Shown piece by piece: positions 1 to 64,000 of a DNA stretch of 64,000 bases (within the stretch, counting starts at the first letter, position 1; every line of letters begins with the position of its first letter). The position numbers and the translations under genes were made by a program. This DNA is from Burkholderiales bacterium (GTDB lineage: Bacteria > Pseudomonadota > Gammaproteobacteria > Burkholderiales > SG8-39). Under the pieces are notes generated by a model. The model had not been told where the DNA came from and did not search any database. It saw nothing but the letters and a program-made list of their open reading frames with translations. Where the stretch lies: positions 62,001-126,000 of the forward strand of contig JACZJT010000012.1 of assembly GCA_014860445.1 (NCBI GenBank), written 5' to 3'.

Positions 1-633
1 ATCCGAATGGTCGCGCGTTCCAGTTATTCCGAAACGGCGGTGCTCGCGCTCACCTTCGCCGCGACCCTGCTTCTGGAACTCGAATTCGCGATTTTGGTCG
101 GGGTCACGCTGTCGCTGGTGGTCTATCTTAACCGGACGTCGCGCCCGACCATGCGCAGCTTGGTGCCGGACTCGCGCCAGACCGAGCGCAAGATGGTGTT
201 GGCGACCGAGGCGCAACTCCCCGAGTGCCCGCAACTCAAGATCCTTCTCATCGAGGGTTCGATCTATTTCGGCGCAGTAAACCATGTCGACACGCATTTC
301 GACATCCTGCGCGAAACGAGCCCGAGCCAGAAGCACCTGCTGCTCATGTCGAATAGCATCAATTTCATCGATGTCGCCGGCACCGAGTTGCTCGCGCACG
401 AGGCGGCACGCCGCTGGAATATGGGCGGGCAGCTTTACTTCTACGGGCTACGCCAGTCTGTGTACGACATGCTCGAGCGCAGCGGGCATCTCGACGAGAT
501 CGGTCGGGAAAATATCTTCACGGACAAATCCGAGGCGATCGGCACCGTGTTCACGCGCCTCGACCGCCTCGTCTGCAAAACCTGCCACGCGCGCATTTTC
601 AACGAATGCGCAACATTGCCTCCGCCCGCATAG
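1..633 (+). CDS. SulP-family anion permease, C-terminal part with STAS domain (5' end outside window)
   Basis: The frame is open to the left edge of the window, so this is the 3' end of a longer gene. The first 45 or so residues form the last hydrophobic helices (LLLELEFAILVGVTLSLVVYL), followed by a soluble domain of about 130 residues with the beta-alpha pattern of a STAS domain, including a SIYFG strand and the NFIDVAGTELL loop. SulP proteins are inner-membrane transporters or channels for sulfate, bicarbonate and related anions, and the STAS domain regulates them. The substrate cannot be told from this fragment. It converges with the gene at 656-1405 with only 22 nt between them. Confidence 0.85.
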   Translation: MRMVARSSYSETAVLALTFAATLLLELEFAILVGVTLSLVVYLNRTSRPTMRSLVPDSRQTERKMVLATEAQLPECPQLKILLIEGSIYFGAVNHVDTHFDILRETSPSQKHLLLMSNSINFIDVAGTELLAHEAARRWNMGGQLYFYGLRQSVYDMLERSGHLDEIGRENIFTDKSEAIGTVFTRLDRLVCKTCHARIFNECATLPPPA

Positions 634-655
634 CGTTGTGGGGGTTTTGCGCGCT

Positions 656-1405
656 CTATCGCCCGCGGCGAAACGGAATCGCGTTCAGCACCAGGCCCAG
701 CAGCATGGCCAGCAGCGTAAACAGGCTGCCGAAGAGCCAGGGGCGGTCGTGCGCGGCAACCCACACCCAACGCTCGATTCCGGACAAGTGCACGCGAAAA
801 CCGCCGGTGGTATGGCCGACCACTTTGCCGGACTTCACCAGCAGGGTTTCGATCGTGTAGTTCCCAACCTGCAAATCCGCCGGCAAGCGCATGTTGGCGA
901 TAAACAGCCGGTCTCCGAACACTCGGATGGCCGTGTCGTCTTCATGGTAATAACCCTGTTTCTCCTTGAGTCGAAGGAAGGCCTGACGCCAGTCTGACGC
1001 CGCATGCGCCTTTAATTGAGGCTCGACGCGCACCCAGACACCCTCAAGGCTCAGTCCATACTTCTGTTGCTCTTCGGGCGACAGGAGCGATGCGATCGGT
1101 GCGGTGGCATAGAGGAAAAGCAGGCTCGGCGCGTCCTCCATTTTCACCCTCTCGCCTTCGACCCAGAATGGTCCGAGCTTGGTCTCCCGCGACAGGGTCG
1201 CCTCCTGCTTCGGCCCCATAAGCTTGATAATCAGATCGCCCGACCGGCTCATCGCACCCACGGCCTCGACCGTGGTCCCGGCGAAATCCGTGGTGATTTT
1301 GACCTCGCTGATCGAGGGGGCGACGATCAGCGGCTCCTCTCCCCATGAGGGCGTCGACAACAAGAAGCCGAGCATCAGCGGCAGCAAGCGCGTCCAGCGT
1401 GCCAT
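656..1405 (-). CDS. TIGR02186-type membrane-anchored protein
   Basis: A 249-residue protein with an N-terminal signal peptide (LLPLMLGFLLSTPSWG), an extracytoplasmic beta-rich body and one C-terminal membrane helix (LFGSLFTLLAMLLGLVLNA) followed by a basic tail. It matches my memory of the TIGR02186 family, which has no known function and is often encoded beside TauE/SafE sulfite exporters. That is the case here: its ATG overlaps the exporter stop codon by one base (TGATG), so translation is probably coupled. The frame continues far upstream of this ATG, but that part is antisense-like shadow of the exporter gene. A role as a partner of the exporter is inference. Confidence 0.75.
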   Translation of the reverse strand: MARWTRLLPLMLGFLLSTPSWGEEPLIVAPSISEVKITTDFAGTTVEAVGAMSRSGDLIIKLMGPKQEATLSRETKLGPFWVEGERVKMEDAPSLLFLYATAPIASLLSPEEQQKYGLSLEGVWVRVEPQLKAHAASDWRQAFLRLKEKQGYYHEDDTAIRVFGDRLFIANMRLPADLQVGNYTIETLLVKSGKVVGHTTGGFRVHLSGIERWVWVAAHDRPWLFGSLFTLLAMLLGLVLNAIPFRRGR

Positions 1406-2385
1406 CAGCGCACCTCCACCGTCATGCCGTAGATGTCGCCCGGCGGAATCAGCAGGGTCACGATCATCTTGATGGCCACCGCGACCACGACCAGCGCGAG
1501 GATGAGGCGCAGCTTCTCCGCAGGCAGGCGCGCACCGAGCCGCGCACCGAATTTGGTCCCGATCACCGAGCCCAGGATAAGAATGATCGCGAGAAAGGGA
1601 TCGACCGAATGATTGATGCCGGCCTGCATGATACTCACCGCAGCGGTGGTGAACAGCAGCTGGAACAAGGAAGTGCCGACGACGATCTTGGTCGGCATCT
1701 TGAGCGCATAGATCATGATCGGCACCATAATGAAGCCGCCACCTACCCCCATCAGCGAGGTAAGGATGCCGACGACAGCGCCCAGGATCAGCGGACCGGC
1801 GATTGACATGCGCACGCCGGATGCGGGGAAGCTCGTCTGCCAGGGCATGCGCGCCACCCAGGTACGCAGCAGCGAATTCGACTCGGCAGATGCGCTCCGC
1901 TCCTTCTTGACCGGCGCGGCTGAGCGAAAGACAGCCCGCAACGATTCGATCAGCATGCTTACGCCGATGAAGCCGAGCAGGACCACATAGAGAAACACGA
2001 CCACGTTGCCGAACTGGCCCGAGCGCAGCAGTACCTTGGCGAGATAGACGCCGCCCCCGCCGCCGAGCCAGCTGCCTATCAGCAGAACCAGCCCCATCTT
2101 GAAATCGATGTTGCCGTTGCGCCAATGCAGAAAGCTCGCGCCGGAGGCCGTTCCCGCCATCTGTGCCGCACCGCTGGAGACCGCTACAATGGGGGGTATC
2201 CCGGTGAAAATGAGCAGGGGGGTGATCAGGAAACCGCCACCCACTCCGACCAGGCCGGAAAGAAAGCCTACCAGAGCGCCGTAGAGCGAAATCAGGACGA
2301 TATTGACGTCCATGTGCGCGATCGGCAGGAAAAATTCCATGAATGTTTTCGAAGTGATGAACAATAGTGCGAAGCGAGCAAGCAT
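1405..2385 (-). CDS. TauE/SafE-family exporter (DUF81)
   Basis: A polytopic membrane protein of up to 326 residues with the two glycine-rich repeats of the TauE/SafE family (GFLSGLVGVGGGFLITPLL near the N-terminus and GILTSLMGVGGGFIMVPIM in the middle). The family exports sulfite, sulfoacetate and related sulfur compounds. The start at 2385 has a GCGGG sequence upstream. Internal ATGs at 2340 and 2313 are possible and would place the start closer to the first conserved helix. It is translationally coupled to the TIGR02186-type gene downstream. With the SulP transporter nearby, a role in sulfur-anion traffic is plausible but not shown. Confidence 0.87.
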   Translation of the reverse strand: MLARFALLFITSKTFMEFFLPIAHMDVNIVLISLYGALVGFLSGLVGVGGGFLITPLLIFTGIPPIVAVSSGAAQMAGTASGASFLHWRNGNIDFKMGLVLLIGSWLGGGGGVYLAKVLLRSGQFGNVVVFLYVVLLGFIGVSMLIESLRAVFRSAAPVKKERSASAESNSLLRTWVARMPWQTSFPASGVRMSIAGPLILGAVVGILTSLMGVGGGFIMVPIMIYALKMPTKIVVGTSLFQLLFTTAAVSIMQAGINHSVDPFLAIILILGSVIGTKFGARLGARLPAEKLRLILALVVVAVAIKMIVTLLIPPGDIYGMTVEVR

Positions 2386-2454
2386 TTTACCCGCTAGTAC
2401 TGCCTTCCCGCGGCGGATCGATCAATTTTGCCCGATGGGCCTCGCAAGCACCCG

Positions 2455-3102
2455 ATGAGATTGGCAGTCGGTAGCGCTCGCGGCGCGCTCCGCAAGCTGC
2501 GGTACGCCCTGATGCTGCTGCTTGGGACGTGCGCACTTGCCGCCTGCGGCGGTGACGCCGCTAGGCTGTCGCGCTTGCCCGCAGACGCCGTCGTGCTCGC
2601 CTTCGGCGACAGTCTCACCTTCGGCACCGGCGCGCAGCCGGAGGCGAGCTATCCGGCGGTCCTGGAGACGCTCATCGCGCGCAAGGTGTGGAAGGCGGGC
2701 GTGCCCGGCGAGGTGAGCGCCGCCGGCCTCGCGCGGCTGCCCTCGGCGCTCGATTACTATCAGCCCCGACTGCTCATACTATGTCACGGCGGCAACGATT
2801 TTCTGCGCAAACTCGGCGACGCGCAGGCCGCGGAAAACCTGCGCGCCATGATCCGCATCGCAAAGCAAAGGGGCGTGGAGGTGATGTTGATCGCCGTGCC
2901 CAAACCCGGTTTGTTCCCCTCGCCCCCGGATTTCTATGCCGAAATCGCCAAGGAGTTCGGCCTGCCCTACGAAGACGCCGCACTGAAGACCATTTTGCGC
3001 GACAACGAATTGAAATCCGACATCGCGCATCCCAACGCCAGGGGCTACGCGAAGCTGGCACAGGCGGTGGCCGCGCTGTTGAAGAAAAGCGGTGCCGTCT
3101 AG
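2455..3102 (+). CDS. GDSL/SGNH-family lipoprotein esterase
   Basis: About 215 residues. The N-terminus has basic residues, a hydrophobic stretch and a lipobox ending ALAAC, which predicts a lipoprotein. SGNH blocks follow: FGDSLTFG with the nucleophilic Ser, a GGND block, and a C-terminal D-I-A-H-P-N block with the Asp/His pair. This resembles TesA-type arylesterase / lysophospholipase I enzymes, here predicted to be attached to a membrane facing the periplasm. The usual block II Asn before the conserved Gly reads KAGVPG rather than NAG, a small deviation. A TTG at 2428 would add nine residues. I prefer the ATG at 2455 because it gives a normal signal peptide, although neither start has a clear ribosome binding site. 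Confidence 0.8.
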   Translation: MRLAVGSARGALRKLRYALMLLLGTCALAACGGDAARLSRLPADAVVLAFGDSLTFGTGAQPEASYPAVLETLIARKVWKAGVPGEVSAAGLARLPSALDYYQPRLLILCHGGNDFLRKLGDAQAAENLRAMIRIAKQRGVEVMLIAVPKPGLFPSPPDFYAEIAKEFGLPYEDAALKTILRDNELKSDIAHPNARGYAKLAQAVAALLKKSGAV

Positions 3103-3175
3103 GGTCCGTTTCAGCCGCGACCATTCTTCATCCACGGGCGCGAAAATCGCAACTCGAATGAACCAGGAGCAAAGC

Positions 3176-3931
3176 ATGTTTGATCTGACAGGCAAGGTCG
3201 CACTGATCACCGGTTCGACCAAGGGCATCGGCAAATCCATCGCCGAGGAATTGGCGAAAGCGGGCGCCAAAGTGGTGATTTCCAGCCGCAAGGCCGATGC
3301 CTGCGAGGAAGTGACGCGCGAGTTCACCGGCAAGGGCTACGCGGCGATTTCGATTCCCTGCAATATCGCGCACAAGGAGCAGTTGCAGCAACTCGTCGAT
3401 GCGACCATGAAACATTGGGGAAAGATCGACATCCTGGTTTGCAACGCCGCCGCCAACCCCGTGTACGGGCCCACAGCCCAGACCGGTGACGAGGTGTTCG
3501 ACAAGATCATGGGCAACAACATCAAGAGCAACTGGTGGTTGTGCAATATGGTGATTCCGCAGATGGCCGAACGCAGGGACGGCGCGGTGATCATCGTTTC
3601 CAGCATCGCCGCGATCAAAGGCAATACCGTTATCGGCCTGTACGGTGTGTCCAAGGCGGCCGACGCGGCCTTGGTCAGAAACTACGCCTGCGAGTGGGGG
3701 CCGTCGAATATTCGCGTCAACGCGATTCTGCCCGGTCTGATCAAGACCGATTTCGCCCGGGCGCTGTGGGAAAACGAAAAAGCGCGCAAGGCGCGCGAAG
3801 CGATCACGCCGCTGCGGCGCCTGGGGGAGGCAGAGGAAATAGGCGGCATCGCCGTGTTCCTTGCCTCCCGCGCCGGCTCCTTCGTCACCGGGCAAACGAT
3901 CATCGCCGACGGCGGCGTGACCATCGCCTGA
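3176..3931 (+). CDS. Short-chain dehydrogenase/reductase (SDR)
   Basis: A 251-residue classical SDR oxidoreductase. The dinucleotide-binding motif TGSTKGIG is at residues 12-19, the NAA motif near 90, the catalytic Ser at 142/143 and the YxxxK pair as YGVSK (Tyr156, Lys160). The C-terminal FVTGQTIIADGG is typical of the FabG-like branch. The start at 3176 is chosen because an AGGAG lies 6 nt upstream; the ATG at 3158 lies before that site and has none of its own. The substrate is unknown. The gene stands alone and converges on the nitrile hydratase-like cluster with a 25-nt gap. Confidence 0.9.
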   Translation: MFDLTGKVALITGSTKGIGKSIAEELAKAGAKVVISSRKADACEEVTREFTGKGYAAISIPCNIAHKEQLQQLVDATMKHWGKIDILVCNAAANPVYGPTAQTGDEVFDKIMGNNIKSNWWLCNMVIPQMAERRDGAVIIVSSIAAIKGNTVIGLYGVSKAADAALVRNYACEWGPSNIRVNAILPGLIKTDFARALWENEKARKAREAITPLRRLGEAEEIGGIAVFLASRAGSFVTGQTIIADGGVTIA

Positions 3932-3956
3932 AGCGAAATATCTCGGCCGGCAGCGG

Positions 3957-4562
3957 CTAGCCCTGTGCATCCACCATCGTCACGCCAATCAGGCTGTCAC
4001 GCGTCACCAGTTGCGCCAGTTGCTCTTCATCGAGACGTTCGGTCCCGGCCGGTCGCAGCGGCAAGACCATATAGCGCATATCGGCAGTGGAATCGTGGAC
4101 GCGGATCTCGACCTCGTCGGGGATGCGGGTGCCAAACTCCTGCAGCACCTTGCGCGGTTCGCGCACCACGCGACTCCTGTAATCACGGCTCTTGTACCAT
4201 TCGGGCGGCAGACCGAGCAGCATGCGCGGGTAGCACGAGCAAAGGGTGCACACGATCACGTTGTGCACGGACGGCGTGTCCTCGAGCACGATCAGGCGCA
4301 GAGGACCGACGGCAAAACCGAGTTCCTCCGCCGCCGCCGAGCCGTCCTTCAGCACGCGTGACTTGTAATCCGGATCGAGCCAGGCGCGCGCCACCATTTT
4401 TGCGCCCCGCCCCGGATCGCGGCTGTCCATGGCCTTGACTTCGCGCTCGACGTCGGCGCCGCTGAACACTCCCTTGAGGATCAGCAGCTCCTCTATCGCG
4501 CTTTGCATGCGGCGATAGTAGCCGCGGCTGTCCTGCGCGTCCTGTTCCTGCTGCCGGTTCAT
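3957..4562 (-). CDS. Cobalt-type nitrile hydratase alpha subunit / thiocyanate hydrolase gamma-like subunit
   Basis: A 201-residue protein with the metal-claw motif V-C-T-L-C-S-C (Cys105, Cys108, Ser109, Cys110). Thr after the first Cys is the signature of cobalt-type rather than iron-type enzymes. The surroundings (LGLPPEWYKS, VRVHDSTADMRYMVLPLRPAGTE, LVTRDSLIGV) match the NHase alpha family along its whole length. It hydrates nitriles to amides or, in thiocyanate hydrolase, converts thiocyanate to COS and ammonia. Its ATG overlaps the stop of the upstream beta-like gene (ATGA). No dedicated activator gene of the NHase beta-like or P15K type is visible nearby. I cannot decide the substrate from the sequence. 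The adjacent amidase favours nitriles, while the split beta subunit recalls thiocyanate hydrolase. Confidence 0.87.
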   Translation of the reverse strand: MNRQQEQDAQDSRGYYRRMQSAIEELLILKGVFSGADVEREVKAMDSRDPGRGAKMVARAWLDPDYKSRVLKDGSAAAEELGFAVGPLRLIVLEDTPSVHNVIVCTLCSCYPRMLLGLPPEWYKSRDYRSRVVREPRKVLQEFGTRIPDEVEIRVHDSTADMRYMVLPLRPAGTERLDEEQLAQLVTRDSLIGVTMVDAQG

Positions 4563-4861
4563 CGCGCCTCCAGCCAGTGCTGAAAAATTTCGATCTCGAC
4601 CGCGTCGCCGGCATTGCCTTCGTAATCCCGCCACAACTCGCGACAAAGAAAGCGCACGCGGTACAGGGGCTGCACAGGCAGGCCGTCGCGGTTGTAGGCG
4701 AGTTCTTCCGGATTGGCAAAATTGCCGCAGATGCGCTCGATCACGCCGTTATGGCCGCGGCAGTACCAGGGTGTGCGCACATGCCCCGGCGGATCGGCGC
4801 GGCGCACCTGCACCCGTGAGCCCGGTCCAAAGCGCGCCGGCACGGCTTCAGGCACGCTCAT
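4559..4861 (-). CDS. Nitrile hydratase beta subunit, C-terminal-domain protein (split beta; thiocyanate hydrolase alpha-like)
   Basis: A 100-residue protein equal to the C-terminal SH3-like half of NHase beta: FGPGSRVQVRR, then PPGHVRTPWYCRGHNGVIE, a Gly-rich turn, QPLYRVRF and ELWRDYEG before a final EIFQHWLEA. Full NHase beta subunits are about 220 residues, whereas here the two halves are separate genes. The start at 4861 has a GAGGA about 7 nt upstream. An ATG at 4900 would extend into the neighbour. It overlaps the N-terminal-half gene by 14 nt and the alpha gene by 4 nt. The arrangement matches scnB-scnA-scnC of thiocyanate hydrolase and other three-subunit NHases. A frameshift in one fused gene is the alternative, but this gene has its own start signal. 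Confidence 0.8.
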   Translation of the reverse strand: MSVPEAVPARFGPGSRVQVRRADPPGHVRTPWYCRGHNGVIERICGNFANPEELAYNRDGLPVQPLYRVRFLCRELWRDYEGNAGDAVEIEIFQHWLEAR

Positions 4862-5159
4862 CGCGATCCTCGATTTCCGCCATCTTGCGGCCCAGTTCAT
4901 CGATGCTGATCACACCGCGCTGGATTAGGGTCTGCGAGATCGAATGCATCCAGCGCTCATAGTAGCCCATGCGATCGTACGCATCCGCACCGAGGCTCTC
5001 GATATTTCTGCGCAGCTCATCGACCTTGAGCAACTGTCGCTCCTTGTCCGAGAGCAGCATCATCAGCGCGTCGACGCGCTTCTCCCACATTTCGTACTCG
5101 TGCTCGTCCGGTTCGCATCGGCCGGCCGGCAACCCGCCCATGTCGTGATGGCTGCGCAT
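4848..5159 (-). CDS. Nitrile hydratase beta subunit, N-terminal-domain protein (split beta; thiocyanate hydrolase beta-like)
   Basis: A 103-residue helical protein matching the N-terminal half of NHase beta: HHDMGG near the start, WEKRVDALMMLL in the middle, then RRNIESL, YYERWMHSISQTLIQRGVIS and a final DEL segment. The start at 5159 is set by a strong ribosome binding site (GGGAGGAG just upstream). An ATG at 5207 would add 16 residues without such a site. It is the first gene of the three-subunit set, lying 102 nt downstream of the amidase stop. That gap contains a large inverted repeat. The order N-half, C-half, alpha is that of thiocyanate hydrolase operons. Confidence 0.8.
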   Translation of the reverse strand: MRSHHDMGGLPAGRCEPDEHEYEMWEKRVDALMMLLSDKERQLLKVDELRRNIESLGADAYDRMGYYERWMHSISQTLIQRGVISIDELGRKMAEIEDRDERA

Positions 5160-5215
5160 AATCTCCTCCCGCGAGCGAATTAACGCATGAGTGGATATTT
5201 CCCTCATGCTCCCCT

Positions 5216-5261
5216 AATTCAGGGCCGTTTCGACAATGCTGAAACGGCCCGGTCCTGAATT
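5216..5261 (-). promoter_or_regulatory. Large inverted repeat between amidase and the nitrile hydratase-like genes
   Basis: A perfect 10-bp stem (GGGCCGTTTC at 5222-5231 with GAAACGGCCC at 5241-5250, loop of 9 nt) is flanked by a second pair of arms, AATTCAGG at 5216-5223 and CCTGAATT at 5254-5261, separated by a small bulge. It begins directly after the amidase stop codon. There is no T-tract, so it is not a standard intrinsic terminator. It could be an RNA stabiliser, an attenuator or an operator that sets different levels for the amidase and the downstream subunits. Confidence 0.6.
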
Positions 5262-6683
5262 CTACAGCGCGTCCGCCATCGGCGGACGGCGCTTCCAAAG
5301 CTGCGTTGACTGTTCGAATGCGTAGGCCAGCTGCAGCACGCCGAAATCATCCTGGTGGCGTCCGACGATCTGCACGCCCACCGGCAAGCCGTCCGCGGTA
5401 AAGCCACAGGGTACCGAGATTGCCGGGTGGCCTGTAATCGTAATGTAGTAGCAGGATTTCATCCAGTCTATGTAGGTCTCCATCGCCACGCCTTCTATTT
5501 CGTTCACATAGGGCACATCGACGTCGAACGGCGGAACCTGGTTCACCGGCAGGATCAGAAACTCGTAGCGCTGCATGAAATTGCGCATGCGCTCGAATAG
5601 CGCGGTGCGCTTTGCTTCCGCAGCGCCTACGCTCGGACCCGTGAGCTTCCGGCCGACCTCGATATTCCAGATCACCGTGTCCTTGAGCAGGTCGCGGTGA
5701 CGGTCCAGATGCTCGCCGTAGGAAAGCTCGAATTGCCAGGCGCGCAAGGTCTTGAATATCCCGTCCGCGTCCGACAAGTCGGGCGTGGCATCTTCCACGG
5801 AGCAGCCGAGCGCGGCGAAGCTCGGTCGCTGCGAAGCCAGCACCGCGGCAACGCGCGCATCCAGCGGCAGCCCGCCCAGATCGGCGCTCCAGGCGATGCG
5901 CACTCCCTTGAAGTCGCGCACCAGCGGCCGCGCAAACGCGCTGCCCGGCTCGGCGATCGCGATGGGGCTTCTTGCATCCCAGCCAGCGATCACGCTCAGC
6001 ATCAGCGCGCAATCCTCGACGGTGCGCGCCATCGGGCCTTCCACGCCGAGCGTGCTCCAGCCGGTTTTCGCCGGCCAGACCGGCACCCGCCCGGGCGAAG
6101 TGCGCAGGCCGACGATATTGCAGAAATTCGCCGGACAGCGCAGCGATCCACCCATGTCGCTCCCGTCGGCGAGGGGCACCATGCCGGCAGCCAGTGCGAC
6201 CGCCGCCCCCCCGGAAGAACCGCCGCAGGTCTTGCTGCTGTCGTAGGGATTGAGGGTTTTGCCGAATACCGCGTTGAAAGTCTGCGAACCGGCGCCAAAC
6301 TCGGGTGTATTGGTCTTGCCTATGGAAATCGCCCCCGCCGCCTGCAATCGATCCACGATCAGCAGGTTCCGGTCGGGGACAAAGTCCTTGAAAATCGACG
6401 AGCCGAAGGTCGTGCGCATGCCGCGGGTCAGAAACAGATCCTTGTGCGCGACGGGCAGGCCGTGCAATGCCGCGAGCGTTTCGCCGCGCGCCTGCTTCTC
6501 GTCGGCTGCGAGCGCCTGCGCCATGGCCTGCTCGGCATGCAGCGTGACGATGGCATTGAGTTTCGGGTTGAGGCGCTCGATCTGCGCGAGCGACGCCTGC
6601 ATCAGTTCGCGTGCCGACAGGTCCTTGCGCCGGATGCGCCGGGACAATTCGGTCGCCGGCAGAAAGCAGATATCTTCTTTCAT
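5262..6683 (-). CDS. Amidase-signature family amidohydrolase
   Basis: A 473-residue enzyme of the amidase-signature family, hydrolysing an amide to acid and ammonia. The catalytic triad is visible: Lys81 (AHKDLF), the cis-Ser in GGSSGG (about Ser156) and the nucleophile Ser180 in GSDMGGS. Length and the C-terminal GHPAISVPCGF segment are normal for the family, which also includes GatA and fatty-acid amide hydrolases. It is not GatA, because no gatB or gatC is present. It lies on the same strand just upstream of the split nitrile hydratase-like genes, so together they could take a nitrile through an amide to an acid. A LysR regulator gene lies 95 nt upstream. Confidence 0.88.
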   Translation of the reverse strand: MKEDICFLPATELSRRIRRKDLSARELMQASLAQIERLNPKLNAIVTLHAEQAMAQALAADEKQARGETLAALHGLPVAHKDLFLTRGMRTTFGSSIFKDFVPDRNLLIVDRLQAAGAISIGKTNTPEFGAGSQTFNAVFGKTLNPYDSSKTCGGSSGGAAVALAAGMVPLADGSDMGGSLRCPANFCNIVGLRTSPGRVPVWPAKTGWSTLGVEGPMARTVEDCALMLSVIAGWDARSPIAIAEPGSAFARPLVRDFKGVRIAWSADLGGLPLDARVAAVLASQRPSFAALGCSVEDATPDLSDADGIFKTLRAWQFELSYGEHLDRHRDLLKDTVIWNIEVGRKLTGPSVGAAEAKRTALFERMRNFMQRYEFLILPVNQVPPFDVDVPYVNEIEGVAMETYIDWMKSCYYITITGHPAISVPCGFTADGLPVGVQIVGRHQDDFGVLQLAYAFEQSTQLWKRRPPMADAL

Positions 6684-6778
6684 CCTGCACGTCCAGTATG
6701 GTTCACGCAGATTCTATCAGGCAAGCCCGAGCGCGCCGGTTCGTGACCCGGTGTTGATGAAATGAGATATGGCGTGCG

Positions 6779-7687
6779 TTATTTCGGCGGACGACTCGCG
6801 AGTTCCAGCAACGCGTCGCGCAGCCACTGCTGGGCCGGATCGCGCTCATTGCGCTCATGCCAGATCTCGCCGACGGTGAATCCTTCGAGGTCGAGCGGCG
6901 GCTCGAAAATGCGCAGTTTTTTCGCGTAACCTCGCGCCAGGCGCTCGGGCAGCGCGCTGATCATGTCCGAACGCGCAAGAATTTCCGGAACCAGCAGAAA
7001 ATGCGGCACCGACAGACGCACGCGGCGCTTCCTACCCAACGCGGCCAGCGCCCCATCAATCTGGGTGCTGAATCCGCTGCCGGGTACGGAGACCCGGATG
7101 TGCTCCAGGCTGCAGAACGTGTCCAACGTCAGGTGGGCGCCTACCCCCGGATGGTCGCGCCGTACCACAGACACGATGCGCTCCATATAAAGCGGCCGCA
7201 CGTGCAGACCGGCGGGGGCGTTCTGCAGCCCGGTGATGCAAAGGTCGACATCGCCACTTTCCATCTGCTTTGCCACCAACGGCAGATCGAGCGCGCTTAC
7301 TTCCAGCCGCACCCCGGGGGCTTTGCGCTCCAGGTAGTCCACCAGTTTCGGCACCAGGGCGTATTCGACGTAGTCCGAGGACGAAAGACGAAAAGTGTGT
7401 TCCGCGCTGGCCGCATCGAATGCCGCGCGCGGCTGAACGATTGCGTCTATCTCGTCCAGCACCCGCCGCACCGGACCCAGCAGTTCCAGGGCCCGCGGCG
7501 TCGGCAGCATGCCCCGGGCGCTGCGCAACAGCAGGGGATCACCGAATAGCTCACGCAAACGCGCGAGCAGTGCGCTCGCCGCCGGTTGCGACAGATGCAG
7601 ACGCACCGCGGCACGCGATACATTGCGCTCGGCCAGCAGCGCGTCAAGCGCGACCAGCAGGTTAAGATCGATATTTCGTATATCCAT
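6779..7687 (-). CDS. LysR-family transcriptional regulator
   Basis: A 302-residue protein with the LysR winged helix-turn-helix at residues 9-68 (DLNLLVALDALLAERNVSRAA, then LHLSQPAASALLARLRELF) and a periplasmic-binding-protein-like effector domain after residue 90. The phrasing of the N-terminus and effector domain is close to the NodD/SyrM-like subgroup. It is transcribed in the same direction as the downstream amidase rather than divergently, so it may be co-transcribed with it or control it from an upstream site. Control of the amidase/nitrile hydratase-like genes is inference from position. Confidence 0.88.
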   Translation of the reverse strand: MDIRNIDLNLLVALDALLAERNVSRAAVRLHLSQPAASALLARLRELFGDPLLLRSARGMLPTPRALELLGPVRRVLDEIDAIVQPRAAFDAASAEHTFRLSSSDYVEYALVPKLVDYLERKAPGVRLEVSALDLPLVAKQMESGDVDLCITGLQNAPAGLHVRPLYMERIVSVVRRDHPGVGAHLTLDTFCSLEHIRVSVPGSGFSTQIDGALAALGRKRRVRLSVPHFLLVPEILARSDMISALPERLARGYAKKLRIFEPPLDLEGFTVGEIWHERNERDPAQQWLRDALLELASRPPK

Positions 7688-7779
7688 GAGACAGATATAG
7701 TAAATCTAAAAAATCGATTCGACAAATAGTTAAGCAGTCCTTAGACTCGGTCCATGTCGAATTTGGGTGCATTACGACC

Positions 7780-7914
7780 ATGAATTTCGGGGTAGCCAAA
7801 GTACTAGCAGGTTATGCGACCGCCAGCGCCGCCGCACTGGCTACTTCGGTGAAACTGGCCTGCATATTGGGCGGGCAGGCGGCAATTACATTTAGCGGGA
7901 GCTTTTTCCGCTAA
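7780..7914 (+). CDS. Possible small protein of 44 residues, unknown
   Basis: An ATG-initiated frame in the 320-base gap between the LysR gene and the glycosyltransferase genes, on the opposite strand to both. The product is alanine/glycine-rich and mostly hydrophobic (MNFGVAKVLAGYATASAAAL at the start, ending SGSFFR). No ribosome binding site is evident. What speaks for expression is the strong plus-strand terminator 50 nt after the stop codon. The last codons form a small hairpin (TAGCGG...CCGCTA). It may be a small membrane peptide or the internal part of a non-coding RNA. I do not recognise it. Confidence 0.25.
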   Translation: MNFGVAKVLAGYATASAAALATSVKLACILGGQAAITFSGSFFR

Positions 7915-7966
7915 CAGGGAATACAGCGGTAACGTCTTCGCGGGTCCTCCTCCTCTCCCCCGCGTG

Positions 7967-8006
7967 GGCAGGGTAGCCGGCAAATGCCGGTGCCCTGCCT
8001 TTTTTC
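7967..8006 (+). terminator. Strong rho-independent terminator on the plus strand
   Basis: Stem GGCAGGG (7967-7973) with CCCTGCC (7993-7999), extended inside by CCGGC (7977-7981) with GCCGG (7986-7990) around an AAAT loop, then six consecutive T and TTT after one C. The T-tract is only on the plus strand, so it ends a transcript running rightward. No recognised plus-strand gene precedes it except the 44-residue frame, so an undescribed small RNA or small gene is likely. It converges on the glycosyltransferase gene ending at 8008. Confidence 0.75.
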
Positions 8007-8007
8007 T

Positions 8008-8619
8008 TTAGCCCTGCGCCCGCAACCGCTGCAGGTCCTCGGGCCGGTCAAGATCCCACATCAGCCCAAGTTCACGCCAGCGCCATTTACCGCTCGCAAG
8101 CCGCCCGCGGGTTTCCTGCATCACGCTTGCCGTGCCCCATGGGATGCCTTCGAACAGTTGCGCCGCCGGGCCGCGCGCCACGCCGACAAGCACATACCCG
8201 CCGTCCTCCGCCGGACCGAATACCGCATCGATTCCGCTGGCCAGCAAGGCCGCCGCGTCGCGCAGATATTCCGGGGTCAGCGACGGGCAATCGCAGCCGA
8301 TCAACAACCCCGGCGAACCCGCCGCCAGCGCAGATTCCAGGGCGTCTGCCATGCGCAGCCCCAGATCGCCCTCGCACTGCATATGCAGGGCAACGCCGTG
8401 AGTTTTGGCGCAATCCACGAAAAAAGGATCATCCGGCCCGGGCGCGCACCACAGTTCCGGCGCGCCCAGCCCCGCATGCTTGGCTGTGCACAACGTACGC
8501 TCGATCAACTCCCGCTGCAGTTCCGCGGCACCGCGCTCCCCCAGTGCAGGGATCAGACGCGTTTTCACCAGGCCCGGCGTCGGCGCCTTCGCGAAAATCA
8601 TGATACGACAGTTAATCAC
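8008..8619 (-). CDS. TIGR04282-type glycosyltransferase (DUF2064)
   Basis: About 203 residues with a nucleotide-diphospho-sugar transferase fold: IMIFAKAPTPGLVKTRLIPALG at the start, GCDCPSLT (the metal-binding DxD-like region) and FGPAEDGGYVLVG in the middle. The family is named for arsenosugar biosynthesis in databases, but no arsM or arsS gene is near, so the real substrate is uncertain. The start is a GTG at 8619 with GGAG about 6 nt upstream. The frame is open to 8670 but that part is not needed. It overlaps the upstream glycosyltransferase gene by 8 nt, and the pair is a common two-gene unit. Confidence 0.8.
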   Translation of the reverse strand: MINCRIMIFAKAPTPGLVKTRLIPALGERGAAELQRELIERTLCTAKHAGLGAPELWCAPGPDDPFFVDCAKTHGVALHMQCEGDLGLRMADALESALAAGSPGLLIGCDCPSLTPEYLRDAAALLASGIDAVFGPAEDGGYVLVGVARGPAAQLFEGIPWGTASVMQETRGRLASGKWRWRELGLMWDLDRPEDLQRLRAQG

Positions 8620-9301
8620 CGCGTCTCCGGTAGGCGCAAGCCAGCCGCGCGGGCGATGCCCCGAAGGCATACTGCAGGCGCAGCCACCACATCAGGAGAA
8701 TCGTGCGCAGCACGCCGCCACTTTCCCAGCGGCGCGCCGAGGTGATGCAGCGCTCGCTCAGGCACAAGGGAGCGGAAATGCGGCGCAAGCGCGCGCTGAT
8801 CGCAATGTCCTCCATCAGCGCCAGTTGCGGATATCCGCCGATAGCTTCAAACGCCTCGCGCCGCACGAAAATGCACTGGTCGCCTGTGCATATATGCGTC
8901 AGGCGGGAGCGAATATTCATCATACCCTCCACCAGTCGCAAAAGAATGTGGGGGCCCGCAATCCGCACGTCGAAGCGCCCCCACGCGGCATCGCCGGCCG
9001 CCAGGCCTTGCAGCACCAGGCGGTCGGAATCCACGGGCAGCCGCGAGTCGGCGTGCAGAAAAAGGAGTGTCTCGCCGGTTGCGGCGCGCGCACCGGCATT
9101 CATCTGCTCGGCGCGACCCGGGACCGAGACGATAACCCGGTCCGCGAAACCCTCGGCAATGGCCACGGTCGCGTCGTTGGATCCGCCGTCGACTACGATG
9201 ACCTCGTGGCCACGGCTGCGCAACCCGTCCAGGGACTCCAGGGTCGCGGCGATGCACGCGGCCTCGTTCAGCGCCGGAATGATGATGGATAGTCGTTTCA
9301 T
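8612..9301 (-). CDS. TIGR04283-type family 2 glycosyltransferase
   Basis: A 229-residue GT-A glycosyltransferase. It starts MKRLSIIIPALNEA, has VVDGGSNDAT for nucleotide-sugar binding, FLHADSRLP with the DxD-like metal site, and LMEDIAISARLRR with the acidic pair of the acceptor site. A C-terminal amphipathic region (LLMWWLRLQYAFG) may bind the membrane. It is the usual partner of the DUF2064 protein encoded next to it and probably transfers a sugar to a lipid or small molecule. The start at 9301 fits the conserved N-terminus; the frame upstream to 9391 is not conserved-looking. Confidence 0.83.
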   Translation of the reverse strand: MKRLSIIIPALNEAACIAATLESLDGLRSRGHEVIVVDGGSNDATVAIAEGFADRVIVSVPGRAEQMNAGARAATGETLLFLHADSRLPVDSDRLVLQGLAAGDAAWGRFDVRIAGPHILLRLVEGMMNIRSRLTHICTGDQCIFVRREAFEAIGGYPQLALMEDIAISARLRRISAPLCLSERCITSARRWESGGVLRTILLMWWLRLQYAFGASPARLACAYRRRGD

Positions 9302-9451
9302 TTCAACTGCGACGGCGCACCGGGTCGGGCAGCATCGCTCGCCTTCGCCGTCGCCGCGTAGGGTCGATTGCGTTCCCGTAGCGGCGGACATCCGCTGCGC
9401 AAACGCGACGCTCGCGTGCGGAAAAGACTTCGCAACGCCCGGATCAGTGCT

Positions 9452-11524
9452 TTACGCCGGCTTTGCGCGCAGCGCGACCTGCGTCCACACCCGGTCGATG
9501 GCCGCAAGCACGTCGTCCGCGCTCTGCAGGCGTTCCAACGGATCCTTGGCGAGCATGCCGTCGAGCAGCGTCTGGTAGTCTTCCAGGGCCTCAGGCAGCC
9601 GGGGCACCGGTGCGTGCACGTGCTGCGATATCAGCTCGACGATGGAATTGCCGTCAAACGGCCGTTGGTTCATGAGCATTTCGTAGAAGATAATGCCCAG
9701 GCTGTAAATGTCGGAGCGCTCGGTCGCCTGCTTGCCATTCGCCTGTTCCGGCGAAATGTAATAGGGCGTGCCGAAAAATTCACCGTGCACGGTTCTATCC
9801 ATCGATCCCGAAGAGCGCTTGGCGATGCCGAAATCGGTCAGCACCATGGTGCCGTCCGCGCGCAGCATCATGTTTGCCGGTTTGACATCGCGGTGCACGA
9901 TGCCCAGGCGATGAATTTCCGCCAGCGCAGCAGAAGCCTGCGCCAGCAAGGACAGGGCCTGGCGCGGTGACAGCCCCTGGGCAATGACGTCCTTCAGGCT
10001 GCCGCCGGTAAAATACTCCATCGCGATATAGGCGTATTCGTCGGTGAACCCCTTGTCGTAAATCCGAACCACGTTGGTGTGATCTATATCCGATATCAGT
10101 TCCGACTCCTGAATAAAACGCTGCAGCAGCTGCTTGTCGTCACTTGGCCGTGCGTTGAGTATCTTTAGCGCCACTTGCTCGCCGTCTGATTCGCGGTCGG
10201 CGAGGAAGACATTGGACATGCCGCCTTCACCGATCTTGGACAGCACCCGATAACCTTTTACCTGCAGCGGCCTGCCGGCGGCCAGCGCTCGCGACAGATC
10301 ACTGGTGATAATGCGCAGGGTTTCCGACAGCGCCGCTTTTGCGGCCCGCGCGGTCATTTTCGCGTTCTCGGCAAGCGCAGCGCGCAGCGAGTCGGGCACC
10401 TCGATCGGCCCCTCCTCCGCGCCTTCCGCGGCACCGATGCCGGTGACTTCCATCGCTTCGATCGGCGCGTTGCGGCCGCGCAGTTCGAGCAGGCGCGATT
10501 CTCCGGTGCTGACCAGGCTGCCCGCCATGCTGATCGCAGCGGCGCTTGCCACCACCGGCCAGCCCAGTTCCTTGGTCTGCCCCTCGAGTCGCGACGCTAC
10601 GTTGACGCTGTCGCCAACCACGGTCAGGTCTTCGGCACCGGGGGGACCGATGCGCACCTCCATCAGATCGCCGGTGTGGATGCCTACGCCGGTTGCAAAT
10701 TCGGGCAAGCCGCCCAGATCGAAATGCTGCTTGAACCATTCACCGAAGCCGTTCGCCGCAAGCACGATTCCGAGTCCGGCGCGCACGGCGCGGCGTGCGT
10801 GGTTGTCCTCGCCGTCTTCTTCGCGCGCCTCGAACACCACCATGATCCCGTCGCCGATCAATTTTGCGATGCGCCCACCGTTACGCACGATCGGTTGGCA
10901 TACGGCCTCGAAATAAGCGTTGAGCAGCTCGGCGATCTGGCCCGCGGTGAGACGCTCCGAATAGGTGGTGAAATTGCGAACGTCGGCGAACAGTACCGTC
11001 GCCACAGTCATCTTGCCGGTCATGCCGGCGGTTTCCGCGAATGCAAGCGGGCGCTCGCGTTCAGCGCCGGCCAGACTCTCCCGGTACCAGCGTTTGAGTT
11101 CGTCGTTTCCCGCGACCATGCGCTCCGCCAGCGAGCGCGTCGCATTTTCATATTTCTTCAACCGCGAATTCACCGCGTCGATCAATTCGTCGCGCGTGAA
11201 CGGCTTGTTGAGAAAATCATCCGCGCCCAGGTTCATGCCGCGGCGCATGCTGGTCCTGTCATTGAGCGCCGTAAGGAAGATGAAAGGTGTGTCGGCGAAT
11301 TGCTGCTCGGAACGCAAGGCCTCCAGCATGCCGAATCCGTCCACCTCCGGCATCATGACGTCGCTGACGATCAAATCCGGCGCAAAACTCTTTGCATGCT
11401 CGATGCCGGCGCGGCCGTCCTCCGCCGAATCCACTTCATAGCCTTCGCCTTTCAGCATCAGCGTCAGGTTCAGGCGGATCGAAGCCTCGTCCTCGACTAC
11501 CAGTATTTTCTTTTTCACGGTCAT
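9452..11524 (-). CDS. Three-domain signalling protein: receiver, class III nucleotide cyclase, Hanks-type Ser/Thr kinase
   Basis: A 690-residue cytoplasmic protein. Receiver domain about 6-125: acidic pair Glu11/Asp12, phospho-acceptor Asp55, Thr85, Lys107. Class III cyclase about 172-365: metal-binding Asp181 (FADVRNFT) and Asp225 (IGDG), Lys221 before IGD, and [15 protein letters not shown] with Thr where class IIIb adenylate cyclases have it, plus the Asn and Arg of the transition state. Protein kinase about 425-685: Gly loop GEGGMSNV, Lys454, HRDVKPAN (Asp546) and DFG (Asp564). All key residues are present, so each domain should be active. Its ATG overlaps the stop of the receiver gene upstream (ATGA). 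It probably receives phosphate from the operon's histidine kinase and outputs both cAMP and Ser/Thr phosphorylation. No membrane segment is seen. Confidence 0.9.
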
Positions 11525-11886
11525 GGTCCCAGGCAGCGTCCGACCGCACTGCGCAGCTGCTCCATGTCGAAGGGTTTGGCCAGCACCTCGGTCGCGCCGC
11601 GCCGCAGAGCCATGGCGCGCGCCTCCTCGTTCATTAACGCCGAAAAAAGCAGCACCGGCACCTTGGAAAACTGCGGGTCGGCGCGCAGGGTCTCGAGTAC
11701 GGCATAGCCGCCCAGATGCGGCATGACCACATCGCAGATGATCAGCTCGGGATGAAATTGCTTCACCAGCGCAAGCCCCTGCTCGCCGTCCGCGGCATGC
11801 GCCAGTTCGTGCCCGTCGACGCGCATCACGTGCTGCATGAAATCGAGGCTGGACTCGTCGTCATCGATGAGCACGACACGCGCCAC
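11521..11886 (-). CDS. Single-domain response regulator (receiver)
   Basis: A 121-residue stand-alone receiver with acidic residues DDD at 8-10, phospho-acceptor Asp52 (ICDVVMP), Ser82 and Lys104 (AKPF). It has no output domain. It lies between the histidine kinase (2-nt gap) and the receiver-cyclase-kinase protein (4-nt overlap), so it may act as a CheY-like partner or a phosphate sink or relay in the same pathway. Confidence 0.9.
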   Translation of the reverse strand: MARVVLIDDDESSLDFMQHVMRVDGHELAHAADGEQGLALVKQFHPELIICDVVMPHLGGYAVLETLRADPQFSKVPVLLFSALMNEEARAMALRRGATEVLAKPFDMEQLRSAVGRCLGP

Positions 11887-11888
11887 GA

Positions 11889-14039
11889 TCAGGCCGCCTT
11901 CTTGGTATTCATCAGCGGCAGAAGCACGCTGAAGCGGGTGCCCGCATCGACCTTGCTGTCGATCGAAATGGTGCCGCCGTGCAATTCGACCGCCTTCTTT
12001 GCAATCACCAGCCCGAGGCCGGTACCCTGTCGGTTACCCACATTGGATGCGCGGTGAAAGCTCTCGAACAGGCGCGCCTGGTCTTCGGGCGGAATGCCGA
12101 TACCCTGATCACCCACCTCGATCAAGGCCTGGCCGTCGCGTTCCGCCAGCAGCAGCGAAATGGTACTTTTGGCAGGGGAGTATTTTGCCGCGTTGGAGAG
12201 CAGATTGGTGAGGATATGGCGCAGCAACTTCTCGTCCAGGTTCAAGCTGCCGCGCTCGAACTGCTGGTCGAATTGAATGACATGATCCTTGGCCACGCCG
12301 CCGCGCACTTCTTCGACGACCTTGTTGCACAAATCGCGCAGATCCATCGGTTTCGGATCGAACTGCAGCGCACCCGCCTCGGCTTTGCCTATGATCAGCA
12401 CATCTTCGATCATCGCATTCATGCGTTTCACGGCGCCCTGGATGCCGTGCAGCATCTTCAGCCTGTCTTCCGCGGACAGGCTGTCGGAATAATGCTCCAG
12501 TAGCTCGGAGGAGGACAGAATTGTCGCCAGCGGCGTACGCAACTCGTGCGAGGCGATGGAAACGAACTTGGACTTCATTTCCGACAGTTCTTTTTCGCGC
12601 TGCAGCGCCGTGAGCAACTCCGCCTCGGCGCGTTTGCGCTGGGTGATGTCCACGTTGGTTCCCGTCATGCGCAATGCGCGACCGTCGTCCCCGCGCTCGA
12701 CCACGCGGCCGCGGCTAAGCACCCAGACCCAGTCGCCGCCCACCGTTTTCAGTCTATGCTCTATGCGGTAGAGTGGTCGCAGACCGCTGATGCAATCCGC
12801 CTGTGCCTGGCGCAAGGCGGTGGCTTCGTCCGGGTGCACCATCGGCACAAACTCATCGAGTTTGATATAGCGCTCGCGCGGCTCCTCGCCCGTCATCTGC
12901 GACAGCGCCGCATCCAGATAAAGCGTACCGCGCCTCGCATCCCATTCCCAGATCGAGATGGCCGAGGACTGCATTGCAAGGTCGAGTCTTTCCTTGGTCT
13001 GTTGCAGCGCCGCCTCCGCCAGCTTGCGTTCGGTAATGTCGCCTATCCCGATAATAATTCCATCCTGCGGCTTGGCGGCGTCGATCGCGCGGCTGTCGGT
13101 AAATACCCAGATCGGGGTGCCATCCTTCTTCCGCAGCAGCAATTCCGCGGAATAGTTTTCGCCCTGGGAGAATCGCTTGTAGGCTCCGCTGCCCGGCCGC
13201 ATGAAATCGTCGTCGGATTGATACCAGACGTCGGTCGGCTTGTCGGCAATTTCATGTATCTCGTAGCCGAGAATCCCGGCAAATCGCTGATTGCATTTCA
13301 CTACGCTACCCTGACTGACAAAGGCGATGCCGACCGCAGCCGTGTCGAAAATCAGCCGTTGTTCCGCCAATGCAGACGTCAAAGACTTTTCGGCGACCTG
13401 CAGTTTCTGGAGCAGCAGGGTGTTCTCGTGACCATAGGCCAGGGTTTCGATCAAGGCATAGTGGTTGGACAGGTAAAGCCCCAGCAGCACGGTCGCGAAA
13501 ACCAGCATCAGCAATGCGGTAGAGGTATTGAGCCCGCCGCCGAAGGTCAGCAGCATCGCCACCATCGGCGCGAGTATGGGCAGAATAAAGCTGGTGAACG
13601 CCTTCGGGCTGGGCGCCAGGGAAGGCGGCAAGCCCATGGCCACGCTGCTGATCAGGAAGGTGACAGTGAGTTCCTGCAGGGACGTCGGCGTATGACCGAT
13701 CAGCATGAGCGCCAGCCCCCAGCCGGCGCCGACCAGCGCACTGGCCAGGCAGAAATAATTTTCCCACTGCCCCGCGTATTCCGCCGCGGGTTGGCGACTG
13801 CGATACACGCGCGCCATCGCATAGCGCACCGAACTCGCCACACCCAGCCATATAAACCAGATGACGATCAGATTGACGTCGATGAAACCCCACATCGCGA
13901 ACGCGGTGATGGCCGCGGCCACGAGAATGATGGGCACGTCGGTACCGGAGAGCCGGTACAGCATGGAAACACGCTCGGGCAGGTAATCAACCGACGACAT
14001 GGCTGCCAGCCGATTGCGGATCCTCGCCAACGAAATCAC
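11889..14039 (-). CDS. Membrane-bound PAS-domain sensor histidine kinase
   Basis: A 716-residue kinase. Residues about 33-195 form six or seven hydrophobic helices, a membrane sensor module I cannot assign to a named MASE family with confidence. Then come PAS domain 1 (about 226-340, ending GIGDITERK), PAS domain 2 with a PAC motif (about 350-470, ending GTNVDITQRK), HisKA with SHELRTPL (His498), and HATPase_c (about 600-710) with the N box, DQGIGIP and GTGLGL. It starts a three-gene operon with a receiver protein and the receiver-cyclase-kinase fusion. The signal is unknown; PAS domains with no obvious cofactor residues give no clue. Confidence 0.92.
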   Translation of the reverse strand: MISLARIRNRLAAMSSVDYLPERVSMLYRLSGTDVPIILVAAAITAFAMWGFIDVNLIVIWFIWLGVASSVRYAMARVYRSRQPAAEYAGQWENYFCLASALVGAGWGLALMLIGHTPTSLQELTVTFLISSVAMGLPPSLAPSPKAFTSFILPILAPMVAMLLTFGGGLNTSTALLMLVFATVLLGLYLSNHYALIETLAYGHENTLLLQKLQVAEKSLTSALAEQRLIFDTAAVGIAFVSQGSVVKCNQRFAGILGYEIHEIADKPTDVWYQSDDDFMRPGSGAYKRFSQGENYSAELLLRKKDGTPIWVFTDSRAIDAAKPQDGIIIGIGDITERKLAEAALQQTKERLDLAMQSSAISIWEWDARRGTLYLDAALSQMTGEEPRERYIKLDEFVPMVHPDEATALRQAQADCISGLRPLYRIEHRLKTVGGDWVWVLSRGRVVERGDDGRALRMTGTNVDITQRKRAEAELLTALQREKELSEMKSKFVSIASHELRTPLATILSSSELLEHYSDSLSAEDRLKMLHGIQGAVKRMNAMIEDVLIIGKAEAGALQFDPKPMDLRDLCNKVVEEVRGGVAKDHVIQFDQQFERGSLNLDEKLLRHILTNLLSNAAKYSPAKSTISLLLAERDGQALIEVGDQGIGIPPEDQARLFESFHRASNVGNRQGTGLGLVIAKKAVELHGGTISIDSKVDAGTRFSVLLPLMNTKKAA

Positions 14040-14245
14040 CGTGTGTCCTCCGTCTGCGCAGGCATGAAGACTAGCTCGCTAGTTTGTAGAGCGAGATTAT
14101 TCTACTATGATTCAGCGGCTGTCGAACCGGAAGGACCGCATTATTTGGTCCGTTCGCGGGGAGTTCGCCACCGCTGCGATCCGCACCTGCGCGTACAGCC
14201 CTCCCCTTTGATTGCGGTACAATTCCCCGCCGTCACCACGCTCGG

Positions 14246-14830
14246 ATGCACATGGGCCACCGCCTCACAAAAATCTATACTCGGACCGGAGACACTGGCG
14301 ATACGGGCCTGGGCGACGGCACGCGGGTGGCCAAGGACAGTCTGCGCGTCCACGCGCTGGGTGAAATCGACGAACTGAATTCGGCGGTCGGACTGCTGCT
14401 CGCGGAGACGCTTCCCGACAATGTGCGGGCGGCGCTGGCTGCGATTCAGCACGATTTATTCGATCTGGGTGGGGAAGTCTGCATTCCCGGCCATGCCGGC
14501 ATGACTGAACAGCAGGTTTCGCGTCTGGAGGCGCTGCTGGATGACTTCAACAGCGACCTGCCCCCGCTCAAGGAATTCATTCTGCCAGGCGGAACGCGTA
14601 CGGCAAGCCTGGCGCACCTCGCGCGCACCGTGTGCCGCCGCGCCGAGCGCGCCCTGGTATCGCTCTCGCGCGCCGAACCGGTCGGTACTGCGGCACGCAA
14701 ATATCTTAACCGTCTGTCCGATTTACTCTTCGTCCTGGGTCGATTTTTGAACCGCGCGGGCGGCGGCAGCGATGTATTGTGGCAGCCGGGAGAATCCACG
14801 GTAAAAGCGAAAAAACCGGGAAAGCGCTGA
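14246..14830 (+). CDS. PduO-type corrinoid adenosyltransferase
   Basis: About 194 residues. It transfers the adenosyl group of ATP to cob(I)alamin or cob(I)yrinic acid a,c-diamide, the last step in making coenzyme B12. The N-terminal ATP site KIYTRTGDTGDTGLGDG and later RRAERALVSLSR and YLNRLSDLLFVLGRF are hallmarks of the PduO/MMAB family. Two starts, 14246 and 14252, are close and neither has a strong binding site. A TACAAT at 14218-14223 may be its -10 element. It is divergent from the histidine kinase operon and no other B12 gene is close. Confidence 0.92.
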   Translation: MHMGHRLTKIYTRTGDTGDTGLGDGTRVAKDSLRVHALGEIDELNSAVGLLLAETLPDNVRAALAAIQHDLFDLGGEVCIPGHAGMTEQQVSRLEALLDDFNSDLPPLKEFILPGGTRTASLAHLARTVCRRAERALVSLSRAEPVGTAARKYLNRLSDLLFVLGRFLNRAGGGSDVLWQPGESTVKAKKPGKR

Positions 14831-14903
14831 GCTCCTAGCCGACCAGTGGATGCCGCATGCTACAGGCGGCGCAGATCGCAGCGGGTCTTAAGCCTGGTCA
14901 AGC

Positions 14904-15440
14904 TCAATTTTCTTCTCCGCTTTTGTCCATCAGGCTCACCAGCTTGACGCTGGTCTGGCGCAGCCGCTGCGACAGCATCAGCACCAGTTCCATCAGGATT
15001 TTTGCCCCGAGTATCGGCTGCTCCAGAATAATGCGCGCCAGACTCTCACGCGACAGCACCGCGATTACGCAGTTTTCGGCGGCAACGCAGGTGGCGAAGC
15101 GCGGTTCTCCGTCGATCATGGACATTTCGCCCAGCGTCTTGCCGGCGTCGACCGAAGCAATGAGCTTGGGCGTGTTCCAACGATCCTGCTTGAAGACTTC
15201 CACGCTGCCCTCGATCATCAGCAGCATGAAATCGCCTTGTTCGCCCTCGTGGATGATTTCCTGGCCGGGCCCGGCGCGGTAGACGTTCATGAAGTGGCTC
15301 ATCAGCCGGATCTCCGCCATGTTGAAGTTCTCGAACAAGGGCGAATAAGTGATCATGCGATGCATCTTCCCGGCAAATTGAGTCGCATCACCGAGGTATT
15401 CCAGGTGGGCCAGGAGATCTTGCCTGCCGCGTTCAGCCAT
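14904..15440 (-). CDS. Cyclic-nucleotide-binding domain protein without DNA-binding domain
   Basis: A 178-residue protein consisting of a CRP-type cyclic-nucleotide-binding beta barrel (EIIHEGEQGDFMLLMIEGSVEVF) with the phosphate-binding cassette GEMSMIDGEPRFATCVA, where Gly-Glu and Pro-Arg are the cAMP contact residues. A C-terminal helix follows, but there is no helix-turn-helix, so it is not a CRP/FNR transcription factor. It could be a cAMP-responsive regulatory subunit or adaptor. The class III cyclase gene 3.4 kb away on the same strand makes it a candidate effector, which is inference. Confidence 0.85.
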   Translation of the reverse strand: MAERGRQDLLAHLEYLGDATQFAGKMHRMITYSPLFENFNMAEIRLMSHFMNVYRAGPGQEIIHEGEQGDFMLLMIEGSVEVFKQDRWNTPKLIASVDAGKTLGEMSMIDGEPRFATCVAAENCVIAVLSRESLARIILEQPILGAKILMELVLMLSQRLRQTSVKLVSLMDKSGEEN

Positions 15441-15552
15441 ACAGCTCCAGTCCAGGGAGCGGAGATCGGGCGGATCCGGATAGATACCGCCAGCGAGCCC
15501 GGGGTTTGCCGATTATGCCGAAACCAGGGGGCAAGCTCAAATCAAAATCCCC

Positions 15553-16458
15553 CTACCAGATCAACCACAAGGTAACGCAAAGCCAGGCAGCCCCGGTCAC
15601 AAGCATGTGCACATCGCTAAGCAGCGTCGAAGCGGGGTCCTCACCGCCGCGGTGGTGCAACAGAAAAATGTAGCGAAAAATGCCATACAGGACAAAGGGC
15701 AGGGTATAGATCAGCTTGTCGGTATGGTGCAATCCGACCGTGTTCGGACTCACGGTGTAAAGACTGTAGCTGACGACTACGCCGGCGGCGCTGATGGCTA
15801 TCATGGTGTCAAGCAAGGCCGGACTGTAGTCGTCCAGCACCGGGCGCTGGCTGACGCCGGCCACTCCATCGCTCTCGCTCACCATCAGTTCCGCGCGGCG
15901 CTTGGCGAAACCCAAAAAAATCGTCAGCAGAAGTCCGCACAACAGCAGCCATTGCGACGGCGCGATGCCAACCCCCCAGGTGCCGGCGAATATTCGCAGC
16001 ATGAAACCCGCGGCGATGATGAATACATCGAGTATGGCCACATGCTTGAGTCCCGCGCTGTATGCCAGGTTTAGAAGAAGATAGGCCGCCAGTATCGCGA
16101 ACACGCTTGCCGACGCCGCGGCGCCGAGCGAGAATCCCGCAACCGCGCAGGCGGCGGCCAGCGCAAACGCCGCACCGGTACCCACCGTGCCACTGGCCAA
16201 AGGCCGTCGCCGCTTCAGCGGATGCGCCCGGTCCGCATCACGATCGAAAACATCGTTGAGTACGTAGACGCAACTCGACAGCAGGCAGAATCCGGCCGCG
16301 GCAAGAAGCACCTTGCCCCCCACCCCCCCGTCAATGCTCGCACCGCTGAACAGCAGGCCGATAAACACGAAGCCGTTCTTGATCCATTGGCGCGGACGCA
16401 GCAACCGCAGCAACTCGAGCGCAAACGGCGCAGAACTAGCGCGTGGGGACGGGTTCAT
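15553..16458 (-). CDS. UbiA-family prenyltransferase, similar to decaprenyl-phosphate phosphoribosyltransferase
   Basis: About 301 residues, with eight or nine hydrophobic helices. RPRQWIKNGFVF near the N-terminus and NDVFDRDADRAHPLKRRRPLASG carry the first Asp-rich UbiA motif in the form seen in phosphoribosyl-1-pyrophosphate:decaprenyl-phosphate transferases (Rv3806c-like). The second motif region lies around LAYSAGLKHVAILDVF. That activity would make polyprenyl-phospho-ribose in the inner membrane. It follows and overlaps by about 20 nt a GT39 membrane glycosyltransferase gene, so the two probably work on a polyprenyl-linked sugar. The start at 16458 is the first ATG giving the conserved N-terminus; the frame upstream is shadow. 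Confidence 0.8.
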   Translation of the reverse strand: MNPSPRASSAPFALELLRLLRPRQWIKNGFVFIGLLFSGASIDGGVGGKVLLAAAGFCLLSSCVYVLNDVFDRDADRAHPLKRRRPLASGTVGTGAAFALAAACAVAGFSLGAAASASVFAILAAYLLLNLAYSAGLKHVAILDVFIIAAGFMLRIFAGTWGVGIAPSQWLLLCGLLLTIFLGFAKRRAELMVSESDGVAGVSQRPVLDDYSPALLDTMIAISAAGVVVSYSLYTVSPNTVGLHHTDKLIYTLPFVLYGIFRYIFLLHHRGGEDPASTLLSDVHMLVTGAAWLCVTLWLIW

Positions 16459-17971
16459 CGGGAAAATAGCGTTCGCAAAAGTAGCAATGGCCCAGCGGCA
16501 GATAGAAGGGGATTCTATAGTAACGGTCGCGCAGCGGCCGCAGCACCAGCTCGCGATATTTCGGATAGTCGAACTCCTGGCCCAGCACCACATAGAAAGT
16601 CGCACCGTGCAATTCGAACTGCCGGTAGTCAACGCGCGAAAAATAGGGCGCGTAGTCTTCCGGATTGGGCGGATTCTTGCGCAGCACCAGGATGTTCTTG
16701 CCGGCCAGTTTGCGGAAATCGGTGAGAATGTCGTCGTGGCGCCCATGCGAGGACGCCGTGCCGAACACGAAAAAATATCTCCCGGAAGCGTAGGACGCCG
16801 TCACCGCCGGCGAGAAACCGTCGGCCGCAAACTCGTATTTGCCCGCGTAGGGTTCCAGCCGCTGCAGCAATTCGGCGGTCTTGACGTGAAACACGATGCC
16901 GTCATAGAGGCGGCTGCTCTTCCAGGTCTCCATCGGCAGCATGCTGATGCTCACGATCGCCGCGACATGAATCGCGGAGAATGCGCCGAGATAGACGACG
17001 GACCTGCGTAACTGGGCGGTGCTCAGGATCAGCGCCGCACTGATAAAGAAAAGCGGAACGAAGGACAGCAGCCAATGCAACCCGATCTGCTTTGCCAGGG
17101 AAAGCAGCGCGAACGCGGCGAGCGGCGCGACCCACGCGAACATGAAAAACCGTGTTCGCGGATCGACCAGCGCCCGACTGAGCGCAATGCGACTGCGCCC
17201 GACTTGGTAAAGCGCGACCGGGCACAGCATGTACAGGATGCTCACAGCGTACAAGGCCGGATTCTGCGGCATCCAGCCGGCGTTGTCGTTGCGGGTATAG
17301 AGGTTGAACAGCAGGTTGGCCCAGCAATGATCGTAGTTCCACCATGCGTTCAGCAGCGCGAACGGCAGCAGCGAAACAAATGCGGTTGCGAGCCCTCTCC
17401 AACTCCGACGGCCTGCAGGCTGGAACAGCACGAAGCCCAGATACGCCAGCGCCAGCAGCACGGCGAAATATTTCGACAGGAATGCCATCCCGAGCAAGGC
17501 GCCGGAGGCCGCGTATAGCACTTGCGATTCGCGCCGCAATGCCGCGGCGAAACAGAGGGCCGACAGGAACGAGAACAGCACCAGCGGCGTATCGGTGGTG
17601 ATGAGCACATTCCAGACATTCACCGGCAGCAGCAGGAAAGCGAGCGCCGCGACATAGGCCTTGTCCTCGTCCACCGGCCGCAGATATTGCAGCATGCCGA
17701 GCGCCACCAGCCCGGGCAGCAGTATCGAAGGCAGGCGCAGCACCCATTCGGCGTGCGACACCTTCAGCAGCAGGGCCAGTATCCATCCCACCATGGGGGG
17801 ATGGTCCCAGAAGCCGTAGTCGGGATAGACGCCCCAGTAAATGAAGTAGGCTTCATCCCCGGTCATGGGCAGCGCCTGGGCGAACCAGAACTTGAAGGCC
17901 AGCGTCAGCAGCAGCGTGAGGTAGAACGCGGCTCGCAACGACACCGCGGTCCGGCCTGTGGGGGTTTGCAT
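16436..17971 (-). CDS. ArnT/PMT-like family 39 membrane glycosyltransferase
   Basis: A 511-residue polytopic protein. The first extracytoplasmic loop has MTGDEAYFIYWG, with the Asp-Glu pair that acts as catalytic base in GT-C enzymes, followed by a YGFWDHPPM loop typical of ArnT/Dpm-dependent family members. About eleven hydrophobic helices and a soluble C-terminal domain of about 150 residues follow. It should transfer a sugar from a polyprenyl-phosphate donor to an acceptor on the periplasmic side. The UbiA-type phosphoribosyltransferase gene overlaps its 3' end and may supply the donor. The acceptor is unknown; lipid A or protein are possibilities. Confidence 0.85.
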   Translation of the reverse strand: MQTPTGRTAVSLRAAFYLTLLLTLAFKFWFAQALPMTGDEAYFIYWGVYPDYGFWDHPPMVGWILALLLKVSHAEWVLRLPSILLPGLVALGMLQYLRPVDEDKAYVAALAFLLLPVNVWNVLITTDTPLVLFSFLSALCFAAALRRESQVLYAASGALLGMAFLSKYFAVLLALAYLGFVLFQPAGRRSWRGLATAFVSLLPFALLNAWWNYDHCWANLLFNLYTRNDNAGWMPQNPALYAVSILYMLCPVALYQVGRSRIALSRALVDPRTRFFMFAWVAPLAAFALLSLAKQIGLHWLLSFVPLFFISAALILSTAQLRRSVVYLGAFSAIHVAAIVSISMLPMETWKSSRLYDGIVFHVKTAELLQRLEPYAGKYEFAADGFSPAVTASYASGRYFFVFGTASSHGRHDDILTDFRKLAGKNILVLRKNPPNPEDYAPYFSRVDYRQFELHGATFYVVLGQEFDYPKYRELVLRPLRDRYYRIPFYLPLGHCYFCERYFPDEPVPTR

Positions 17972-17996
17972 GGCAGCGATTATACGGTCTGCTGGC

Positions 17997-18791
17997 TCAC
18001 CAGGCGCGCATCACCAGCGCAGCGCCGTTGACGATGAGCAGCAGGTACACGAACATCAAAATGCGCTTCGCGGACAAGCCGTGATGCAGCCGATTGCCCA
18101 CGAACAATCCGAACGCCGCAAACGGCGCAAGCAGCACGGCCGCCAGCAAGAGGTGGTCCTGCCAGAGCAAGCCGGAAACGGCGAACAGCACGATCCGCAC
18201 CAATCCTATGATCAGTATCAACTTCGCCATGGTCGCGCGGAATGCGGAGATGTCGGCTATGCGCCGCGAAAAATAGATGGTGTAGATCGGCCCGCCGGTA
18301 CCGTAGAGCGCGCTGAACATGCCTCCCGCCACGCCCGCCGGAATCGCCCAGGCGGGGTGGATCCGCGCCGTACGATGCCGCCGCGCAAGACTGCTGACGC
18401 CGGCGTAGAACACGAAACAGCCGAGCAACAGCAGCAGTGCACGCTCGGGCAACTTGATCAGCAGCACGAGACCCAGCACCAGCCCGAGCATGACGAAGGG
18501 CAGTATGCGCTTGAGTTCGCCGCGATCGGCCTCGCCGCGCATGCGCGTACCGACCGCAATCGCCGCGAACATGTCGAGCAGCATCGTCAAGGGCGTGACG
18601 AAGCGCAGCGGCAGGAAATGCGCAAGCAAGGGCGCGTTGGTGATCGTGGATCCGAATCCGACCATGCCAAAAATGACATAGCCGAACATGACGAATAGGG
18701 GTGCGGCTACGCACACCTCCCAGCCCAGTGCTTGCAACAACTCTCGAAAGATATCGATATAAGCCCGCAACGGGTACAGGGCGCTCGCCAC
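17997..18791 (-). CDS. TauE/SafE-type membrane permease (second copy)
   Basis: A 264-residue membrane protein with two half-repeats: FGMVGFGSTITNAPLLAHF near residue 42 and GVAGGMFSALYGTGGPIYTIYF in the middle. This is the DUF81/TauE-SafE fold, but more distant from the first copy at 1405-2385. Substrate unknown. It sits 26 nt upstream of the GT39 gene and 53 nt downstream of aroG on the same strand, so it could be read from either neighbour's transcript. No clear reason links it to aromatic synthesis. Confidence 0.82.
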   Translation of the reverse strand: MASALYPLRAYIDIFRELLQALGWEVCVAAPLFVMFGYVIFGMVGFGSTITNAPLLAHFLPLRFVTPLTMLLDMFAAIAVGTRMRGEADRGELKRILPFVMLGLVLGLVLLIKLPERALLLLLGCFVFYAGVSSLARRHRTARIHPAWAIPAGVAGGMFSALYGTGGPIYTIYFSRRIADISAFRATMAKLILIIGLVRIVLFAVSGLLWQDHLLLAAVLLAPFAAFGLFVGNRLHHGLSAKRILMFVYLLLIVNGAALVMRAW

Positions 18792-18844
18792 GCACCTGCG
18801 CCGCCTGCGCCTTCAGCAATTAGTCGGGTGAATGCAAATCGATG

Positions 18845-19915
18845 CTACTCGTCGGCCGCTCGCACCAGGCGGCGCCTGCGCACGGCCTCGGCCAGGCGAT
18901 CGAGAACCTTGACGCTGTCGTCCCAGCCGATGCACGGATCGGTGATGGAAACACCATACGCAAGCGGCTTGCCCGCAATCAGATCCTGGCGACCGGGATG
19001 CAGATGCGATTCCACCATCACCCCGATGATGCGGTCGTCGCCGGATTCGAGCTGCTTCGCGACGTCGGCGCAGACATCGATCTGGCGCAAATAGTCCTTG
19101 GAACTGTTCGCGTGGGAGAAATCGATCATCAGGCGCTGTTCGAGACCGGCAGCGGCCAGCTGGCTGGCGGCCGCTGCCACGTTTGCCGCGTCGTAGTTTG
19201 GCTTGGGCCCGCCGCGCAGTATGACATGGCAATCCTCATTGCCATTGGTGGAGACAATGGCCGAGTGCCCCCCCTTGGTGACCGAAAGAAAATGGTGCGG
19301 CTGACGCGAGGTCTTGATCGCGTCGACGGCTATCCGGATATTGCCGTCGGTGCCGTTTTTGAACCCGACCGGACAGGACAGGCCGGACGCGAGTTCCCGG
19401 TGCACCTGCGATTCCGTGGTGCGCGCACCGATTGCGCCCCAGCTCACCAGATCGGCGATGTACTGCGGCGTGATCATGTCCAGATACTCCACGCCGGCCG
19501 GGAGGCCCAGTTCGTTGATGTCGAGCAGGACATTGCGCGCCAGGCGCAGGCCCTCGTTGATGTTGTAGCTCCCGTCCAGGCGCGGGTCGTTGATCAAACC
19601 CTTCCAGCCGACTGTGGTGCGCGGCTTCTCGAAGTAGACGCGCATCACGATGAGCAGGTCGGCCGCATGCCTTGCCTTCTCGCGGGCGAGGCGCTGCGCA
19701 TACTCCAGCGCGGACCTGGGGTCATGGATGGAACACGGGCCGATGATCACCAGCAGCCGGTCGTCGGCCGCGTGCAATATGCCGTGTATGCCCTGGCGTG
19801 TCTCATACGTGAGACGCTCGGTCGCCTCGGACACGGGAAACTCGCGAATCGCGTGGGACGGCGGTGCGAGCTCCTTGATTTCACGGATGCGGACATCGTC
19901 AACCTTGTGGCTCAT
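18845..19915 (-). CDS. aroG: 3-deoxy-7-phosphoheptulonate (DAHP) synthase, AroG type
   Basis: A 356-residue class I (AroF/G/H) DAHP synthase, which condenses phosphoenolpyruvate with erythrose-4-phosphate in the first step of aromatic amino acid synthesis. Family segments include DDVRIREIKELAPPSHAIRE (also the feedback-inhibitor region), LLVIIGPCSIHD, KPRTTVGWKGLIND, GARTTESQ and the metal site at the C-terminus. The start at 19915 is set by AGGAGA six nt upstream. The frame upstream to 20023 is not part of the gene. It is preceded by a leader peptide and a terminator with an antiterminator arm, so it is probably controlled by attenuation in response to aromatic amino acids. Confidence 0.95.
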   Translation of the reverse strand: MSHKVDDVRIREIKELAPPSHAIREFPVSEATERLTYETRQGIHGILHAADDRLLVIIGPCSIHDPRSALEYAQRLAREKARHAADLLIVMRVYFEKPRTTVGWKGLINDPRLDGSYNINEGLRLARNVLLDINELGLPAGVEYLDMITPQYIADLVSWGAIGARTTESQVHRELASGLSCPVGFKNGTDGNIRIAVDAIKTSRQPHHFLSVTKGGHSAIVSTNGNEDCHVILRGGPKPNYDAANVAAAASQLAAAGLEQRLMIDFSHANSSKDYLRQIDVCADVAKQLESGDDRIIGVMVESHLHPGRQDLIAGKPLAYGVSITDPCIGWDDSVKVLDRLAEAVRRRRLVRAADE

Positions 19916-20021
19916 GATTTCTCCTGGATACCGGTAAGTCTTCAACCGTTCGGCCAAGCTCACCCGTGCTGGGGGAATTGTATGTTGTGAAACAGCAGTC
20001 ATGGTCATTTTCGTTCTCGGC

Positions 20022-20060
20022 AAAAAAAAACCGCCAGGCTGCGGGCGCTGGCGGTTTTTC
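20022..20060 (-). terminator. Attenuator terminator upstream of aroG
   Basis: On the minus strand CCGCCAG (20054-20048) pairs with CTGGCGG (20037-20031) and is followed by a run of nine T (20030-20022), a strong intrinsic terminator. On the plus strand the hairpin is also followed by five T. It lies 107 nt upstream of the aroG ATG and 20 nt after the stop codon of the leader peptide, which is the normal place for an attenuator. Confidence 0.85.
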
Positions 20061-20079
20061 GGGATACTTGGGCGCGAAC

Positions 20080-20151
20080 CTAGCTCAATCCCTCCGCCAG
20101 CGGCTGGGGAAAGCCAAAAAAGTAAAACCAGAAGGCGTAGGCTCGGTTCAT
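20080..20151 (-). CDS. Aromatic-rich leader peptide of the aroG attenuator (23 residues)
   Basis: An ATG at 20151 opens a 23-codon frame ending in TAG at 20080-20082. The peptide starts MNRAYAFWFYFFGF, so eight of its first 14 residues are Phe, Tyr or Trp, with six of these in a row. The rest is PQPLAEGLS. Such runs are found in leader peptides such as PheL, where ribosome stalling at scarce charged tRNA decides termination. Three phenylalanine codons are TTT and two are TTC. It directly precedes the terminator of aroG and its 3' part encodes the antiterminator arm. The binding site for initiation is weak (GACGAATTGAA). Confidence 0.85.
   Translation of the reverse strand: MNRAYAFWFYFFGFPQPLAEGLS
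20094..20107 (-). promoter_or_regulatory. Antiterminator arm of the aroG attenuator
   Basis: On the minus strand CTGGCGG at 20100-20094, inside the last codons of the leader peptide, is identical to the 3' arm of the terminator (20037-20031) and so can pair with the same 5' arm CCGCCAG at 20054-20048. When a ribosome stalls on the aromatic codons this pairing would prevent the terminator. A small competing hairpin, CCAG-CCG-CTGG (20107-20097), would be favoured when the leader is fully translated. Confidence 0.75.
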
Positions 20152-20240
20152 TTCAATTCGTCTCTGACGTGGATTCAAACACGAATCCTGCTCGTTTGGC
20201 AAGTTTCGTGCGCTGCACATCCGTTCGAGTTCGCTCTTGA

Positions 20241-20741
20241 TCAAACAAAATCCACCGCGATGCCGCGAGCGCGCAGCCAGTCGGCGAGGGCGAGACCGGT
20301 GCCGAACTTCCACGGTCGCAGCCGCTCCGGAACAATCGTGCGGTAATCGACGAGTTCTTCATTCAGCCGGATCGCGCCCGCCGCTTCCACGTGGTAAGCG
20401 ATGATGAGTTCGTTCTTGCGCTCGAATGGATAGACGCCGACGAGAGCGCTAGCCACGGTGTCCAGATCGAGTTCCTCTTTGACTTCGCGGGCCACACCCT
20501 GCTGCGGCGATTCGCCTCGTTCGAGAAACCCGGTAATGAGTCCGTACATGTGCTCCGGCCAGCCACGGTTTCGCGCCAACACCACCCTGCCCTCATGCTC
20601 TACGATGGCGGCGACCACCGGGACCGGATTGTCCCAATGCACATAGCCGCAGACCGGGTCCGGGCAGGTCATGCGGCTTGCGCCGCCGATGTCGGCCAGC
20701 GTCAGTTGTGCCGCGCAGCTAGGGCAAAACCGCGGGCTCAA
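20241..20741 (-). CDS. Nudix hydrolase with N-terminal zinc ribbon
   Basis: 166 residues. An N-terminal zinc ribbon (CPSC at 6-9 and CPDPVCGY near 26) resembles the NudC/NADH pyrophosphatase-related group, followed by a Nudix fold with the box GFLERGESPQQGVAREVKEE. It hydrolyses some nucleoside diphosphate derivative; the substrate is not predictable. The only start that fits is a TTG at 20741, which overlaps the stop codon of the upstream gene as TTGA, implying re-initiation. It ends about 90 nt upstream of the aroG leader, on the same strand. Confidence 0.87.
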   Translation of the reverse strand: MSPRFCPSCAAQLTLADIGGASRMTCPDPVCGYVHWDNPVPVVAAIVEHEGRVVLARNRGWPEHMYGLITGFLERGESPQQGVAREVKEELDLDTVASALVGVYPFERKNELIIAYHVEAAGAIRLNEELVDYRTIVPERLRPWKFGTGLALADWLRARGIAVDFV

Positions 20742-21055
20742 AGGCTGGAGATCCTGCCCTGTTCGTTGTCCACCAGTAGCGGCGTATCGACATAGACGAT
20801 CTCTGGATCATTGCCGTATTTGCCTTTGACGAAGGCCTTCCACTCGGGGGTGTATACGCGCTCGGCTGCCTGACGCGATTCCCACAGGTAGACCCCGCCG
20901 GCGCGCATGCCATCCTCGCTGAGGTAGTAATTTTTGCGCAACAAGCCCGGCATGCCCAGATACTTGGGCGAGGTCGCCTGGAAGGTCGCAGTCGCCTGCT
21001 CCAGGGTCTGTTTCTGCGGCAGACTGAAACTGACGATCGCTATGACTTTACTCAT
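20738..21055 (-). CDS. YdhR-like small monooxygenase-fold protein
   Basis: A 105-residue protein of the dimeric alpha-beta barrel type. FSLPQKQTLEQATATF, YLGMPGLLRKNYYLSEDG, GGVYLWESRQAAERVYTPEW match YdhR/antibiotic-biosynthesis-monooxygenase-like proteins of unknown substrate. The start at 21055 has AGGAGG five nt upstream; the longer frame to 21196 is not used. Its stop overlaps the TTG start of the zinc-ribbon Nudix hydrolase gene. Confidence 0.8.
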   Translation of the reverse strand: MSKVIAIVSFSLPQKQTLEQATATFQATSPKYLGMPGLLRKNYYLSEDGMRAGGVYLWESRQAAERVYTPEWKAFVKGKYGNDPEIVYVDTPLLVDNEQGRISSL

Positions 21056-21098
21056 GCCGCCTCCTTGGACACCCCGTCGAAACGCCTGTGCGCCGCTC

Positions 21099-23711
21099 TC
21101 AAGCGGAAAGCTTGACCTGCACCCAGGACTGCACCGACGCGAGTGCCGCCGGCAGCTTCGCTGTATCGGTGCCGCCGGCCTGCGCCATGTCCGCACGTCC
21201 CCCGCCCTTGCCGCCCACTTGCTGCGCCACGAAGTTGACCAACTCGCCCGCCTTCACTTTTGCGGTCAGATCCGCGGTAACGCCGGCGATCAGGCTCACC
21301 TTGCCGCCTTCAGTCGAGGCGAGCACGATCACGGCTGACTTCAGCTTGTCTTTGAGCTTGTCCATGGTCTCGCGCAATGCTTTTGCATCGGCTCCATCGA
21401 GCGCCACGGCGAGCACCTTCACTCCCGCAAGCTCGGTCGCCTGCGACGCGAGGTCGTCACCCTGCGCGGAGGCGACCTTGGATTTCAGGCGCGCGAGCTC
21501 CTTCTCCAGCGCTCTGGCTCCCTCGATTATTTGCGTAATTTTCTGATTCAGCTCCTGTGGCTGGGCCTTGAGCACGCTCGCCGCCTCGGCCAGACGCGAC
21601 TCCTGATCCTGTACCCAGGCCAGGGCGCCGTCTGCGCTGACCGCCTCCACCCGGCGTATGCCGGCGGCCACGCCGGACTCTGACACAATCTTGAAAAATC
21701 CGATGTCACCGGTGCGTCGCACATGGGTTCCTCCGCACAGTTCGGTGGAGAATTCGCCCATGCCGATGACGCGCACTTCATCGCCGTATTTTTCGCCGAA
21801 CAGCGCCATCGCGCCCGCCTTGATGGCGTCGTCGTATTTCATCACCCGCACCGATATCTCGGCGTTGTGGCGAATTTCGCGGTTTACCAGATCCTCGACC
21901 TGCCGCAACTGTGCGTTGCTCATCGGCTCATTGTGCGAGAAATCGAAGCGCGTGCGTTGCGCGTCGACCAGCGAACCTTTCTGCTGCACATGCGCGCCGA
22001 GCACCTTGCGCAGTGCCGCGTGCATCAGGTGTGTGGCCGAGTGGTTCCACGCGGCGCGTGCGCGCGCGCCGCTGTCCACCGCCGCCATTACCCGATCGCC
22101 GACGCGCAGCCGCCCGGCTTTGAGCTCGCCTTTGTGGCCGAACACTTCGGCCTGGATTTTCTGCGTGTCCTCGACGCTGAAGCTGCCGCTGACGCCGGCA
22201 AGTTCTCCACGGTCGCCCACCTGGCCGCCCGATTCCGCGTAGAACGGCGTGCGATCCAGCACGACCACCGCAGTCTCGCCTGCGGCGATCTCCTCGACCG
22301 ACGCGCCTTCACGGTAGAGGGCCGCCACCGTGCCTTCCAGCGTGAGCGTGTCATAACCGTGAAACTCGGTCGGCCGGCCCGAATACTCCACGCCGGCGGC
22401 CACCGTGAACTTGGACGCAGCGCGCGCGCGTTCGCGCTGGCGCTGCATTGCCGCCTCGAACCCCGCGTAATCGACACGCACCTCGCGCTCGCGCGCGATG
22501 TCCGCGGTCAAATCCACGGGAAAACCGAAAGTGTCATACAGCTGGAAAACGGTTTCGCCATCGAGCATGCGGTCTTCGCGCGTCAGCGCGCCTTCGAGCA
22601 CTTTCATGCCATGCTCCAGGGTCTCCGCAAAACGCTCCTCTTCCGTCTTCAGTACGCGGGTTACACGTTCCTTCGCCTTGAGCAGTTCCGGATAGGCCTC
22701 GCCCATTACGCGTGCCAGGTCCTCTACCAGCCGATGGAAAAACGGCTCGGTTTGTCCCAGCTTGTATCCGTGGCGTATGGCGCGGCGGATAATGCGCCTG
22801 AGCACGTAGCCGCGGCCTTCATTGCCCGGTATCACGCCGTCGACGATAAGAAACGAGGTCGCGCGAATGTGATCCGCGATTACCTTGAGCGAGTTGCTTG
22901 CCAGGTCCTTGACATGGGTCTCGCGCGCCGCCGCTTTGATGAGGTCCTGGAACAGGTCGATTTCGTAGTTTGAATGCACGCCTTGCAGCACGGCCGCAAT
23001 GCGCTCCAACCCCATGCCTGTGTCGACCGAGGGCTTGGGCAGGGGATGCAGCGTACCGGCCTCATCGCGGTTGTACTGCATGAACACCAGATTCCAGATT
23101 TCGATATAGCGGTCGCCATCCGCCTCGGGGGTACCCGGCGGGCCACCGGCAATCCCCGGGCCGTGGTCGAAAAAAATCTCGCTGCACGGTCCGCACGGAC
23201 CGGTTTCGCCCATCTGCCAGAAGTTATCCGAGCCGCCGCCGGGCTTGTCGCCGATGCGCGTGATGCGCTCCTTCGGAACCTTGATTTCTTCGGCCCAGAT
23301 GGCGTAAGCCTCATCGTCGGTCTGGTACACCGTTACCCAAAGCTTGTCCTTGGGCAGCTTGTATACCCCGGTCAGCAGGTCCCAGGAATAGTGAATCGCA
23401 TCACGTTTGAAATAATCGCCGAACGAAAAATTGCCCAGCATCTCGAAGAAAGTATGGTGGCGCGCGGTATAGCCGACGTTTTCCAGATCGTTGTGCTTGC
23501 CGCCGGCGCGCACGCTTCGTTGCGAGGTGGTGGCGCGCTTATAGGGGCGAAGTTCCTTTCCGAGGAACACGTCCTTGAATTGCACCATGCCCGAGTTTGT
23601 AAACAGCAGAGTCGGGTCGTTGCCCGGCACCAGTGGACTGGAAGACACCACGGCATGCCCGCGCTGTGCAAAAAACTCCAGGAAATTGCTGCGGATTTCT
23701 GCTGATTTCAT
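21099..23711 (-). CDS. alaS: Alanyl-tRNA synthetase
   Basis: A full-length 870-residue class II synthetase that charges tRNA-Ala. The N-terminal catalytic domain has [17 protein letters not shown] (motif 1 region) and [13 protein letters not shown] (motif 3). The editing domain has the zinc site [11 protein letters not shown] and CGGTH, and a C-terminal coiled and globular C-Ala domain with [15 protein letters not shown] follows. All expected parts are present. It is upstream of the YdhR-like gene with a 43-nt gap. The ATG at 23711 immediately begins the conserved [14 protein letters not shown]. Confidence 0.97.
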
Positions 23712-23873
23712 AGTTTTGCTTCGACCGGGCAGGAGACACCCTCGATTCCAGCGATCCTCGGATAAAAGATTGAATTTTCGCCTGAATCAGGCGCGCATGC
23801 AAATCCGTTCCCGCCGTGGCGTCGCACGCAGCGTGGGGCGCGCACCAGGGTTCCCGGCGCTGCGCACCGGCGC

Positions 23874-24908
23874 TCAGCTCAAGCTGACCCCAAGCCAATT
23901 GCCGATGGCATAGGTCAGGCCACCCGCCGCCGCACCGATGGCGAGCATGCGCAAACCGTCGCGCAGCGCGCTCCTGCCCGTGAACAGGCTGATGGCGGCG
24001 CCTACCGAAAACAGGGCGAGCGCTGTGACCCCGATGGACACCGGAAGCGCCCGCCCGCCGCCCAGCGCGATGAATGGCAGCAGCGGCACGAACGCGCCCA
24101 CGGCGAAGGAAACAAAGGAAAATATCGCGGCCCCCCAGGGGGAACCCAGTTCTTCCGGATTCAGCCCGAGCTCCTCACGCGCGAGGGTATCGAGCGCCTG
24201 CGCAGGATCGGCGATGATGGCCTTGGCGAGTTTTTGCGCATCCTCCCTCGGTAGCCCGCGGGCGGCGTAGATAAGCGCAAGCTCCTCCGCTTCCTCTTCC
24301 GGATATTGCTCAAGTTCGTCTCGCTCGAGCCCGATCTGGTGCTCGAACATTTCGCGCTGCGAGCGCACTGAAACGTACTCCCCGGCCGCCATGGAAAACG
24401 CCCCGGCCAGGAGACCGGCCACGCCCGAGAGCAGGATCATCGAATTATTGGCAGACGCCCCGGCGACGCCCAGAATCAGGCTGGCATTGGACACCAGTCC
24501 GTCGTTGACGCCGAATACGGCGGCGCGCAGATTTCCTCCGCCGCCGATGCCGCGATGTCGCTTGCCCACATCGTCCAAGGTGGTCGGTTGCGGGTGTCCC
24601 GGCGCGGCATGCGAATAAACCGACAAGCCGCGCACTTTCATGGCCACGAGCACCGCGCGCAGTGGGCGCGGACCATAACGGTGCACCAGTGCGGCCACCA
24701 TGCGCGCGCGCAGGTCCGGCGCATATCCGGTCAGTACGGCGCCGGATTGCCGCGCCCAGATCCCCGCCTGATTCTCGGCCTCAAGCGCGAGCCCGAGGAA
24801 CAACTCGGCGCGCGGCGTTCCTGCTTCGGCCTCGGCCATGGCCCGGTAGAGATAGGCCGAGCGCATTTCCTCGAACCAGCCCTCCATCGAGTGTTCGCCG
24901 GCGGACAT
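23874..24908 (-). CDS. VIT1/CCC1-family iron/manganese transporter with N-terminal ferritin-like helices
   Basis: 344 residues. The first 90 or so resemble a ferritin/rubrerythrin-like helical pair (SAYLYRAMAEAEAG, FLGLALEAENQAGIWARQ) with Glu residues spaced for metal binding. After a linker comes a VIT1/CCC1 membrane domain: AAVFGVNDGLVSNASLILG, SMAAGEYVSVRSQREMFEHQ and a Glu-rich cytoplasmic metal-binding loop, then three C-terminal helices. It would export Fe2+ or Mn2+ from the cytoplasm, like membrane ferritin MbfA. Its ATG overlaps the stop codon of recX by one base, so it may be part of the recA-recX transcript. Confidence 0.82.
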   Translation of the reverse strand: MSAGEHSMEGWFEEMRSAYLYRAMAEAEAGTPRAELFLGLALEAENQAGIWARQSGAVLTGYAPDLRARMVAALVHRYGPRPLRAVLVAMKVRGLSVYSHAAPGHPQPTTLDDVGKRHRGIGGGGNLRAAVFGVNDGLVSNASLILGVAGASANNSMILLSGVAGLLAGAFSMAAGEYVSVRSQREMFEHQIGLERDELEQYPEEEAEELALIYAARGLPREDAQKLAKAIIADPAQALDTLAREELGLNPEELGSPWGAAIFSFVSFAVGAFVPLLPFIALGGGRALPVSIGVTALALFSVGAAISLFTGRSALRDGLRMLAIGAAAGGLTYAIGNWLGVSLS

Positions 24909-25357
24909 CAGTCGGTGTCTCCTGCTTTGAGAACCAGGCGCACCGCTTCGGCGGAGAAACCGCGCCCGGCGAGAAACCGCATTTGGCGGCCGCGCTCGGC
25001 GGCATCCTGCGGCAACGCACCGAATTTCCGTTGCCAGACCGCCCGGCAGTTTTGCAATTCGTGCACGCGCGCCTGCTCTACGCTGCGCTCGACGACTTCG
25101 GCCGATACGCCGCGGCTCCGGAGGTCATGCTCGATCTTGCGGCTGCCGAATTTGCGGGCGAGCGCGTTGGCCCGGGATTCAGCGAATCGCGCTTCGGACA
25201 GCCAACCGCGCGCAGCGAGCGCGTCGAGCAACGGTTCGATCTGTTCGGGGGAGTCAGTGTGTTGGGAAAGTTTGCGCGTCATCTCGGCGCGAGTATGCTC
25301 CCGTCGCGCAAGCATGGCCAGTGCCCGCTCGCGCAGCGAGATTTCCCTTTTTGCCAC
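24908..25357 (-). CDS. recX: RecX, modulator of RecA
   Basis: 149 residues, helical three-repeat RecX fold: LRERALAMLARREHTRAEM, LDALAARGWLSEARFAES, ARKFGSRKIEHDLRSRGVSA and a final repeat around GRQMRFLAGRGFS. RecX binds inside the RecA filament and limits recombinase and coprotease activity. It follows recA by 18 nt on the same strand, the usual arrangement, and overlaps the next gene by one base. Confidence 0.92.
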   Translation of the reverse strand: MAKREISLRERALAMLARREHTRAEMTRKLSQHTDSPEQIEPLLDALAARGWLSEARFAESRANALARKFGSRKIEHDLRSRGVSAEVVERSVEQARVHELQNCRAVWQRKFGALPQDAAERGRQMRFLAGRGFSAEAVRLVLKAGDTD

Positions 25358-25375
25358 GGTTGTCGAGTCCGGCTG

Positions 25376-26413
25376 TTACCCCGCCACGACCGTCAGTGCC
25401 GCCGCCGGCTTGGCGCCGGGATTGTTCACCCCGACCAACTCCCGCACACGCGCCTCGATTTCGACGGCAAGCTCGGGATGCTCTCTGAGGTATTCGCGCG
25501 CATTGTCCTTGCCTTGGCCGATCTTGTCCTTGTTGTACGCGTACCAGGCGCCGGACTTCTCGACGATCCCGTGTTTCACGCCGAGTTCCAGGATCTCGCC
25601 TTCGCGCGAAATGCCTTCGCCGTAAAGAATATCGAACAGGGCCTCACGGAACGGCGGCGCCATTTTGTTTTTCACCACTTTCACGCGCGTTTCGTTGCCG
25701 ATCACTTCGTCGTTCTTCTTGATTGAACCGATGCGGCGGATGTCCAGGCGCACGGAAGCGTAGAACTTCAGCGCGTTGCCGCCTGTGGTGGTTTCCGGGC
25801 TGCCGAACATGACGCCGATTTTCATGCGGATCTGGTTGATGAAAATAACCAGGGTATTGGTGCGCTTGATGTTGGAAGTAAGTTTGCGCAGTGCCTGGCT
25901 CATCAGACGTGCCTGCAGGCCCATCTGCGGCTCGCCCATCTCGCCTTCGATTTCCGCCTTGGGCGTCAGCGCGGCCACCGAGTCGATCACCACGACGTCG
26001 ACCGAGCCGGAGCGCACCAGCATGTCCGCAATTTCGAGGGCCTGTTCGCCGGTGTCGGGTTGCGATATGAGCAAATCCTCAACCTGCACGCCGAGCTTCT
26101 GCGCATACTGCGGGTCAAGCGCGTTTTCCGCGTCGATGAAGGCCGCGGTGCCGCCCAGCTTCTGCATTTCGGCGATGACCTGCAACGTGAGTGTGGTTTT
26201 GCCCGAGGATTCCGGACCGTAGATCTCGACCACCCTTCCGCGTGGCAGCCCGCCTACGCCCAGCGCAATGTCCAGTCCGAGCGATCCGGTGGAAACCACC
26301 TGTACGTCATCCTGGATTGCGTCCGAATCCATGCGCATGATGGAACCCTTGCCAAACTGCTTTTCGATTTGCGCGAGCGCGGCGGCCAGCGCCTTGGTCT
26401 TGTTCTCTTCCAT
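25376..26413 (-). CDS. recA: Recombinase RecA
   Basis: A 345-residue RecA with Walker A GPESSGKT, the core segments [20 protein letters not shown] and [12 protein letters not shown], and loop L2 around [17 protein letters not shown]. It forms filaments on single-stranded DNA for homologous recombination and induces LexA self-cleavage. The start at 26413 has AAGGAGA six nt upstream. An SOS box lies 65 nt upstream of the start codon, so it should be LexA-controlled. recX follows. Confidence 0.98.
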
Positions 26414-26477
26414 GTGGTTCTCCTTCGATTTCGGTGGCAATGAGTGCATCAACGGACGCCCGGCTTCCAGCGTTGAC

Positions 26478-26493
26478 CTGTATTTTTATACAG
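26478..26493 (-). promoter_or_regulatory. LexA-binding SOS box upstream of recA
   Basis: CTGTATTTTTATACAG is a near-perfect CTG-N10-CAG palindrome of the proteobacterial LexA consensus, 65 nt upstream of the recA start. It differs by one base from the box upstream of lexA. Confidence 0.92.
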
Positions 26494-26554
26494 TTTTTAC
26501 TTTTTTGCAAGACCCTGGCGAAAACAAGGGCTGGTCATGGCCAAAATGAATCGG

Positions 26555-27157
26555 CTATAAGCTGCGTCCGGCTCGAATCACGCCCACCCCCAGGCCTTCG
26601 ATGGCAAATTCCTCGCGACGGGTGTCGACGACTATGGGTTCGAACTCCGGATTTTCGGGTAGCAATTCGACAATCGCGCCGCGCCGGCGCAGCCGCTTCA
26701 CCGTCACTTCGTCGTGCAGGCGCGCAACCACGACCTGGCCGTTGCGGGCCTCGCCGACCTTGTGCACGGCGAGCAGGTCGCCATCGTGTATGCCTGCATC
26801 GCGCATGCTCATGCCACGCACCTTGAGCAGATAATCGGCGCGCGGCTTGAACAATGCCGGATCGACCTGGTAGTGCGCCTCTACGTGCTCCTCGGCCAGG
26901 ATCGGGGAACCCGCGGCCACGCGCCCGATGAGCGGGATGCCGCCGCCGTCCTTCAGACGGATGCCGCGCGCCGAGCCCTTCACGATCTCGATCGCGCCCT
27001 TGCGCTCGAGCATGCGCAGGTGCTCTTCGGCCGCGTTGTGCGAACTGTAATCCATGGCCTCGGCGATCTCGGCTCGCGTAGGCGGAAGGCCAGTTGTTTC
27101 AATGGCTTGGCGTATCAGCGTCAGAATTTCCTGCTGCTTGCTGGTCAGTGCTTCCAT
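26555..27157 (-). CDS. lexA: SOS repressor LexA
   Basis: A 200-residue repressor. Winged helix-turn-helix in residues 1-68 ([19 protein letters not shown]), self-cleavage site Ala82-Gly83 (RVAAGSP), and a serine protease-like C-domain with Ser117 (RGMSMRD) and Lys154 (VTVKRL). The start at 27157 has GAGG about 9 nt upstream; the frame continues to 27220 but would run through the operator. It has its own SOS box 27 nt upstream of the start and so autoregulates. Confidence 0.97.
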
Positions 27158-27183
27158 GGCGGAGCCTCGTTTCGGTGCGCAGC

Positions 27184-27199
27184 CTGTATCTTTATACAG
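27184..27199 (-). promoter_or_regulatory. LexA-binding SOS box upstream of lexA
   Basis: CTGTATCTTTATACAG, a CTG-N10-CAG palindrome, lies 27 nt upstream of the lexA start codon and matches the recA box at 15 of 16 positions. Confidence 0.92.
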
Positions 27200-27304
27200 T
27201 TTGCGCCCGTAGTCAAGCATTCCCCGGTTTCGAGCGCGTAATTATGAAGATACTATGGCCGCAGATGCGCCGGACTGCCGGCCCGCAAAACAGGGGAAAT
27301 TCAA

Positions 27305-28084
27305 ATGGAGCAATCCTGGAACCGATGCACGGCCAGCATCAGCGAGCGTGGCGTAGGTCGCTTGAAAATCGCCGCGTCCGGACCGATGAACCTGCTCGGC
27401 ACGCCGGTCATCGACGATCTGCGTGCGGCGCTGGCGCGCCTGCAGTCGGTCGAGGCGCTACGCACACTGATCCTGTGCGGCGACGGCGACCGGGCTTTTG
27501 TCGGCGGCGCGGACATCAAGGAAATGGCCCGCCTTGACCAGGACGGCGCGGAGCGCTTCATCACCAATCTGCACGATTTGTGCGAACAGGTCAGAAGGTT
27601 TCCGGTGCCGTTCATCGCGCGCATACCCGGCTGGTGTCTGGGCGGGGGACTGGAACTCGCCATGGCCTGCGACATCCGCATCGCCGCCGACGAGGCAAAC
27701 TTTGCTATGCCCGAGGTTCGCGTGGGCATCCCCTCCGTCATTCATGCGGCGCTCATGCCGCGTTTGCTCGGTGTCAGTCGCGCGAACTGGCTGATACTGA
27801 CCGGCGAAACAATCGACGCTGCCACGGCGCTGGCCTGGGGCCTGCTCAACAAGGTGGTATCGCTGGCGCAACTCGACGCAGAAATCGATAAGGTAGTGGA
27901 GGGTTTTCTCGCCTGCGGACCGCAGGCGCTGCGCTCGCAGAAAGCGCTGCTGCGGTCGTGGGAAGAACTGCCCTTGCAGCAGGGGCTGCATCACAGCATT
28001 GCCACTTTCGGCCAGGCATTCACCACCGGCGAACCACAGAAAATGATGCAGGCGTTTCTCGACCGTCCGCGCCCCGGGCGCTAG
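27305..28084 (+). CDS. Enoyl-CoA hydratase/isomerase (crotonase family)
   Basis: A 259-residue crotonase-fold protein. Oxyanion-hole segments are AFVGGADIKEM and GWCLGGGLELAMACD, and both catalytic glutamates of hydratases are present (in GGLELAMACD and in AMPEVRVGIP). It would hydrate a trans-2-enoyl-CoA. The start ATG at 27305 is preceded by AGGGGAAA. It stands alone on the plus strand between lexA and the radical SAM gene, so the pathway is unknown. Confidence 0.88.
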   Translation: MEQSWNRCTASISERGVGRLKIAASGPMNLLGTPVIDDLRAALARLQSVEALRTLILCGDGDRAFVGGADIKEMARLDQDGAERFITNLHDLCEQVRRFPVPFIARIPGWCLGGGLELAMACDIRIAADEANFAMPEVRVGIPSVIHAALMPRLLGVSRANWLILTGETIDAATALAWGLLNKVVSLAQLDAEIDKVVEGFLACGPQALRSQKALLRSWEELPLQQGLHHSIATFGQAFTTGEPQKMMQAFLDRPRPGR

Positions 28085-28097
28085 TTTCGTTCGCCGT

Positions 28098-29195
28098 TCA
28101 GGCGGCAGACGCCGCGAGCCGGACCGGTATGCGTTTCGGGCCGAATTGGTCTTTCAAGTCGAAGGCCTGATAGCGTCCGGTGATTGCGCCACCGCATTCC
28201 CGGCAATGCCCGTCTGCGCTGAGGCGGAAATCGAGGAGCTTGTACCAGTCGCGCACGATCAATGCCTTGCCGCAATGCGGGCAGAAAGTCGTTCCGCCTT
28301 CGGTGTCGTGCACATTGCCGGTATAGACATAATGCAGCCCGCGAGTCAGCGCAATGCGTCGTGCGCGCGTCAGCGTGGCCGCGGGCGTGGCCGCAATATC
28401 GGTCATTTTCCAGTCGGGATGAAATGCGGAGAAATGCAGCGGCACCTCCGGCCCGAGTTCCTGCGCGATCCAGGCGCACATCGCCTCGAGCTCGGCGTCG
28501 CTGTCGTTCTTGCCCGGAATCAGCAGCGTGGTGATTTCGAACCACACCGCGGTTTCGTGCTTCAGATATTTCAGCGTGTCCAACACCGGCGCGAGATGCG
28601 CCCCGGTCAACTTGACGTAGAACTCGTCGGTGAAAGCCTTGAGATCGACGTTGGCCGCATCCATCTTGGCGTAGAACTCGCGCCGCGGGACATCGTGCAT
28701 ATAACCCGCGGTCACCGCCACCGTCTGCACGCCCACGGCGTGGCAGGCATCGGCAACATCCATCGCATATTCCGCGAAAATCACCGGATCGTTGTAGGTG
28801 AAGGCGACGCTCTTGCAGCCCAGCTTTTTCGCCGCCTGCGCGATCATTTCCGGGCTAGCCGCGTCGGCGAGTCTATCCATGTCGCGCGATTTGGAGATAT
28901 CCCAGTTCTGGCAGAACTTGCAGGCAAGGTTGCATCCGGCGGTGCCGAACGACAGCACGCTGGATCCCGGGTAGAACTGGTTGAGCGGCTTTTTCTCGAC
29001 GGGATCGACGCAATAACCGGAGGAACGGCCGTAGGTGGTGAGCAGCATGCGATCGCCCTCGCGCTTGCGCACGAAGCAAAGACCGCGCTGGCCTTCGTGC
29101 AGGCGGCAATCGCGCGGACACAGATCGCACTGCATCCTGCCGTCGTCCAGCAGATGCCACCAGCGCGCGGGATATTGGCTTTCGGCGACGCTCAT
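28098..29195 (-). CDS. amrS: AmmeMemoRadiSam-system radical SAM enzyme
   Basis: 365 residues. The radical SAM cluster motif is CNLACKFCQNW. An N-terminal CDLCPRDC and two C-terminal zinc-ribbon-like pairs (CPHCGK and CRECGG) surround it. It belongs to the PflA-like AmrS family, encoded together with MEMO and AMMECR1 domain proteins in bacteria and archaea; the reaction is, to my knowledge, not established. Here its ATG overlaps the stop of the MEMO-AMMECR1 fusion gene (ATGA), so the two are certainly co-expressed. The extra C-terminal ribbon of about 60 residues is common in the bacterial branch. Confidence 0.92.
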   Translation of the reverse strand: MSVAESQYPARWWHLLDDGRMQCDLCPRDCRLHEGQRGLCFVRKREGDRMLLTTYGRSSGYCVDPVEKKPLNQFYPGSSVLSFGTAGCNLACKFCQNWDISKSRDMDRLADAASPEMIAQAAKKLGCKSVAFTYNDPVIFAEYAMDVADACHAVGVQTVAVTAGYMHDVPRREFYAKMDAANVDLKAFTDEFYVKLTGAHLAPVLDTLKYLKHETAVWFEITTLLIPGKNDSDAELEAMCAWIAQELGPEVPLHFSAFHPDWKMTDIAATPAATLTRARRIALTRGLHYVYTGNVHDTEGGTTFCPHCGKALIVRDWYKLLDFRLSADGHCRECGGAITGRYQAFDLKDQFGPKRIPVRLAASAA

Positions 29196-30553
29196 GCGCC
29201 GTCGCTCTCTTTCCACTTCAGCACGCTATAGCGCTGGATGCGGCATTTCGCGGTGCTCACGCCCGGCGCGAGGCCGGCTTTGCGCTTGAGTTCCGCGACG
29301 AACTGTTCGGGATCGGGCAGGCTTTCCCAGACCTGCGGCAGGAAGGTGCCGCGCGCCCCGCCACATTCCAGAATCAGCCCGTCTTCGCCCGGCCGCAGTT
29401 GCGCGATCAGGTCGGCGTGGTCGGCAAACGCGAGCAGCTTGGGCGTGGCCAGGATCGACACCTCGACGCGCGTTTCTGCAAGTTCTTCGCGAGCAAGCGG
29501 CGCGAAGCGCGGATCGGACAGCGCCGCCGCGCGCGCATTGTGGCTCACGTCCTCGCCCAGCGGCCGCCACGCCTCCAAACTGCCGATGCAGCCGCGCAGG
29601 TCGCCCTGCTGGGTCAGGGTGACGAAGCTCGCGCGCGCAGGCTTGAGCCAGAGTTCATCGGGCAGCGGTTTCTGCGCCGATACGCCCAGCGCCGACGCTA
29701 TGCTGTTTCTTGCGATGCCTAGCAAGGTGCGCCCGTGTTCAGCAGTGAAATGCGATGCCCCGTCCCAAAATGCAAAGGCGCCATAGCCCACTACGCGGGC
29801 GCGGCCACCTGCGGTATCGCCGGAATTCCGCAGGTCCAGCAGTTCCGCACGCAAACCGTGGTGCTTTGCCGCGAGCAGCATGCCGGCGACCGGGGTCGCG
29901 CCGCAAGCCTGTTCGTGGTCGATGTTGGTGGAAAAATCAAGTATCGCCCGGGCAGTGCCGCGATCGATCGCGCCGGCCTTGTCGTACGCGTGGTAGTGGG
30001 ACAGGTCCGAACTGATGAGGATCAGTGTTTCTGCGCCGCCCCAGAGCTTTTCGATCACCGCGGCCACTTCGACGGGCGTCGCCGTACCCACCGCCAGCGG
30101 CACCAGACTGAACTCGCCCAGCACCCGCTGCAGAAACGGCAGTTGCACCTCCAGCGCATGTTCTTCGGCATGCACGGCGCTGCTCACCACCACCTGGGAC
30201 ATTCCTTTGATCGCCTCGACCGCCTCCCTGTCGACGGGCACTCGGCCCAGCGGCGTATCGAAGGCGGCAGCTTCCGGCAAAGCCAGTCCGCGCACCGGTA
30301 CGCGGTGGCAGGGACCGAGCAAGACCACTCGACGCACGATCCCCCGCGCCGGACGCAGCCGGTCGTAGGCTTCGGCAGCAACGCCGCCGGAATAGACGTA
30401 GCCCGCGTGCGGGACGATCAGCGCCTTGGGGAAACCGGGAACAAGGCCCCCGCCGGCGCTCTGCCCAAGCATCTCGTCGACATCGCGCGTCAACTCGCGT
30501 GGCGAGGCGGGGTAAAACATGCCGGCGACGGCCGCGGGTCGAGATGAAATCAT
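29192..30553 (-). CDS. Fused MEMO (AmrB) and AMMECR1 (AmrA) protein
   Basis: About 453 residues. Residues 1-270 are a MEMO domain related to extradiol dioxygenases, with all metal-ligand positions present: VPHAG, GPCHRVP, SSDLSHY and ACGATP. Residues 285-450 are an AMMECR1 domain with the invariant LRGCIGS motif. In many genomes these are separate genes. Fusion here and the ATGA overlap with the radical SAM gene support one functional unit. The likely start is 30553; an ATG at 30583 has a better site (GCAGG) and would add ten residues. It follows pncC on the same strand with an 88-nt gap. Confidence 0.9.
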   Translation of the reverse strand: MISSRPAAVAGMFYPASPRELTRDVDEMLGQSAGGGLVPGFPKALIVPHAGYVYSGGVAAEAYDRLRPARGIVRRVVLLGPCHRVPVRGLALPEAAAFDTPLGRVPVDREAVEAIKGMSQVVVSSAVHAEEHALEVQLPFLQRVLGEFSLVPLAVGTATPVEVAAVIEKLWGGAETLILISSDLSHYHAYDKAGAIDRGTARAILDFSTNIDHEQACGATPVAGMLLAAKHHGLRAELLDLRNSGDTAGGRARVVGYGAFAFWDGASHFTAEHGRTLLGIARNSIASALGVSAQKPLPDELWLKPARASFVTLTQQGDLRGCIGSLEAWRPLGEDVSHNARAAALSDPRFAPLAREELAETRVEVSILATPKLLAFADHADLIAQLRPGEDGLILECGGARGTFLPQVWESLPDPEQFVAELKRKAGLAPGVSTAKCRIQRYSVLKWKESDGA

Positions 30554-30641
30554 GTCTGAAACGCAAAGGGGATCATGATTCATTCTAGGCCTGCAATCCG
30601 CCGGGTCAAGCCCGGTTGCTGCTGGCGCGTAATCTGCCGGC

Positions 30642-31139
30642 TCAGGCTTCCAGCATCTCCAGCACACCTTGCAATGCGACGACCACCGACTGGTGCCGCA
30701 CGCTTTCGCGGTCCCCCTTGAACTGTCGCGTTTGCGCGACCGTGCCTCCCTTTGCTCGGGACCAGGCGAAGCACACCGTGCCCACGGGCTTCTCCGGCGA
30801 ACCGCCGCTGGGGCCGGCGATACCGGTAATCGCCACCGCCACTTGCGCGTGGCTATGGCGCAGCGCGCCTTCAGCCATTTCCCGCGCTGTCTGCTCGCTC
30901 ACGGCCCCGTGGGTCGCAAGCGTGCCCGCGTTGACGCCGAGCATTTCTATCTTTGCGGCGTTCGAATAGGTGACGAATCCGCGCTCGAACCAGTCCGAAC
31001 TCCCGGCGACGGCGGTGGCTGCCTGGGCGACCCAACCGCCGGTGCAGGATTCGGCGCTCGCAAGCATCGCGGCTCGTGCCTTCAGTTGCGTACCGACCAG
31101 TGTGGCGAGCGCGATAAGCGGGTCAGAGGAGGACATCAT
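30642..31139 (-). CDS. pncC: Nicotinamide-nucleotide amidase (CinA C-terminal domain family)
   Basis: A 165-residue stand-alone CinA C-terminal domain. It deamidates nicotinamide mononucleotide to nicotinate mononucleotide in pyridine nucleotide recycling. The catalytic Ser is in AESCTGGWVA; GFVTYSNAAKIEMLGV and AITGIAGPSGGSPEKPVGTV are typical. Two adjacent ATGs (31139, 31136) are possible. It lies 3 nt after the pgpA stop codon, last in the rib-nusB-thiL-pgpA run. Confidence 0.92.
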   Translation of the reverse strand: MMSSSDPLIALATLVGTQLKARAAMLASAESCTGGWVAQAATAVAGSSDWFERGFVTYSNAAKIEMLGVNAGTLATHGAVSEQTAREMAEGALRHSHAQVAVAITGIAGPSGGSPEKPVGTVCFAWSRAKGGTVAQTRQFKGDRESVRHQSVVVALQGVLEMLEA

Positions 31140-31142
31140 GCA

Positions 31143-31649
31143 TCACCCCAATAGCGCCTTGAACACGGCCATGGCCAGCAAGGTGTAGAACGCCGCGAGA
31201 ATATCGTCGAACATGACCCCGAGTCCGCCTTTCAGTCCGGCGTCGACCTGGCGGATCGGCGGCGGTTTGAGCACATCGAAAAAGCGGAAGCCGAAAAACG
31301 CAAACGCCTGCCACTGCCATGGGTCCGGCGTCAGCATCAGCACCAGCTGAAATGCGACGATCTCGTCCCAGTTCATGCCACTGTGATCGGCGATACCCAG
31401 GTCGCGCCCCGTGCGCCCGCACGCCCATATGCCCAGGACAAACAGCGCGGCGACGAGCGCCAGTTGCGCAAGCGGCCCGTAGGGCACGAGAAATCCGGCC
31501 GAGATCCAATAGACGGGAAAACCCAACAGTGTGCCTACCGTGCCGGGCGCGAAAGGCGATAAACCCGTGCCGAAGCCTAGCGCGATGAAACGCGCCGGAT
31601 GCGCCAACATGAAGCCGGCAGTGGGCCGCAGGATGGTGTCAGCCGCCAA
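31143..31649 (-). CDS. pgpA: Phosphatidylglycerophosphatase A
   Basis: A 168-residue inner-membrane enzyme that dephosphorylates phosphatidylglycerophosphate to phosphatidylglycerol. Hallmarks are GFGTGLSPFAPGTVGTLLG, DHSGMNWDEIVAFQ with the acidic active-site residues, and FFDVLKPPPIRQVD. The best start is a TTG at 31649 that overlaps thiL by 11 nt, with AAGGGAT upstream; an ATG at 31610 would remove part of the N-terminus but keep the conserved region. It is coupled to thiL, as commonly seen. Confidence 0.92.
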   Translation of the reverse strand: MAADTILRPTAGFMLAHPARFIALGFGTGLSPFAPGTVGTLLGFPVYWISAGFLVPYGPLAQLALVAALFVLGIWACGRTGRDLGIADHSGMNWDEIVAFQLVLMLTPDPWQWQAFAFFGFRFFDVLKPPPIRQVDAGLKGGLGVMFDDILAAFYTLLAMAVFKALLG

Positions 31650-32604
31650 AGTGGTCGTATCCCTTGCTCGCGATCTGTATGGGCTTTCCGTTGCCGTCGT
31701 AGACGGAAACCAGCCCCGGCTCGCCCGCGCCGACGCTGCCGATGCACGTCAGCGTGAGACCCAGTTTGCCGGCGAGCGCTTCGACTTTCGCACGCGCGTC
31801 GATGCTCGCCGTAAAAGCGAGTTCGTAGTCGTCGCCCCCTGCGAGCAGGCATTCCTGTGCGAGGCGCTCGTCCGCGCAGGTTTTCAGCGCGCGCGAACGC
31901 GGCAAGCGCGCAAAGCGCAGCTCGATTGCCGCGCCGGATCGCTCGCCGATATGGCCGAGATCGGCGACAAGACCATCCGAGACATCAATGGCACTGCTTG
32001 CGACGCCGCGCAGCGCCACGCCCAGCGCTACGCAAGGCACCGGCGTGTGCAGGCGCGCATTGCAGTGCGCCAGCGCGCCAGCGTCAAGGCGAATACGCCC
32101 CTCCTGGTGGGCCAGCGCCAGCGCCGCATCGCCGGTGCAGCCTGACAACCAGACCTCGTCCCCGGCTTTGGCGCCGTCGCGGCGCAAGGCCAGCTCCGGC
32201 GGCACCGCGCCGATCACAGTGATCGATATGGTCCGGGGACCGCGCGTAGTGTCGCCGCCGATCAATTCCACCCCGAACGCAGCGGCGAGCTTGAAGAATC
32301 CCTCGGAAAACTGCGCAAGCCAGTTTTCGTCGGCGTCGGGCAGGGACAGCGCGAGCGTGGCATAGCGCGGTTCCGCACCCATGGCAGCAAGATCGGAAAG
32401 ATTGACCGCAAGCGCCTTGTGGCCCAGCCGGGCGGCATCGGTGCCCGCGGAAAAGTGCCGTCCCTCGACCAGCATGTCTGTGGACACCGCAAACTGCGCA
32501 TCTGACTCCGGCGCGATCAAGGCGCAGTCGTCGCCTACGCCCAGCAACGCGCGCTTCACCGGGCGGGTGAAATGGCGGCGGATAATATCGAATTCCGAGG
32601 TCAA
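31639..32604 (-). CDS. thiL: Thiamine-phosphate kinase
   Basis: 321 residues of the AIR synthase-like ATP-binding fold. It phosphorylates thiamine monophosphate to the active diphosphate. GVGDDCALI, ISTDMLVEGRHF-like VSTDMLVEGRHF, AVNLSDLAAMGA and GGDTTRGPRTISI are diagnostic, with IDVSDGLVADLGH and AGGDDYELAF in the second half. The reading starts with a TTG at 32604, as no ATG fits before the conserved EFDIIRRHF. It begins 6 nt after the nusB stop. Confidence 0.95.
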   Translation of the reverse strand: MTSEFDIIRRHFTRPVKRALLGVGDDCALIAPESDAQFAVSTDMLVEGRHFSAGTDAARLGHKALAVNLSDLAAMGAEPRYATLALSLPDADENWLAQFSEGFFKLAAAFGVELIGGDTTRGPRTISITVIGAVPPELALRRDGAKAGDEVWLSGCTGDAALALAHQEGRIRLDAGALAHCNARLHTPVPCVALGVALRGVASSAIDVSDGLVADLGHIGERSGAAIELRFARLPRSRALKTCADERLAQECLLAGGDDYELAFTASIDARAKVEALAGKLGLTLTCIGSVGAGEPGLVSVYDGNGKPIQIASKGYDHFGG

Positions 32605-32610
32605 CTCTGC

Positions 32611-33066
32611 TTAGACCGATGCAGCCTTGCGCACGCCGGCCTTGCGCGCCCTCAGTTCGGCCGGCCGCAAGCTTGCGGCCAGTTTGTCGAGCACCCCGTT
32701 GACGTATTTGTGGCCATCTGTGCCGCCGTAGGACTTTGCCAGCTCCACCGCCTCGTTGATCACCACCTTGTAAGGCACGTCGGGCACATGGGCCAGCTCG
32801 TAGGCGCCGATCAGCAGCACGCCCCTCTCCACCGGCGAGAGCTCCTCGACGGGACGGTCCAGCAATGGCCCGAAGCCTGCTTCGAGCTCGGGCGCATCGG
32901 CGATGACCCCATTGAGCAGGCGCGCGAGATACGCCTGATCCGCCTTGTCGTAGCCCTTGAATTCGGCCAGGTGCACGCGAATCTGCTCCGCGTGCTCCTC
33001 TGCAAGCAACCACTGGTACAAACCCTGCAACGCCAGCTCGCGCGCCTTATGCCGTGCGTTTTTCAT
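32611..33066 (-). CDS. nusB: Transcription antitermination factor NusB
   Basis: A 151-residue all-helical RNA-binding protein that with NusE binds boxA and acts in rRNA antitermination. [15 protein letters not shown], the helix with [20 protein letters not shown], and [29 protein letters not shown] are characteristic. It overlaps ribH by 20 nt, a usual arrangement in proteobacteria. Confidence 0.96.
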
Positions 33067-33517
33067 TCCTGATTTCCCTGGCCAGATTGGCCATCTCCAC
33101 CGCCACCTCGGCGCAATCGCCGCCTTTCTGACGCACCCGCTCCATCGCCTGTTCCTCGGTATCGGTGGTTAGTATGCCGTTGGCAACCGGCACACCGGCG
33201 TCGAGTTGCACCTGGGTGACACCCGACGCAGATTCGTTTGATACGACCTCGAAGTGATAGGTATCGCCGCGCACGACCGCACCCAATGCGATCAGCGCAT
33301 CGTAGTGGCCGGTGGCGGCAAGTTGTTGCAGTGCGAGCGGGATTTCCAGCGCGCCGGGCACACTTACGAGCGTAATACGATCGGGGGCGACACCCAGCGA
33401 TCCCAGGCGCTCCAGACAGGCCGCGAGCAGGCCTGCGCCGATGAGCTCGTTGAAGCGCCCGCGCACGATGGCAACGCGCAGTTCGGCCCCGGTCAAGGCT
33501 GGCTTGATTTCCCTCAT
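33047..33517 (-). CDS. ribH: 6,7-dimethyl-8-ribityllumazine synthase
   Basis: 156 residues. It condenses the pyrimidine intermediate and 3,4-dihydroxy-2-butanone 4-phosphate to lumazine, the penultimate step to riboflavin. [29 protein letters not shown] and [24 protein letters not shown] are conserved active-site segments. Its ATG overlaps the ribB(A) stop (ATGA) and its end overlaps nusB. Confidence 0.96.
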
Positions 33518-34662
33518 CCTGCATTAGTCCCGCGTTGCGGCTGCACGTACTCCGATACTTCCAGGTCCCAGCCTGCCATGCTCGGCATCTTGCGCGGCGT
33601 CGCCATCAGACGCATTTTGCCGATGTTGAGATCGCGCAGAATTTGCGCGCCGATGCCGTAGGTGAGCAATTCCGTTTTGGGCGCAGGCAAGGTCGCGGCC
33701 AGGCCCGCGACGCGTTCCGCCAGCTGCGACGCGCTTTCCGCGCAATTGAGCAGCACCATGACGCCGCAACCCGCTGCATCAATCGCCGCGAGTGCCTCGT
33801 GCACGCCCCAGGAATGCGCGCCCGGCGCGGTATCGAGCAGATCGAGCATGGAAAGCGGCTCGTGTACACGCACCAGCGTTGGGGTATTCGCGTCGATGGT
33901 CCCGCGCGCCAACGCGAGATGGGTCGCGCCGGAAATTTTCTCGCGATAGGTAAACATCCTGAAATTGCCGTGCTCCGTAGCAATATCGCGCTCGGCCATG
34001 CGCTCGACCAGAGATTCGGTCTGGCTGCGGAAATGAATCAGGTCGGCGATGGTACCGATCTTCAGCCCGTGCGCCTTGCCGAACTCGATCAGGTCGGGCA
34101 GCCTCGCCATGCTGCCGTCGTCCTTCATGACTTCGCAGATTACCGCCGCAGGCGCGAGGCCCGCGAGCGCCGTCAAATCGCAACCGGCTTCCGTGTGCCC
34201 GGCGCGGACCAACACGCCGCCCGGCTGCGCCACGATGGGGAACACATGCCCGGGCTGGACGATATCTTCCGGCTTCGCGTCCCGGGCCACCGCGGCCTGC
34301 ACGGTACGGGCGCGATCATGGGCCGATATTCCGGTGCTGACCCCGGTTGCCGCCTCGATAGAGACGGTAAATGCGGTCCCGTGGGAGGAACGGTTATCCC
34401 GCGTCATCGGCGTGAGTTCCAGCTGTCGGCAGCGTTCGTCGGTCAGCGTAAGGCAGATCAGGCCGCGTGCAAATTTGGCCATGAAGTTGATTTTCTCTGG
34501 CGTGACAAAATCCGCGGCAAGCAGCAGGTCGCCCTCGTTTTCACGATCTTCCTCGTCCACCAGGATCACCATTTTGCCGGCCTTGATGTCGGCAATGATC
34601 TCCTCGGTGCGGCTGATGCTCATATTCGATTGCTGGTCAAAAAGTCGATGGACCTGGTTCAT
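33514..34662 (-). CDS. ribB: 3,4-dihydroxy-2-butanone 4-phosphate synthase with degenerate GTP cyclohydrolase II domain (RibBX type)
   Basis: About 382 residues. The N-terminal 215 form an intact RibB domain: [11 protein letters not shown] for metal binding, [13 protein letters not shown], and [11 protein letters not shown], converting ribulose 5-phosphate to 3,4-dihydroxy-2-butanone 4-phosphate. The C-terminal half aligns with GTP cyclohydrolase II but lacks the zinc cysteine cluster (C-x8-10-C-D-C); that region reads [24 protein letters not shown] with no cysteine. It should not make the pyrimidine precursor, so a separate ribA is expected elsewhere. The start at 34662 has GGAG upstream and a TATAAT around 34690 fits a -10. 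An internal ATG at 34623 is also near the conserved MSISRTEE. No FMN riboswitch is seen. Coupled to ribH. Confidence 0.9.
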
Positions 34663-34816
34663 AGGGTGACACTCCGTCTGCAAGCTGTGGATTATAGGCG
34701 TTTCCCCGCACCCTCGCGTGCAGGCTCACCCAGCGGACGCACGCAAAGCCTACCCGCACCGGGTCCTGCGCCCGACACCTGTGTCCTTGAGCATTGAGCG
34801 CGACGACCCTGACGCG

Positions 34817-35500
34817 CTAGTAATCCTGATATTGCCGGCCTGTTCCGACAAAGGGCGGTTCCCGTCCGACCAGCGCCTCCAGCATGATCAACTCCGCGTC
34901 GCTGTGGTTGATCACCGGCGCAACCTCGATCATCTTGATCGGCATATCTCCGTGCGCGTACACGTAGCGCGGCGCGTCGTGATGGGTGGTGCGCACGGTT
35001 TCCCTGGCTGCGGGCATATTGCTGGCCTCCAGATCCACCACACCGTAACAGGTGCAGACATAGGTACGCTCGGCTTCCGCCTCCAGGTAAATGCCGGTTC
35101 CGCGTATGCCTATGGTCGCGGTGGGCGTGGTGATGCTGCGCGGCCCGGTGCCGAACACGGATAGCAGCTTGCCCGTAAGCAATCGCATTGACGCGATCAA
35201 CGCGCTTCCGCTGGTGCGCAGTTCGCTGTTCTGCCGCAGCAGGAACGCATCCTTGCCGACGGAGAACACGGCGACCGCTCCGGTGGCAGTAACGACGCTG
35301 TCGCCGGGCTCCACCGGGGTGCCCGCCCTGGCTGCGCTGCCGTTGACCAGCACTTCGCCCTTGATCATGACCATGCCGCGGGGCTGCGGGCGCGCGGCGA
35401 GCGCGTCGCGCAGCAGCAGCGGCATCGCGGCGCCGCCAATCGCCGCGCGCTTAAACCACTCGCGCCGACTGCGCGCAAACGCGTATTCATGTCGTTTCAT
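34817..35500 (-). CDS. FecR-domain periplasmic protein with twin-arginine signal
   Basis: 227 residues. The N-terminus has a twin-arginine export motif (SRREWFKRAA, Arg12-Arg13) and a hydrophobic stretch. A FecR-like beta domain follows: GEVLVNGSAARAGTPVEPGDSVVT, then ATIGIRGTGIYLE and a cysteine pair VCTCYG. This is the single-domain FecR type found alone in proteobacteria rather than the FecR that controls FecI, as no sigma factor or TonB receptor is nearby. Function unknown. It lies 22 nt upstream in the transcript direction from nothing coupled; fadD upstream ends at 35523. Confidence 0.82.
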   Translation of the reverse strand: MKRHEYAFARSRREWFKRAAIGGAAMPLLLRDALAARPQPRGMVMIKGEVLVNGSAARAGTPVEPGDSVVTATGAVAVFSVGKDAFLLRQNSELRTSGSALIASMRLLTGKLLSVFGTGPRSITTPTATIGIRGTGIYLEAEAERTYVCTCYGVVDLEASNMPAARETVRTTHHDAPRYVYAHGDMPIKMIEVAPVINHSDAELIMLEALVGREPPFVGTGRQYQDY

Positions 35501-35522
35501 GGTGAACGCTCCGGGATCGGAA

Positions 35523-37202
35523 TTACTTTCCGCGCAATTCCCGCCGCAGAATCTTGCCTATGGGCGTCTTCGGCAGGCTGTCCCGGAATTCCACGTATTT
35601 CGGAATCTTGTAGCCCGTAAGTTCCCGCTTGCAGTGCTCGAGCACGGATTCCTGGCTCAAACCCGGATCCTTTTTGACAATGACCACCTTCACCGCCTCA
35701 CCCGATTTGTCGTCGGGCACGCCCACCGCCGCGCACTCGAGTACGCCGGGGTGCGTCGCCACCACGCCTTCGATCTCGTTCGGGTAGACATTGAAGCCGG
35801 ACACCAGAATCATGTCCTTTTTGCGGTCGGTAATGGTGACATACCCTTTCGCATTGATATTGCCCACATCTCCGGTCTTGAGCCAGCCGTCCTGCAGCAC
35901 CTTTGCAGTCTCCGCAGGCAATTGCCAGTAGCCTTTCATCACCTGCGGACCGCGGATGCAGATCTCGCCCGTGGATTTCTCGATGTCCCCCTCGCCGGTC
36001 CACACGGGCAATTCCTTGAAATTGTCGTCGCGAATGGAGAACTCGGTCGAGGAAATCGGCAGGCCGATGGTGCCGTTCCACGGTGTTCCCAGCCGATTGA
36101 TGCTGGCCGCAGGAGAGGTTTCGGTGAGACCGTAGGCCTCGGTCAGATAGCGCCCGGTGATCTGCTGCCATTTTTCCGCCACAGGCTTGAGCACCGCCGC
36201 GCCGCCCCCTACGACAACCTTCAAGGCGGAAAAATCGAGTCCACTGAAACCCGGCGTATTCAGCAGCCCGTTGAACAAGGTATTGACGCCTGTCAGCACC
36301 GACCACTTCCAGTTATTCAGTTCCTTGACGAACGCCGGCAGGTCGCGCGGATTGGTGATCAGCACGTTGACCACGCCCAGCGTCATGAAATAGAGCGTCG
36401 TCGTGAGGCAAAAGATGTGATACATCGGCAGCGGAGAAATCACGATTTCTTCGCCTTCCTTGAGGCTCCCGCCGATCCAGACGCCGGCCTGCTCGATGTT
36501 GGCGAGAATATTGCGATGCGTCAGCATCGCGCCCTTGGATAGCCCGGTGGTGCCGCCGGTGTACTGCAGAAACGCGATGTCCTCGCGTGCAAGGCTGACG
36601 GGCTCCAGCTTGGCGCCGGCACCGCGACTAAGCGCCGCACGCAGTTCGATGGCGCCGTCGATGCGCCAGTCCGGCACCATTTTCTTCAGCCGCTTCACCA
36701 CGAAATTCACGATCCAGCGCTTGGGCACCGGCAGCAGGTCGCCGAGCTGCGTGGTGATCACGTGTTCGACCTGGGTCTTTTGTATGACCTGCTGCAGCGT
36801 GTTGGCGAAATTCTCGACGATGACTATGGCTTTCGCACCGGAGTCCTTCAACTGGTGCTCGAGTTCGCGCGGCGTATAGAGCGGATTGACGTTGACCACG
36901 GTCATGCCCGCGCGCAGGATGCCGACAAGCGCGACCGGATATTGCATCAGGTTGGGACTCATGATGGCGACGCGCTCGCCTTTTTTCAATCCCGGCAGCC
37001 CCTGCAGAAAAGCGGCAAAGTCGCGGCTGAGGCGATCCAGTTCCGCATAGCTCATGCTGCAGCCGAAATTGCTGTAAGCCGGCTTGTCGGCAAACTTGCG
37101 GCAGGTCTTCCCGATCAAATCCGGCAGCGAATCATAGCGATCGGGGTCGATCTCCGCGGGAACGCCTTCGGGATATTCCTTCAACCAGATTTTCGCGCTC
37201 AC
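35523..37202 (-). CDS. fadD: Long-chain-fatty-acid-CoA ligase
   Basis: A 559-residue adenylate-forming enzyme that activates fatty acids with ATP and CoA for beta-oxidation or lipid synthesis. P-loop YTGGTTGLSKGA, the EAYGLTETSPA motif, DGWLKTGDVGNINAKGY and the C-terminal Lys in LPKTPIGKILRRE are all present. The start is a GTG at 37202 with GGAGA six nt upstream. No FadR-type site was identified. Confidence 0.93.
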   Translation of the reverse strand: MSAKIWLKEYPEGVPAEIDPDRYDSLPDLIGKTCRKFADKPAYSNFGCSMSYAELDRLSRDFAAFLQGLPGLKKGERVAIMSPNLMQYPVALVGILRAGMTVVNVNPLYTPRELEHQLKDSGAKAIVIVENFANTLQQVIQKTQVEHVITTQLGDLLPVPKRWIVNFVVKRLKKMVPDWRIDGAIELRAALSRGAGAKLEPVSLAREDIAFLQYTGGTTGLSKGAMLTHRNILANIEQAGVWIGGSLKEGEEIVISPLPMYHIFCLTTTLYFMTLGVVNVLITNPRDLPAFVKELNNWKWSVLTGVNTLFNGLLNTPGFSGLDFSALKVVVGGGAAVLKPVAEKWQQITGRYLTEAYGLTETSPAASINRLGTPWNGTIGLPISSTEFSIRDDNFKELPVWTGEGDIEKSTGEICIRGPQVMKGYWQLPAETAKVLQDGWLKTGDVGNINAKGYVTITDRKKDMILVSGFNVYPNEIEGVVATHPGVLECAAVGVPDDKSGEAVKVVIVKKDPGLSQESVLEHCKRELTGYKIPKYVEFRDSLPKTPIGKILRRELRGK

Positions 37203-37255
37203 GGTTTTCTCCAGGTTCAGCTAAATGAAGTCGCGGGTTTCGGCTTTCGGATGGT

Positions 37256-37606
37256 TCAGCCGCATACGCGCTTAATACGGATCCGCATTTCCTTTTGCCG
37301 GCGCCGGAACTGATCCATCACGTCCTTGTCCGCCCCGGCCTGGATGCGCCGCTCGATATCCGCCAGTTCCTCGGCGTAATTCTCGCACTTGGTCTGATGT
37401 ATCGCCTGCTCGCGCTCCCTGCGCTTGGCCTCGGTTTCCTGTTGCTGCTGCGGATCGGGCTTGTCCGCCGAAGACGCGGCCGCGCGGGGTTTCGGGCCCT
37501 CGCAGGGACGTTCCTGAAATTGATTGCCGCAGCGGTACATTTTCTTCTGCGCCAGTACGGTGCCACTACCGCATGCAATCGCAATTGCCACTATCAGTCG
37601 AATCAT
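37256..37606 (-). CDS. Secreted DUF4124-like protein, unknown function
   Basis: 116 residues. A signal peptide ending TVLAQ precedes a short cysteine-containing segment (KKMYRCGNQFQERPCEGP) that resembles the DUF4124 motif of proteobacterial periplasmic proteins. The rest is a charged, Gln-rich predicted coiled coil with two Cys (TKCENYAEE and a C-terminal RVCG). The start at 37606 has AGAGGAAA upstream. The four Cys could form disulfides. No function is known to me. Confidence 0.7.
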   Translation of the reverse strand: MIRLIVAIAIACGSGTVLAQKKMYRCGNQFQERPCEGPKPRAAASSADKPDPQQQQETEAKRREREQAIHQTKCENYAEELADIERRIQAGADKDVMDQFRRRQKEMRIRIKRVCG

Positions 37607-37717
37607 TATTTCCTCTCCGGTCTCGGCCCAGCAACGCCACGATACCACCATGGTACCGTGTCGACGACCGCGGTTCCAGCTTGGTGCACCGCTTGCGCCT
37701 TGCGCCTCGCGCTGCAG

Positions 37718-38620
37718 CTAGGAATTCAACGCGCGCCGCAGCAGCGTGCGCATGAGTTCGGCGCGATGTTCGTCGTAGCCGCCGCGTTCCAGCCCCAGTG
37801 GAATCGAGCGCAAGGCCAGCTCGCAGTACAGGTGCAATGCATCCGCGCTGACGCCACCAAGATCCGCGAGATGCTTTTCCAGCGTGCCCAGATCGCCGCG
37901 CGAGTACGTCCCTGCCAGACCCTGCGCCAGCCCGGAGCGTTCCACCGAGGCGGCCGTGCCGCGCAGCAGCGGCAGCAGCGCGCGTATCGTATCCTCCCGC
38001 TCGATGCCGAAACTTTGCCAGAGCTGGACCGCCTCGTTCAGCAACGTAATGACGAAACCGGCGGCGTAGTGTGCGGCGGCGTGATAGCGCGCGCGGCAGC
38101 CCGGCGGCAAGCGTATGGTGCGGCAGTGCAGCGCTTGCCCCAGGAGTTCCAGTTGCTGCAACAGCGGCGCTTCGGCTTCAATGGAAATCGTGCATCCCGG
38201 CAGACCCGCAAGCGCCACCTCCGGGTCGGCGAAAAGCTGCAGGGGGTGGAATCCACCGATTTTCGCGCCAGCGCGCGCCGCGGGCGCGAGTGCCGCCAAT
38301 TCCGTCGCGCCGCTGCAGTGAATCACCGATACCTCACGACGCCACCTGAGACCGGCTGCAACCGCAGCGATCGCGTCATCCGGTACCGTGACGAATATCA
38401 GATCGCAATCGTCCACAACATCCTGCGCGTCGTCGGCGGCACGGCAACCCGCAATCCCGGCGGCAAGTTGCTGGGCGGAACGCGGACTGCGGCTGGCAAC
38501 GGCGGCGACGCGCTGCCCGCCCTGCGCCATGCCCCAGGCAAGCCCCTTCGCGACTCGACCCGCACCGATGAAACCGATGCGTGGCGAACTATCATTACTT
38601 TTCTTTTTGATTGGATCCAT
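37718..38620 (-). CDS. Rossmann-fold and DUF2520 domain protein
   Basis: A 300-residue protein with an NAD(P)-binding N-terminus (RIGFIGAGRVAKGLAWGMAQGG) and a helical C-terminal DUF2520 domain (AAAHYAAGFVITLLNEAVQLW). It resembles pyrroline-5-carboxylate reductase or 6-phosphogluconate dehydrogenase-like oxidoreductases; the substrate is not known. A conserved FHPLQLF segment follows the Rossmann domain. The start at 38620 is the first Met before the conserved glycine loop. Confidence 0.85.
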   Translation of the reverse strand: MDPIKKKSNDSSPRIGFIGAGRVAKGLAWGMAQGGQRVAAVASRSPRSAQQLAAGIAGCRAADDAQDVVDDCDLIFVTVPDDAIAAVAAGLRWRREVSVIHCSGATELAALAPAARAGAKIGGFHPLQLFADPEVALAGLPGCTISIEAEAPLLQQLELLGQALHCRTIRLPPGCRARYHAAAHYAAGFVITLLNEAVQLWQSFGIEREDTIRALLPLLRGTAASVERSGLAQGLAGTYSRGDLGTLEKHLADLGGVSADALHLYCELALRSIPLGLERGGYDEHRAELMRTLLRRALNS

Positions 38621-38669
38621 CTCTTGTCATTTTGGTAAATCCGCCTCGCTCACCGCGCCGGTCACCATA

Positions 38670-39572
38670 CTAGCGCGCTTTCAGTTGCACCAGTAACACG
38701 CCTGCGAGCGCGAGCGCGCCGCCTACAAATGATAGCGCGCTCGGCGCTTCGTCGAACCAGACCCAGGCGATCGGAAAAGTCAGTACCGGCACCAAATAGA
38801 GCGAACTCGACACCTTGGCCACGGGCAGGCGCGCCAAGGCATAGGACCAAAGCGCGAACGACGTGGCGGCGGGAAACAGCGCCAGAAACAACAGCGCCCA
38901 GTTCGCCGACGCCGGCGCGGCTGCGATGCTCGCGGGCAAGCCCGGCGCAAACCCGGCAAGGCCCAGGGTCGCCGCGACGAAGTAATAGGCCGTTACCGGA
39001 ATTGCGGGCAGGCGCGAAAGCAGCGGCTTTTGCACCACGGCGCCCAGGCTGAAAGCGAGGGCGGCGAGCAACAGATAGCCCGCGTCGGGCTCGAAGGCGT
39101 AGCCGGCGGCGCCCGCCTCGCCGCGTGAAATCAGCACCACGCCGATGAAGCCAAGCACGATGCCGGCCATTGCCCGGACACTCGGACGCTCGCGCAGAAA
39201 AACAAAACCGAACAGCGACGCGAAAATCGGCACGGTATCCACCAGCACAGCCGCCGGCCCGGAGGCGACCGACCGCATGCCGAAGTTGAAACCGAGCTGA
39301 TAGGCCGTGCCGCACAACAAGCCGGTGAGCGCCAGCGGAAGCAGGTCGGCGCGTCGCGGCAGCGGCGCGCGCACGAATACGCAATAGGCGAGCAGCACCA
39401 GGGTCGCGAGGATGTAGCGTGCCAGCGCCAGATGGTCCGGCGGATAAGCCTGAAGCGCAATACGGGTCGCCGGAAACGCAAGCGCCCAAAACAACAAAGC
39501 CAGGGCGAGCGCGCCGAGCGCGCGCTTGTCGTTGGCGTACGGCTTGGCGTACGGCTGCTCGCGTTCGATCAC
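38670..39572 (-). CDS. EamA-family DMT-type transporter
   Basis: A 300-residue membrane protein with ten predicted helices in two EamA repeats (ALALALLFWALAFPATRIAL and ANWALLFLALFPAATSFALW). Members export amino acids and metabolites; the substrate is unknown. A 12-bp tandem duplication falls in the N-terminal tail, giving YAKPYAN, just before the first helix. Confidence 0.87.
   Translation of the reverse strand: MIEREQPYAKPYANDKRALGALALALLFWALAFPATRIALQAYPPDHLALARYILATLVLLAYCVFVRAPLPRRADLLPLALTGLLCGTAYQLGFNFGMRSVASGPAAVLVDTVPIFASLFGFVFLRERPSVRAMAGIVLGFIGVVLISRGEAGAAGYAFEPDAGYLLLAALAFSLGAVVQKPLLSRLPAIPVTAYYFVAATLGLAGFAPGLPASIAAAPASANWALLFLALFPAATSFALWSYALARLPVAKVSSSLYLVPVLTFPIAWVWFDEAPSALSFVGGALALAGVLLVQLKAR
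39532..39555. repeat. Tandem duplication of a 12-mer
   Basis: TTGGCGTACGGC is repeated twice in a row (39532-39543 and 39544-39555) inside the 5' end of the DMT transporter gene. Twelve bases keep the frame. It is probably a slippage product. Confidence 0.8.
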
Positions 39573-39624
39573 GGCGTAGGGACCTGATTCCGGAATCGGC
39601 TGGGATGCGGCGCGTCGCCGCCGT

Positions 39625-40605
39625 TCAGCCGTTGCGTTCGGCTTCCTTTTCGGCTTCCTTGCGTACGCGCACCGACTGCGCGAGATCGAGCACCACTTGC
39701 GCGAGCGCGACGCGATCGTCTTCGGAACGCATGATCGTCGGCGCCACCGACACGTCTATGCCGCAGGCGCGAATGCCCTCTGCAGCGGTCTCGTCGGCGC
39801 TGTCGATTACGCACCCGTCTATCAACTGGTAATACTCCAGTGCCGCACGGCGCGCCGACACCTCGTGGCCGAGTTCCTGCATCATCTTGCCGGCCGCACC
39901 CTTGAGCGGCCGGTCGCCGACGATCGGACTCACCGCGATGACCGGTGCACCGGATTCGCGCAACAGTTCGCGCATGCCTTGCACTGCCAGGATCGGCTGT
40001 ATCGTATGGTAGGGGTTGGCCGGGCACAGCACGATCGCTTCAAGATCTGGCGCGTACAGCGCTTCCCTGACCTCGTCTGGAATACTCGCGCCATCGGCGC
40101 CAGCGTAAAGAAAGCCTTTCACCACGGGCTCGCACTCCAGCAGGGTGAGATACTCGTGATAGCTTACCTGCCCGTCATCGGTGATTACCACTGTGCGCAC
40201 CGGGTCGTTGCTCATCGGCAGCACGCGTGCGTCGATGCCCAGGGTCTTGCAAAAGCCGAGCGTGATCTGGCTCAGCGTGATTTGCTCCCTCAAGCCATCG
40301 GTGCGCAATAGCGGCAGGGCAAAAGAGCGATCCCCGACGCGAACCCGGTGCTCGGAGCCCAGTCGATGCAGCATTTCGTGAAGTACGTAGGTCTCGCCGG
40401 CCGGCTCCCAACCCGCAGCAGGAGCGGCAATCCCGCCAAGCGTGTACAGCATGGTGTCGATGTCAGGCGAGAAAGCAAGACCGAAGACTTCATGATCGTC
40501 CCCGGTATTGACGATGACGGTAAGGTCGCTTCCGCGCAGTCGCCGCAACCCATCGGCGAGCTTGGCGCCGCCGACCTGACCAGACAACGCGACAACTGTT
40601 CCCAT
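39625..40605 (-). CDS. cofD: CofD-type 2-phospho-L-lactate/PEP transferase (coenzyme F420 pathway)
   Basis: 326 residues. The N-terminus ALSGQVGGAKLADGL, VIVNTGDDHEVFGLAFSPDIDTMLYTLGG and CPANPYHTIQPIL, with VSPIVGDRPLKGAAGKMM, match CofD, which joins a lactyl- or phosphoenolpyruvyl-GDP/GMP unit to Fo. The usual N-terminal SGGVGG reads SGQVGG. No cofC, cofE or fbiC/cofGH gene is in the window. F420 is unusual in betaproteobacteria, so either the other genes are elsewhere or this copy has another role. It stands between a DMT transporter and a divergent peptide ABC system. Confidence 0.87.
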   Translation of the reverse strand: MGTVVALSGQVGGAKLADGLRRLRGSDLTVIVNTGDDHEVFGLAFSPDIDTMLYTLGGIAAPAAGWEPAGETYVLHEMLHRLGSEHRVRVGDRSFALPLLRTDGLREQITLSQITLGFCKTLGIDARVLPMSNDPVRTVVITDDGQVSYHEYLTLLECEPVVKGFLYAGADGASIPDEVREALYAPDLEAIVLCPANPYHTIQPILAVQGMRELLRESGAPVIAVSPIVGDRPLKGAAGKMMQELGHEVSARRAALEYYQLIDGCVIDSADETAAEGIRACGIDVSVAPTIMRSEDDRVALAQVVLDLAQSVRVRKEAEKEAERNG

Positions 40606-40906
40606 TGGCTTCTCCGATCCCGATTACCGAATTGTAGACGACACCGCGGTAGATTGCGCGCCGCGAACCCGGCGGCCGCGATGAGCCCGGCACAAAGTGC
40701 GCGATCGCGCTGCGGCCGATTCAATCTTATACCCGAACCGACCGTGGCAACGGACCGCCGGTCCCGAGCGCGAGCGCCTGCGGAAATTTCCGCGGCGCGA
40801 ACATCCGCAGGCTCCCGCTCCATTTGCTTCCGCTATACTCGAAACCAGACTGCCGTCTAACGGCGACGGTCCGTGTTCCGCTCCTTATTCCGAAAGGATT
40901 CAGCGC
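40606..40906. other. 301-base intergenic region between cofD and the ABC transporter operon
   Basis: Divergent promoters for cofD (minus) and the ABC operon (plus) are expected here. A TATACT at 40834-40839 could be a -10 for the plus strand, but no convincing -35 is at the right distance. AAAGGA at 40893-40898 is the ribosome binding site of the substrate-binding protein. I see no conserved RNA, no tRNA and no strong hairpin with a T-tract. Confidence 0.4.
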
Positions 40907-42508
40907 ATGATCGTCTGCATGTTCGAACGATGGGCAAAATCTGCCGTCACCGGATTCGTCTGCATTGTTTTGTCGCTGGCCGGCTGCGTCGCAGCGACGG
41001 CCGCCGAATTGCGCATCGGGCTTGGCGCCGACGTAACCTCGCTCGATCCGCATTTCCTCAACGTCGCGCCCAATAACAATGCGGCATGGCAAGTCTACGA
41101 TGCCTTGACCCATGTGGACGCGAATGCGCGCCTGATTCCAGGACTGGCCGTTTCCTGGCGCGCGGTCGATTCGACCACCTGGGAGTTCAAGCTGCGCAAG
41201 GACGTCAAATTTCATGATGGTTCGGCATTTAGCGCCGAAGACGTGATCTTCTCGCTGGAACGGCCGGCGACGCTCAGCGCCAGCCCCGGCCCGTTCACCG
41301 GTTTCGTCAAGCCCATCGTCGCCAAGAAGATAATCGACCCCTGGACCTTGCAACTGAAGACCGCCGCACCTTATGCGATGCTGCCTTACGACCTCAATTC
41401 GATTTTCATCGTGTCGAAAAAAGCTGCGTCAGGCGCGAGTACCGAGGATTTCAACAGCGGCAAGGCGGCGATCGGCACCGGCCCGTACAAGCTGTCGCGC
41501 TTCGCTCGAGGCGACCGGATTGAACTCGCGCGCAACGATAGCTACTGGGGAGCACAAAACGGCAAGCTCGCTCCCTGGGACAAGGTGACGCTGCGCATTC
41601 TGCCTGCGGACACTGCGCGCATCGCCGCGCTGCTCGCCGGCGACGTGGATGCAATCGAGAACATTCCCACCGCAGACCTGACCCGGCTCAAGGCGAACGC
41701 GAAATTCCGCCTGGAGCAGAAAGTATCATGGCGCACCTTGTTTCTGCACCTCGATCAATACCGCGACCATCCGCCGCACCTGAGCGACAAGTCCGGGAAA
41801 CCGCTGGCGAAAAACCCCTTCAAGGACGTGCGCGTACGGATGGCGATGTCCAAGGCCATCAACCGCCGGGCGATTGTCGAGCGCGTCATGGAAGGCAATG
41901 CCATAGAAGCCGGAAACCTGGTGTCGCCACCCGTCTTCGGACACGTCGCCGCGCTCAAGCCCGAAACCTACGATCCCAAGGCCGCGAAAGATCTGCTTGC
42001 CGAAGCCGGTTATCCCGACGGATTTGCGCTGACCCTCTACGCGCCGAACAACCGTTACGTCAATGACGAACAGCTGGCGCAGACGGTGGCGCAGATGCTG
42101 GCGCGCGTGGGCATTCTGACCCGGGTGGAAACCCTGCCGGCGAGCGTTTATTTCGGCAAAGCTCGAGCCGGCGAATTTTCCTTCGCGCTCCTGGGCTGGG
42201 GTTCGTTTTCCGGCGACCTCGCGCTACGCGCGCTCCTTGCCACGCCCAATGCCGCAAAGGGCTATGGCGCGTGGAACTGGGGACACTATTCGAATCCGAA
42301 GGCGGACGGCCTGCTGGAGCAGGGATTCGCAACGCTGGATGAGAAAAAGCGCGAGGCGCTGGCGCGCGAGGCCGCGACGCTCGCGCTGAAGGACGTGCCG
42401 GTGATATTGCTGCACCACCAGCTCGCGTCCTGGGCGATGAGGAAGGAAATCGCTTACGAAGCGCGTACCGACGAATACACTTTCGCGCGCGATTTCCGGC
42501 GGCGTTGA
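40907..42508 (+). CDS. Dipeptide/oligopeptide ABC transporter substrate-binding protein
   Basis: 533 residues with a signal peptide (residues 1-30, ending ATAAE), then the SBP_bac_5 fold: LGADVTSLDPHFLNVAPNN, WEFKLRKDVKFHDGSAFSAEDVIFSLE, GTGPYKLSRFARGDRIELARNDSYWG and KNPFKDVRVRMAMSKAINR. It captures peptides or related solutes in the periplasm. The start at 40907 has AAGGA nine nt upstream. It heads a five-gene operon with two permeases and two ATPases; an ArgE-like gene follows. Confidence 0.92.
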   Translation: MIVCMFERWAKSAVTGFVCIVLSLAGCVAATAAELRIGLGADVTSLDPHFLNVAPNNNAAWQVYDALTHVDANARLIPGLAVSWRAVDSTTWEFKLRKDVKFHDGSAFSAEDVIFSLERPATLSASPGPFTGFVKPIVAKKIIDPWTLQLKTAAPYAMLPYDLNSIFIVSKKAASGASTEDFNSGKAAIGTGPYKLSRFARGDRIELARNDSYWGAQNGKLAPWDKVTLRILPADTARIAALLAGDVDAIENIPTADLTRLKANAKFRLEQKVSWRTLFLHLDQYRDHPPHLSDKSGKPLAKNPFKDVRVRMAMSKAINRRAIVERVMEGNAIEAGNLVSPPVFGHVAALKPETYDPKAAKDLLAEAGYPDGFALTLYAPNNRYVNDEQLAQTVAQMLARVGILTRVETLPASVYFGKARAGEFSFALLGWGSFSGDLALRALLATPNAAKGYGAWNWGHYSNPKADGLLEQGFATLDEKKREALAREAATLALKDVPVILLHHQLASWAMRKEIAYEARTDEYTFARDFRRR

Positions 42509-42524
42509 GCATTTCGACGATCTG

Positions 42525-43502
42525 ATGCCCGCGTTCGTCATCCGCCGTCTCCTGCAAAGCGTGCTGGTGCTGGGCGTGATGTCGCTGCTGGTGTTCGCCG
42601 GGGTATATGCGATCGGCAATCCGGTGGACATTCTGATCGATCCGCAGGCCGGCCAGGCCGACATCGCGCGCGCGATCTCCGCACTCGGTCTGGACCGGCC
42701 GCTAGTCGAGCAGTACCTGATTTTTCTCCGGCAGGCGCTGGCGGGCGACCTCGGCAATTCTTTCGTCTACAACGTTCCGGCAATTCAACTGATCCTGGAA
42801 CGGATGCCCGCAACGCTGGAACTCGCACTGGCGGCCACCACTCTGGCGGTGCTGCTCGGCATTCCGCTTGGCCTGTGGGCGGGTCTGGCGCCGGACTCCT
42901 GGCAGGGAAAACTGATCATGAGCGGTTCGATTCTCGGCTTCTCGCTGCCCACCTTCTGGGTGGGCCTGCTGCTGATCATGCTGTTCGCGGTCGAACTCGG
43001 CTGGCTTCCTGCGAGCGGCCGCGGTCCGACCACGGAGTTCCTCGGCGTCCAGGTGAGCTTCCTTTCGTGGGACGGCATGCGGCATCTGATCCTGCCGGCC
43101 ATCAACCTGGCGCTGTTCAAGCTCTCGCTGATCATCCGCTTGACGCGCGCGGGCACGCGCGAGGCGCTGTTGCAGGACTACGTAAAATTCGCCCGTGCCA
43201 AGGGACTGTCGAACGCGCGCGTCGTCGGCGTGCACGTGCTCAAGAACATCATGATTCCGGTTGTGACGGTGATCGGCCTGGAGTTCGGTTCCGTCATCGC
43301 GTTCGCCATAGTCACCGAGTCGATCTTCGGCTGGCCCGGCATGGGCAAACTGATCATCGACTCGATCAATGTGCTCGACCGGCCGGTGATCGTCGCCTAC
43401 CTGCTGGTCATCGTGTTTCTCGTGATTCTCATCAACCTCGCGGTGGACATCGTCTACTCCCTGCTCGATCCGCGGGTGCGGATCGGCGAAGCGCAAGCCT
43501 GA
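42525..43502 (+). CDS. Peptide ABC transporter permease (DppB type)
   Basis: 325 residues, six helices. FVIRRLLQSVLVLGVMSLLVF at the N-terminus and the EAA loop LLQDYVKFARAKGLSNARVVGVHVLKN before IVTESIFGWPGMGKLI are characteristic of the first permease of DppBC/OppBC pairs. It starts 16 nt after the binding-protein stop and is followed by the second permease after 3 nt. Confidence 0.93.
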   Translation: MPAFVIRRLLQSVLVLGVMSLLVFAGVYAIGNPVDILIDPQAGQADIARAISALGLDRPLVEQYLIFLRQALAGDLGNSFVYNVPAIQLILERMPATLELALAATTLAVLLGIPLGLWAGLAPDSWQGKLIMSGSILGFSLPTFWVGLLLIMLFAVELGWLPASGRGPTTEFLGVQVSFLSWDGMRHLILPAINLALFKLSLIIRLTRAGTREALLQDYVKFARAKGLSNARVVGVHVLKNIMIPVVTVIGLEFGSVIAFAIVTESIFGWPGMGKLIIDSINVLDRPVIVAYLLVIVFLVILINLAVDIVYSLLDPRVRIGEAQA

Positions 43503-43505
43503 CCG

Positions 43506-44387
43506 ATGCGCCGCGAACAAACACCGTTGCAGCGCATTGCCGCCGATTTCGGCGAAAGCAGGCTCGCGCTCTCCGGCCTGGCCCTGCTCGCGCTGATCGT
43601 GCTCGCCGCCCTGTTCGCGCCGCTGATCTCGCCGCAGAACCCCTATGATCTGGCGCAACTCGACGTACTCGACAGCCGCCTGCCGCCCGGCTCCAGGTCG
43701 GGCGCAGGCCTGACCTTCTGGCTCGGCAGCGACGGACAGGGGCGCGACATACTCTCGGGAATTTTCTACGGCCTGCGCATCAGCCTCATGGTCGGCGTGG
43801 CAAGCACCGCATGCGCGGTTATCGTCGGTCTAAGCATGGGCCTTTGCGCCGCCTATTTCGGCGGTCGCACCGACAGCCTCATCATGCGCATCGTCGACAT
43901 ACAGTTGTCGTTTCCGTCGATTCTGATCGCACTCATCCTGCTCGCCCTGCTCGGACAGGGGGTGGGAAAAACGATCTTCGCGTTAATCATGGTGCAGTGG
44001 GCCTACTACGCGCGCACCGTGCGCGGCACCGCGTTGATCGAGCGCGGGAAGGAATACATAGAAGCGGCCACCTGCCTCGCGCTGCCGCCGGCGCGCATCG
44101 TATTTCGCCACTTGCTGCCCAACTGTCTTCCGCCGCTGATCGTCATCGCCACGGTGCAGGTGGCGGCGGCAATCGCGCTGGAGGCCACGCTGTCCTACTT
44201 GGGCATTGGCGTACCCATCACCGAGCCGTCGCTGGGCCTCCTGATCAAGAACGGTTTCGACTATATGCTGTCCGGCAAGTACTGGATCAGCTTCTTCCCC
44301 GGCATCGCCCTGGTCCTGACCATCGTCAGCATCAACCTCGTCGCCGACCGGCTGCGCGACGTACTCAATCCGCGGCTGCAGCAATGA
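43506..44387 (+). CDS. Peptide ABC transporter permease (DppC type)
   Basis: 293 residues. An N-terminal segment (FGESRLALSGLALLALIVLAALFAP) leads to a periplasmic loop with TFWLGSDGQGRDILSG, the typical DppC/OppC mark, and the EAA loop around ALIERGKEYIEAATCLALPPARIVFRHLLPN. It makes the second half of the membrane channel. Confidence 0.93.
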   Translation: MRREQTPLQRIAADFGESRLALSGLALLALIVLAALFAPLISPQNPYDLAQLDVLDSRLPPGSRSGAGLTFWLGSDGQGRDILSGIFYGLRISLMVGVASTACAVIVGLSMGLCAAYFGGRTDSLIMRIVDIQLSFPSILIALILLALLGQGVGKTIFALIMVQWAYYARTVRGTALIERGKEYIEAATCLALPPARIVFRHLLPNCLPPLIVIATVQVAAAIALEATLSYLGIGVPITEPSLGLLIKNGFDYMLSGKYWISFFPGIALVLTIVSINLVADRLRDVLNPRLQQ

Positions 44388-44397
44388 GCATGCCGAA

Positions 44398-45378
44398 ATG
44401 ACCGAACCCACGCTGCGCGTCGAAAACCTGCACACCCATTTTTTCACCAGACAGGGCGTGGTGAAAGCGGTGGAGGACGTCAGCTTCTCGGTGGCGCCGG
44501 GAAAAATTCTCGGGTTGGTGGGCGAGTCCGGCTCGGGCAAATCCGTAACCGGCTATTCCATCATGGGCCTCGTCGATCCGCCCGGGCGCAGGGTCGCCGG
44601 CCGCATCCTGCTGGGCGGCGACGACCTGTGCGCAATGACATCGGAGCAGATGCGCAGCGTCCGCGGACGGCGCATCGCGATGATCTTCCAGGATCCGATG
44701 ATGACGCTCAACCCGGTGCTGCGCATCGACACGCAAATGATAGAAGCGATCCGGGCACATACCAGCGTAAGCCGGGTGGTGGCACGCGAGCGCGCGCGAG
44801 ACGCGCTGGCGCAAGTGGGCATTTCCGCACCCGAGGAACGCCTCCTTGCCTATCCCCACCAGTTCTCCGGGGGCATGCGCCAGCGCGTGGCCATTGCCAT
44901 AGCGCTATTGAACAAGCCGGAACTCATCATTGCCGACGAACCGACCACGGCGCTCGATGTCACCATCCAGGCCCAAATCCTTTTCGAGATGCAAACACTC
45001 GCGCGCGATTCCGGCACGGCGCTGATCTGGATCACCCACGACCTGTCGGTGATTGCCGGCCTGGCCGACGAAATCTGCGTCATGTACGCCGGGCGCATCG
45101 TCGAGCAGGGCACGGTCGATGCGGTGCTCGATGCACCGCTGCATCCGTATACGCATGGGCTCATAGACTCGGTGCCCAGCCGCGGCCGCAGGGGCGAGCC
45201 ACTGCGTCAGATTCCTGGCATGGCGCCTTCGCTGCTCGATCCCGCGCAGGGTTGCGCTTTCCGCGAGCGCTGCAGCCGCGCCGACAGCGCCTGTATCGAC
45301 CAGCCCGCACTATCCATCCCGATCGCCGGCCGGCAGCTGCGCTGCTTCCATCCCATGCCGTCTGCCGCAATCGCATGA
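44398..45378 (+). CDS. Peptide ABC transporter ATP-binding protein (DppD type)
   Basis: 326 residues. Walker A GESGSGKSV, Q-loop IFQDPMMTLNPV, signature FSGGMRQRVAIA, Walker B IIADEPTTALDV, H-loop ITHDLS, and the oligopeptide-transporter C-terminal domain with four Cys-containing positions (GCAFRERC... then CID). It couples ATP hydrolysis to import. It ends with an ATGA overlap with the next ATPase. Confidence 0.94.
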   Translation: MTEPTLRVENLHTHFFTRQGVVKAVEDVSFSVAPGKILGLVGESGSGKSVTGYSIMGLVDPPGRRVAGRILLGGDDLCAMTSEQMRSVRGRRIAMIFQDPMMTLNPVLRIDTQMIEAIRAHTSVSRVVARERARDALAQVGISAPEERLLAYPHQFSGGMRQRVAIAIALLNKPELIIADEPTTALDVTIQAQILFEMQTLARDSGTALIWITHDLSVIAGLADEICVMYAGRIVEQGTVDAVLDAPLHPYTHGLIDSVPSRGRRGEPLRQIPGMAPSLLDPAQGCAFRERCSRADSACIDQPALSIPIAGRQLRCFHPMPSAAIA

Positions 45379-46388
45379 GCACGCTGCCCGCGCCATTGCT
45401 CGAACTTCGCGGCGTGTCCAAACGCTTTGTAAGGGCTCTAGACACCGCGGCGAAGCTGGCCAAGCTGCTGGGCGCCAGCGCAAAGGAAGAAACCGTGCGC
45501 GCTGTCGACGCAGTTGACCTTGCCGTGCAGGCCGGGGAAGTCGTAGGCCTGGTGGGCGAGTCCGGATGCGGCAAGTCCACGCTCGGCCGACTCGCCGCCG
45601 GACTGCTGGCGCCTTCAGTAGGCACGCGCCTGTGGCGAGGCGAGGAGATCGTGCTACTGCCCGCAACCGCGCAGCGCGACGTCCGCCTCAAGATCCAGAT
45701 GATTTTCCAGGATTCGTATGCCTCGCTCAATCCGCGCATGCGCGTAACCGATATCGTGGGCGAGGCGCCTGTCGTACATGGCATGATCAAGCAGCGGGAG
45801 CAGCACGAGTACGCGACCCAAATGCTCGCGCACGTCGGTCTGGACGCCTCGCTCCTCGAGCGCTTTCCGCACCAGTTCTCCGGCGGCCAGCGCGCGCGCG
45901 TCGGCATCGCCCGTGCGCTGGCGGTGAAGCCGGAGTTCCTCGTCTGCGACGAGGCGGTGGCGGCGCTCGATGTGTCCATCCAGGCACAGGTGCTGAACCT
46001 GTTCATGCAGCTGCGCGAGAAATTCGATCTCACCTATCTTTTCATCAGCCACGACATGGGCGTGGTGCAACACGTTTCGGACCGAGTATTCGTAATGTAT
46101 CTGGGCCGCGTGATCGAGAACGCGCCGACGGCGGAGATCTTCGCAAGAACCAACCACCCGTACACCAAAGCACTGCTTGCGGAAGTGCCGCGCCTGGATG
46201 CGCGCAAGAAAAGTTTCGTCGCAATCCAAGGCGAGATTCCGTCACCGCTGGACCCGCCGCACGGCTGCCATTTCCATCCGCGCTGCCCGCAGGTCATGCC
46301 GCGGTGTAGAATCGATCAGCCCGTTTTGCGCGAAATTGCACCGCTGCATTTCTCCGCCTGCCATTTGAACGACGCGGCACCATCCTGA
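45375..46388 (+). CDS. Peptide ABC transporter ATP-binding protein (DppF/OppF type)
   Basis: 337 residues. Walker A GESGCGKSTL, Q-loop IFQDSYASLNPR, signature FSGGQRARVGIARAL, Walker B LVCDEAVAALDV and H-loop ISHDMGVV, with the Cys-rich C-terminus (HGCHFHPRCP). The residue after the Walker B Glu is Ala, where family members normally have Pro. An unusual stretch AAKLAKLLGASAKEET sits in the N-terminal strand-loop between the first strand and VRAVDAVDL. It starts by overlap with the upstream ATPase (ATGA). Confidence 0.93.
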   Translation: MSTLPAPLLELRGVSKRFVRALDTAAKLAKLLGASAKEETVRAVDAVDLAVQAGEVVGLVGESGCGKSTLGRLAAGLLAPSVGTRLWRGEEIVLLPATAQRDVRLKIQMIFQDSYASLNPRMRVTDIVGEAPVVHGMIKQREQHEYATQMLAHVGLDASLLERFPHQFSGGQRARVGIARALAVKPEFLVCDEAVAALDVSIQAQVLNLFMQLREKFDLTYLFISHDMGVVQHVSDRVFVMYLGRVIENAPTAEIFARTNHPYTKALLAEVPRLDARKKSFVAIQGEIPSPLDPPHGCHFHPRCPQVMPRCRIDQPVLREIAPLHFSACHLNDAAPS

Positions 46389-46411
46389 ATGAAGCTCAAC
46401 GGAGCGCCCAA

Positions 46412-47593
46412 GTGAACGGAACGCCGAATCCCCCAGTCAAACCGGAAACCTTGGCGCTGATCGAGCGTCTGATCTCCTTTGACACCACCAGCCGCGGCTC
46501 CAATCTGGGCCTGATCGAATGGGCGCGCGACTACCTGAAGGATCTCGGCATCGCGTCCCGTCTCACTTACGACGCGGCCGGCAACAAGGCGAATCTTTTC
46601 GCCACGGTGGAAAAGGGCAACAAGCCCGGCATCGTGCTCTCCGGCCACACCGACGTGGTGCCCGTTGACGGCCAGAACTGGTCCAGCGATCCATTCAAGG
46701 CCTTGCTGCGAAACGGGCGGATCTATGGCCGCGGCGCCTGCGACATGAAAAGTTATCTCGCGGTGGCGCTTGCGATGGCTCCGCGCTTCGCCGCGGCGGA
46801 CCTCAAGGCGCCGATTCATTTTGCCCTGTCTTACGACGAGGAAGTCGGCTGCGTGGGCGCGCGCAGTCTGCTCGAGGATCTGGCGCGCAACGATATCCGG
46901 CCCGCGGGCGCCGTCATCGGCGAACCCACCAATATGCAACCCGTGATCGCGCACAAGGGCAAGCGTTCCTATCAGTGTTGCGTGCGCGGCAAGGAGGCGC
47001 ATTCGGCGCTCACCCCGCAGGGAGTCAATGCGATCGAATATGCGGCCAGGATCATCGGCTATATCCGCCACATGGCCGAGCGCATGCGCGACTGCGAGCC
47101 GCGCGATCACGGATTCGACGTACCCTTTACCACGCTGCAGACCGGGGTGATCGCAGGCGGCACCGCCGGAAATATCGTGCCGCGTGAATGTATTTTCCAA
47201 TTCGAGTTCCGCTACCTTCCCGGCGCCGATCCGGAGGCTCTGGAGCGGGAAATCAAGGATTACGCCGAACGCGTGATCCTGCCCGAGATGCAGCGGACCG
47301 ACCCGGGCACCAGCATCAGCTTCGAAACCAGGGCGGAGATTCCAGGTCTCGACACAGGGGAAGCAGACGAGGTGACGCGGCTGGCACAGGCGCTTTCCCG
47401 CAACCCGTCCTCGTCCAAGGTGGCTTACGCTACGGAGGGCGGATTATTTCAGCGCGCCGGGATTCCTGCGATCATTTGCGGACCGGGTTCGATCTCGCAG
47501 GCGCACAAACCCGACGAATACATCACGCTGGAGCAGGTGGCGCTGTGCGAGTCTTTCATGGAGCGCTTGCTCGCGCAGATGTGCGCCGCATAG
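46412..47593 (+). CDS. argE: ArgE-type acetylornithine deacetylase (M20 family)
   Basis: 393 residues of the M20 metallopeptidase family. Zinc ligands are in SGHTDVVPVDG (His), GACDMKS (Asp), YDEEVGCVG (Glu-Glu), GEPTNMQP (Glu) and AHKPDEY (His). It matches the ArgE subfamily, removing acetate from N-acetylornithine. The start is a GTG at 46412 with GGAG 8 nt upstream. It lies only 23 nt after the peptide ABC operon and may be co-transcribed. As argJ is also present in the window, which recycles the acetyl group, this enzyme may act on imported acylated amino acids or peptides instead. Confidence 0.83.
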   Translation: MNGTPNPPVKPETLALIERLISFDTTSRGSNLGLIEWARDYLKDLGIASRLTYDAAGNKANLFATVEKGNKPGIVLSGHTDVVPVDGQNWSSDPFKALLRNGRIYGRGACDMKSYLAVALAMAPRFAAADLKAPIHFALSYDEEVGCVGARSLLEDLARNDIRPAGAVIGEPTNMQPVIAHKGKRSYQCCVRGKEAHSALTPQGVNAIEYAARIIGYIRHMAERMRDCEPRDHGFDVPFTTLQTGVIAGGTAGNIVPRECIFQFEFRYLPGADPEALEREIKDYAERVILPEMQRTDPGTSISFETRAEIPGLDTGEADEVTRLAQALSRNPSSSKVAYATEGGLFQRAGIPAIICGPGSISQAHKPDEYITLEQVALCESFMERLLAQMCAA

Positions 47594-47624
47594 CACCGCG
47601 CGCCGGGTGCGCTTTTTCGTCCGG

Positions 47625-47656
47625 AAAAAAAACGGGACGCAGCAGCGTCCCGTTTT
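47625..47656. terminator. Bidirectional rho-independent terminator between argE and rplS
   Basis: Stem CGGGACGC (47633-47640) with GCGTCCCG (47645-47652) and an AGCA loop, extended by flanking A/T pairs. On the minus strand it is followed by eight T, directly after rplS. On the plus strand it is followed by TTTT and could also end the argE transcript. Confidence 0.88.
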
Positions 47657-47678
47657 GATGTTGCACGCAGGCGCAACC

Positions 47679-48089
47679 CTATTCTGCAGCGGCCTCGTCA
47701 GCCTGTTCCGGTGCGGCGGTTCCCGGCACCCGACGCTTGACCAGCTTTTCGCGGATACGCGCCGACTTGCCCGAACGTTCGCGCAGATAATAGAGTTTGG
47801 CGCGGCGAACGTCGCCTTTGCGCTTGACCTCGACCGAGGCGATCAGCGGCGAATAAGTCTGGAAGGTCCGCTCCACGCCTTCGCCCGCAGAAATCTTGCG
47901 CACGATAAACGAGGAATTGAGGCCGCGGTTGCGCTTGGCAATGACCACGCCTTCGTAGGCCTGCACGCGTTTGCGCTCGCCCTCGACCACGTTCACATTC
48001 ACGATCACGGTGTCGCCGGGGGCGAACACCGGAACAGTCTTGCCCAGGCGGGTGATTTCTTCGTGTTCCAGTTTTTCTATCAGATTCAT
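47679..48089 (-). CDS. rplS: Large ribosomal subunit protein bL19
   Basis: 136 residues. [46 protein letters not shown] is the conserved core of L19, at the 30S-50S interface. The C-terminal tail is longer and Ala/Glu-rich ([18 protein letters not shown]), as in several betaproteobacteria. The start has AAGGAG eight nt upstream. It is the last gene of rpsP-rimM-trmD-rplS. Confidence 0.97.
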
Positions 48090-48138
48090 GATGCCGCTCC
48101 TTGTTTCTAAGGCACGCTGGGATATCCCCTCGTGCTCC

Positions 48139-48885
48139 CTATGTGTTCTGTTCCCGCTTGAATTCCTCAAGCAGCTTTCCATCTTCCGCACTCAATGCGC
48201 GCTTTGCCAGCAGATCCGGCCGCCTCAGCCAGGTCCTGCCCAGCGCCTGCTTCAGGCGCCAGCGTTCAATCTCGGCGTGATTGCCGGACAACAGCACCGG
48301 CGGCACGCGCTCGCCCGCGTACTCTTCGGGCCTTGTGTAGTGCGGACAATCCAGCAGTCCGTCCACAAACGAATCCTGCGCCGCCGAGTCTTCATCGCCC
48401 AGTACTCCGGGCAACTGCCGCACCACTGCGTCGATCAACACCATCGCCGCCAGTTCCCCGCCTGAGAGCACATAGTCGCCGATCGAAATTTCCTCATCGA
48501 CCGCGCGGCGTATCAGCCTCTCGTCAACGCTCTCGTAACGTCCGCACAACAACACTGCACCGGTACCGGCCGCAAGATCCATCACTTTGACGTGATCGAG
48601 CGCCCTGCCCTGCGGCGAAAGGTATATCACCTTGCGCCCGCTTTCGGCGACGCGCGCTTTCGCCGCACGAATCGCCTGTTCCAGCGGTTCCGCCAGCATC
48701 ACCATGCCGGGTCCACCGCCATATGGCCGGTCGTCCACCGTGCGGTAGTTGTCGCTGGTGAAGTCGCGCGGATTCCACAACTCCAGACTATAGTGCGCCG
48801 ACTTCAGCGCACGCCCGGTGATACCCGATTCAGTGAGCGCCGCGAACATCTGCGGAAACAGCGTCACACAATCGAAGTGGATCAC
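48139..48885 (-). CDS. trmD: tRNA (guanine-37 N1)-methyltransferase
   Basis: About 248 residues. It methylates G37 next to the anticodon and prevents frameshifting. The trefoil-knot SAM site [44 protein letters not shown] and the [10 protein letters not shown] loop are diagnostic. The GTG at 48885 is preferred because GGGAG is upstream and it makes a GTGA overlap with the rimM stop; a GTG at 48900 would add five residues. Confidence 0.96.
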
Positions 48886-49376
48886 CAGTCCAGCTCCCAC
48901 TCCACGCGGATCCGGCCCTCGGCCAACTCCACCTGTTGCACCACCTGGTCGACGAAAGGCAGCAGTCGCTCCGCCTCTCCGTCGACGACGCGCATCACAG
49001 CGTGCGCCCCGTTCTCGAAAAGTCCGGCAAGCACGCCGAGCTCCTCGCCCTTCAAATTCACCACCTTCAGGCCGACCAGGTCGGCCCAGTAAAACTCGTC
49101 ATTCTCATTCTGCGGCAAGGACTCGCGCTCTACCGCAACATCACTGCCCTTCAGCGCCAGCGCCGCGTTGCGCTCGGAACAACCCTCCAAGCGTGCGACC
49201 AAGCTGCTGCCATGCTGCAACGCACTCTGGGCAACTTTCATTTCGCGCCAATCGCCGTTCCTGCCCACCCACCACGAAGGGTAGGTGCTCAAACTGCCGG
49301 GATCCGCGCTGTAGGGATCTATCCTGACCCAGCCCTTGAGGCCGTACGGGGCGACGATCCGCCCCATCACGATCAA
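48882..49376 (-). CDS. rimM: Ribosome maturation factor RimM
   Basis: About 164 residues. N-terminal RimM domain ([24 protein letters not shown]) and C-terminal PRC-barrel ([31 protein letters not shown]). It helps 30S head assembly with uS19. Start choice is uncertain: TTG at 49376, GTG at 49370 and ATG at 49367 all begin just before the conserved region, and no clear ribosome binding site decides. It is 13 nt after rpsP. Confidence 0.92.
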
Positions 49377-49389
49377 CCGCGCAGCTAGC

Positions 49390-49665
49390 TTACCCTGCTG
49401 CGACAGCGACAGTTCCGGCGACTTTCTTGCCAAACTGCTTGACCAGCCTTGCAACCGTGGGAGAAAGCTGGGCACCCTTGCTTTGCCAGAAGCTCAAGCG
49501 ATCCATCGCGACGCGCAGGTTCTCGCGGCCTTCCGGCGCTTTTGGGTCATAAAAACCGACGCGCTCGATAAATTTTCCGCCGGCAGCCCGGCGCGAATCG
49601 GCCACGACCATGTTGTAGAAAGGGCGTTTATGCGCGCCACCGCGGGCGAGGCGAATCACAACCAT
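49390..49665 (-). CDS. rpsP: Small ribosomal subunit protein bS16
   Basis: 91 residues. [24 protein letters not shown] and [19 protein letters not shown] are universal in S16. It starts the rpsP-rimM-trmD-rplS operon. The 149-nt gap to ffh upstream probably contains the operon promoter, though I could not place it with confidence. Confidence 0.97.
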
Positions 49666-49813
49666 GTTCTTGTCCTGAAACTCAAAAAAGAGCGCGATTC
49701 TACGATGATTTCCTGCTCATTGGCAAGGGTTTTGTGCGAACGCACGCAAATGCCGGAACGCGGATTTTTCCGATTTTTCAATGAAGTACATCCCGCCACG
49801 GCCAATTTTCGGG

Positions 49814-51166
49814 CTAGCGCATGCCGGGCAGCATCCCCTTCATGCTGCGCATCATCTTCGCCATTCCGCCCTTCTGCATCTGCTTCATCATTTTTTGCAT
49901 CTGCTCGAACTGCTTTAGCAGGCGATTCACCTCCTGCACCTGCACGCCCGCGCCTGCGGCGACGCGGCGCTTGCGCGTGGCCTTCATCAGTTCCGGGTGT
50001 GCGCGCTCCTGCCGCGTCATGGAATTGATGATGCCCTCCGTACGGCGCATCTGTTTTTCACCCATGTCCGCCGACTGCGCCTGGGCCGCCTGCGCGAGCT
50101 GTGCAGGCAGCTTGTCTATCATGGACGAGAGCCCGCCCATCTTGCGCATCTGGCCGATCTGCTGCTTGAAGTCCTCGAGATCGAAACTCTTGCCCCGCTT
50201 GATCTTTTCGGCGAGCTTCTGCGCCTCCTCGACGTCGACGCTTTTTCTCGCCTCCTCCACCAGCGACATCACGTCACCCATGCCGAGAATGCGCGCGGCC
50301 ATGCGCTCCGGGTGGAAGGCTTCCAGGGCGGCAAGCTTTTCGCCCACTCCGACGAACTTGACCGGCTTGCCGGTAACCTGCCTCACCGACAGCGCCGCAC
50401 CACCGCGCGCATCGCCATCGAGCTTGGTCAGCACCACGCCTGTAAGCGGCAGCGTTTCGCTGAAGGCCTTTGCCACATTGACGGCGTCCTGTCCCTGCAT
50501 CGCGTCGACCACGAACAGCGTCTCGGCCGGATCGAGCGCGGCATGCAGTTGCGCGATTTCCTGCATCATCGCCTCGTCTATCGCCAGACGGCCGGCGGTA
50601 TCGACGATGAGCACATCGTTGTAATGCGTCCTTGCATGCTCGAGCGCCGCCTTGGCAATTTCGAGCGGCAGTTGTCCCGGCGCCGATTCGAAGAAATCGA
50701 TTTGCAGCTGACCGGCGATGGTACGCAACTGCTCGATCGCGGCCGGTCGGTAGACATCGCAGCTTGCCAGCAGCGGTTTCTTCTTCTGCTCCGCAAGAAA
50801 CTTCGCCAACTTGCCGCTGGTGGTGGTTTTGCCCGACCCCTGCAGGCCGGCCATGAGGATCACCGCCGGCGGCTTGACGGCAAGATCGAGCGCGGCATTT
50901 TCGCCACCCATCAGGAGCGCGAGTTCGCGCTGTACCACGCCCACCAGCGCCTGGCCCGGCGTAAGACTGCCGATGACTTCCTCGCCCATGGCCTTTTGCT
51001 TGACAGCGGCGATGAAGTCCTTCACCACCGGCACGGCGACGTCGGCTTCGAGCAGCGCCATGCGCACTTCGCGCAGCGCATCCGAGACATTGGCTTCGGT
51101 CAGGCGCGCCTCGCCGCGCAGGGTCTTGATGACCCTGGAAAGGCGGTTGGTCAGGTTGTCTAGCAT
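49814..51166 (-). CDS. ffh: Signal recognition particle protein Ffh
   Basis: 450 residues. NG domain with GLQGSGKTTT, DVYRPAAIEQL, DTAGRLAID and TKLDGDARGGAAL, then the Met-rich M domain (RRTEGIINSMTRQERAHPELM, then repeated QMQKMMKQMQKGG) that binds 4.5S RNA and signal sequences. The protein targets nascent inner-membrane proteins to FtsY. Start at 51166 fits the conserved MLDNLTNRL. It is divergent from the CcsA-like gene. Confidence 0.97.
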   Translation of the reverse strand: MLDNLTNRLSRVIKTLRGEARLTEANVSDALREVRMALLEADVAVPVVKDFIAAVKQKAMGEEVIGSLTPGQALVGVVQRELALLMGGENAALDLAVKPPAVILMAGLQGSGKTTTSGKLAKFLAEQKKKPLLASCDVYRPAAIEQLRTIAGQLQIDFFESAPGQLPLEIAKAALEHARTHYNDVLIVDTAGRLAIDEAMMQEIAQLHAALDPAETLFVVDAMQGQDAVNVAKAFSETLPLTGVVLTKLDGDARGGAALSVRQVTGKPVKFVGVGEKLAALEAFHPERMAARILGMGDVMSLVEEARKSVDVEEAQKLAEKIKRGKSFDLEDFKQQIGQMRKMGGLSSMIDKLPAQLAQAAQAQSADMGEKQMRRTEGIINSMTRQERAHPELMKATRKRRVAAGAGVQVQEVNRLLKQFEQMQKMMKQMQKGGMAKMMRSMKGMLPGMR

Positions 51167-51187
51167 TCTGTGGTGTAAAATTTGCAC

Positions 51188-52048
51188 ATGCCTGACATTT
51201 TACTCTATGCCGTCACCTCGATACTTTATGCGGTGATCGGACTGCATTTCTGGCGCACGCGATGGACCGGCGGCGGCGAAACGGAGGGAAGCGCCGCAGG
51301 CGCCGGCATCGTATCCTGGGAGCGCCTGGCGATACTTGCGCCCTTCATCCTGCATTCGTATCTGCTCTATTTGAGCCTGTTTGCGGCGGCCGATCTGCGC
51401 TTCGGCTTCTCCCAGGCCATGTCGGTGACGCTATGGCTGACCGTGCTGATCTACTGGGTTGAAAGCCTGATCTACGACGTCAAAGGCATGCAGGCGCTGG
51501 TGCTGCCGCTCGCCGCCGCGAGCGCGCTGCTGCCGGCGTTCTTTCCGGGCCCGGAAACCCCGGCGTATACGCAGGCATTCGCGTTCAGAATTCATCTCAT
51601 GGTCGCCATGCTCGCCTACAGCCTGTTCACCATCGCGGCGCTGCACGCAACCTTGATGACCGTACTGGAGCGGCGCCTGCACCGCGGCAAGATTTCGGGA
51701 CCTTCCGGCGAATCACTAGCCGGACCGTGGGCTTCGCTGCCTCCGCTGATGACCCTCGAAGCGCTGCTGTTTCGCATCATTACCCTGGGTTTCGTGCTGT
51801 TGAGCCTGACGCTGGCATCCGGCTTCGTGTTTTCCGAGGAGTTGTTCGGACAGGCCGCGCGCTTCAATCACAAGACGGTGTTCGGCGTTATTTCCTGGCT
51901 CATATTCGCGGCGTTGTTGATCGGCCGCTATGGCTGGGGCTGGCGCGGACGCACCGCGCTGCGCTGGACGCTCGCCGGATTCGCCGCGCTGCTGCTTGCC
52001 TACGTCGGCAGCATGTTCGTACTCGAAGTCATCCTGGGACGGGTATAG
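51188..52048 (+). CDS. CcsA/YpjD-like inner membrane protein (cytochrome c assembly family)
   Basis: 286 residues, eight predicted helices. FRIHLMVAMLAYSLFTIAALHATLM and FNHKTVFGVISWLIFAALLIGRYGWGWRG carry the His residues conserved in the CcsA/CcmC haem-handling superfamily. YpjD proteins are usually encoded beside ffh and corB, as here; their function is not well known, though a link to haem or to cofactor export is assumed. An ATG at 51182 would add two residues. Confidence 0.87.
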   Translation: MPDILLYAVTSILYAVIGLHFWRTRWTGGGETEGSAAGAGIVSWERLAILAPFILHSYLLYLSLFAAADLRFGFSQAMSVTLWLTVLIYWVESLIYDVKGMQALVLPLAAASALLPAFFPGPETPAYTQAFAFRIHLMVAMLAYSLFTIAALHATLMTVLERRLHRGKISGPSGESLAGPWASLPPLMTLEALLFRIITLGFVLLSLTLASGFVFSEELFGQAARFNHKTVFGVISWLIFAALLIGRYGWGWRGRTALRWTLAGFAALLLAYVGSMFVLEVILGRV

Positions 52049-52073
52049 GGGTCGGCCCCGCCGGCAGCCTCCT

Positions 52074-53369
52074 ATGGACGAAATTCCCTTATCGGCCTTT
52101 TACGGCGCGCTGTTCGTACTGCTCATCCTTTCCGGGTTTTTTTCGATCGCCGAGACCAGCATGATGGCGCTCAACCGCTATCGGCTGAAGCACATGGTAA
52201 AGCTTGGTCATCGCGGCGCCGTGCTTGCGAGCGGCCTGCTCGCGCGCACCGACCGCCTGCTGGGTGTGATCCTGCTCGGCAATAATCTGGTCAATGCCGC
52301 TGCTGCGGTACTGGTCAGCGTGATCGCGGTGCGCCTATTCGGCGAGAGCGAGATCGCGCTCGGTTTGGGAACCTTGGCGGTCACCTTCCTCATCCTGGTG
52401 TTCTGCGAAATCACACCGAAAGTGATCGGCGCCGCCCACGCCGAGCGCATTGCGTTCGCGGTGAGCTACGTGCTTACGCCGCTGCTTAGAGTGCTTTACC
52501 CCGTCGTATGGTTCGTCAACCTGTTCGTTTCCGCGCTGCTCAAGCTGTTGCGCTTCAAGCCGCCCGCGGGCGGCGAACCGCAGCGCCTCACCGCGGAGGA
52601 GTTGCGTTCGCTGGTACTCGAGGCCGGCCATTACATCCCGAAGAATCACCGCAGCATTCTGGTCAACCTGTTCGACCTCGAACGCATCACGGTGGAGGAT
52701 GTGATGACGCCGCGCGCCCAGATCGAAGCCGTCGATCTTGAAGCACCGCTGGAGCTAATTGCCGAACAGCTCGCCACCAGCTACCACACGCGCCTGCTCG
52801 TGTACCGCAGCGAATTGGGCAATATCGCGGGCATACTCCATCTGCGCAAAGTGCTGGCGCTCATGCGCGACGGCGACTTCGAGCGCGACAAGCTCGCAGA
52901 GCTGTTGACCGAACCCTATTTCATTCCGGCGAGCACACCGCTGTTCGCGCAGCTGCAGTATTTTCAGGAAAACCACCAGCGCTTTGCGCTGGTGGTTGAC
53001 GAGTACGGCGAGTTGCAGGGCCTGATGACCCTGGAAGACATCATCGAAGAGATTATCGGCGAGTTCACCACCAATGCACCCTCCATTGCCACGATTCGCG
53101 CCTGGGACAAGAACGACAGCGCGTTGGTGGAAGGAGCGAGCCCGCTGCGCGAACTCAACCGCAAACTCGGTCTGGCGCTACCGCTGGACGGCCCCAAGAC
53201 CCTGAACGGCCTGATCCTGGAACACTTCCAGGACATTCCGGAAGCCGGCGTCAGCCTCAAGATAGCCGGCGTACCGATGGAAATCGTGCAGACCCAGGAC
53301 CGCGTCGTCAGGACCGTGCGCCTGTTCAAACCCAAGACGGACACGCTCCCGGCGCTCGAAATGCCCTGA
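52074..53369 (+). CDS. CorB/CNNM-type transport-domain and CBS-domain protein
   Basis: 431 residues. An N-terminal CNNM (DUF21) membrane domain with SGFFSIAETSMMALNRYRL, a CBS pair (VEDVMTPRAQIEAVDLEA and later QGLMTLEDIIEEIIGE), and a C-terminal CorC_HlyC domain. Members take part in Mg2+/Co2+ homeostasis. It follows the CcsA-like gene by 25 nt. The frame upstream of the ATG at 52074 is shadow. Confidence 0.93.
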   Translation: MDEIPLSAFYGALFVLLILSGFFSIAETSMMALNRYRLKHMVKLGHRGAVLASGLLARTDRLLGVILLGNNLVNAAAAVLVSVIAVRLFGESEIALGLGTLAVTFLILVFCEITPKVIGAAHAERIAFAVSYVLTPLLRVLYPVVWFVNLFVSALLKLLRFKPPAGGEPQRLTAEELRSLVLEAGHYIPKNHRSILVNLFDLERITVEDVMTPRAQIEAVDLEAPLELIAEQLATSYHTRLLVYRSELGNIAGILHLRKVLALMRDGDFERDKLAELLTEPYFIPASTPLFAQLQYFQENHQRFALVVDEYGELQGLMTLEDIIEEIIGEFTTNAPSIATIRAWDKNDSALVEGASPLRELNRKLGLALPLDGPKTLNGLILEHFQDIPEAGVSLKIAGVPMEIVQTQDRVVRTVRLFKPKTDTLPALEMP

Positions 53370-53466
53370 ACCTGCGGCATCTCCAACCGCCCAAAAATCT
53401 ATGCTAAAACATTCTTATCTTCAATAGATTAGGCGAATAACCTCAGCCTTTACAAAAACCCGTCGG

Positions 53467-53497
53467 CAGTGCATCATGATTGCACTGGTAATACAAT
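53467..53497 (+). promoter_or_regulatory. Inverted repeat and -10-like element upstream of pilC
   Basis: CAGTGCA (53467-53473) and TGCACTG (53481-53487) form a perfect 7-bp palindrome with a 7-nt spacer, followed at 53492-53497 by TACAAT, a good -10 box. The -35 position would lie inside the palindrome, so a bound regulator could block or replace polymerase contacts. pilC starts 30 nt further on with GGAGGA upstream. Confidence 0.45.
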
Positions 53498-53527
53498 GGG
53501 CGCCATCGGGAAGCGCCGGAGGAAAAC

Positions 53528-54745
53528 ATGGCCACAGCCGCAAAAGTAAAGATCAAGGAATTTTCCTTCGCCTGGGAGGGAAAGGACAAGCAGGGCAAGG
53601 TGGTGAAGGGCGAGATGCGCGCCCAGGGCGAGGCCGTGGTCAATGCGACCCTGCGCCGCCAGGGCGTCCTGGTCACCAAGGTGAAGAAACAAAAGGCCGG
53701 CGGTGGCGGCAGTGTCACTGAAAAAGACGTCACGCTGTTCACCCGCCAGCTCGCCACGATGATGAAAGCGGGCGTGCCCCTGTTGCAGTCTTTCGACATC
53801 GTCGGCAAGGGGCACAGCAATCCGGCGGTTGCGCGGCTGTTGATGGATATCAAGACCGATGTCGAGACCGGTTCCAGCCTGACCCAGGCGTTCCGCAAGT
53901 TCCCCCTGTATTTCGACCCCTTGTTCTGCAACCTGGTCGGCGCCGGCGAGCAGGCCGGTATTCTCGAATCGCTGCTAGACCGACTGGCGACCTACAAGGA
54001 AAAAACTCAGGCGATCAAATCCAAGATCAAGTCGGCGCTGTTCTACCCCATTGCCATTATCGGTGTCGCATTCATCATCACCGCCGTCATCATGATTTTC
54101 GTGATTCCCGCGTTCAAGCAGGTATTCACCAGTTTTGGTGCGGACCTGCCTACGCCGACCCTGGTGGTCATGGCCATATCGGACAACTTCGTCAAATACT
54201 GGTACATCATCTTTCCGCTGATCTTCGGCAGCGTCTACGGCTTCATGTACGCGTGGAAGCGTTCGCTCGCAGTGCAGATTTTCATGGACAAACTCCTGCT
54301 CAGAGCGCCGGTGTTCGGCCACCTGATCCGTATTTCCACCATCGCGCGCTGGACGCGCACGCTCTCGACCATGTTTGCGGCCGGCGTGCCATTGGTGGAG
54401 GCGCTGGACTCGGTAGGCGGCGCTTCCGGCAACTATGTCTACCTGGTGGCGACCAAGCAGATCCAGCAGGCGGTCAGCACCGGGTCCAGCCTGACCGTCG
54501 CGATGACGGACACGGCGGTATTCCCGAGCATGGTGATCCAGATGGTGCAAATCGGAGAGGAATCCGGCGCGCTCGACGGCATGCTGTCCAAGGTCGCCGA
54601 TTTTTTCGAGGCCGAGGTGGACGATGCCGTGGAAGCGCTGTCCAGCCTGATGGAACCGGTCATCATGGTCGTGCTGGGCACGTTGATCGGCGGCATGGTT
54701 ATCGCCATGTACCTGCCGATCTTCAAACTCGGCCAGGCTGTCTAG
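53528..54745 (+). CDS. pilC: Type IV pilus inner-membrane platform protein PilC
   Basis: 405 residues of the GspF/PilC family. Two T2SF domains: FTRQLATMMKAGVPLLQSFDIVGKG and ARWTRTLSTMFAAGVPLVEALDSVGG, each followed by long hydrophobic helices. An N-terminal soluble segment (FSFAWEGKDKQGKVVKGEM) contacts the ATPase PilB. It assembles pilin into the fibre. No pilB lies upstream; the neighbour is corB. pilD follows. Confidence 0.95.
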   Translation: MATAAKVKIKEFSFAWEGKDKQGKVVKGEMRAQGEAVVNATLRRQGVLVTKVKKQKAGGGGSVTEKDVTLFTRQLATMMKAGVPLLQSFDIVGKGHSNPAVARLLMDIKTDVETGSSLTQAFRKFPLYFDPLFCNLVGAGEQAGILESLLDRLATYKEKTQAIKSKIKSALFYPIAIIGVAFIITAVIMIFVIPAFKQVFTSFGADLPTPTLVVMAISDNFVKYWYIIFPLIFGSVYGFMYAWKRSLAVQIFMDKLLLRAPVFGHLIRISTIARWTRTLSTMFAAGVPLVEALDSVGGASGNYVYLVATKQIQQAVSTGSSLTVAMTDTAVFPSMVIQMVQIGEESGALDGMLSKVADFFEAEVDDAVEALSSLMEPVIMVVLGTLIGGMVIAMYLPIFKLGQAV

Positions 54746-54824
54746 GGCGTACGGTGGCGAGAGCGGCAGCGAAGCGTCCGGTCCGCGAGCCCTTCTTCTT
54801 GCCGCACCTGCAACGCCCCGGCGC

Positions 54825-55682
54825 ATGGCGTCCCTAGGGCCCCTGGCCCATCCCGCTGTTTTCCCCTGGCTGTGCCTCGCCATGGGCCTGTGCGTCGGCT
54901 CGTTCCTGAACGTGGTGATCTATCGCCTGCCCAAAATCATGCAGCGCGACTGGGAGTGCCAGTGTGCCGAGTTGCGCGGCGAAAAACCGGTGGAGCAGGA
55001 AACATTCAATCTGGCGCGGCCGCGTTCACGGTGTCCGGCCTGCGCCAAACCGATCACGGTTCTGCAGAATATTCCGGTCGCGAGCTATCTCGCGCTCGGC
55101 GGCAAGTGCGCGGCCTGCAAGGCGCGCATCAGCCCGCGCTATCCGCTGGTCGAAACCTTGACCGGGCTGGCGAGCGCCTATGCAGCATGGCATTTCGGAT
55201 TCGGCCTTTCCGCGTTCGCGGCGATGGCGTTCATCTGGTGCATGATTGCGCTCGCGTTCATCGATTTTGATACGCAGCTGTTGCCCGACGCGATCACGCT
55301 GCCGCTGCTTTGGGCGGGGCTCATGCTCAATCTTTCCGGCACCTTCGCGGACCTCGGCTCGGCGGTCGTCGGCGCGGCCGCCGGATATCTCTCGCTGTGG
55401 AGCGTGTATTGGGGATTTCGCATGCTCACCGGCAAGGAAGGCATGGGATTCGGTGACTTCAAGCTGCTTGCGGCGATCGGCGGCTGGCTCGGCTGGCAGA
55501 TGCTGCCGCTGGTGGTGCTCGCCTCGTCTCTTGTCGGCGCGATCGTCGGAATCTCGCTCATGCTGTTCGCGAAACACGGGCGCGACGTTCCGATTCCGTT
55601 CGGACCCTACCTCGCCGTGGCGGGCACGGTCGCACTGTTCTGGGGCAAGCCGCTGACTCACGCCTATCTGAAGATGCTCTGA
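54825..55682 (+). CDS. pilD: Prepilin peptidase/N-methyltransferase PilD
   Basis: 285 residues. Cytoplasmic zinc site with two CxxC pairs (CPACAK and CAACKA). The two catalytic Asp are in IDFDTQLLPDAIT and GFGDFKLLAA. Eight helices. It cleaves the type III signal of pilins and methylates the new N-terminus. The conserved GLCVGSFLNVVIYRLP begins about 20 residues in, so the ATG at 54825 is sensible. Only 1 nt separates it from coaE. Confidence 0.95.
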   Translation: MASLGPLAHPAVFPWLCLAMGLCVGSFLNVVIYRLPKIMQRDWECQCAELRGEKPVEQETFNLARPRSRCPACAKPITVLQNIPVASYLALGGKCAACKARISPRYPLVETLTGLASAYAAWHFGFGLSAFAAMAFIWCMIALAFIDFDTQLLPDAITLPLLWAGLMLNLSGTFADLGSAVVGAAAGYLSLWSVYWGFRMLTGKEGMGFGDFKLLAAIGGWLGWQMLPLVVLASSLVGAIVGISLMLFAKHGRDVPIPFGPYLAVAGTVALFWGKPLTHAYLKML

Positions 55683-55683
55683 C

Positions 55684-56316
55684 ATGAGCGCTACGGTGAC
55701 CAAGGCAGCACCTTATATCGTGGGGCTGACGGGCGGCATAGGCAGCGGGAAAAGCGCCGCGGCGAAGATATTCGAAGAACTTGGTGCAACTGTCGTCGAT
55801 ACCGACGCCATTGCGCACGCGCTCACCGGTCCGGATGGCGCGGCGATCGAGGCGATCAGGGCCGCATTCGGCACCGACTACATTTCTTCAGAGGGCGCGC
55901 TGGCGCGCGCGCGGATGCGCGAACTGGTCTTCGGTGACGCTGGAAAGAAGCGCCTGCTGGAGTCGATCCTGCATCCCCTGATCCGCGTACGTTCGACCGA
56001 ACTTGCCCGGGCGGCACAGGGCCCTTACGTGATTCTGATGGTTCCGCTGCTGGTCGAGTCGGGCGACTACCGACGACGCTGCCAGCGCATCCTGGTTGTG
56101 GACTGCCCGGAGGAACTGCAGATCGAACGCGTCGTGGCGCGCAACGGGATGGCGGCCGACCAGGTGCGCGCCATCATCGCGACCCAGGCGACGCGCGAGG
56201 CGCGTCTCGCTGCGGCCGACGACGTGATCGACAACAGCCGCGACCGGGCGCAGCTGCGCCGCGACGTCGAGGCGCTGCACCTGCGCTATTTGCAATCTGC
56301 CACGGCGGTCGCGTGA
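55684..56316 (+). CDS. coaE: Dephospho-CoA kinase
   Basis: 210 residues. P-loop GLTGGIGSGKSAAA, DTDAIAH, LESILHPLIR and VPLLVESG are characteristic. It adds the 3'-phosphate in the last step of coenzyme A synthesis. It lies in the pilD-coaE-zapD-yacG order common in proteobacteria. Confidence 0.96.
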   Translation: MSATVTKAAPYIVGLTGGIGSGKSAAAKIFEELGATVVDTDAIAHALTGPDGAAIEAIRAAFGTDYISSEGALARARMRELVFGDAGKKRLLESILHPLIRVRSTELARAAQGPYVILMVPLLVESGDYRRRCQRILVVDCPEELQIERVVARNGMAADQVRAIIATQATREARLAAADDVIDNSRDRAQLRRDVEALHLRYLQSATAVA

Positions 56317-56386
56317 AGTTGTCAATCGCCGATGAATCGGTCAGAATCTCCCATACTGGCGTTGTCCTTGGACGATTGACACGATA

Positions 56387-57142
56387 GTGATCACTTACGA
56401 GTATCCCTTCAACGAGCGCATCCGCACGCTGCTGCGTCTGGAGGATCTGTTTGATCGCGCGCGTTTCTTTCTCGGACGACAGGATGCGCTGGATCACCAC
56501 GCCGCACTGCTCACGCTGTTCGAGATACTCGAAGTCGCGGGGCGCGCCGACCTGAAATCGGATTTGATGCAGGAACTGGAGCGACAGAAGCAGGTGCTGC
56601 TCTCCTTCCGGAACAATCCCGAAATCGCAGAGGACGTGCTGAATCAGGTCATATCGGATATCGAGCAGGCGAGTTCGGCGCTATTCAACATGACCGGGAA
56701 AATCGGCCAGTATCTGCGCGAAAACGAATGGCTGATGTCGATCAAGCAGCGCACGGGAATTCCCGGCGGCGTTTGCGAGTTCGACCTGCCCTCGTATCAC
56801 TACTGGCTGCATCGCGATTCCAGCTCGCGCGCGTTCGACCTGCACGGATGGATCAACCCGCTCTATCCCCTTCGGGACGCATCAGCCATCGTGCTGCGAC
56901 TTTTGCGCGAAAGCGGCAAGCCATCGAAAATTGTCGCCCAGCAGGGGATCTACCAGCAGATGCTCGGCGGCAGGGTGGTGCAAATGGTGGGAATCCGGCT
57001 GCCGAAGGACTCGGAATTCATTCCGGAAATCAGCGCGAACAAATACGCGCTCAACATCCGCTTCGCAATATTCGGCGACGACGTGCGCCCCCACACTAGC
57101 ACGTCGAACGTGGAATTCGAACTCACCCTGTGTAATCTGTGA
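56387..57142 (+). CDS. zapD: Cell-division factor ZapD
   Basis: 251 residues of the ZapD (DUF1342) family, which cross-links FtsZ filaments. [34 protein letters not shown] and [18 protein letters not shown] are conserved. The start is a GTG at 56387. Its stop overlaps the GTG of yacG (GTGA). Confidence 0.93.
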
Positions 57143-57354
57143 CCCAGAAAGTGCGCACGGTCAGCTGCCCGCGCTGCAGCGCCCCCGTGCGCTGGGGTGA
57201 GGAATCACCGTTTCGACCCTTCTGTTCGGAGCGCTGCAAAATGATCGACCTCGGCGCCTGGGCCAATGAGGAATACCGCGTCGCGGTAAAAGGAAACGAC
57301 GAAGACCTGGATGCCCCGTCCGATGGATCGGAACCCGATCCGACCGACGTTTAA
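57139..57354 (+). CDS. yacG: DNA gyrase inhibitor YacG
   Basis: 71 residues. A small zinc finger with four Cys (CPRCSAP and CSERCKM), then [14 protein letters not shown] and a disordered acidic tail. YacG binds GyrB and blocks DNA binding. Start is a GTG overlapping the zapD stop. Confidence 0.93.
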
Positions 57355-57387
57355 GAACGCGAGTCTCCGGTCTTCAGCAACACTACG

Positions 57388-58335
57388 CTAGCTGTGCACC
57401 TGCCAGCTGCCGCGCAGCATGGCGATCCCGTGTGCGCCGTGGCGCCACGCGGTTTCCATGTGTTCAGGCGCCATCCCGCCCAGCGCGAACACCGGCAATG
57501 CCGTTCCCTGCGTCGCCGCCGCGAAACCTTCCCAACCCAATGGCTGCGCGTCCGGATGCGTAGGCGTGGCGCCAACGGGACCTAGCACTGCAAAATCGAT
57601 CCCGAAGTGGACTGCGCGCTCGAGATCCGCCGCACTGTGGCAGGACGCTGCGCACCAATCCAGCTCGGGGCGCTGCTCCAGGCAGGACAGTTGCGCCGAG
57701 GTCAGATGCACGCCGTCTGCGCCGAGGCGCCGCGCCAGCGCAATGTCGGCGTTGATCAGCACTTTCGCACCGCAAGCCCGCGCTTTTTCGATGACGGCGG
57801 CGGCGAAGCGGTTCAGATCAGAAGCTTGCATGTTTTTTTCGCGCACCTGGATCAAGCCCAGTCCGCGCGCCAGAGCCTGATCGAGCAAATTCAATTGCGC
57901 CTCGATCCCGATTTCGCCCGCGCGCGTAATGGCGTACTCGGATGGAAGTTGCAGGGCGCGCATTACCGGACCATTGGCCGGCAGCAGCGGCGCCACGGCC
58001 AGCGCCGACACATGCTGCCACGAGAGTTGCTGCGTCTCCCTGCCGTGCGCTTCCCCGCGCCAGGCACGCACCCGGAAAAAATTGAGCCGCACATTGGCGT
58101 GAGGATATGCGTAGGTACGCACGATCCAGGGATAGGCGCGCTCGACGTCAATACCGAGTTCTTCGTGCAACTCGCGCGCCAGCGCCAAAGCCAGCGGCTC
58201 TCCCGGCTCGACTTTTCCGCCGGGGAACTCCCAGTAGCCGGCGTAGGCCTTTCCCTCGGGACGTTGCGCTAACAGGAAACACCCATCCGGCCGCTCGATC
58301 ACCGCCGCGACCACTTCGACTGCGGCTGTATTCAA
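57388..58335 (-). CDS. Nudix hydrolase fused to a ThiE/TenI-like domain
   Basis: 315 residues. Residues 1-130 form a MutT-type Nudix domain with the box GGKVEPGEPLALALARELHEELGI, probably cleaning 8-oxo-dGTP. Residues 140-315 are a TIM barrel of the thiamine-phosphate synthase/TenI family (LIQVREKNM, ADGVHLTS, VLGPVGATPTHP, FALGGM). Such fusions are common in beta- and gammaproteobacteria; the role of the second domain is not clear. The start is a TTG at 58335 overlapping the upstream ATPase stop codon as TTGA. The frame upstream to 58485 is shadow. Confidence 0.87.
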   Translation of the reverse strand: MNTAAVEVVAAVIERPDGCFLLAQRPEGKAYAGYWEFPGGKVEPGEPLALALARELHEELGIDVERAYPWIVRTYAYPHANVRLNFFRVRAWRGEAHGRETQQLSWQHVSALAVAPLLPANGPVMRALQLPSEYAITRAGEIGIEAQLNLLDQALARGLGLIQVREKNMQASDLNRFAAAVIEKARACGAKVLINADIALARRLGADGVHLTSAQLSCLEQRPELDWCAASCHSAADLERAVHFGIDFAVLGPVGATPTHPDAQPLGWEGFAAATQGTALPVFALGGMAPEHMETAWRHGAHGIAMLRGSWQVHS

Positions 58336-59222
58336 GCTCGCCTGGTGCGCGGGGCGGCCGCCGCGCGCAGCCGGCCCGAAACATCGCGCGCGAATTGCCA
58401 GGCGACCCGCCCCGAACGCGAACCGCGCGAAAGCGCCCATTGCAGCGCCTCCTCGTGCGTGGCTGCTATCTCCCGCTGCGTACAACCCAGCTCCGCCAGC
58501 CAGTGCCCGACGATCGCCAGATAGTCGTCCTGATCAAACGGATAGAACGACACCCACAGGCCGAAGCGCTCGGACAGGGAAATTTTCTCCTCCGATGTCT
58601 CGCCCGGATGGATTTCCTCGCCCACGTGCTTGTACTCGAGATTTTCCTGCATGTATTCGGGCATCAGGTGACGCCGGTTGGAAGTGGCATAAATCAGCAC
58701 GTTTTCCGACGTCGCCGCGATCGAGCCGTCGAGCACCACCTTGAGCGCCTTGTATCCCGCCTCCGCGGCCTCGAAGGACAGGTCGTCGCAGAATATGATG
58801 TAGCGCTCGGGGCGAGCGGAGATCTGATCGACAATATCGGGCAAATCGATCAGATCCTGCTTATCCACCTCGATCAGGCGCAGTCCCTGGCGGTGAAATT
58901 TGTTCAGCACCGCTTTAACCAGTGAAGATTTGCCGGTGCCGCGCGCGCCCGTCAGCAGCACATTGTTGGCCGGAAGCCCGGCCGCGAATTGCCGCGTGTT
59001 CAGTTCGATCAGGTGCTTTTGCCGGTCGACCCCGCGCAAATCGGAAAGCCGGATCTTGTGCGGATGGGTGACCGGCTGCAAATGGCCGCGGCCGCCCGCT
59101 TTGCGCCAGCGATAGGCAATGCTCGCGTTCCAGTCCACCGGCGGCTGCACCTGCGGCAACAACAACTCGAGACGCGCAACCAGCGCTTCCGCACGCTCCA
59201 GAAATTTGGATAGTTCACTCAT
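58332..59222 (-). CDS. AAA+-like P-loop ATPase (DUF815)
   Basis: 296 residues. Walker A GARGTGKSSLV, Walker B-like YIIFCDDLSFE and a sensor-like YATSNRRHL. It belongs to the DUF815 ATPases of unknown function. An N-terminal helical part of about 60 residues precedes the ATPase domain. It is coupled to the Nudix/ThiE gene by overlap and follows argJ by 16 nt. Confidence 0.88.
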   Translation of the reverse strand: MSELSKFLERAEALVARLELLLPQVQPPVDWNASIAYRWRKAGGRGHLQPVTHPHKIRLSDLRGVDRQKHLIELNTRQFAAGLPANNVLLTGARGTGKSSLVKAVLNKFHRQGLRLIEVDKQDLIDLPDIVDQISARPERYIIFCDDLSFEAAEAGYKALKVVLDGSIAATSENVLIYATSNRRHLMPEYMQENLEYKHVGEEIHPGETSEEKISLSERFGLWVSFYPFDQDDYLAIVGHWLAELGCTQREIAATHEEALQWALSRGSRSGRVAWQFARDVSGRLRAAAAPRTRRA

Positions 59223-59238
59223 ACCGATCGCCTGTTGA

Positions 59239-60468
59239 TCAACTGCGGTAATCCGCGTTGATGGAGACGTAGTCATGCGACAGATCGCAGGTCCACACCG
59301 TGGTTTGCGCCGAACCGCGACCGAGTTCCACCCGCACGGTGATTTCGCTTTGTTGCATCACGCGCTTGCCGTCCTCTTCGCGGTAGGCCGGATCGATCCC
59401 GCCGTCCCTTGCGACCAGCACATCGCCCAGGTGCAGGCGTACGCCGTCGACGTCGAGGTCGGGAATGCCCGCATAACCGATCGCGCAAAGCAGCCGCCCC
59501 AGGTTCGGGTCGGAAGCAAAGAACGCTGTCTTGACCAGGGGCGAATGCGCGATGGCATATGCGACTTTGCTGCATTCCTGCTCGTTCTTGCCCCCCTCGA
59601 CATGCACGGTAATGAACTTGGTTGCACCTTCACCGTCCCGAATGATCGCCTGGGCCAGCCAGATCGCTACCTCAGTCACAGCCTGGGCGAGCGCAGCGAA
59701 ATCCGGATGCCCCTCGCCGGAGATGGTTTGCGTCCCCGCGGCGCCGGTCGCGATCAACATGAATGAATCGTTGGTCGAGGTATCGCCATCCACCGTAATG
59801 CGATTGAACGAACGCGCTGTCGCAAGCGCGAGCACCTGCCGCAAGGCTTCCTGGCTCAGCGCGGCATCAGTGGCGATAAATCCCAGCATGGTCGCCATAT
59901 TAGGATGGATCATGCCCGCGCCCTTCGCGATCCCCGTCACGATCACGGGCTTACCGCCCAGGCTCAGCCTGCGCGAGCAGGCCTTGGGTACGGTGTCGGT
60001 GGTCATGATCGCCGCCGCAGCGGTTCCCCAGTTGTCCTCGCGGCAATCGGCAAGGGCGCGCGGCAGCGCGGCCACAATGCGATCCGCAGGCAGCGGCTCC
60101 ATGATTACGCCGGTGGAAAACGGCAGGATTTGCACGCTGTCACAACCGATGGCCGCCGCAAGTTCGACACAGGTCCGCCGAGCGCGGGCCAGACCGTCTT
60201 CGCCGGTGCCCGCGTTCGCATTGCCGGTGTTCACCAGCAAGGCTCGCACTGGTTTGGCGAGAGCCAGATGTTCCTTGCACAGAATTACCGGCGCGGCGCA
60301 ATAGCGATTCTGAGTGAACACGCCGGCGACGCTCGTTCCTTCGGCAAGGCGTATCACCAGCAGGTCGCGGCGATGCGCCTTGCGCACGCCGGCCTCGGCG
60401 ACGCCAAGCGTAACGCCTTTTACCGGCAGCAGATCTTCCGGTCTGGGCGGAGCGAGATTCACAGGCAT
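59239..60468 (-). CDS. argJ: Bifunctional ornithine acetyltransferase/N-acetylglutamate synthase
   Basis: 409 residues. It transfers acetyl between N-acetylornithine and glutamate in the cyclic arginine pathway. The self-cleavage site lies in [16 protein letters not shown], where Thr becomes the new N-terminus and nucleophile. [12 protein letters not shown] and the C-terminal [13 protein letters not shown] are conserved. Start at 60468 fits the family; the frame upstream to 60546 is not needed. Confidence 0.95.
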
Positions 60469-60566
60469 GGCTGCCCCCGGTCTAAAAGTGTATTGCGATA
60501 TGAGGGGATGCCTACCCTCATACTCCCTGATGTCACGGCGTTGCAAATCTCATATTGCAACAGGTT

Positions 60567-63290
<2,724 letters not shown>

Positions 63291-63451
63291 TAACGGGTAT
63301 CGAGGGGGAGCATCGGAACGGAAGGATTGATTTTAACATGCCCGCCCGCGCCGAAACGGCCGGAACGCCACCCAGTATCGATGACGGCACTTGCTGTGCT
63401 CGCCCGCCTGCCCCGGTCAAGCAAGCGAATCAGCAATTCTGAAACCGACGC

Positions 63452-64000
63452 TTATTTTAATTTTAGTTCGGCCGCCGAAACCTTGAGGAAACGGTTCGGG
63501 TTCTGGGCAACACCCTTATAGCGCACTTCGAAATGCACGTGCGGCCCGGTGGAACGTCCGGTGGATCCGGACTCGGCGACTACCGCACCACGCTGCACCA
63601 GGTCGCCGGCTTTGACCAGAAGTTTCGAAGCGTGGGCGTAACGGGTAATAAAGTCGTTGCCGTGATCGATGTCGACCATGTATCCATACTGCGGGTGGAA
63701 CTTCGCGACCACCACCAGGCCCGCGGCAGCTGCGTGGATGGGCGTACCCGTGTCGACCAGAAAATCAATGCCCTCGTGCATGGCGTTCTGCCCGGTTATC
63801 GGGTCAATGCGCCAGCCGAAACTGGACGCGTTCCAATCCACATCAACCGGCTTGACCGTCGGCATGAGCTTCTTCTTGATTCTGGCGTCGAACAGCCTGT
63901 TTTCGAGTATGCCCAGATAGTCGTAGCGGTTTTCCATGTGCTTGGAGAGCGCGTCGAGCTGCCCGCTCAGATCGACCATCGACAGATCCTGCGCAGGCAT
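63452..64000 (-). CDS. M23-family (LytM) peptidase, C-terminal part, cut by the window edge
   Basis: The frame is open to the right edge, so the N-terminus is missing. The visible 182 residues include the LytM domain with zinc ligands in MHEGIDF (His and Asp) and HVHFEVRY (His-x-His), and an upstream coiled region. It cuts or binds peptidoglycan peptides in the periplasm. It is the gene normally found upstream of secA in betaproteobacteria. Confidence 0.9.
   Translation of the reverse strand: MPAQDLSMVDLSGQLDALSKHMENRYDYLGILENRLFDARIKKKLMPTVKPVDVDWNASSFGWRIDPITGQNAMHEGIDFLVDTGTPIHAAAAGLVVVAKFHPQYGYMVDIDHGNDFITRYAHASKLLVKAGDLVQRGAVVAESGSTGRSTGPHVHFEVRYKGVAQNPNRFLKVSAAELKLK

Follow-up and report, generated by a model that had tools for sequence, protein, structure and literature searches.

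A close counterpart of the locus described here is the nitrile hydratase (NHase) of Streptomyces canus CGMCC 13662 (ScNHase), an active cobalt enzyme whose genes lie in the order anhD-anhE-anhA, that is, betaN-betaC-alpha, with betaN and betaC being free halves of the beta subunit, and whose genome has no activator gene (PMC7329996). AnhD, the N-terminal half, was reported to act as both a cobalt chaperone and a swapping chaperone, forming an AnhD2A complex (PMC7329996). The S. canus alpha subunit alone takes up 0.57–0.58 mol cobalt per mol and has no activity, while Holo-AnhDEA holds more cobalt (0.84) and Holo-AnhDA lifts the activity of the apo-enzyme to 54% (PMC7329996). Since alpha alone takes up cobalt, the metal does not strictly require betaN to enter in S. 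canus. The toyocamycin nitrile hydratase (TNHase) of S. rimosus also has three subunits, arranged as (alpha beta gamma)2 (PMC8574189), and its alpha subunit, ToyJ, was described as sufficient for its own maturation in the discussion of PMC7329996, which cites Nelp 2014.

The window, i.e., the whole stretch of 64,000 nucleotides that we analyzed, contains a gene cluster (Table 1) that, judging from its sequence, probably encodes a three-subunit, activator-free, cobalt-type NHase of the ScNHase kind. The operon is predicted, very probably, to yield a cobalt enzyme made of three small proteins that converts nitrile to amide. A preliminary description had suggested an undescribed three-subunit NHase; the three subunits and the split beta hold, whereas the novelty does not, because ScNHase is likewise activator-free and its genes are arranged in the same way (PMC7329996). 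The window is therefore a further example of the ScNHase kind rather than an undescribed type.

Table 1. Features of the NHase locus and its surroundings, with positions in the window.
Feature	Position	Strand	Basis
STAS-domain match	7-633		domain match
TauE	1405-2385		domain match
alpha, cobalt-type NHase alpha, 201 aa, motif VCTLCSCYPR	3957..4562	-	PF02979 1.7e-79; TIGR01323
betaC, free C-terminal half of NHase beta, 100 aa	4559..4861	-	PF02211 4e-21; TIGR03888 positions 132-224/226
betaN, free N-terminal half of NHase beta, 103 aa	4848..5159	-	PF21006 2.3e-17; TIGR03888 positions 1-101/226
perfect 10-bp inverted repeat GGGCCGTTTC..GAAACGGCCC, 9-nt loop, amidase/betaN gap	5222..5250	.	read from sequence
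amidase-signature hydrolase (PRK07486 subfamily), 473 aa	5262..6683	-	PF01425 1.2e-98; NF005686 540.9 bits vs cut-off 465
LysR-type regulator, upstream of amidase, same strand	6779..7687	-	PF03466 + PF00126

The amidase, betaN, betaC and alpha genes share one strand, with the amidase first. As previously noted, two short beta genes overlap (by 14 nt) and are followed by a cobalt-type alpha, which overlaps betaC by 4 nt (ATGA), and each gene has its own start signal, with ribosome-binding-like sequences (GGAGGAG, GAGG, and GGAGG) read ahead of betaN, betaC and alpha, respectively. For betaN, an in-frame ATG is also present at 5207, yet homology starts at 5159, where a Met is also found in the two nearest relatives, L003 and L004. 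The beta halves reach the Pfam cut-offs and fall short of the full-length TIGR03888 cut-off, while alpha narrowly exceeds the curated TIGR01323 equivalog cut-off (256.1 vs. 249.85 bits), and its metal motif CTLCSC, with Thr at the second place, is of the Co-type as judged by sequence. The order LysR-amidase-betaN-betaC-alpha, with the amidase directly upstream of betaN, is conserved in the window, L003 and L004, and TauE and SDR are also close to the L004 locus. All four genes are under purifying selection (dN/dS 0.05–0.15 against the two relatives), with values of 0.13 and 0.10 for the amidase, 0.056 and 0.053 for betaN, and 0.146 and 0.115 for betaC. A 102-bp gap with the inverted repeat parts the amidase from betaN, which counts against our preferred explanation. 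The repeat has no T run, a terminator scan covering loops of 3–8 nt listed no site at this 9-nt-loop repeat, and no such repeat was seen in the short amidase-betaN gaps of L003 and L004.

The reported lack of an activator gene was borne out across the genome (99.5% complete) for both known types, P14K and P15K. The P14K-type model TIGR03889 had no genome-wide match over its cut-off, returning only betaN, with 13 bits at E <= 10, and nothing at E <= 0.001; the PF21006 profile matched solely the betaN gene itself at E <= 0.001. A P15K profile built from six P15K-like proteins likewise found betaN alone in the genome (21 bits). The same profile gave 274 and 268 bits in two SCNase (thiocyanate hydrolase) genomes, which shows only that the search works, as their own proteins (L152, L156) are in the profile. 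Cobalt transporters of the NicO/CbtA families were not found in the genome either, which counts against our preferred explanation.

Enzymes with Arg, Lys or Val three residues past the cysteine cluster (R-type) are distinguished from canonical enzymes with Trp, Phe, His or Tyr, the R and W groups being named by that residue itself. A standard activator is present in 96/96 genomes with a Co-type canonical enzyme and in one of the 29 genomes with only R-type enzymes (Fisher p = 4.5e-27, a value that ignores relatedness); SCNase-only (6) and CSCT-type (7) genomes stand as groups of their own. The loss of the activator cannot be a direct consequence of the split beta, because the Trp-type canonical loci L114, L220, L222, L223 and L224 combine a split beta with an activator.

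In a tree of the whole alpha domain, which includes the residue-group column, the sequences fall into two sides (163 vs. 108; 4 of 275 rows were too short and left out) that coincide with the residue groups without mixing. The two sides recur with support of 100/100 in a concatenated tree of 53 of the 261 complete loci, whose bootstrap had not settled. The window lies on a different branch from the Streptomyces locus L088, S. canus itself being outside the tree. Separate betaN and betaC genes occur in 147 of the 161 R-type rows, whereas the locus table behind the activator comparison had entered L089 as split though its beta is one chain; permuted and fused forms were also encountered. The survey, which left out weak partial alpha matches (<100 bits) and whose phylum and order labels were inferred from near relatives, suggests that the three-gene form is common in Proteobacteria and also present in Planktothrix and Streptomyces plasmids and in Nitrospinota-labelled loci. 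Plasmid records with a match numbered 178, and in the eight looked at, among 40 listed, the halves are annotated as 'SH3-like domain-containing protein' and once as 'nitrile hydratase'. The group surveyed for TNHase sequences yielded one full alpha in 291 genomes.

The diagnostic residues of betaN are of the beta type rather than those of P14K-type activators. BetaN has an HDxGG-type start and an Arg (R66 when numbered on the 119-aa reading P0001, corresponding to residue 50 in the 103-aa form) that is conserved in 153/153 R-type betaN and 102/102 fused canonical beta, compared with 3 of 99 P14K-type activators; an earlier count had entered six free betaN of canonical loci among 105 'activators', which were separated here. 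betaN as a mere P14K-type activator is thus ruled out. The same Arg is found in P15K proteins (12/12 SCNase-locus rows), so it does not by itself exclude an activator role, and only the HDxGG part speaks against betaN being a P15K. In betaC, conservation across the 153 R-type sequences is 98% for H27, 99% for R29 and 90% for R35.

Based on these comparisons, betaN, betaC and alpha may assemble as (betaN betaC alpha)2, with a cobalt center built on the cysteines of CTLCSC. Such an enzyme would hydrate a nitrile, and the amidase could then cut the resulting amide to acid and ammonia. Homology with S. canus suggests that free betaN might form a betaN2-alpha intermediate, which would aid cobalt loading and pass the loaded alpha to the enzyme by swapping; if betaN loads and swaps alpha in this way, no separate activator would be needed. 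This explanation draws on the curated domain cut-offs, the conserved gene order, purifying selection, the betaN Arg, the missing activator and the biochemistry of ScNHase. Against it, the close relatives are known from genes alone, and the window lies on another branch than L088.

Alternatively, alpha might self-load and self-oxidize its cobalt site as in ToyJ, leaving betaN as a structural and catalytic half only, an explanation that differs from the preferred one in the maturation step alone and that we consider possible but somewhat doubtful. It would be in line with the reported sufficiency of the TNHase alpha, the cobalt uptake by S. canus alpha alone, and the retention in betaN of beta-type rather than P14K-type activator residues. 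However, S. canus alpha alone is inactive, and the higher cobalt content of Holo-AnhDEA and the effect of Holo-AnhDA also speak against it. Further, kinship of the window enzyme with TNHase is putative.

It is improbable that the locus encodes a thiocyanate hydrolase or a close variant, in which a betaN-betaC-gamma enzyme converts SCN- to COS and ammonia. The gene order with split beta is, as first noted, that of scnB-scnA-scnC, and was the same in six SCNase loci (L152–L157); the alpha tree also places SCNases together with the window alpha on one side, and Arg113, at the canonical Trp position after CYP, equals gamma Arg136 of the Thiobacillus thioparus SCNase. Nevertheless, alpha scores 209.9 bits against the curated TIGR03887 equivalog cut-off of 291.45, whereas 7 of 399 genomes from the same taxonomic order reach 338–400 bits, and among PDB sequences its best matches are NHases (204–214 bits) rather than the SCNase gamma (170 bits). 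QSPEWYR and other SCNase residues are absent, no P15K gene was found in the genome, and it is not evident what an amidase would contribute to SCN- hydrolysis. SCNases, permuted loci and L088 were grouped with support of 98/96 in the 53-row concatenated tree, and nesting of SCNases inside the R-type was favored by the tree, the alternative not being rejected (p-AU 0.475).

That the two beta genes are one gene broken by a frameshift or assembly error, as the single-chain beta of canonical enzymes might suggest, is practically ruled out. Of 80 related public GTDB loci, 71 carry betaN, betaC and alpha as separate genes arranged as in the window, including loci labelled Nitrospinota (from near relatives), and separate genes also occur in Planktothrix and Streptomyces plasmids. 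Each half has its own start, and dN/dS is <=0.15 in both, in agreement with the earlier view that the gene is not simply broken.

The presence of the amidase favors a nitrile-to-acid route; however, relatives of it (phmmer E <= 1e-15, within 3.5 kb) accompany 12/159 R-type and 8/108 canonical-side alphas, counts that come from flanks of differing length, which rules out the amidase as a general partner and weighs against our explanation. Among 740 neighbor ORFs, no conserved neighbor naming a substrate was found. The largest cluster has 41 of these ORFs and draws on 25 loci, of which 22 belong to the survey of the same taxonomic order, and both of its scanned members match TctC receptors; the remaining clusters are diverse. 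A link to sulfur, previously drawn from nearby SulP and TauE genes, found no support past nearness: TauE is real, the other is a STAS-domain match, and both are neighbors, not functional evidence. Our guess from Arg113 is that the natural substrate is small, polar or anionic.

Taken together, one activator-free three-gene enzyme, that of S. canus, has been treated as an exception in the papers considered here, and our survey suggests a widespread type. Provided that the activator pattern is borne out, three short genes could suffice to express such an enzyme with no helper, and setting these enzymes beside canonical ones would reveal for what purpose an activator is really required. We speculate, while considering it unlikely as a whole, that the three-subunit enzymes of the R-type form one half of the NHase family in their own right and mature without a dedicated metallochaperone, free betaN being both catalytic half and loading chaperone, with an Arg/Lys/Val pocket for small polar or anionic nitrile-like substrates, and with thiocyanate hydrolase as a specialized branch later paired with its own activator. 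In this way, the survey also proposes for thiocyanate hydrolase an origin that can be put to the test.

Among known systems, canonical Co NHases (alpha-beta-P14K) share with the window the domains, cobalt motif and conserved beta arginines, but have a one-chain beta where the window has two overlapping genes, a dedicated activator, and Trp in place of Arg after CYP. TNHase is similar by description only, in its three subunits, and is part of an antibiotic pathway, unlike the window locus. ScnBAC with P15K (T. thioparus, PDB 2dd4) has the same order, split beta, cobalt motif and Arg three residues past the cluster, and differs in its SCNase-model score, its P15K, its signature residues and the lack of the amidase. 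ScNHase belongs to another organism with other neighbors: the Streptomyces locus L088 is flanked by aquaporin and HoxN, the window genes by LysR and amidase. AnhE-His21 would correspond to the conserved betaC His if the L088 numbering holds (L088 His21 aligns with window His27), while AnhD-Glu56 could not be assigned a counterpart, residue 56 of L088 betaN as annotated being Arg. By its published description, however, ScNHase shares with the window the betaN-betaC-alpha order, the cobalt type and a genome free of an activator gene.

The preliminary description read the nitrile hydratase (NHase) of the window as a three-subunit enzyme with a split beta subunit, and this reading was right: betaN matches only the N-terminal half of the NHase beta model and betaC only the C-terminal half. 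The genes lie on contig C34 of a 4.6-Mb genome that is 99.5% complete (G000). They overlap by 14 nt (betaN/betaC) and 4 nt (betaC/alpha), and a ribosome-binding-like sequence, read by eye, precedes every NHase gene start. The order LysR-amidase-betaN-betaC-alpha is common to the window and its two nearest relatives, L003 and L004 (MAGs titled Betaproteobacteria and Burkholderiales, with alpha identities of 87 and 90%, respectively), as is the position of the betaN start Met. Against L003 and L004, dN/dS (own script) was 0.13 and 0.10 for the amidase, 0.06 and 0.05 for betaN, 0.15 and 0.12 for betaC, and 0.13 and 0.12 for alpha; because these values are only 0.05–0.15, purifying selection acts on all four genes. 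Elsewhere in the window, a single 690-aa ORF (9452–11524, minus strand) carries response-regulator, adenylate/guanylate cyclase and protein kinase domains, and is followed by a response regulator (11521–11886) and a PAS histidine kinase (11889–14039).

Genes of the NHase locus in the window, with coverage of the 226-position NHase beta model
Feature	Position	Strand	Model positions
LysR	7687–6779	minus	
amidase	6683–5262	minus	
betaN	5159–4848	minus	1–101
betaC	4861–4559	minus	132–224
alpha	4562–3957	minus	

A broken beta gene, already doubted from the sequence, is ruled out by the relatives, most of which share the split. Scanning GTDB species genomes with the window alpha gave 80 loci (the best 80 of 82 relatives). 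Of these, 71 have a separate ORF for each of betaN, betaC and alpha, arranged as in the window; one of the 71, L063, has an additional second betaN. Alpha stands alone at 7/80 loci, in six of which it starts ≤30 bases from the locus end; the seventh, L044, is a true exception, its locus spanning 12.5 kb. At L008 only betaC-alpha is present, betaC beginning at the locus end, and at L056 betaN is fused to alpha in one ORF (4396–5454) with betaC on the opposite strand. A natural betaN-alpha fusion also forms a single ORF at L246 (minus, 4010–5146), where betaC was not found in the 8.6-kb locus.

Among 178 plasmid records with a match, eight were inspected. The window order recurs in plasmids of Streptomyces (L088) and Planktothrix (L084, plasmid p1), where asnB (asparagine synthase) ends 12 bases before betaN on the same strand (1382–3301). 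A permuted order, betaC-alpha-betaN, is found in two Rhizobium plasmid records, Polymorphobacter and Microvirga (L085–L087, L091), and also at L185. Beside the four plasmid loci lie genes for an aquaporin, for cobalt transporters of the CbtAB or HoxN type, or for both, and an aquaporin beside a nitrile hydratase may hint at a small neutral substrate. Beta is fused in one chain at plasmid locus L089, annotated scnC, while L090 encodes a canonical enzyme with fused beta, activator and amidase.

The alpha family has two sides, 163 and 108 sequences in a FastTree tree of 271 alpha domains, and a tree of 53 selected loci, built from their concatenated betaN, betaC and alpha, gave the same bipartition (support 100/100). 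Three residues after the last motif Cys, the 157 R-type rows have Arg (134), Val (15) or Lys (8), and the 108 canonical-side rows have Trp (99), Phe (5), His (2) or Tyr (2); the Trp lines the NHase pocket. The residue is Arg in six thiocyanate hydrolases (SCNases), its counterpart in T. thioparus being gamma Arg136 (numbering from alignment). At the position of window H156, 129/157 R-type rows have His and 107/108 canonical-side rows have Trp; the six SCNases carry Ala or Val there. SCNases, permuted loci and L088 cluster at 98/96 support in the concatenated tree, a grouping that would nest SCNase inside the R-type; an AU test did not reject the alternative (p = 0.475). Some R-type loci are irregular: L238 (minus, 4706–6700; genome 79% complete) has betaN and betaC in one chain, through refusion or an assembly effect, and the alpha of L081 (5854–6366) lacks the CTLCSC-cluster stretch in frame, which would make it either an alpha without metal or a chimeric product of assembly.

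Judged by its residues, R-type betaN is a true beta half. The Arg at position 66 of the 119-aa reading of window betaN (P0001; residue 50 of the 103-aa protein) is present in 153/153 R-type betaN, 102/102 fused beta, 6/6 free betaN of canonical loci and 12/12 SCNase-locus rows, betaN and P15K alike, but in only 3/99 P14K-type activators. Within the HDxGG motif at the start, the Asp and the two Gly residues occur in 97–100% of the 102 fused canonical beta and 98–99% of the 153 R-type betaN, and His in 81 and 92%; this start was not seen in activators in the same comparison. In betaC, His27, Arg29 and Arg35 are conserved in 98, 99 and 90% of R-type rows.

The reported lack of an activator gene was borne out genome-wide: in the window genome, PF21006 matched betaN alone, TIGR03889 (P14K-type activators) matched nothing over its cut-off, and a profile built from six P15K-like proteins found only betaN itself, at 21 bits; in two SCNase genomes the profile scored 274 and 268 bits. 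A full alpha was present in 138 genomes from two surveys, one covering 398 genomes of the phylum and the other 399 of the order. In raw counts that ignore kinship, a TIGR03889 activator was over cut-off in 1/29 genomes with R-type enzymes only and in 96/96 with a Co-type canonical-side enzyme (77 canonical alone, 19 with R-type too). The one exception, G571, has a match of 46.4 bits that covers 41 of 74 model positions and lies close to a partial second alpha. TIGR03889 found no activator in 6/6 SCNase-only genomes, each with a P15K-like gene behind gamma, or in 7/7 genomes with CSCT-type enzymes, which were treated as a group of their own on account of their different motif and possibly different helpers. 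The P15K profile gave weak matches in 12 of 28 R-only genomes (without G571), with scores of 21–44 bits and coverage limited to roughly its final 40%. Each match shares the strand of the alpha in its genome and lies no more than about 1 kb upstream of that alpha, at the place of betaN; four canonical-enzyme genomes gave none. In G697, a genus mate of the window genome, the locus is instead a canonical one with alpha, beta and activator (L233), and the activator-free trait is therefore patchy. In genus g228 (G407, G445, G486, G616, G644, G671, G698), R-type and canonical enzymes occur side by side, with 4–5 NHase alpha matches per genome. Canonical Trp-type loci with beta split into two genes retain the activator at L114, L220, L222, L223 and L224; at L235 none was seen, but a contig edge ends the locus. 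The tree suggests that these represent two further, separate beta splits.

The amidase suggests a route from nitrile to amide to acid and ammonia; neighbours at other loci are diverse, and none names a substrate. Thiocyanate is an unlikely substrate, because alpha fails the cut-off of the curated SCNase gamma model (TIGR03887) and no P15K was found. NicO and CbtA, the two cobalt transporter families searched, were not found in the window genome.

A 2020 review lists six gene organisations, none being betaN-betaC-alpha without activator, and holds activators indispensable except in eukaryotic NHases (PMC7193024). TNHase is described as having an (alpha beta gamma)2 architecture (PMC8574189), and the consulted passages of PMC10098168 and PMC2603476 describe no R-type-like clade. 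Our literature search, with most subscription journals outside its reach, found no paper on the wider clade or its activator pattern. The suggestion of an undescribed type falls, since Streptomyces canus ScNHase is described with the order anhD-anhE-anhA, with N- and C-parts of beta, in a genome without activator (PMC7329996). There, cobalt enters under DTT without activator, alpha alone takes up 0.57–0.58 mol cobalt yet is inactive, and AnhD2A is reported as a metal and swapping chaperone (PMC7329996). The three-subunit enzyme is described again, with key residues AnhD-Glu56 and AnhE-His21 (PMC13243292). The Streptomyces homologue L088 shares the His at betaC 21, aligned with window His27, whereas its betaN residue 56, as annotated, is Arg. 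The window operon appears to add a new member to the ScNHase kind, and the clade of its enzyme is much larger than the literature searched suggests.
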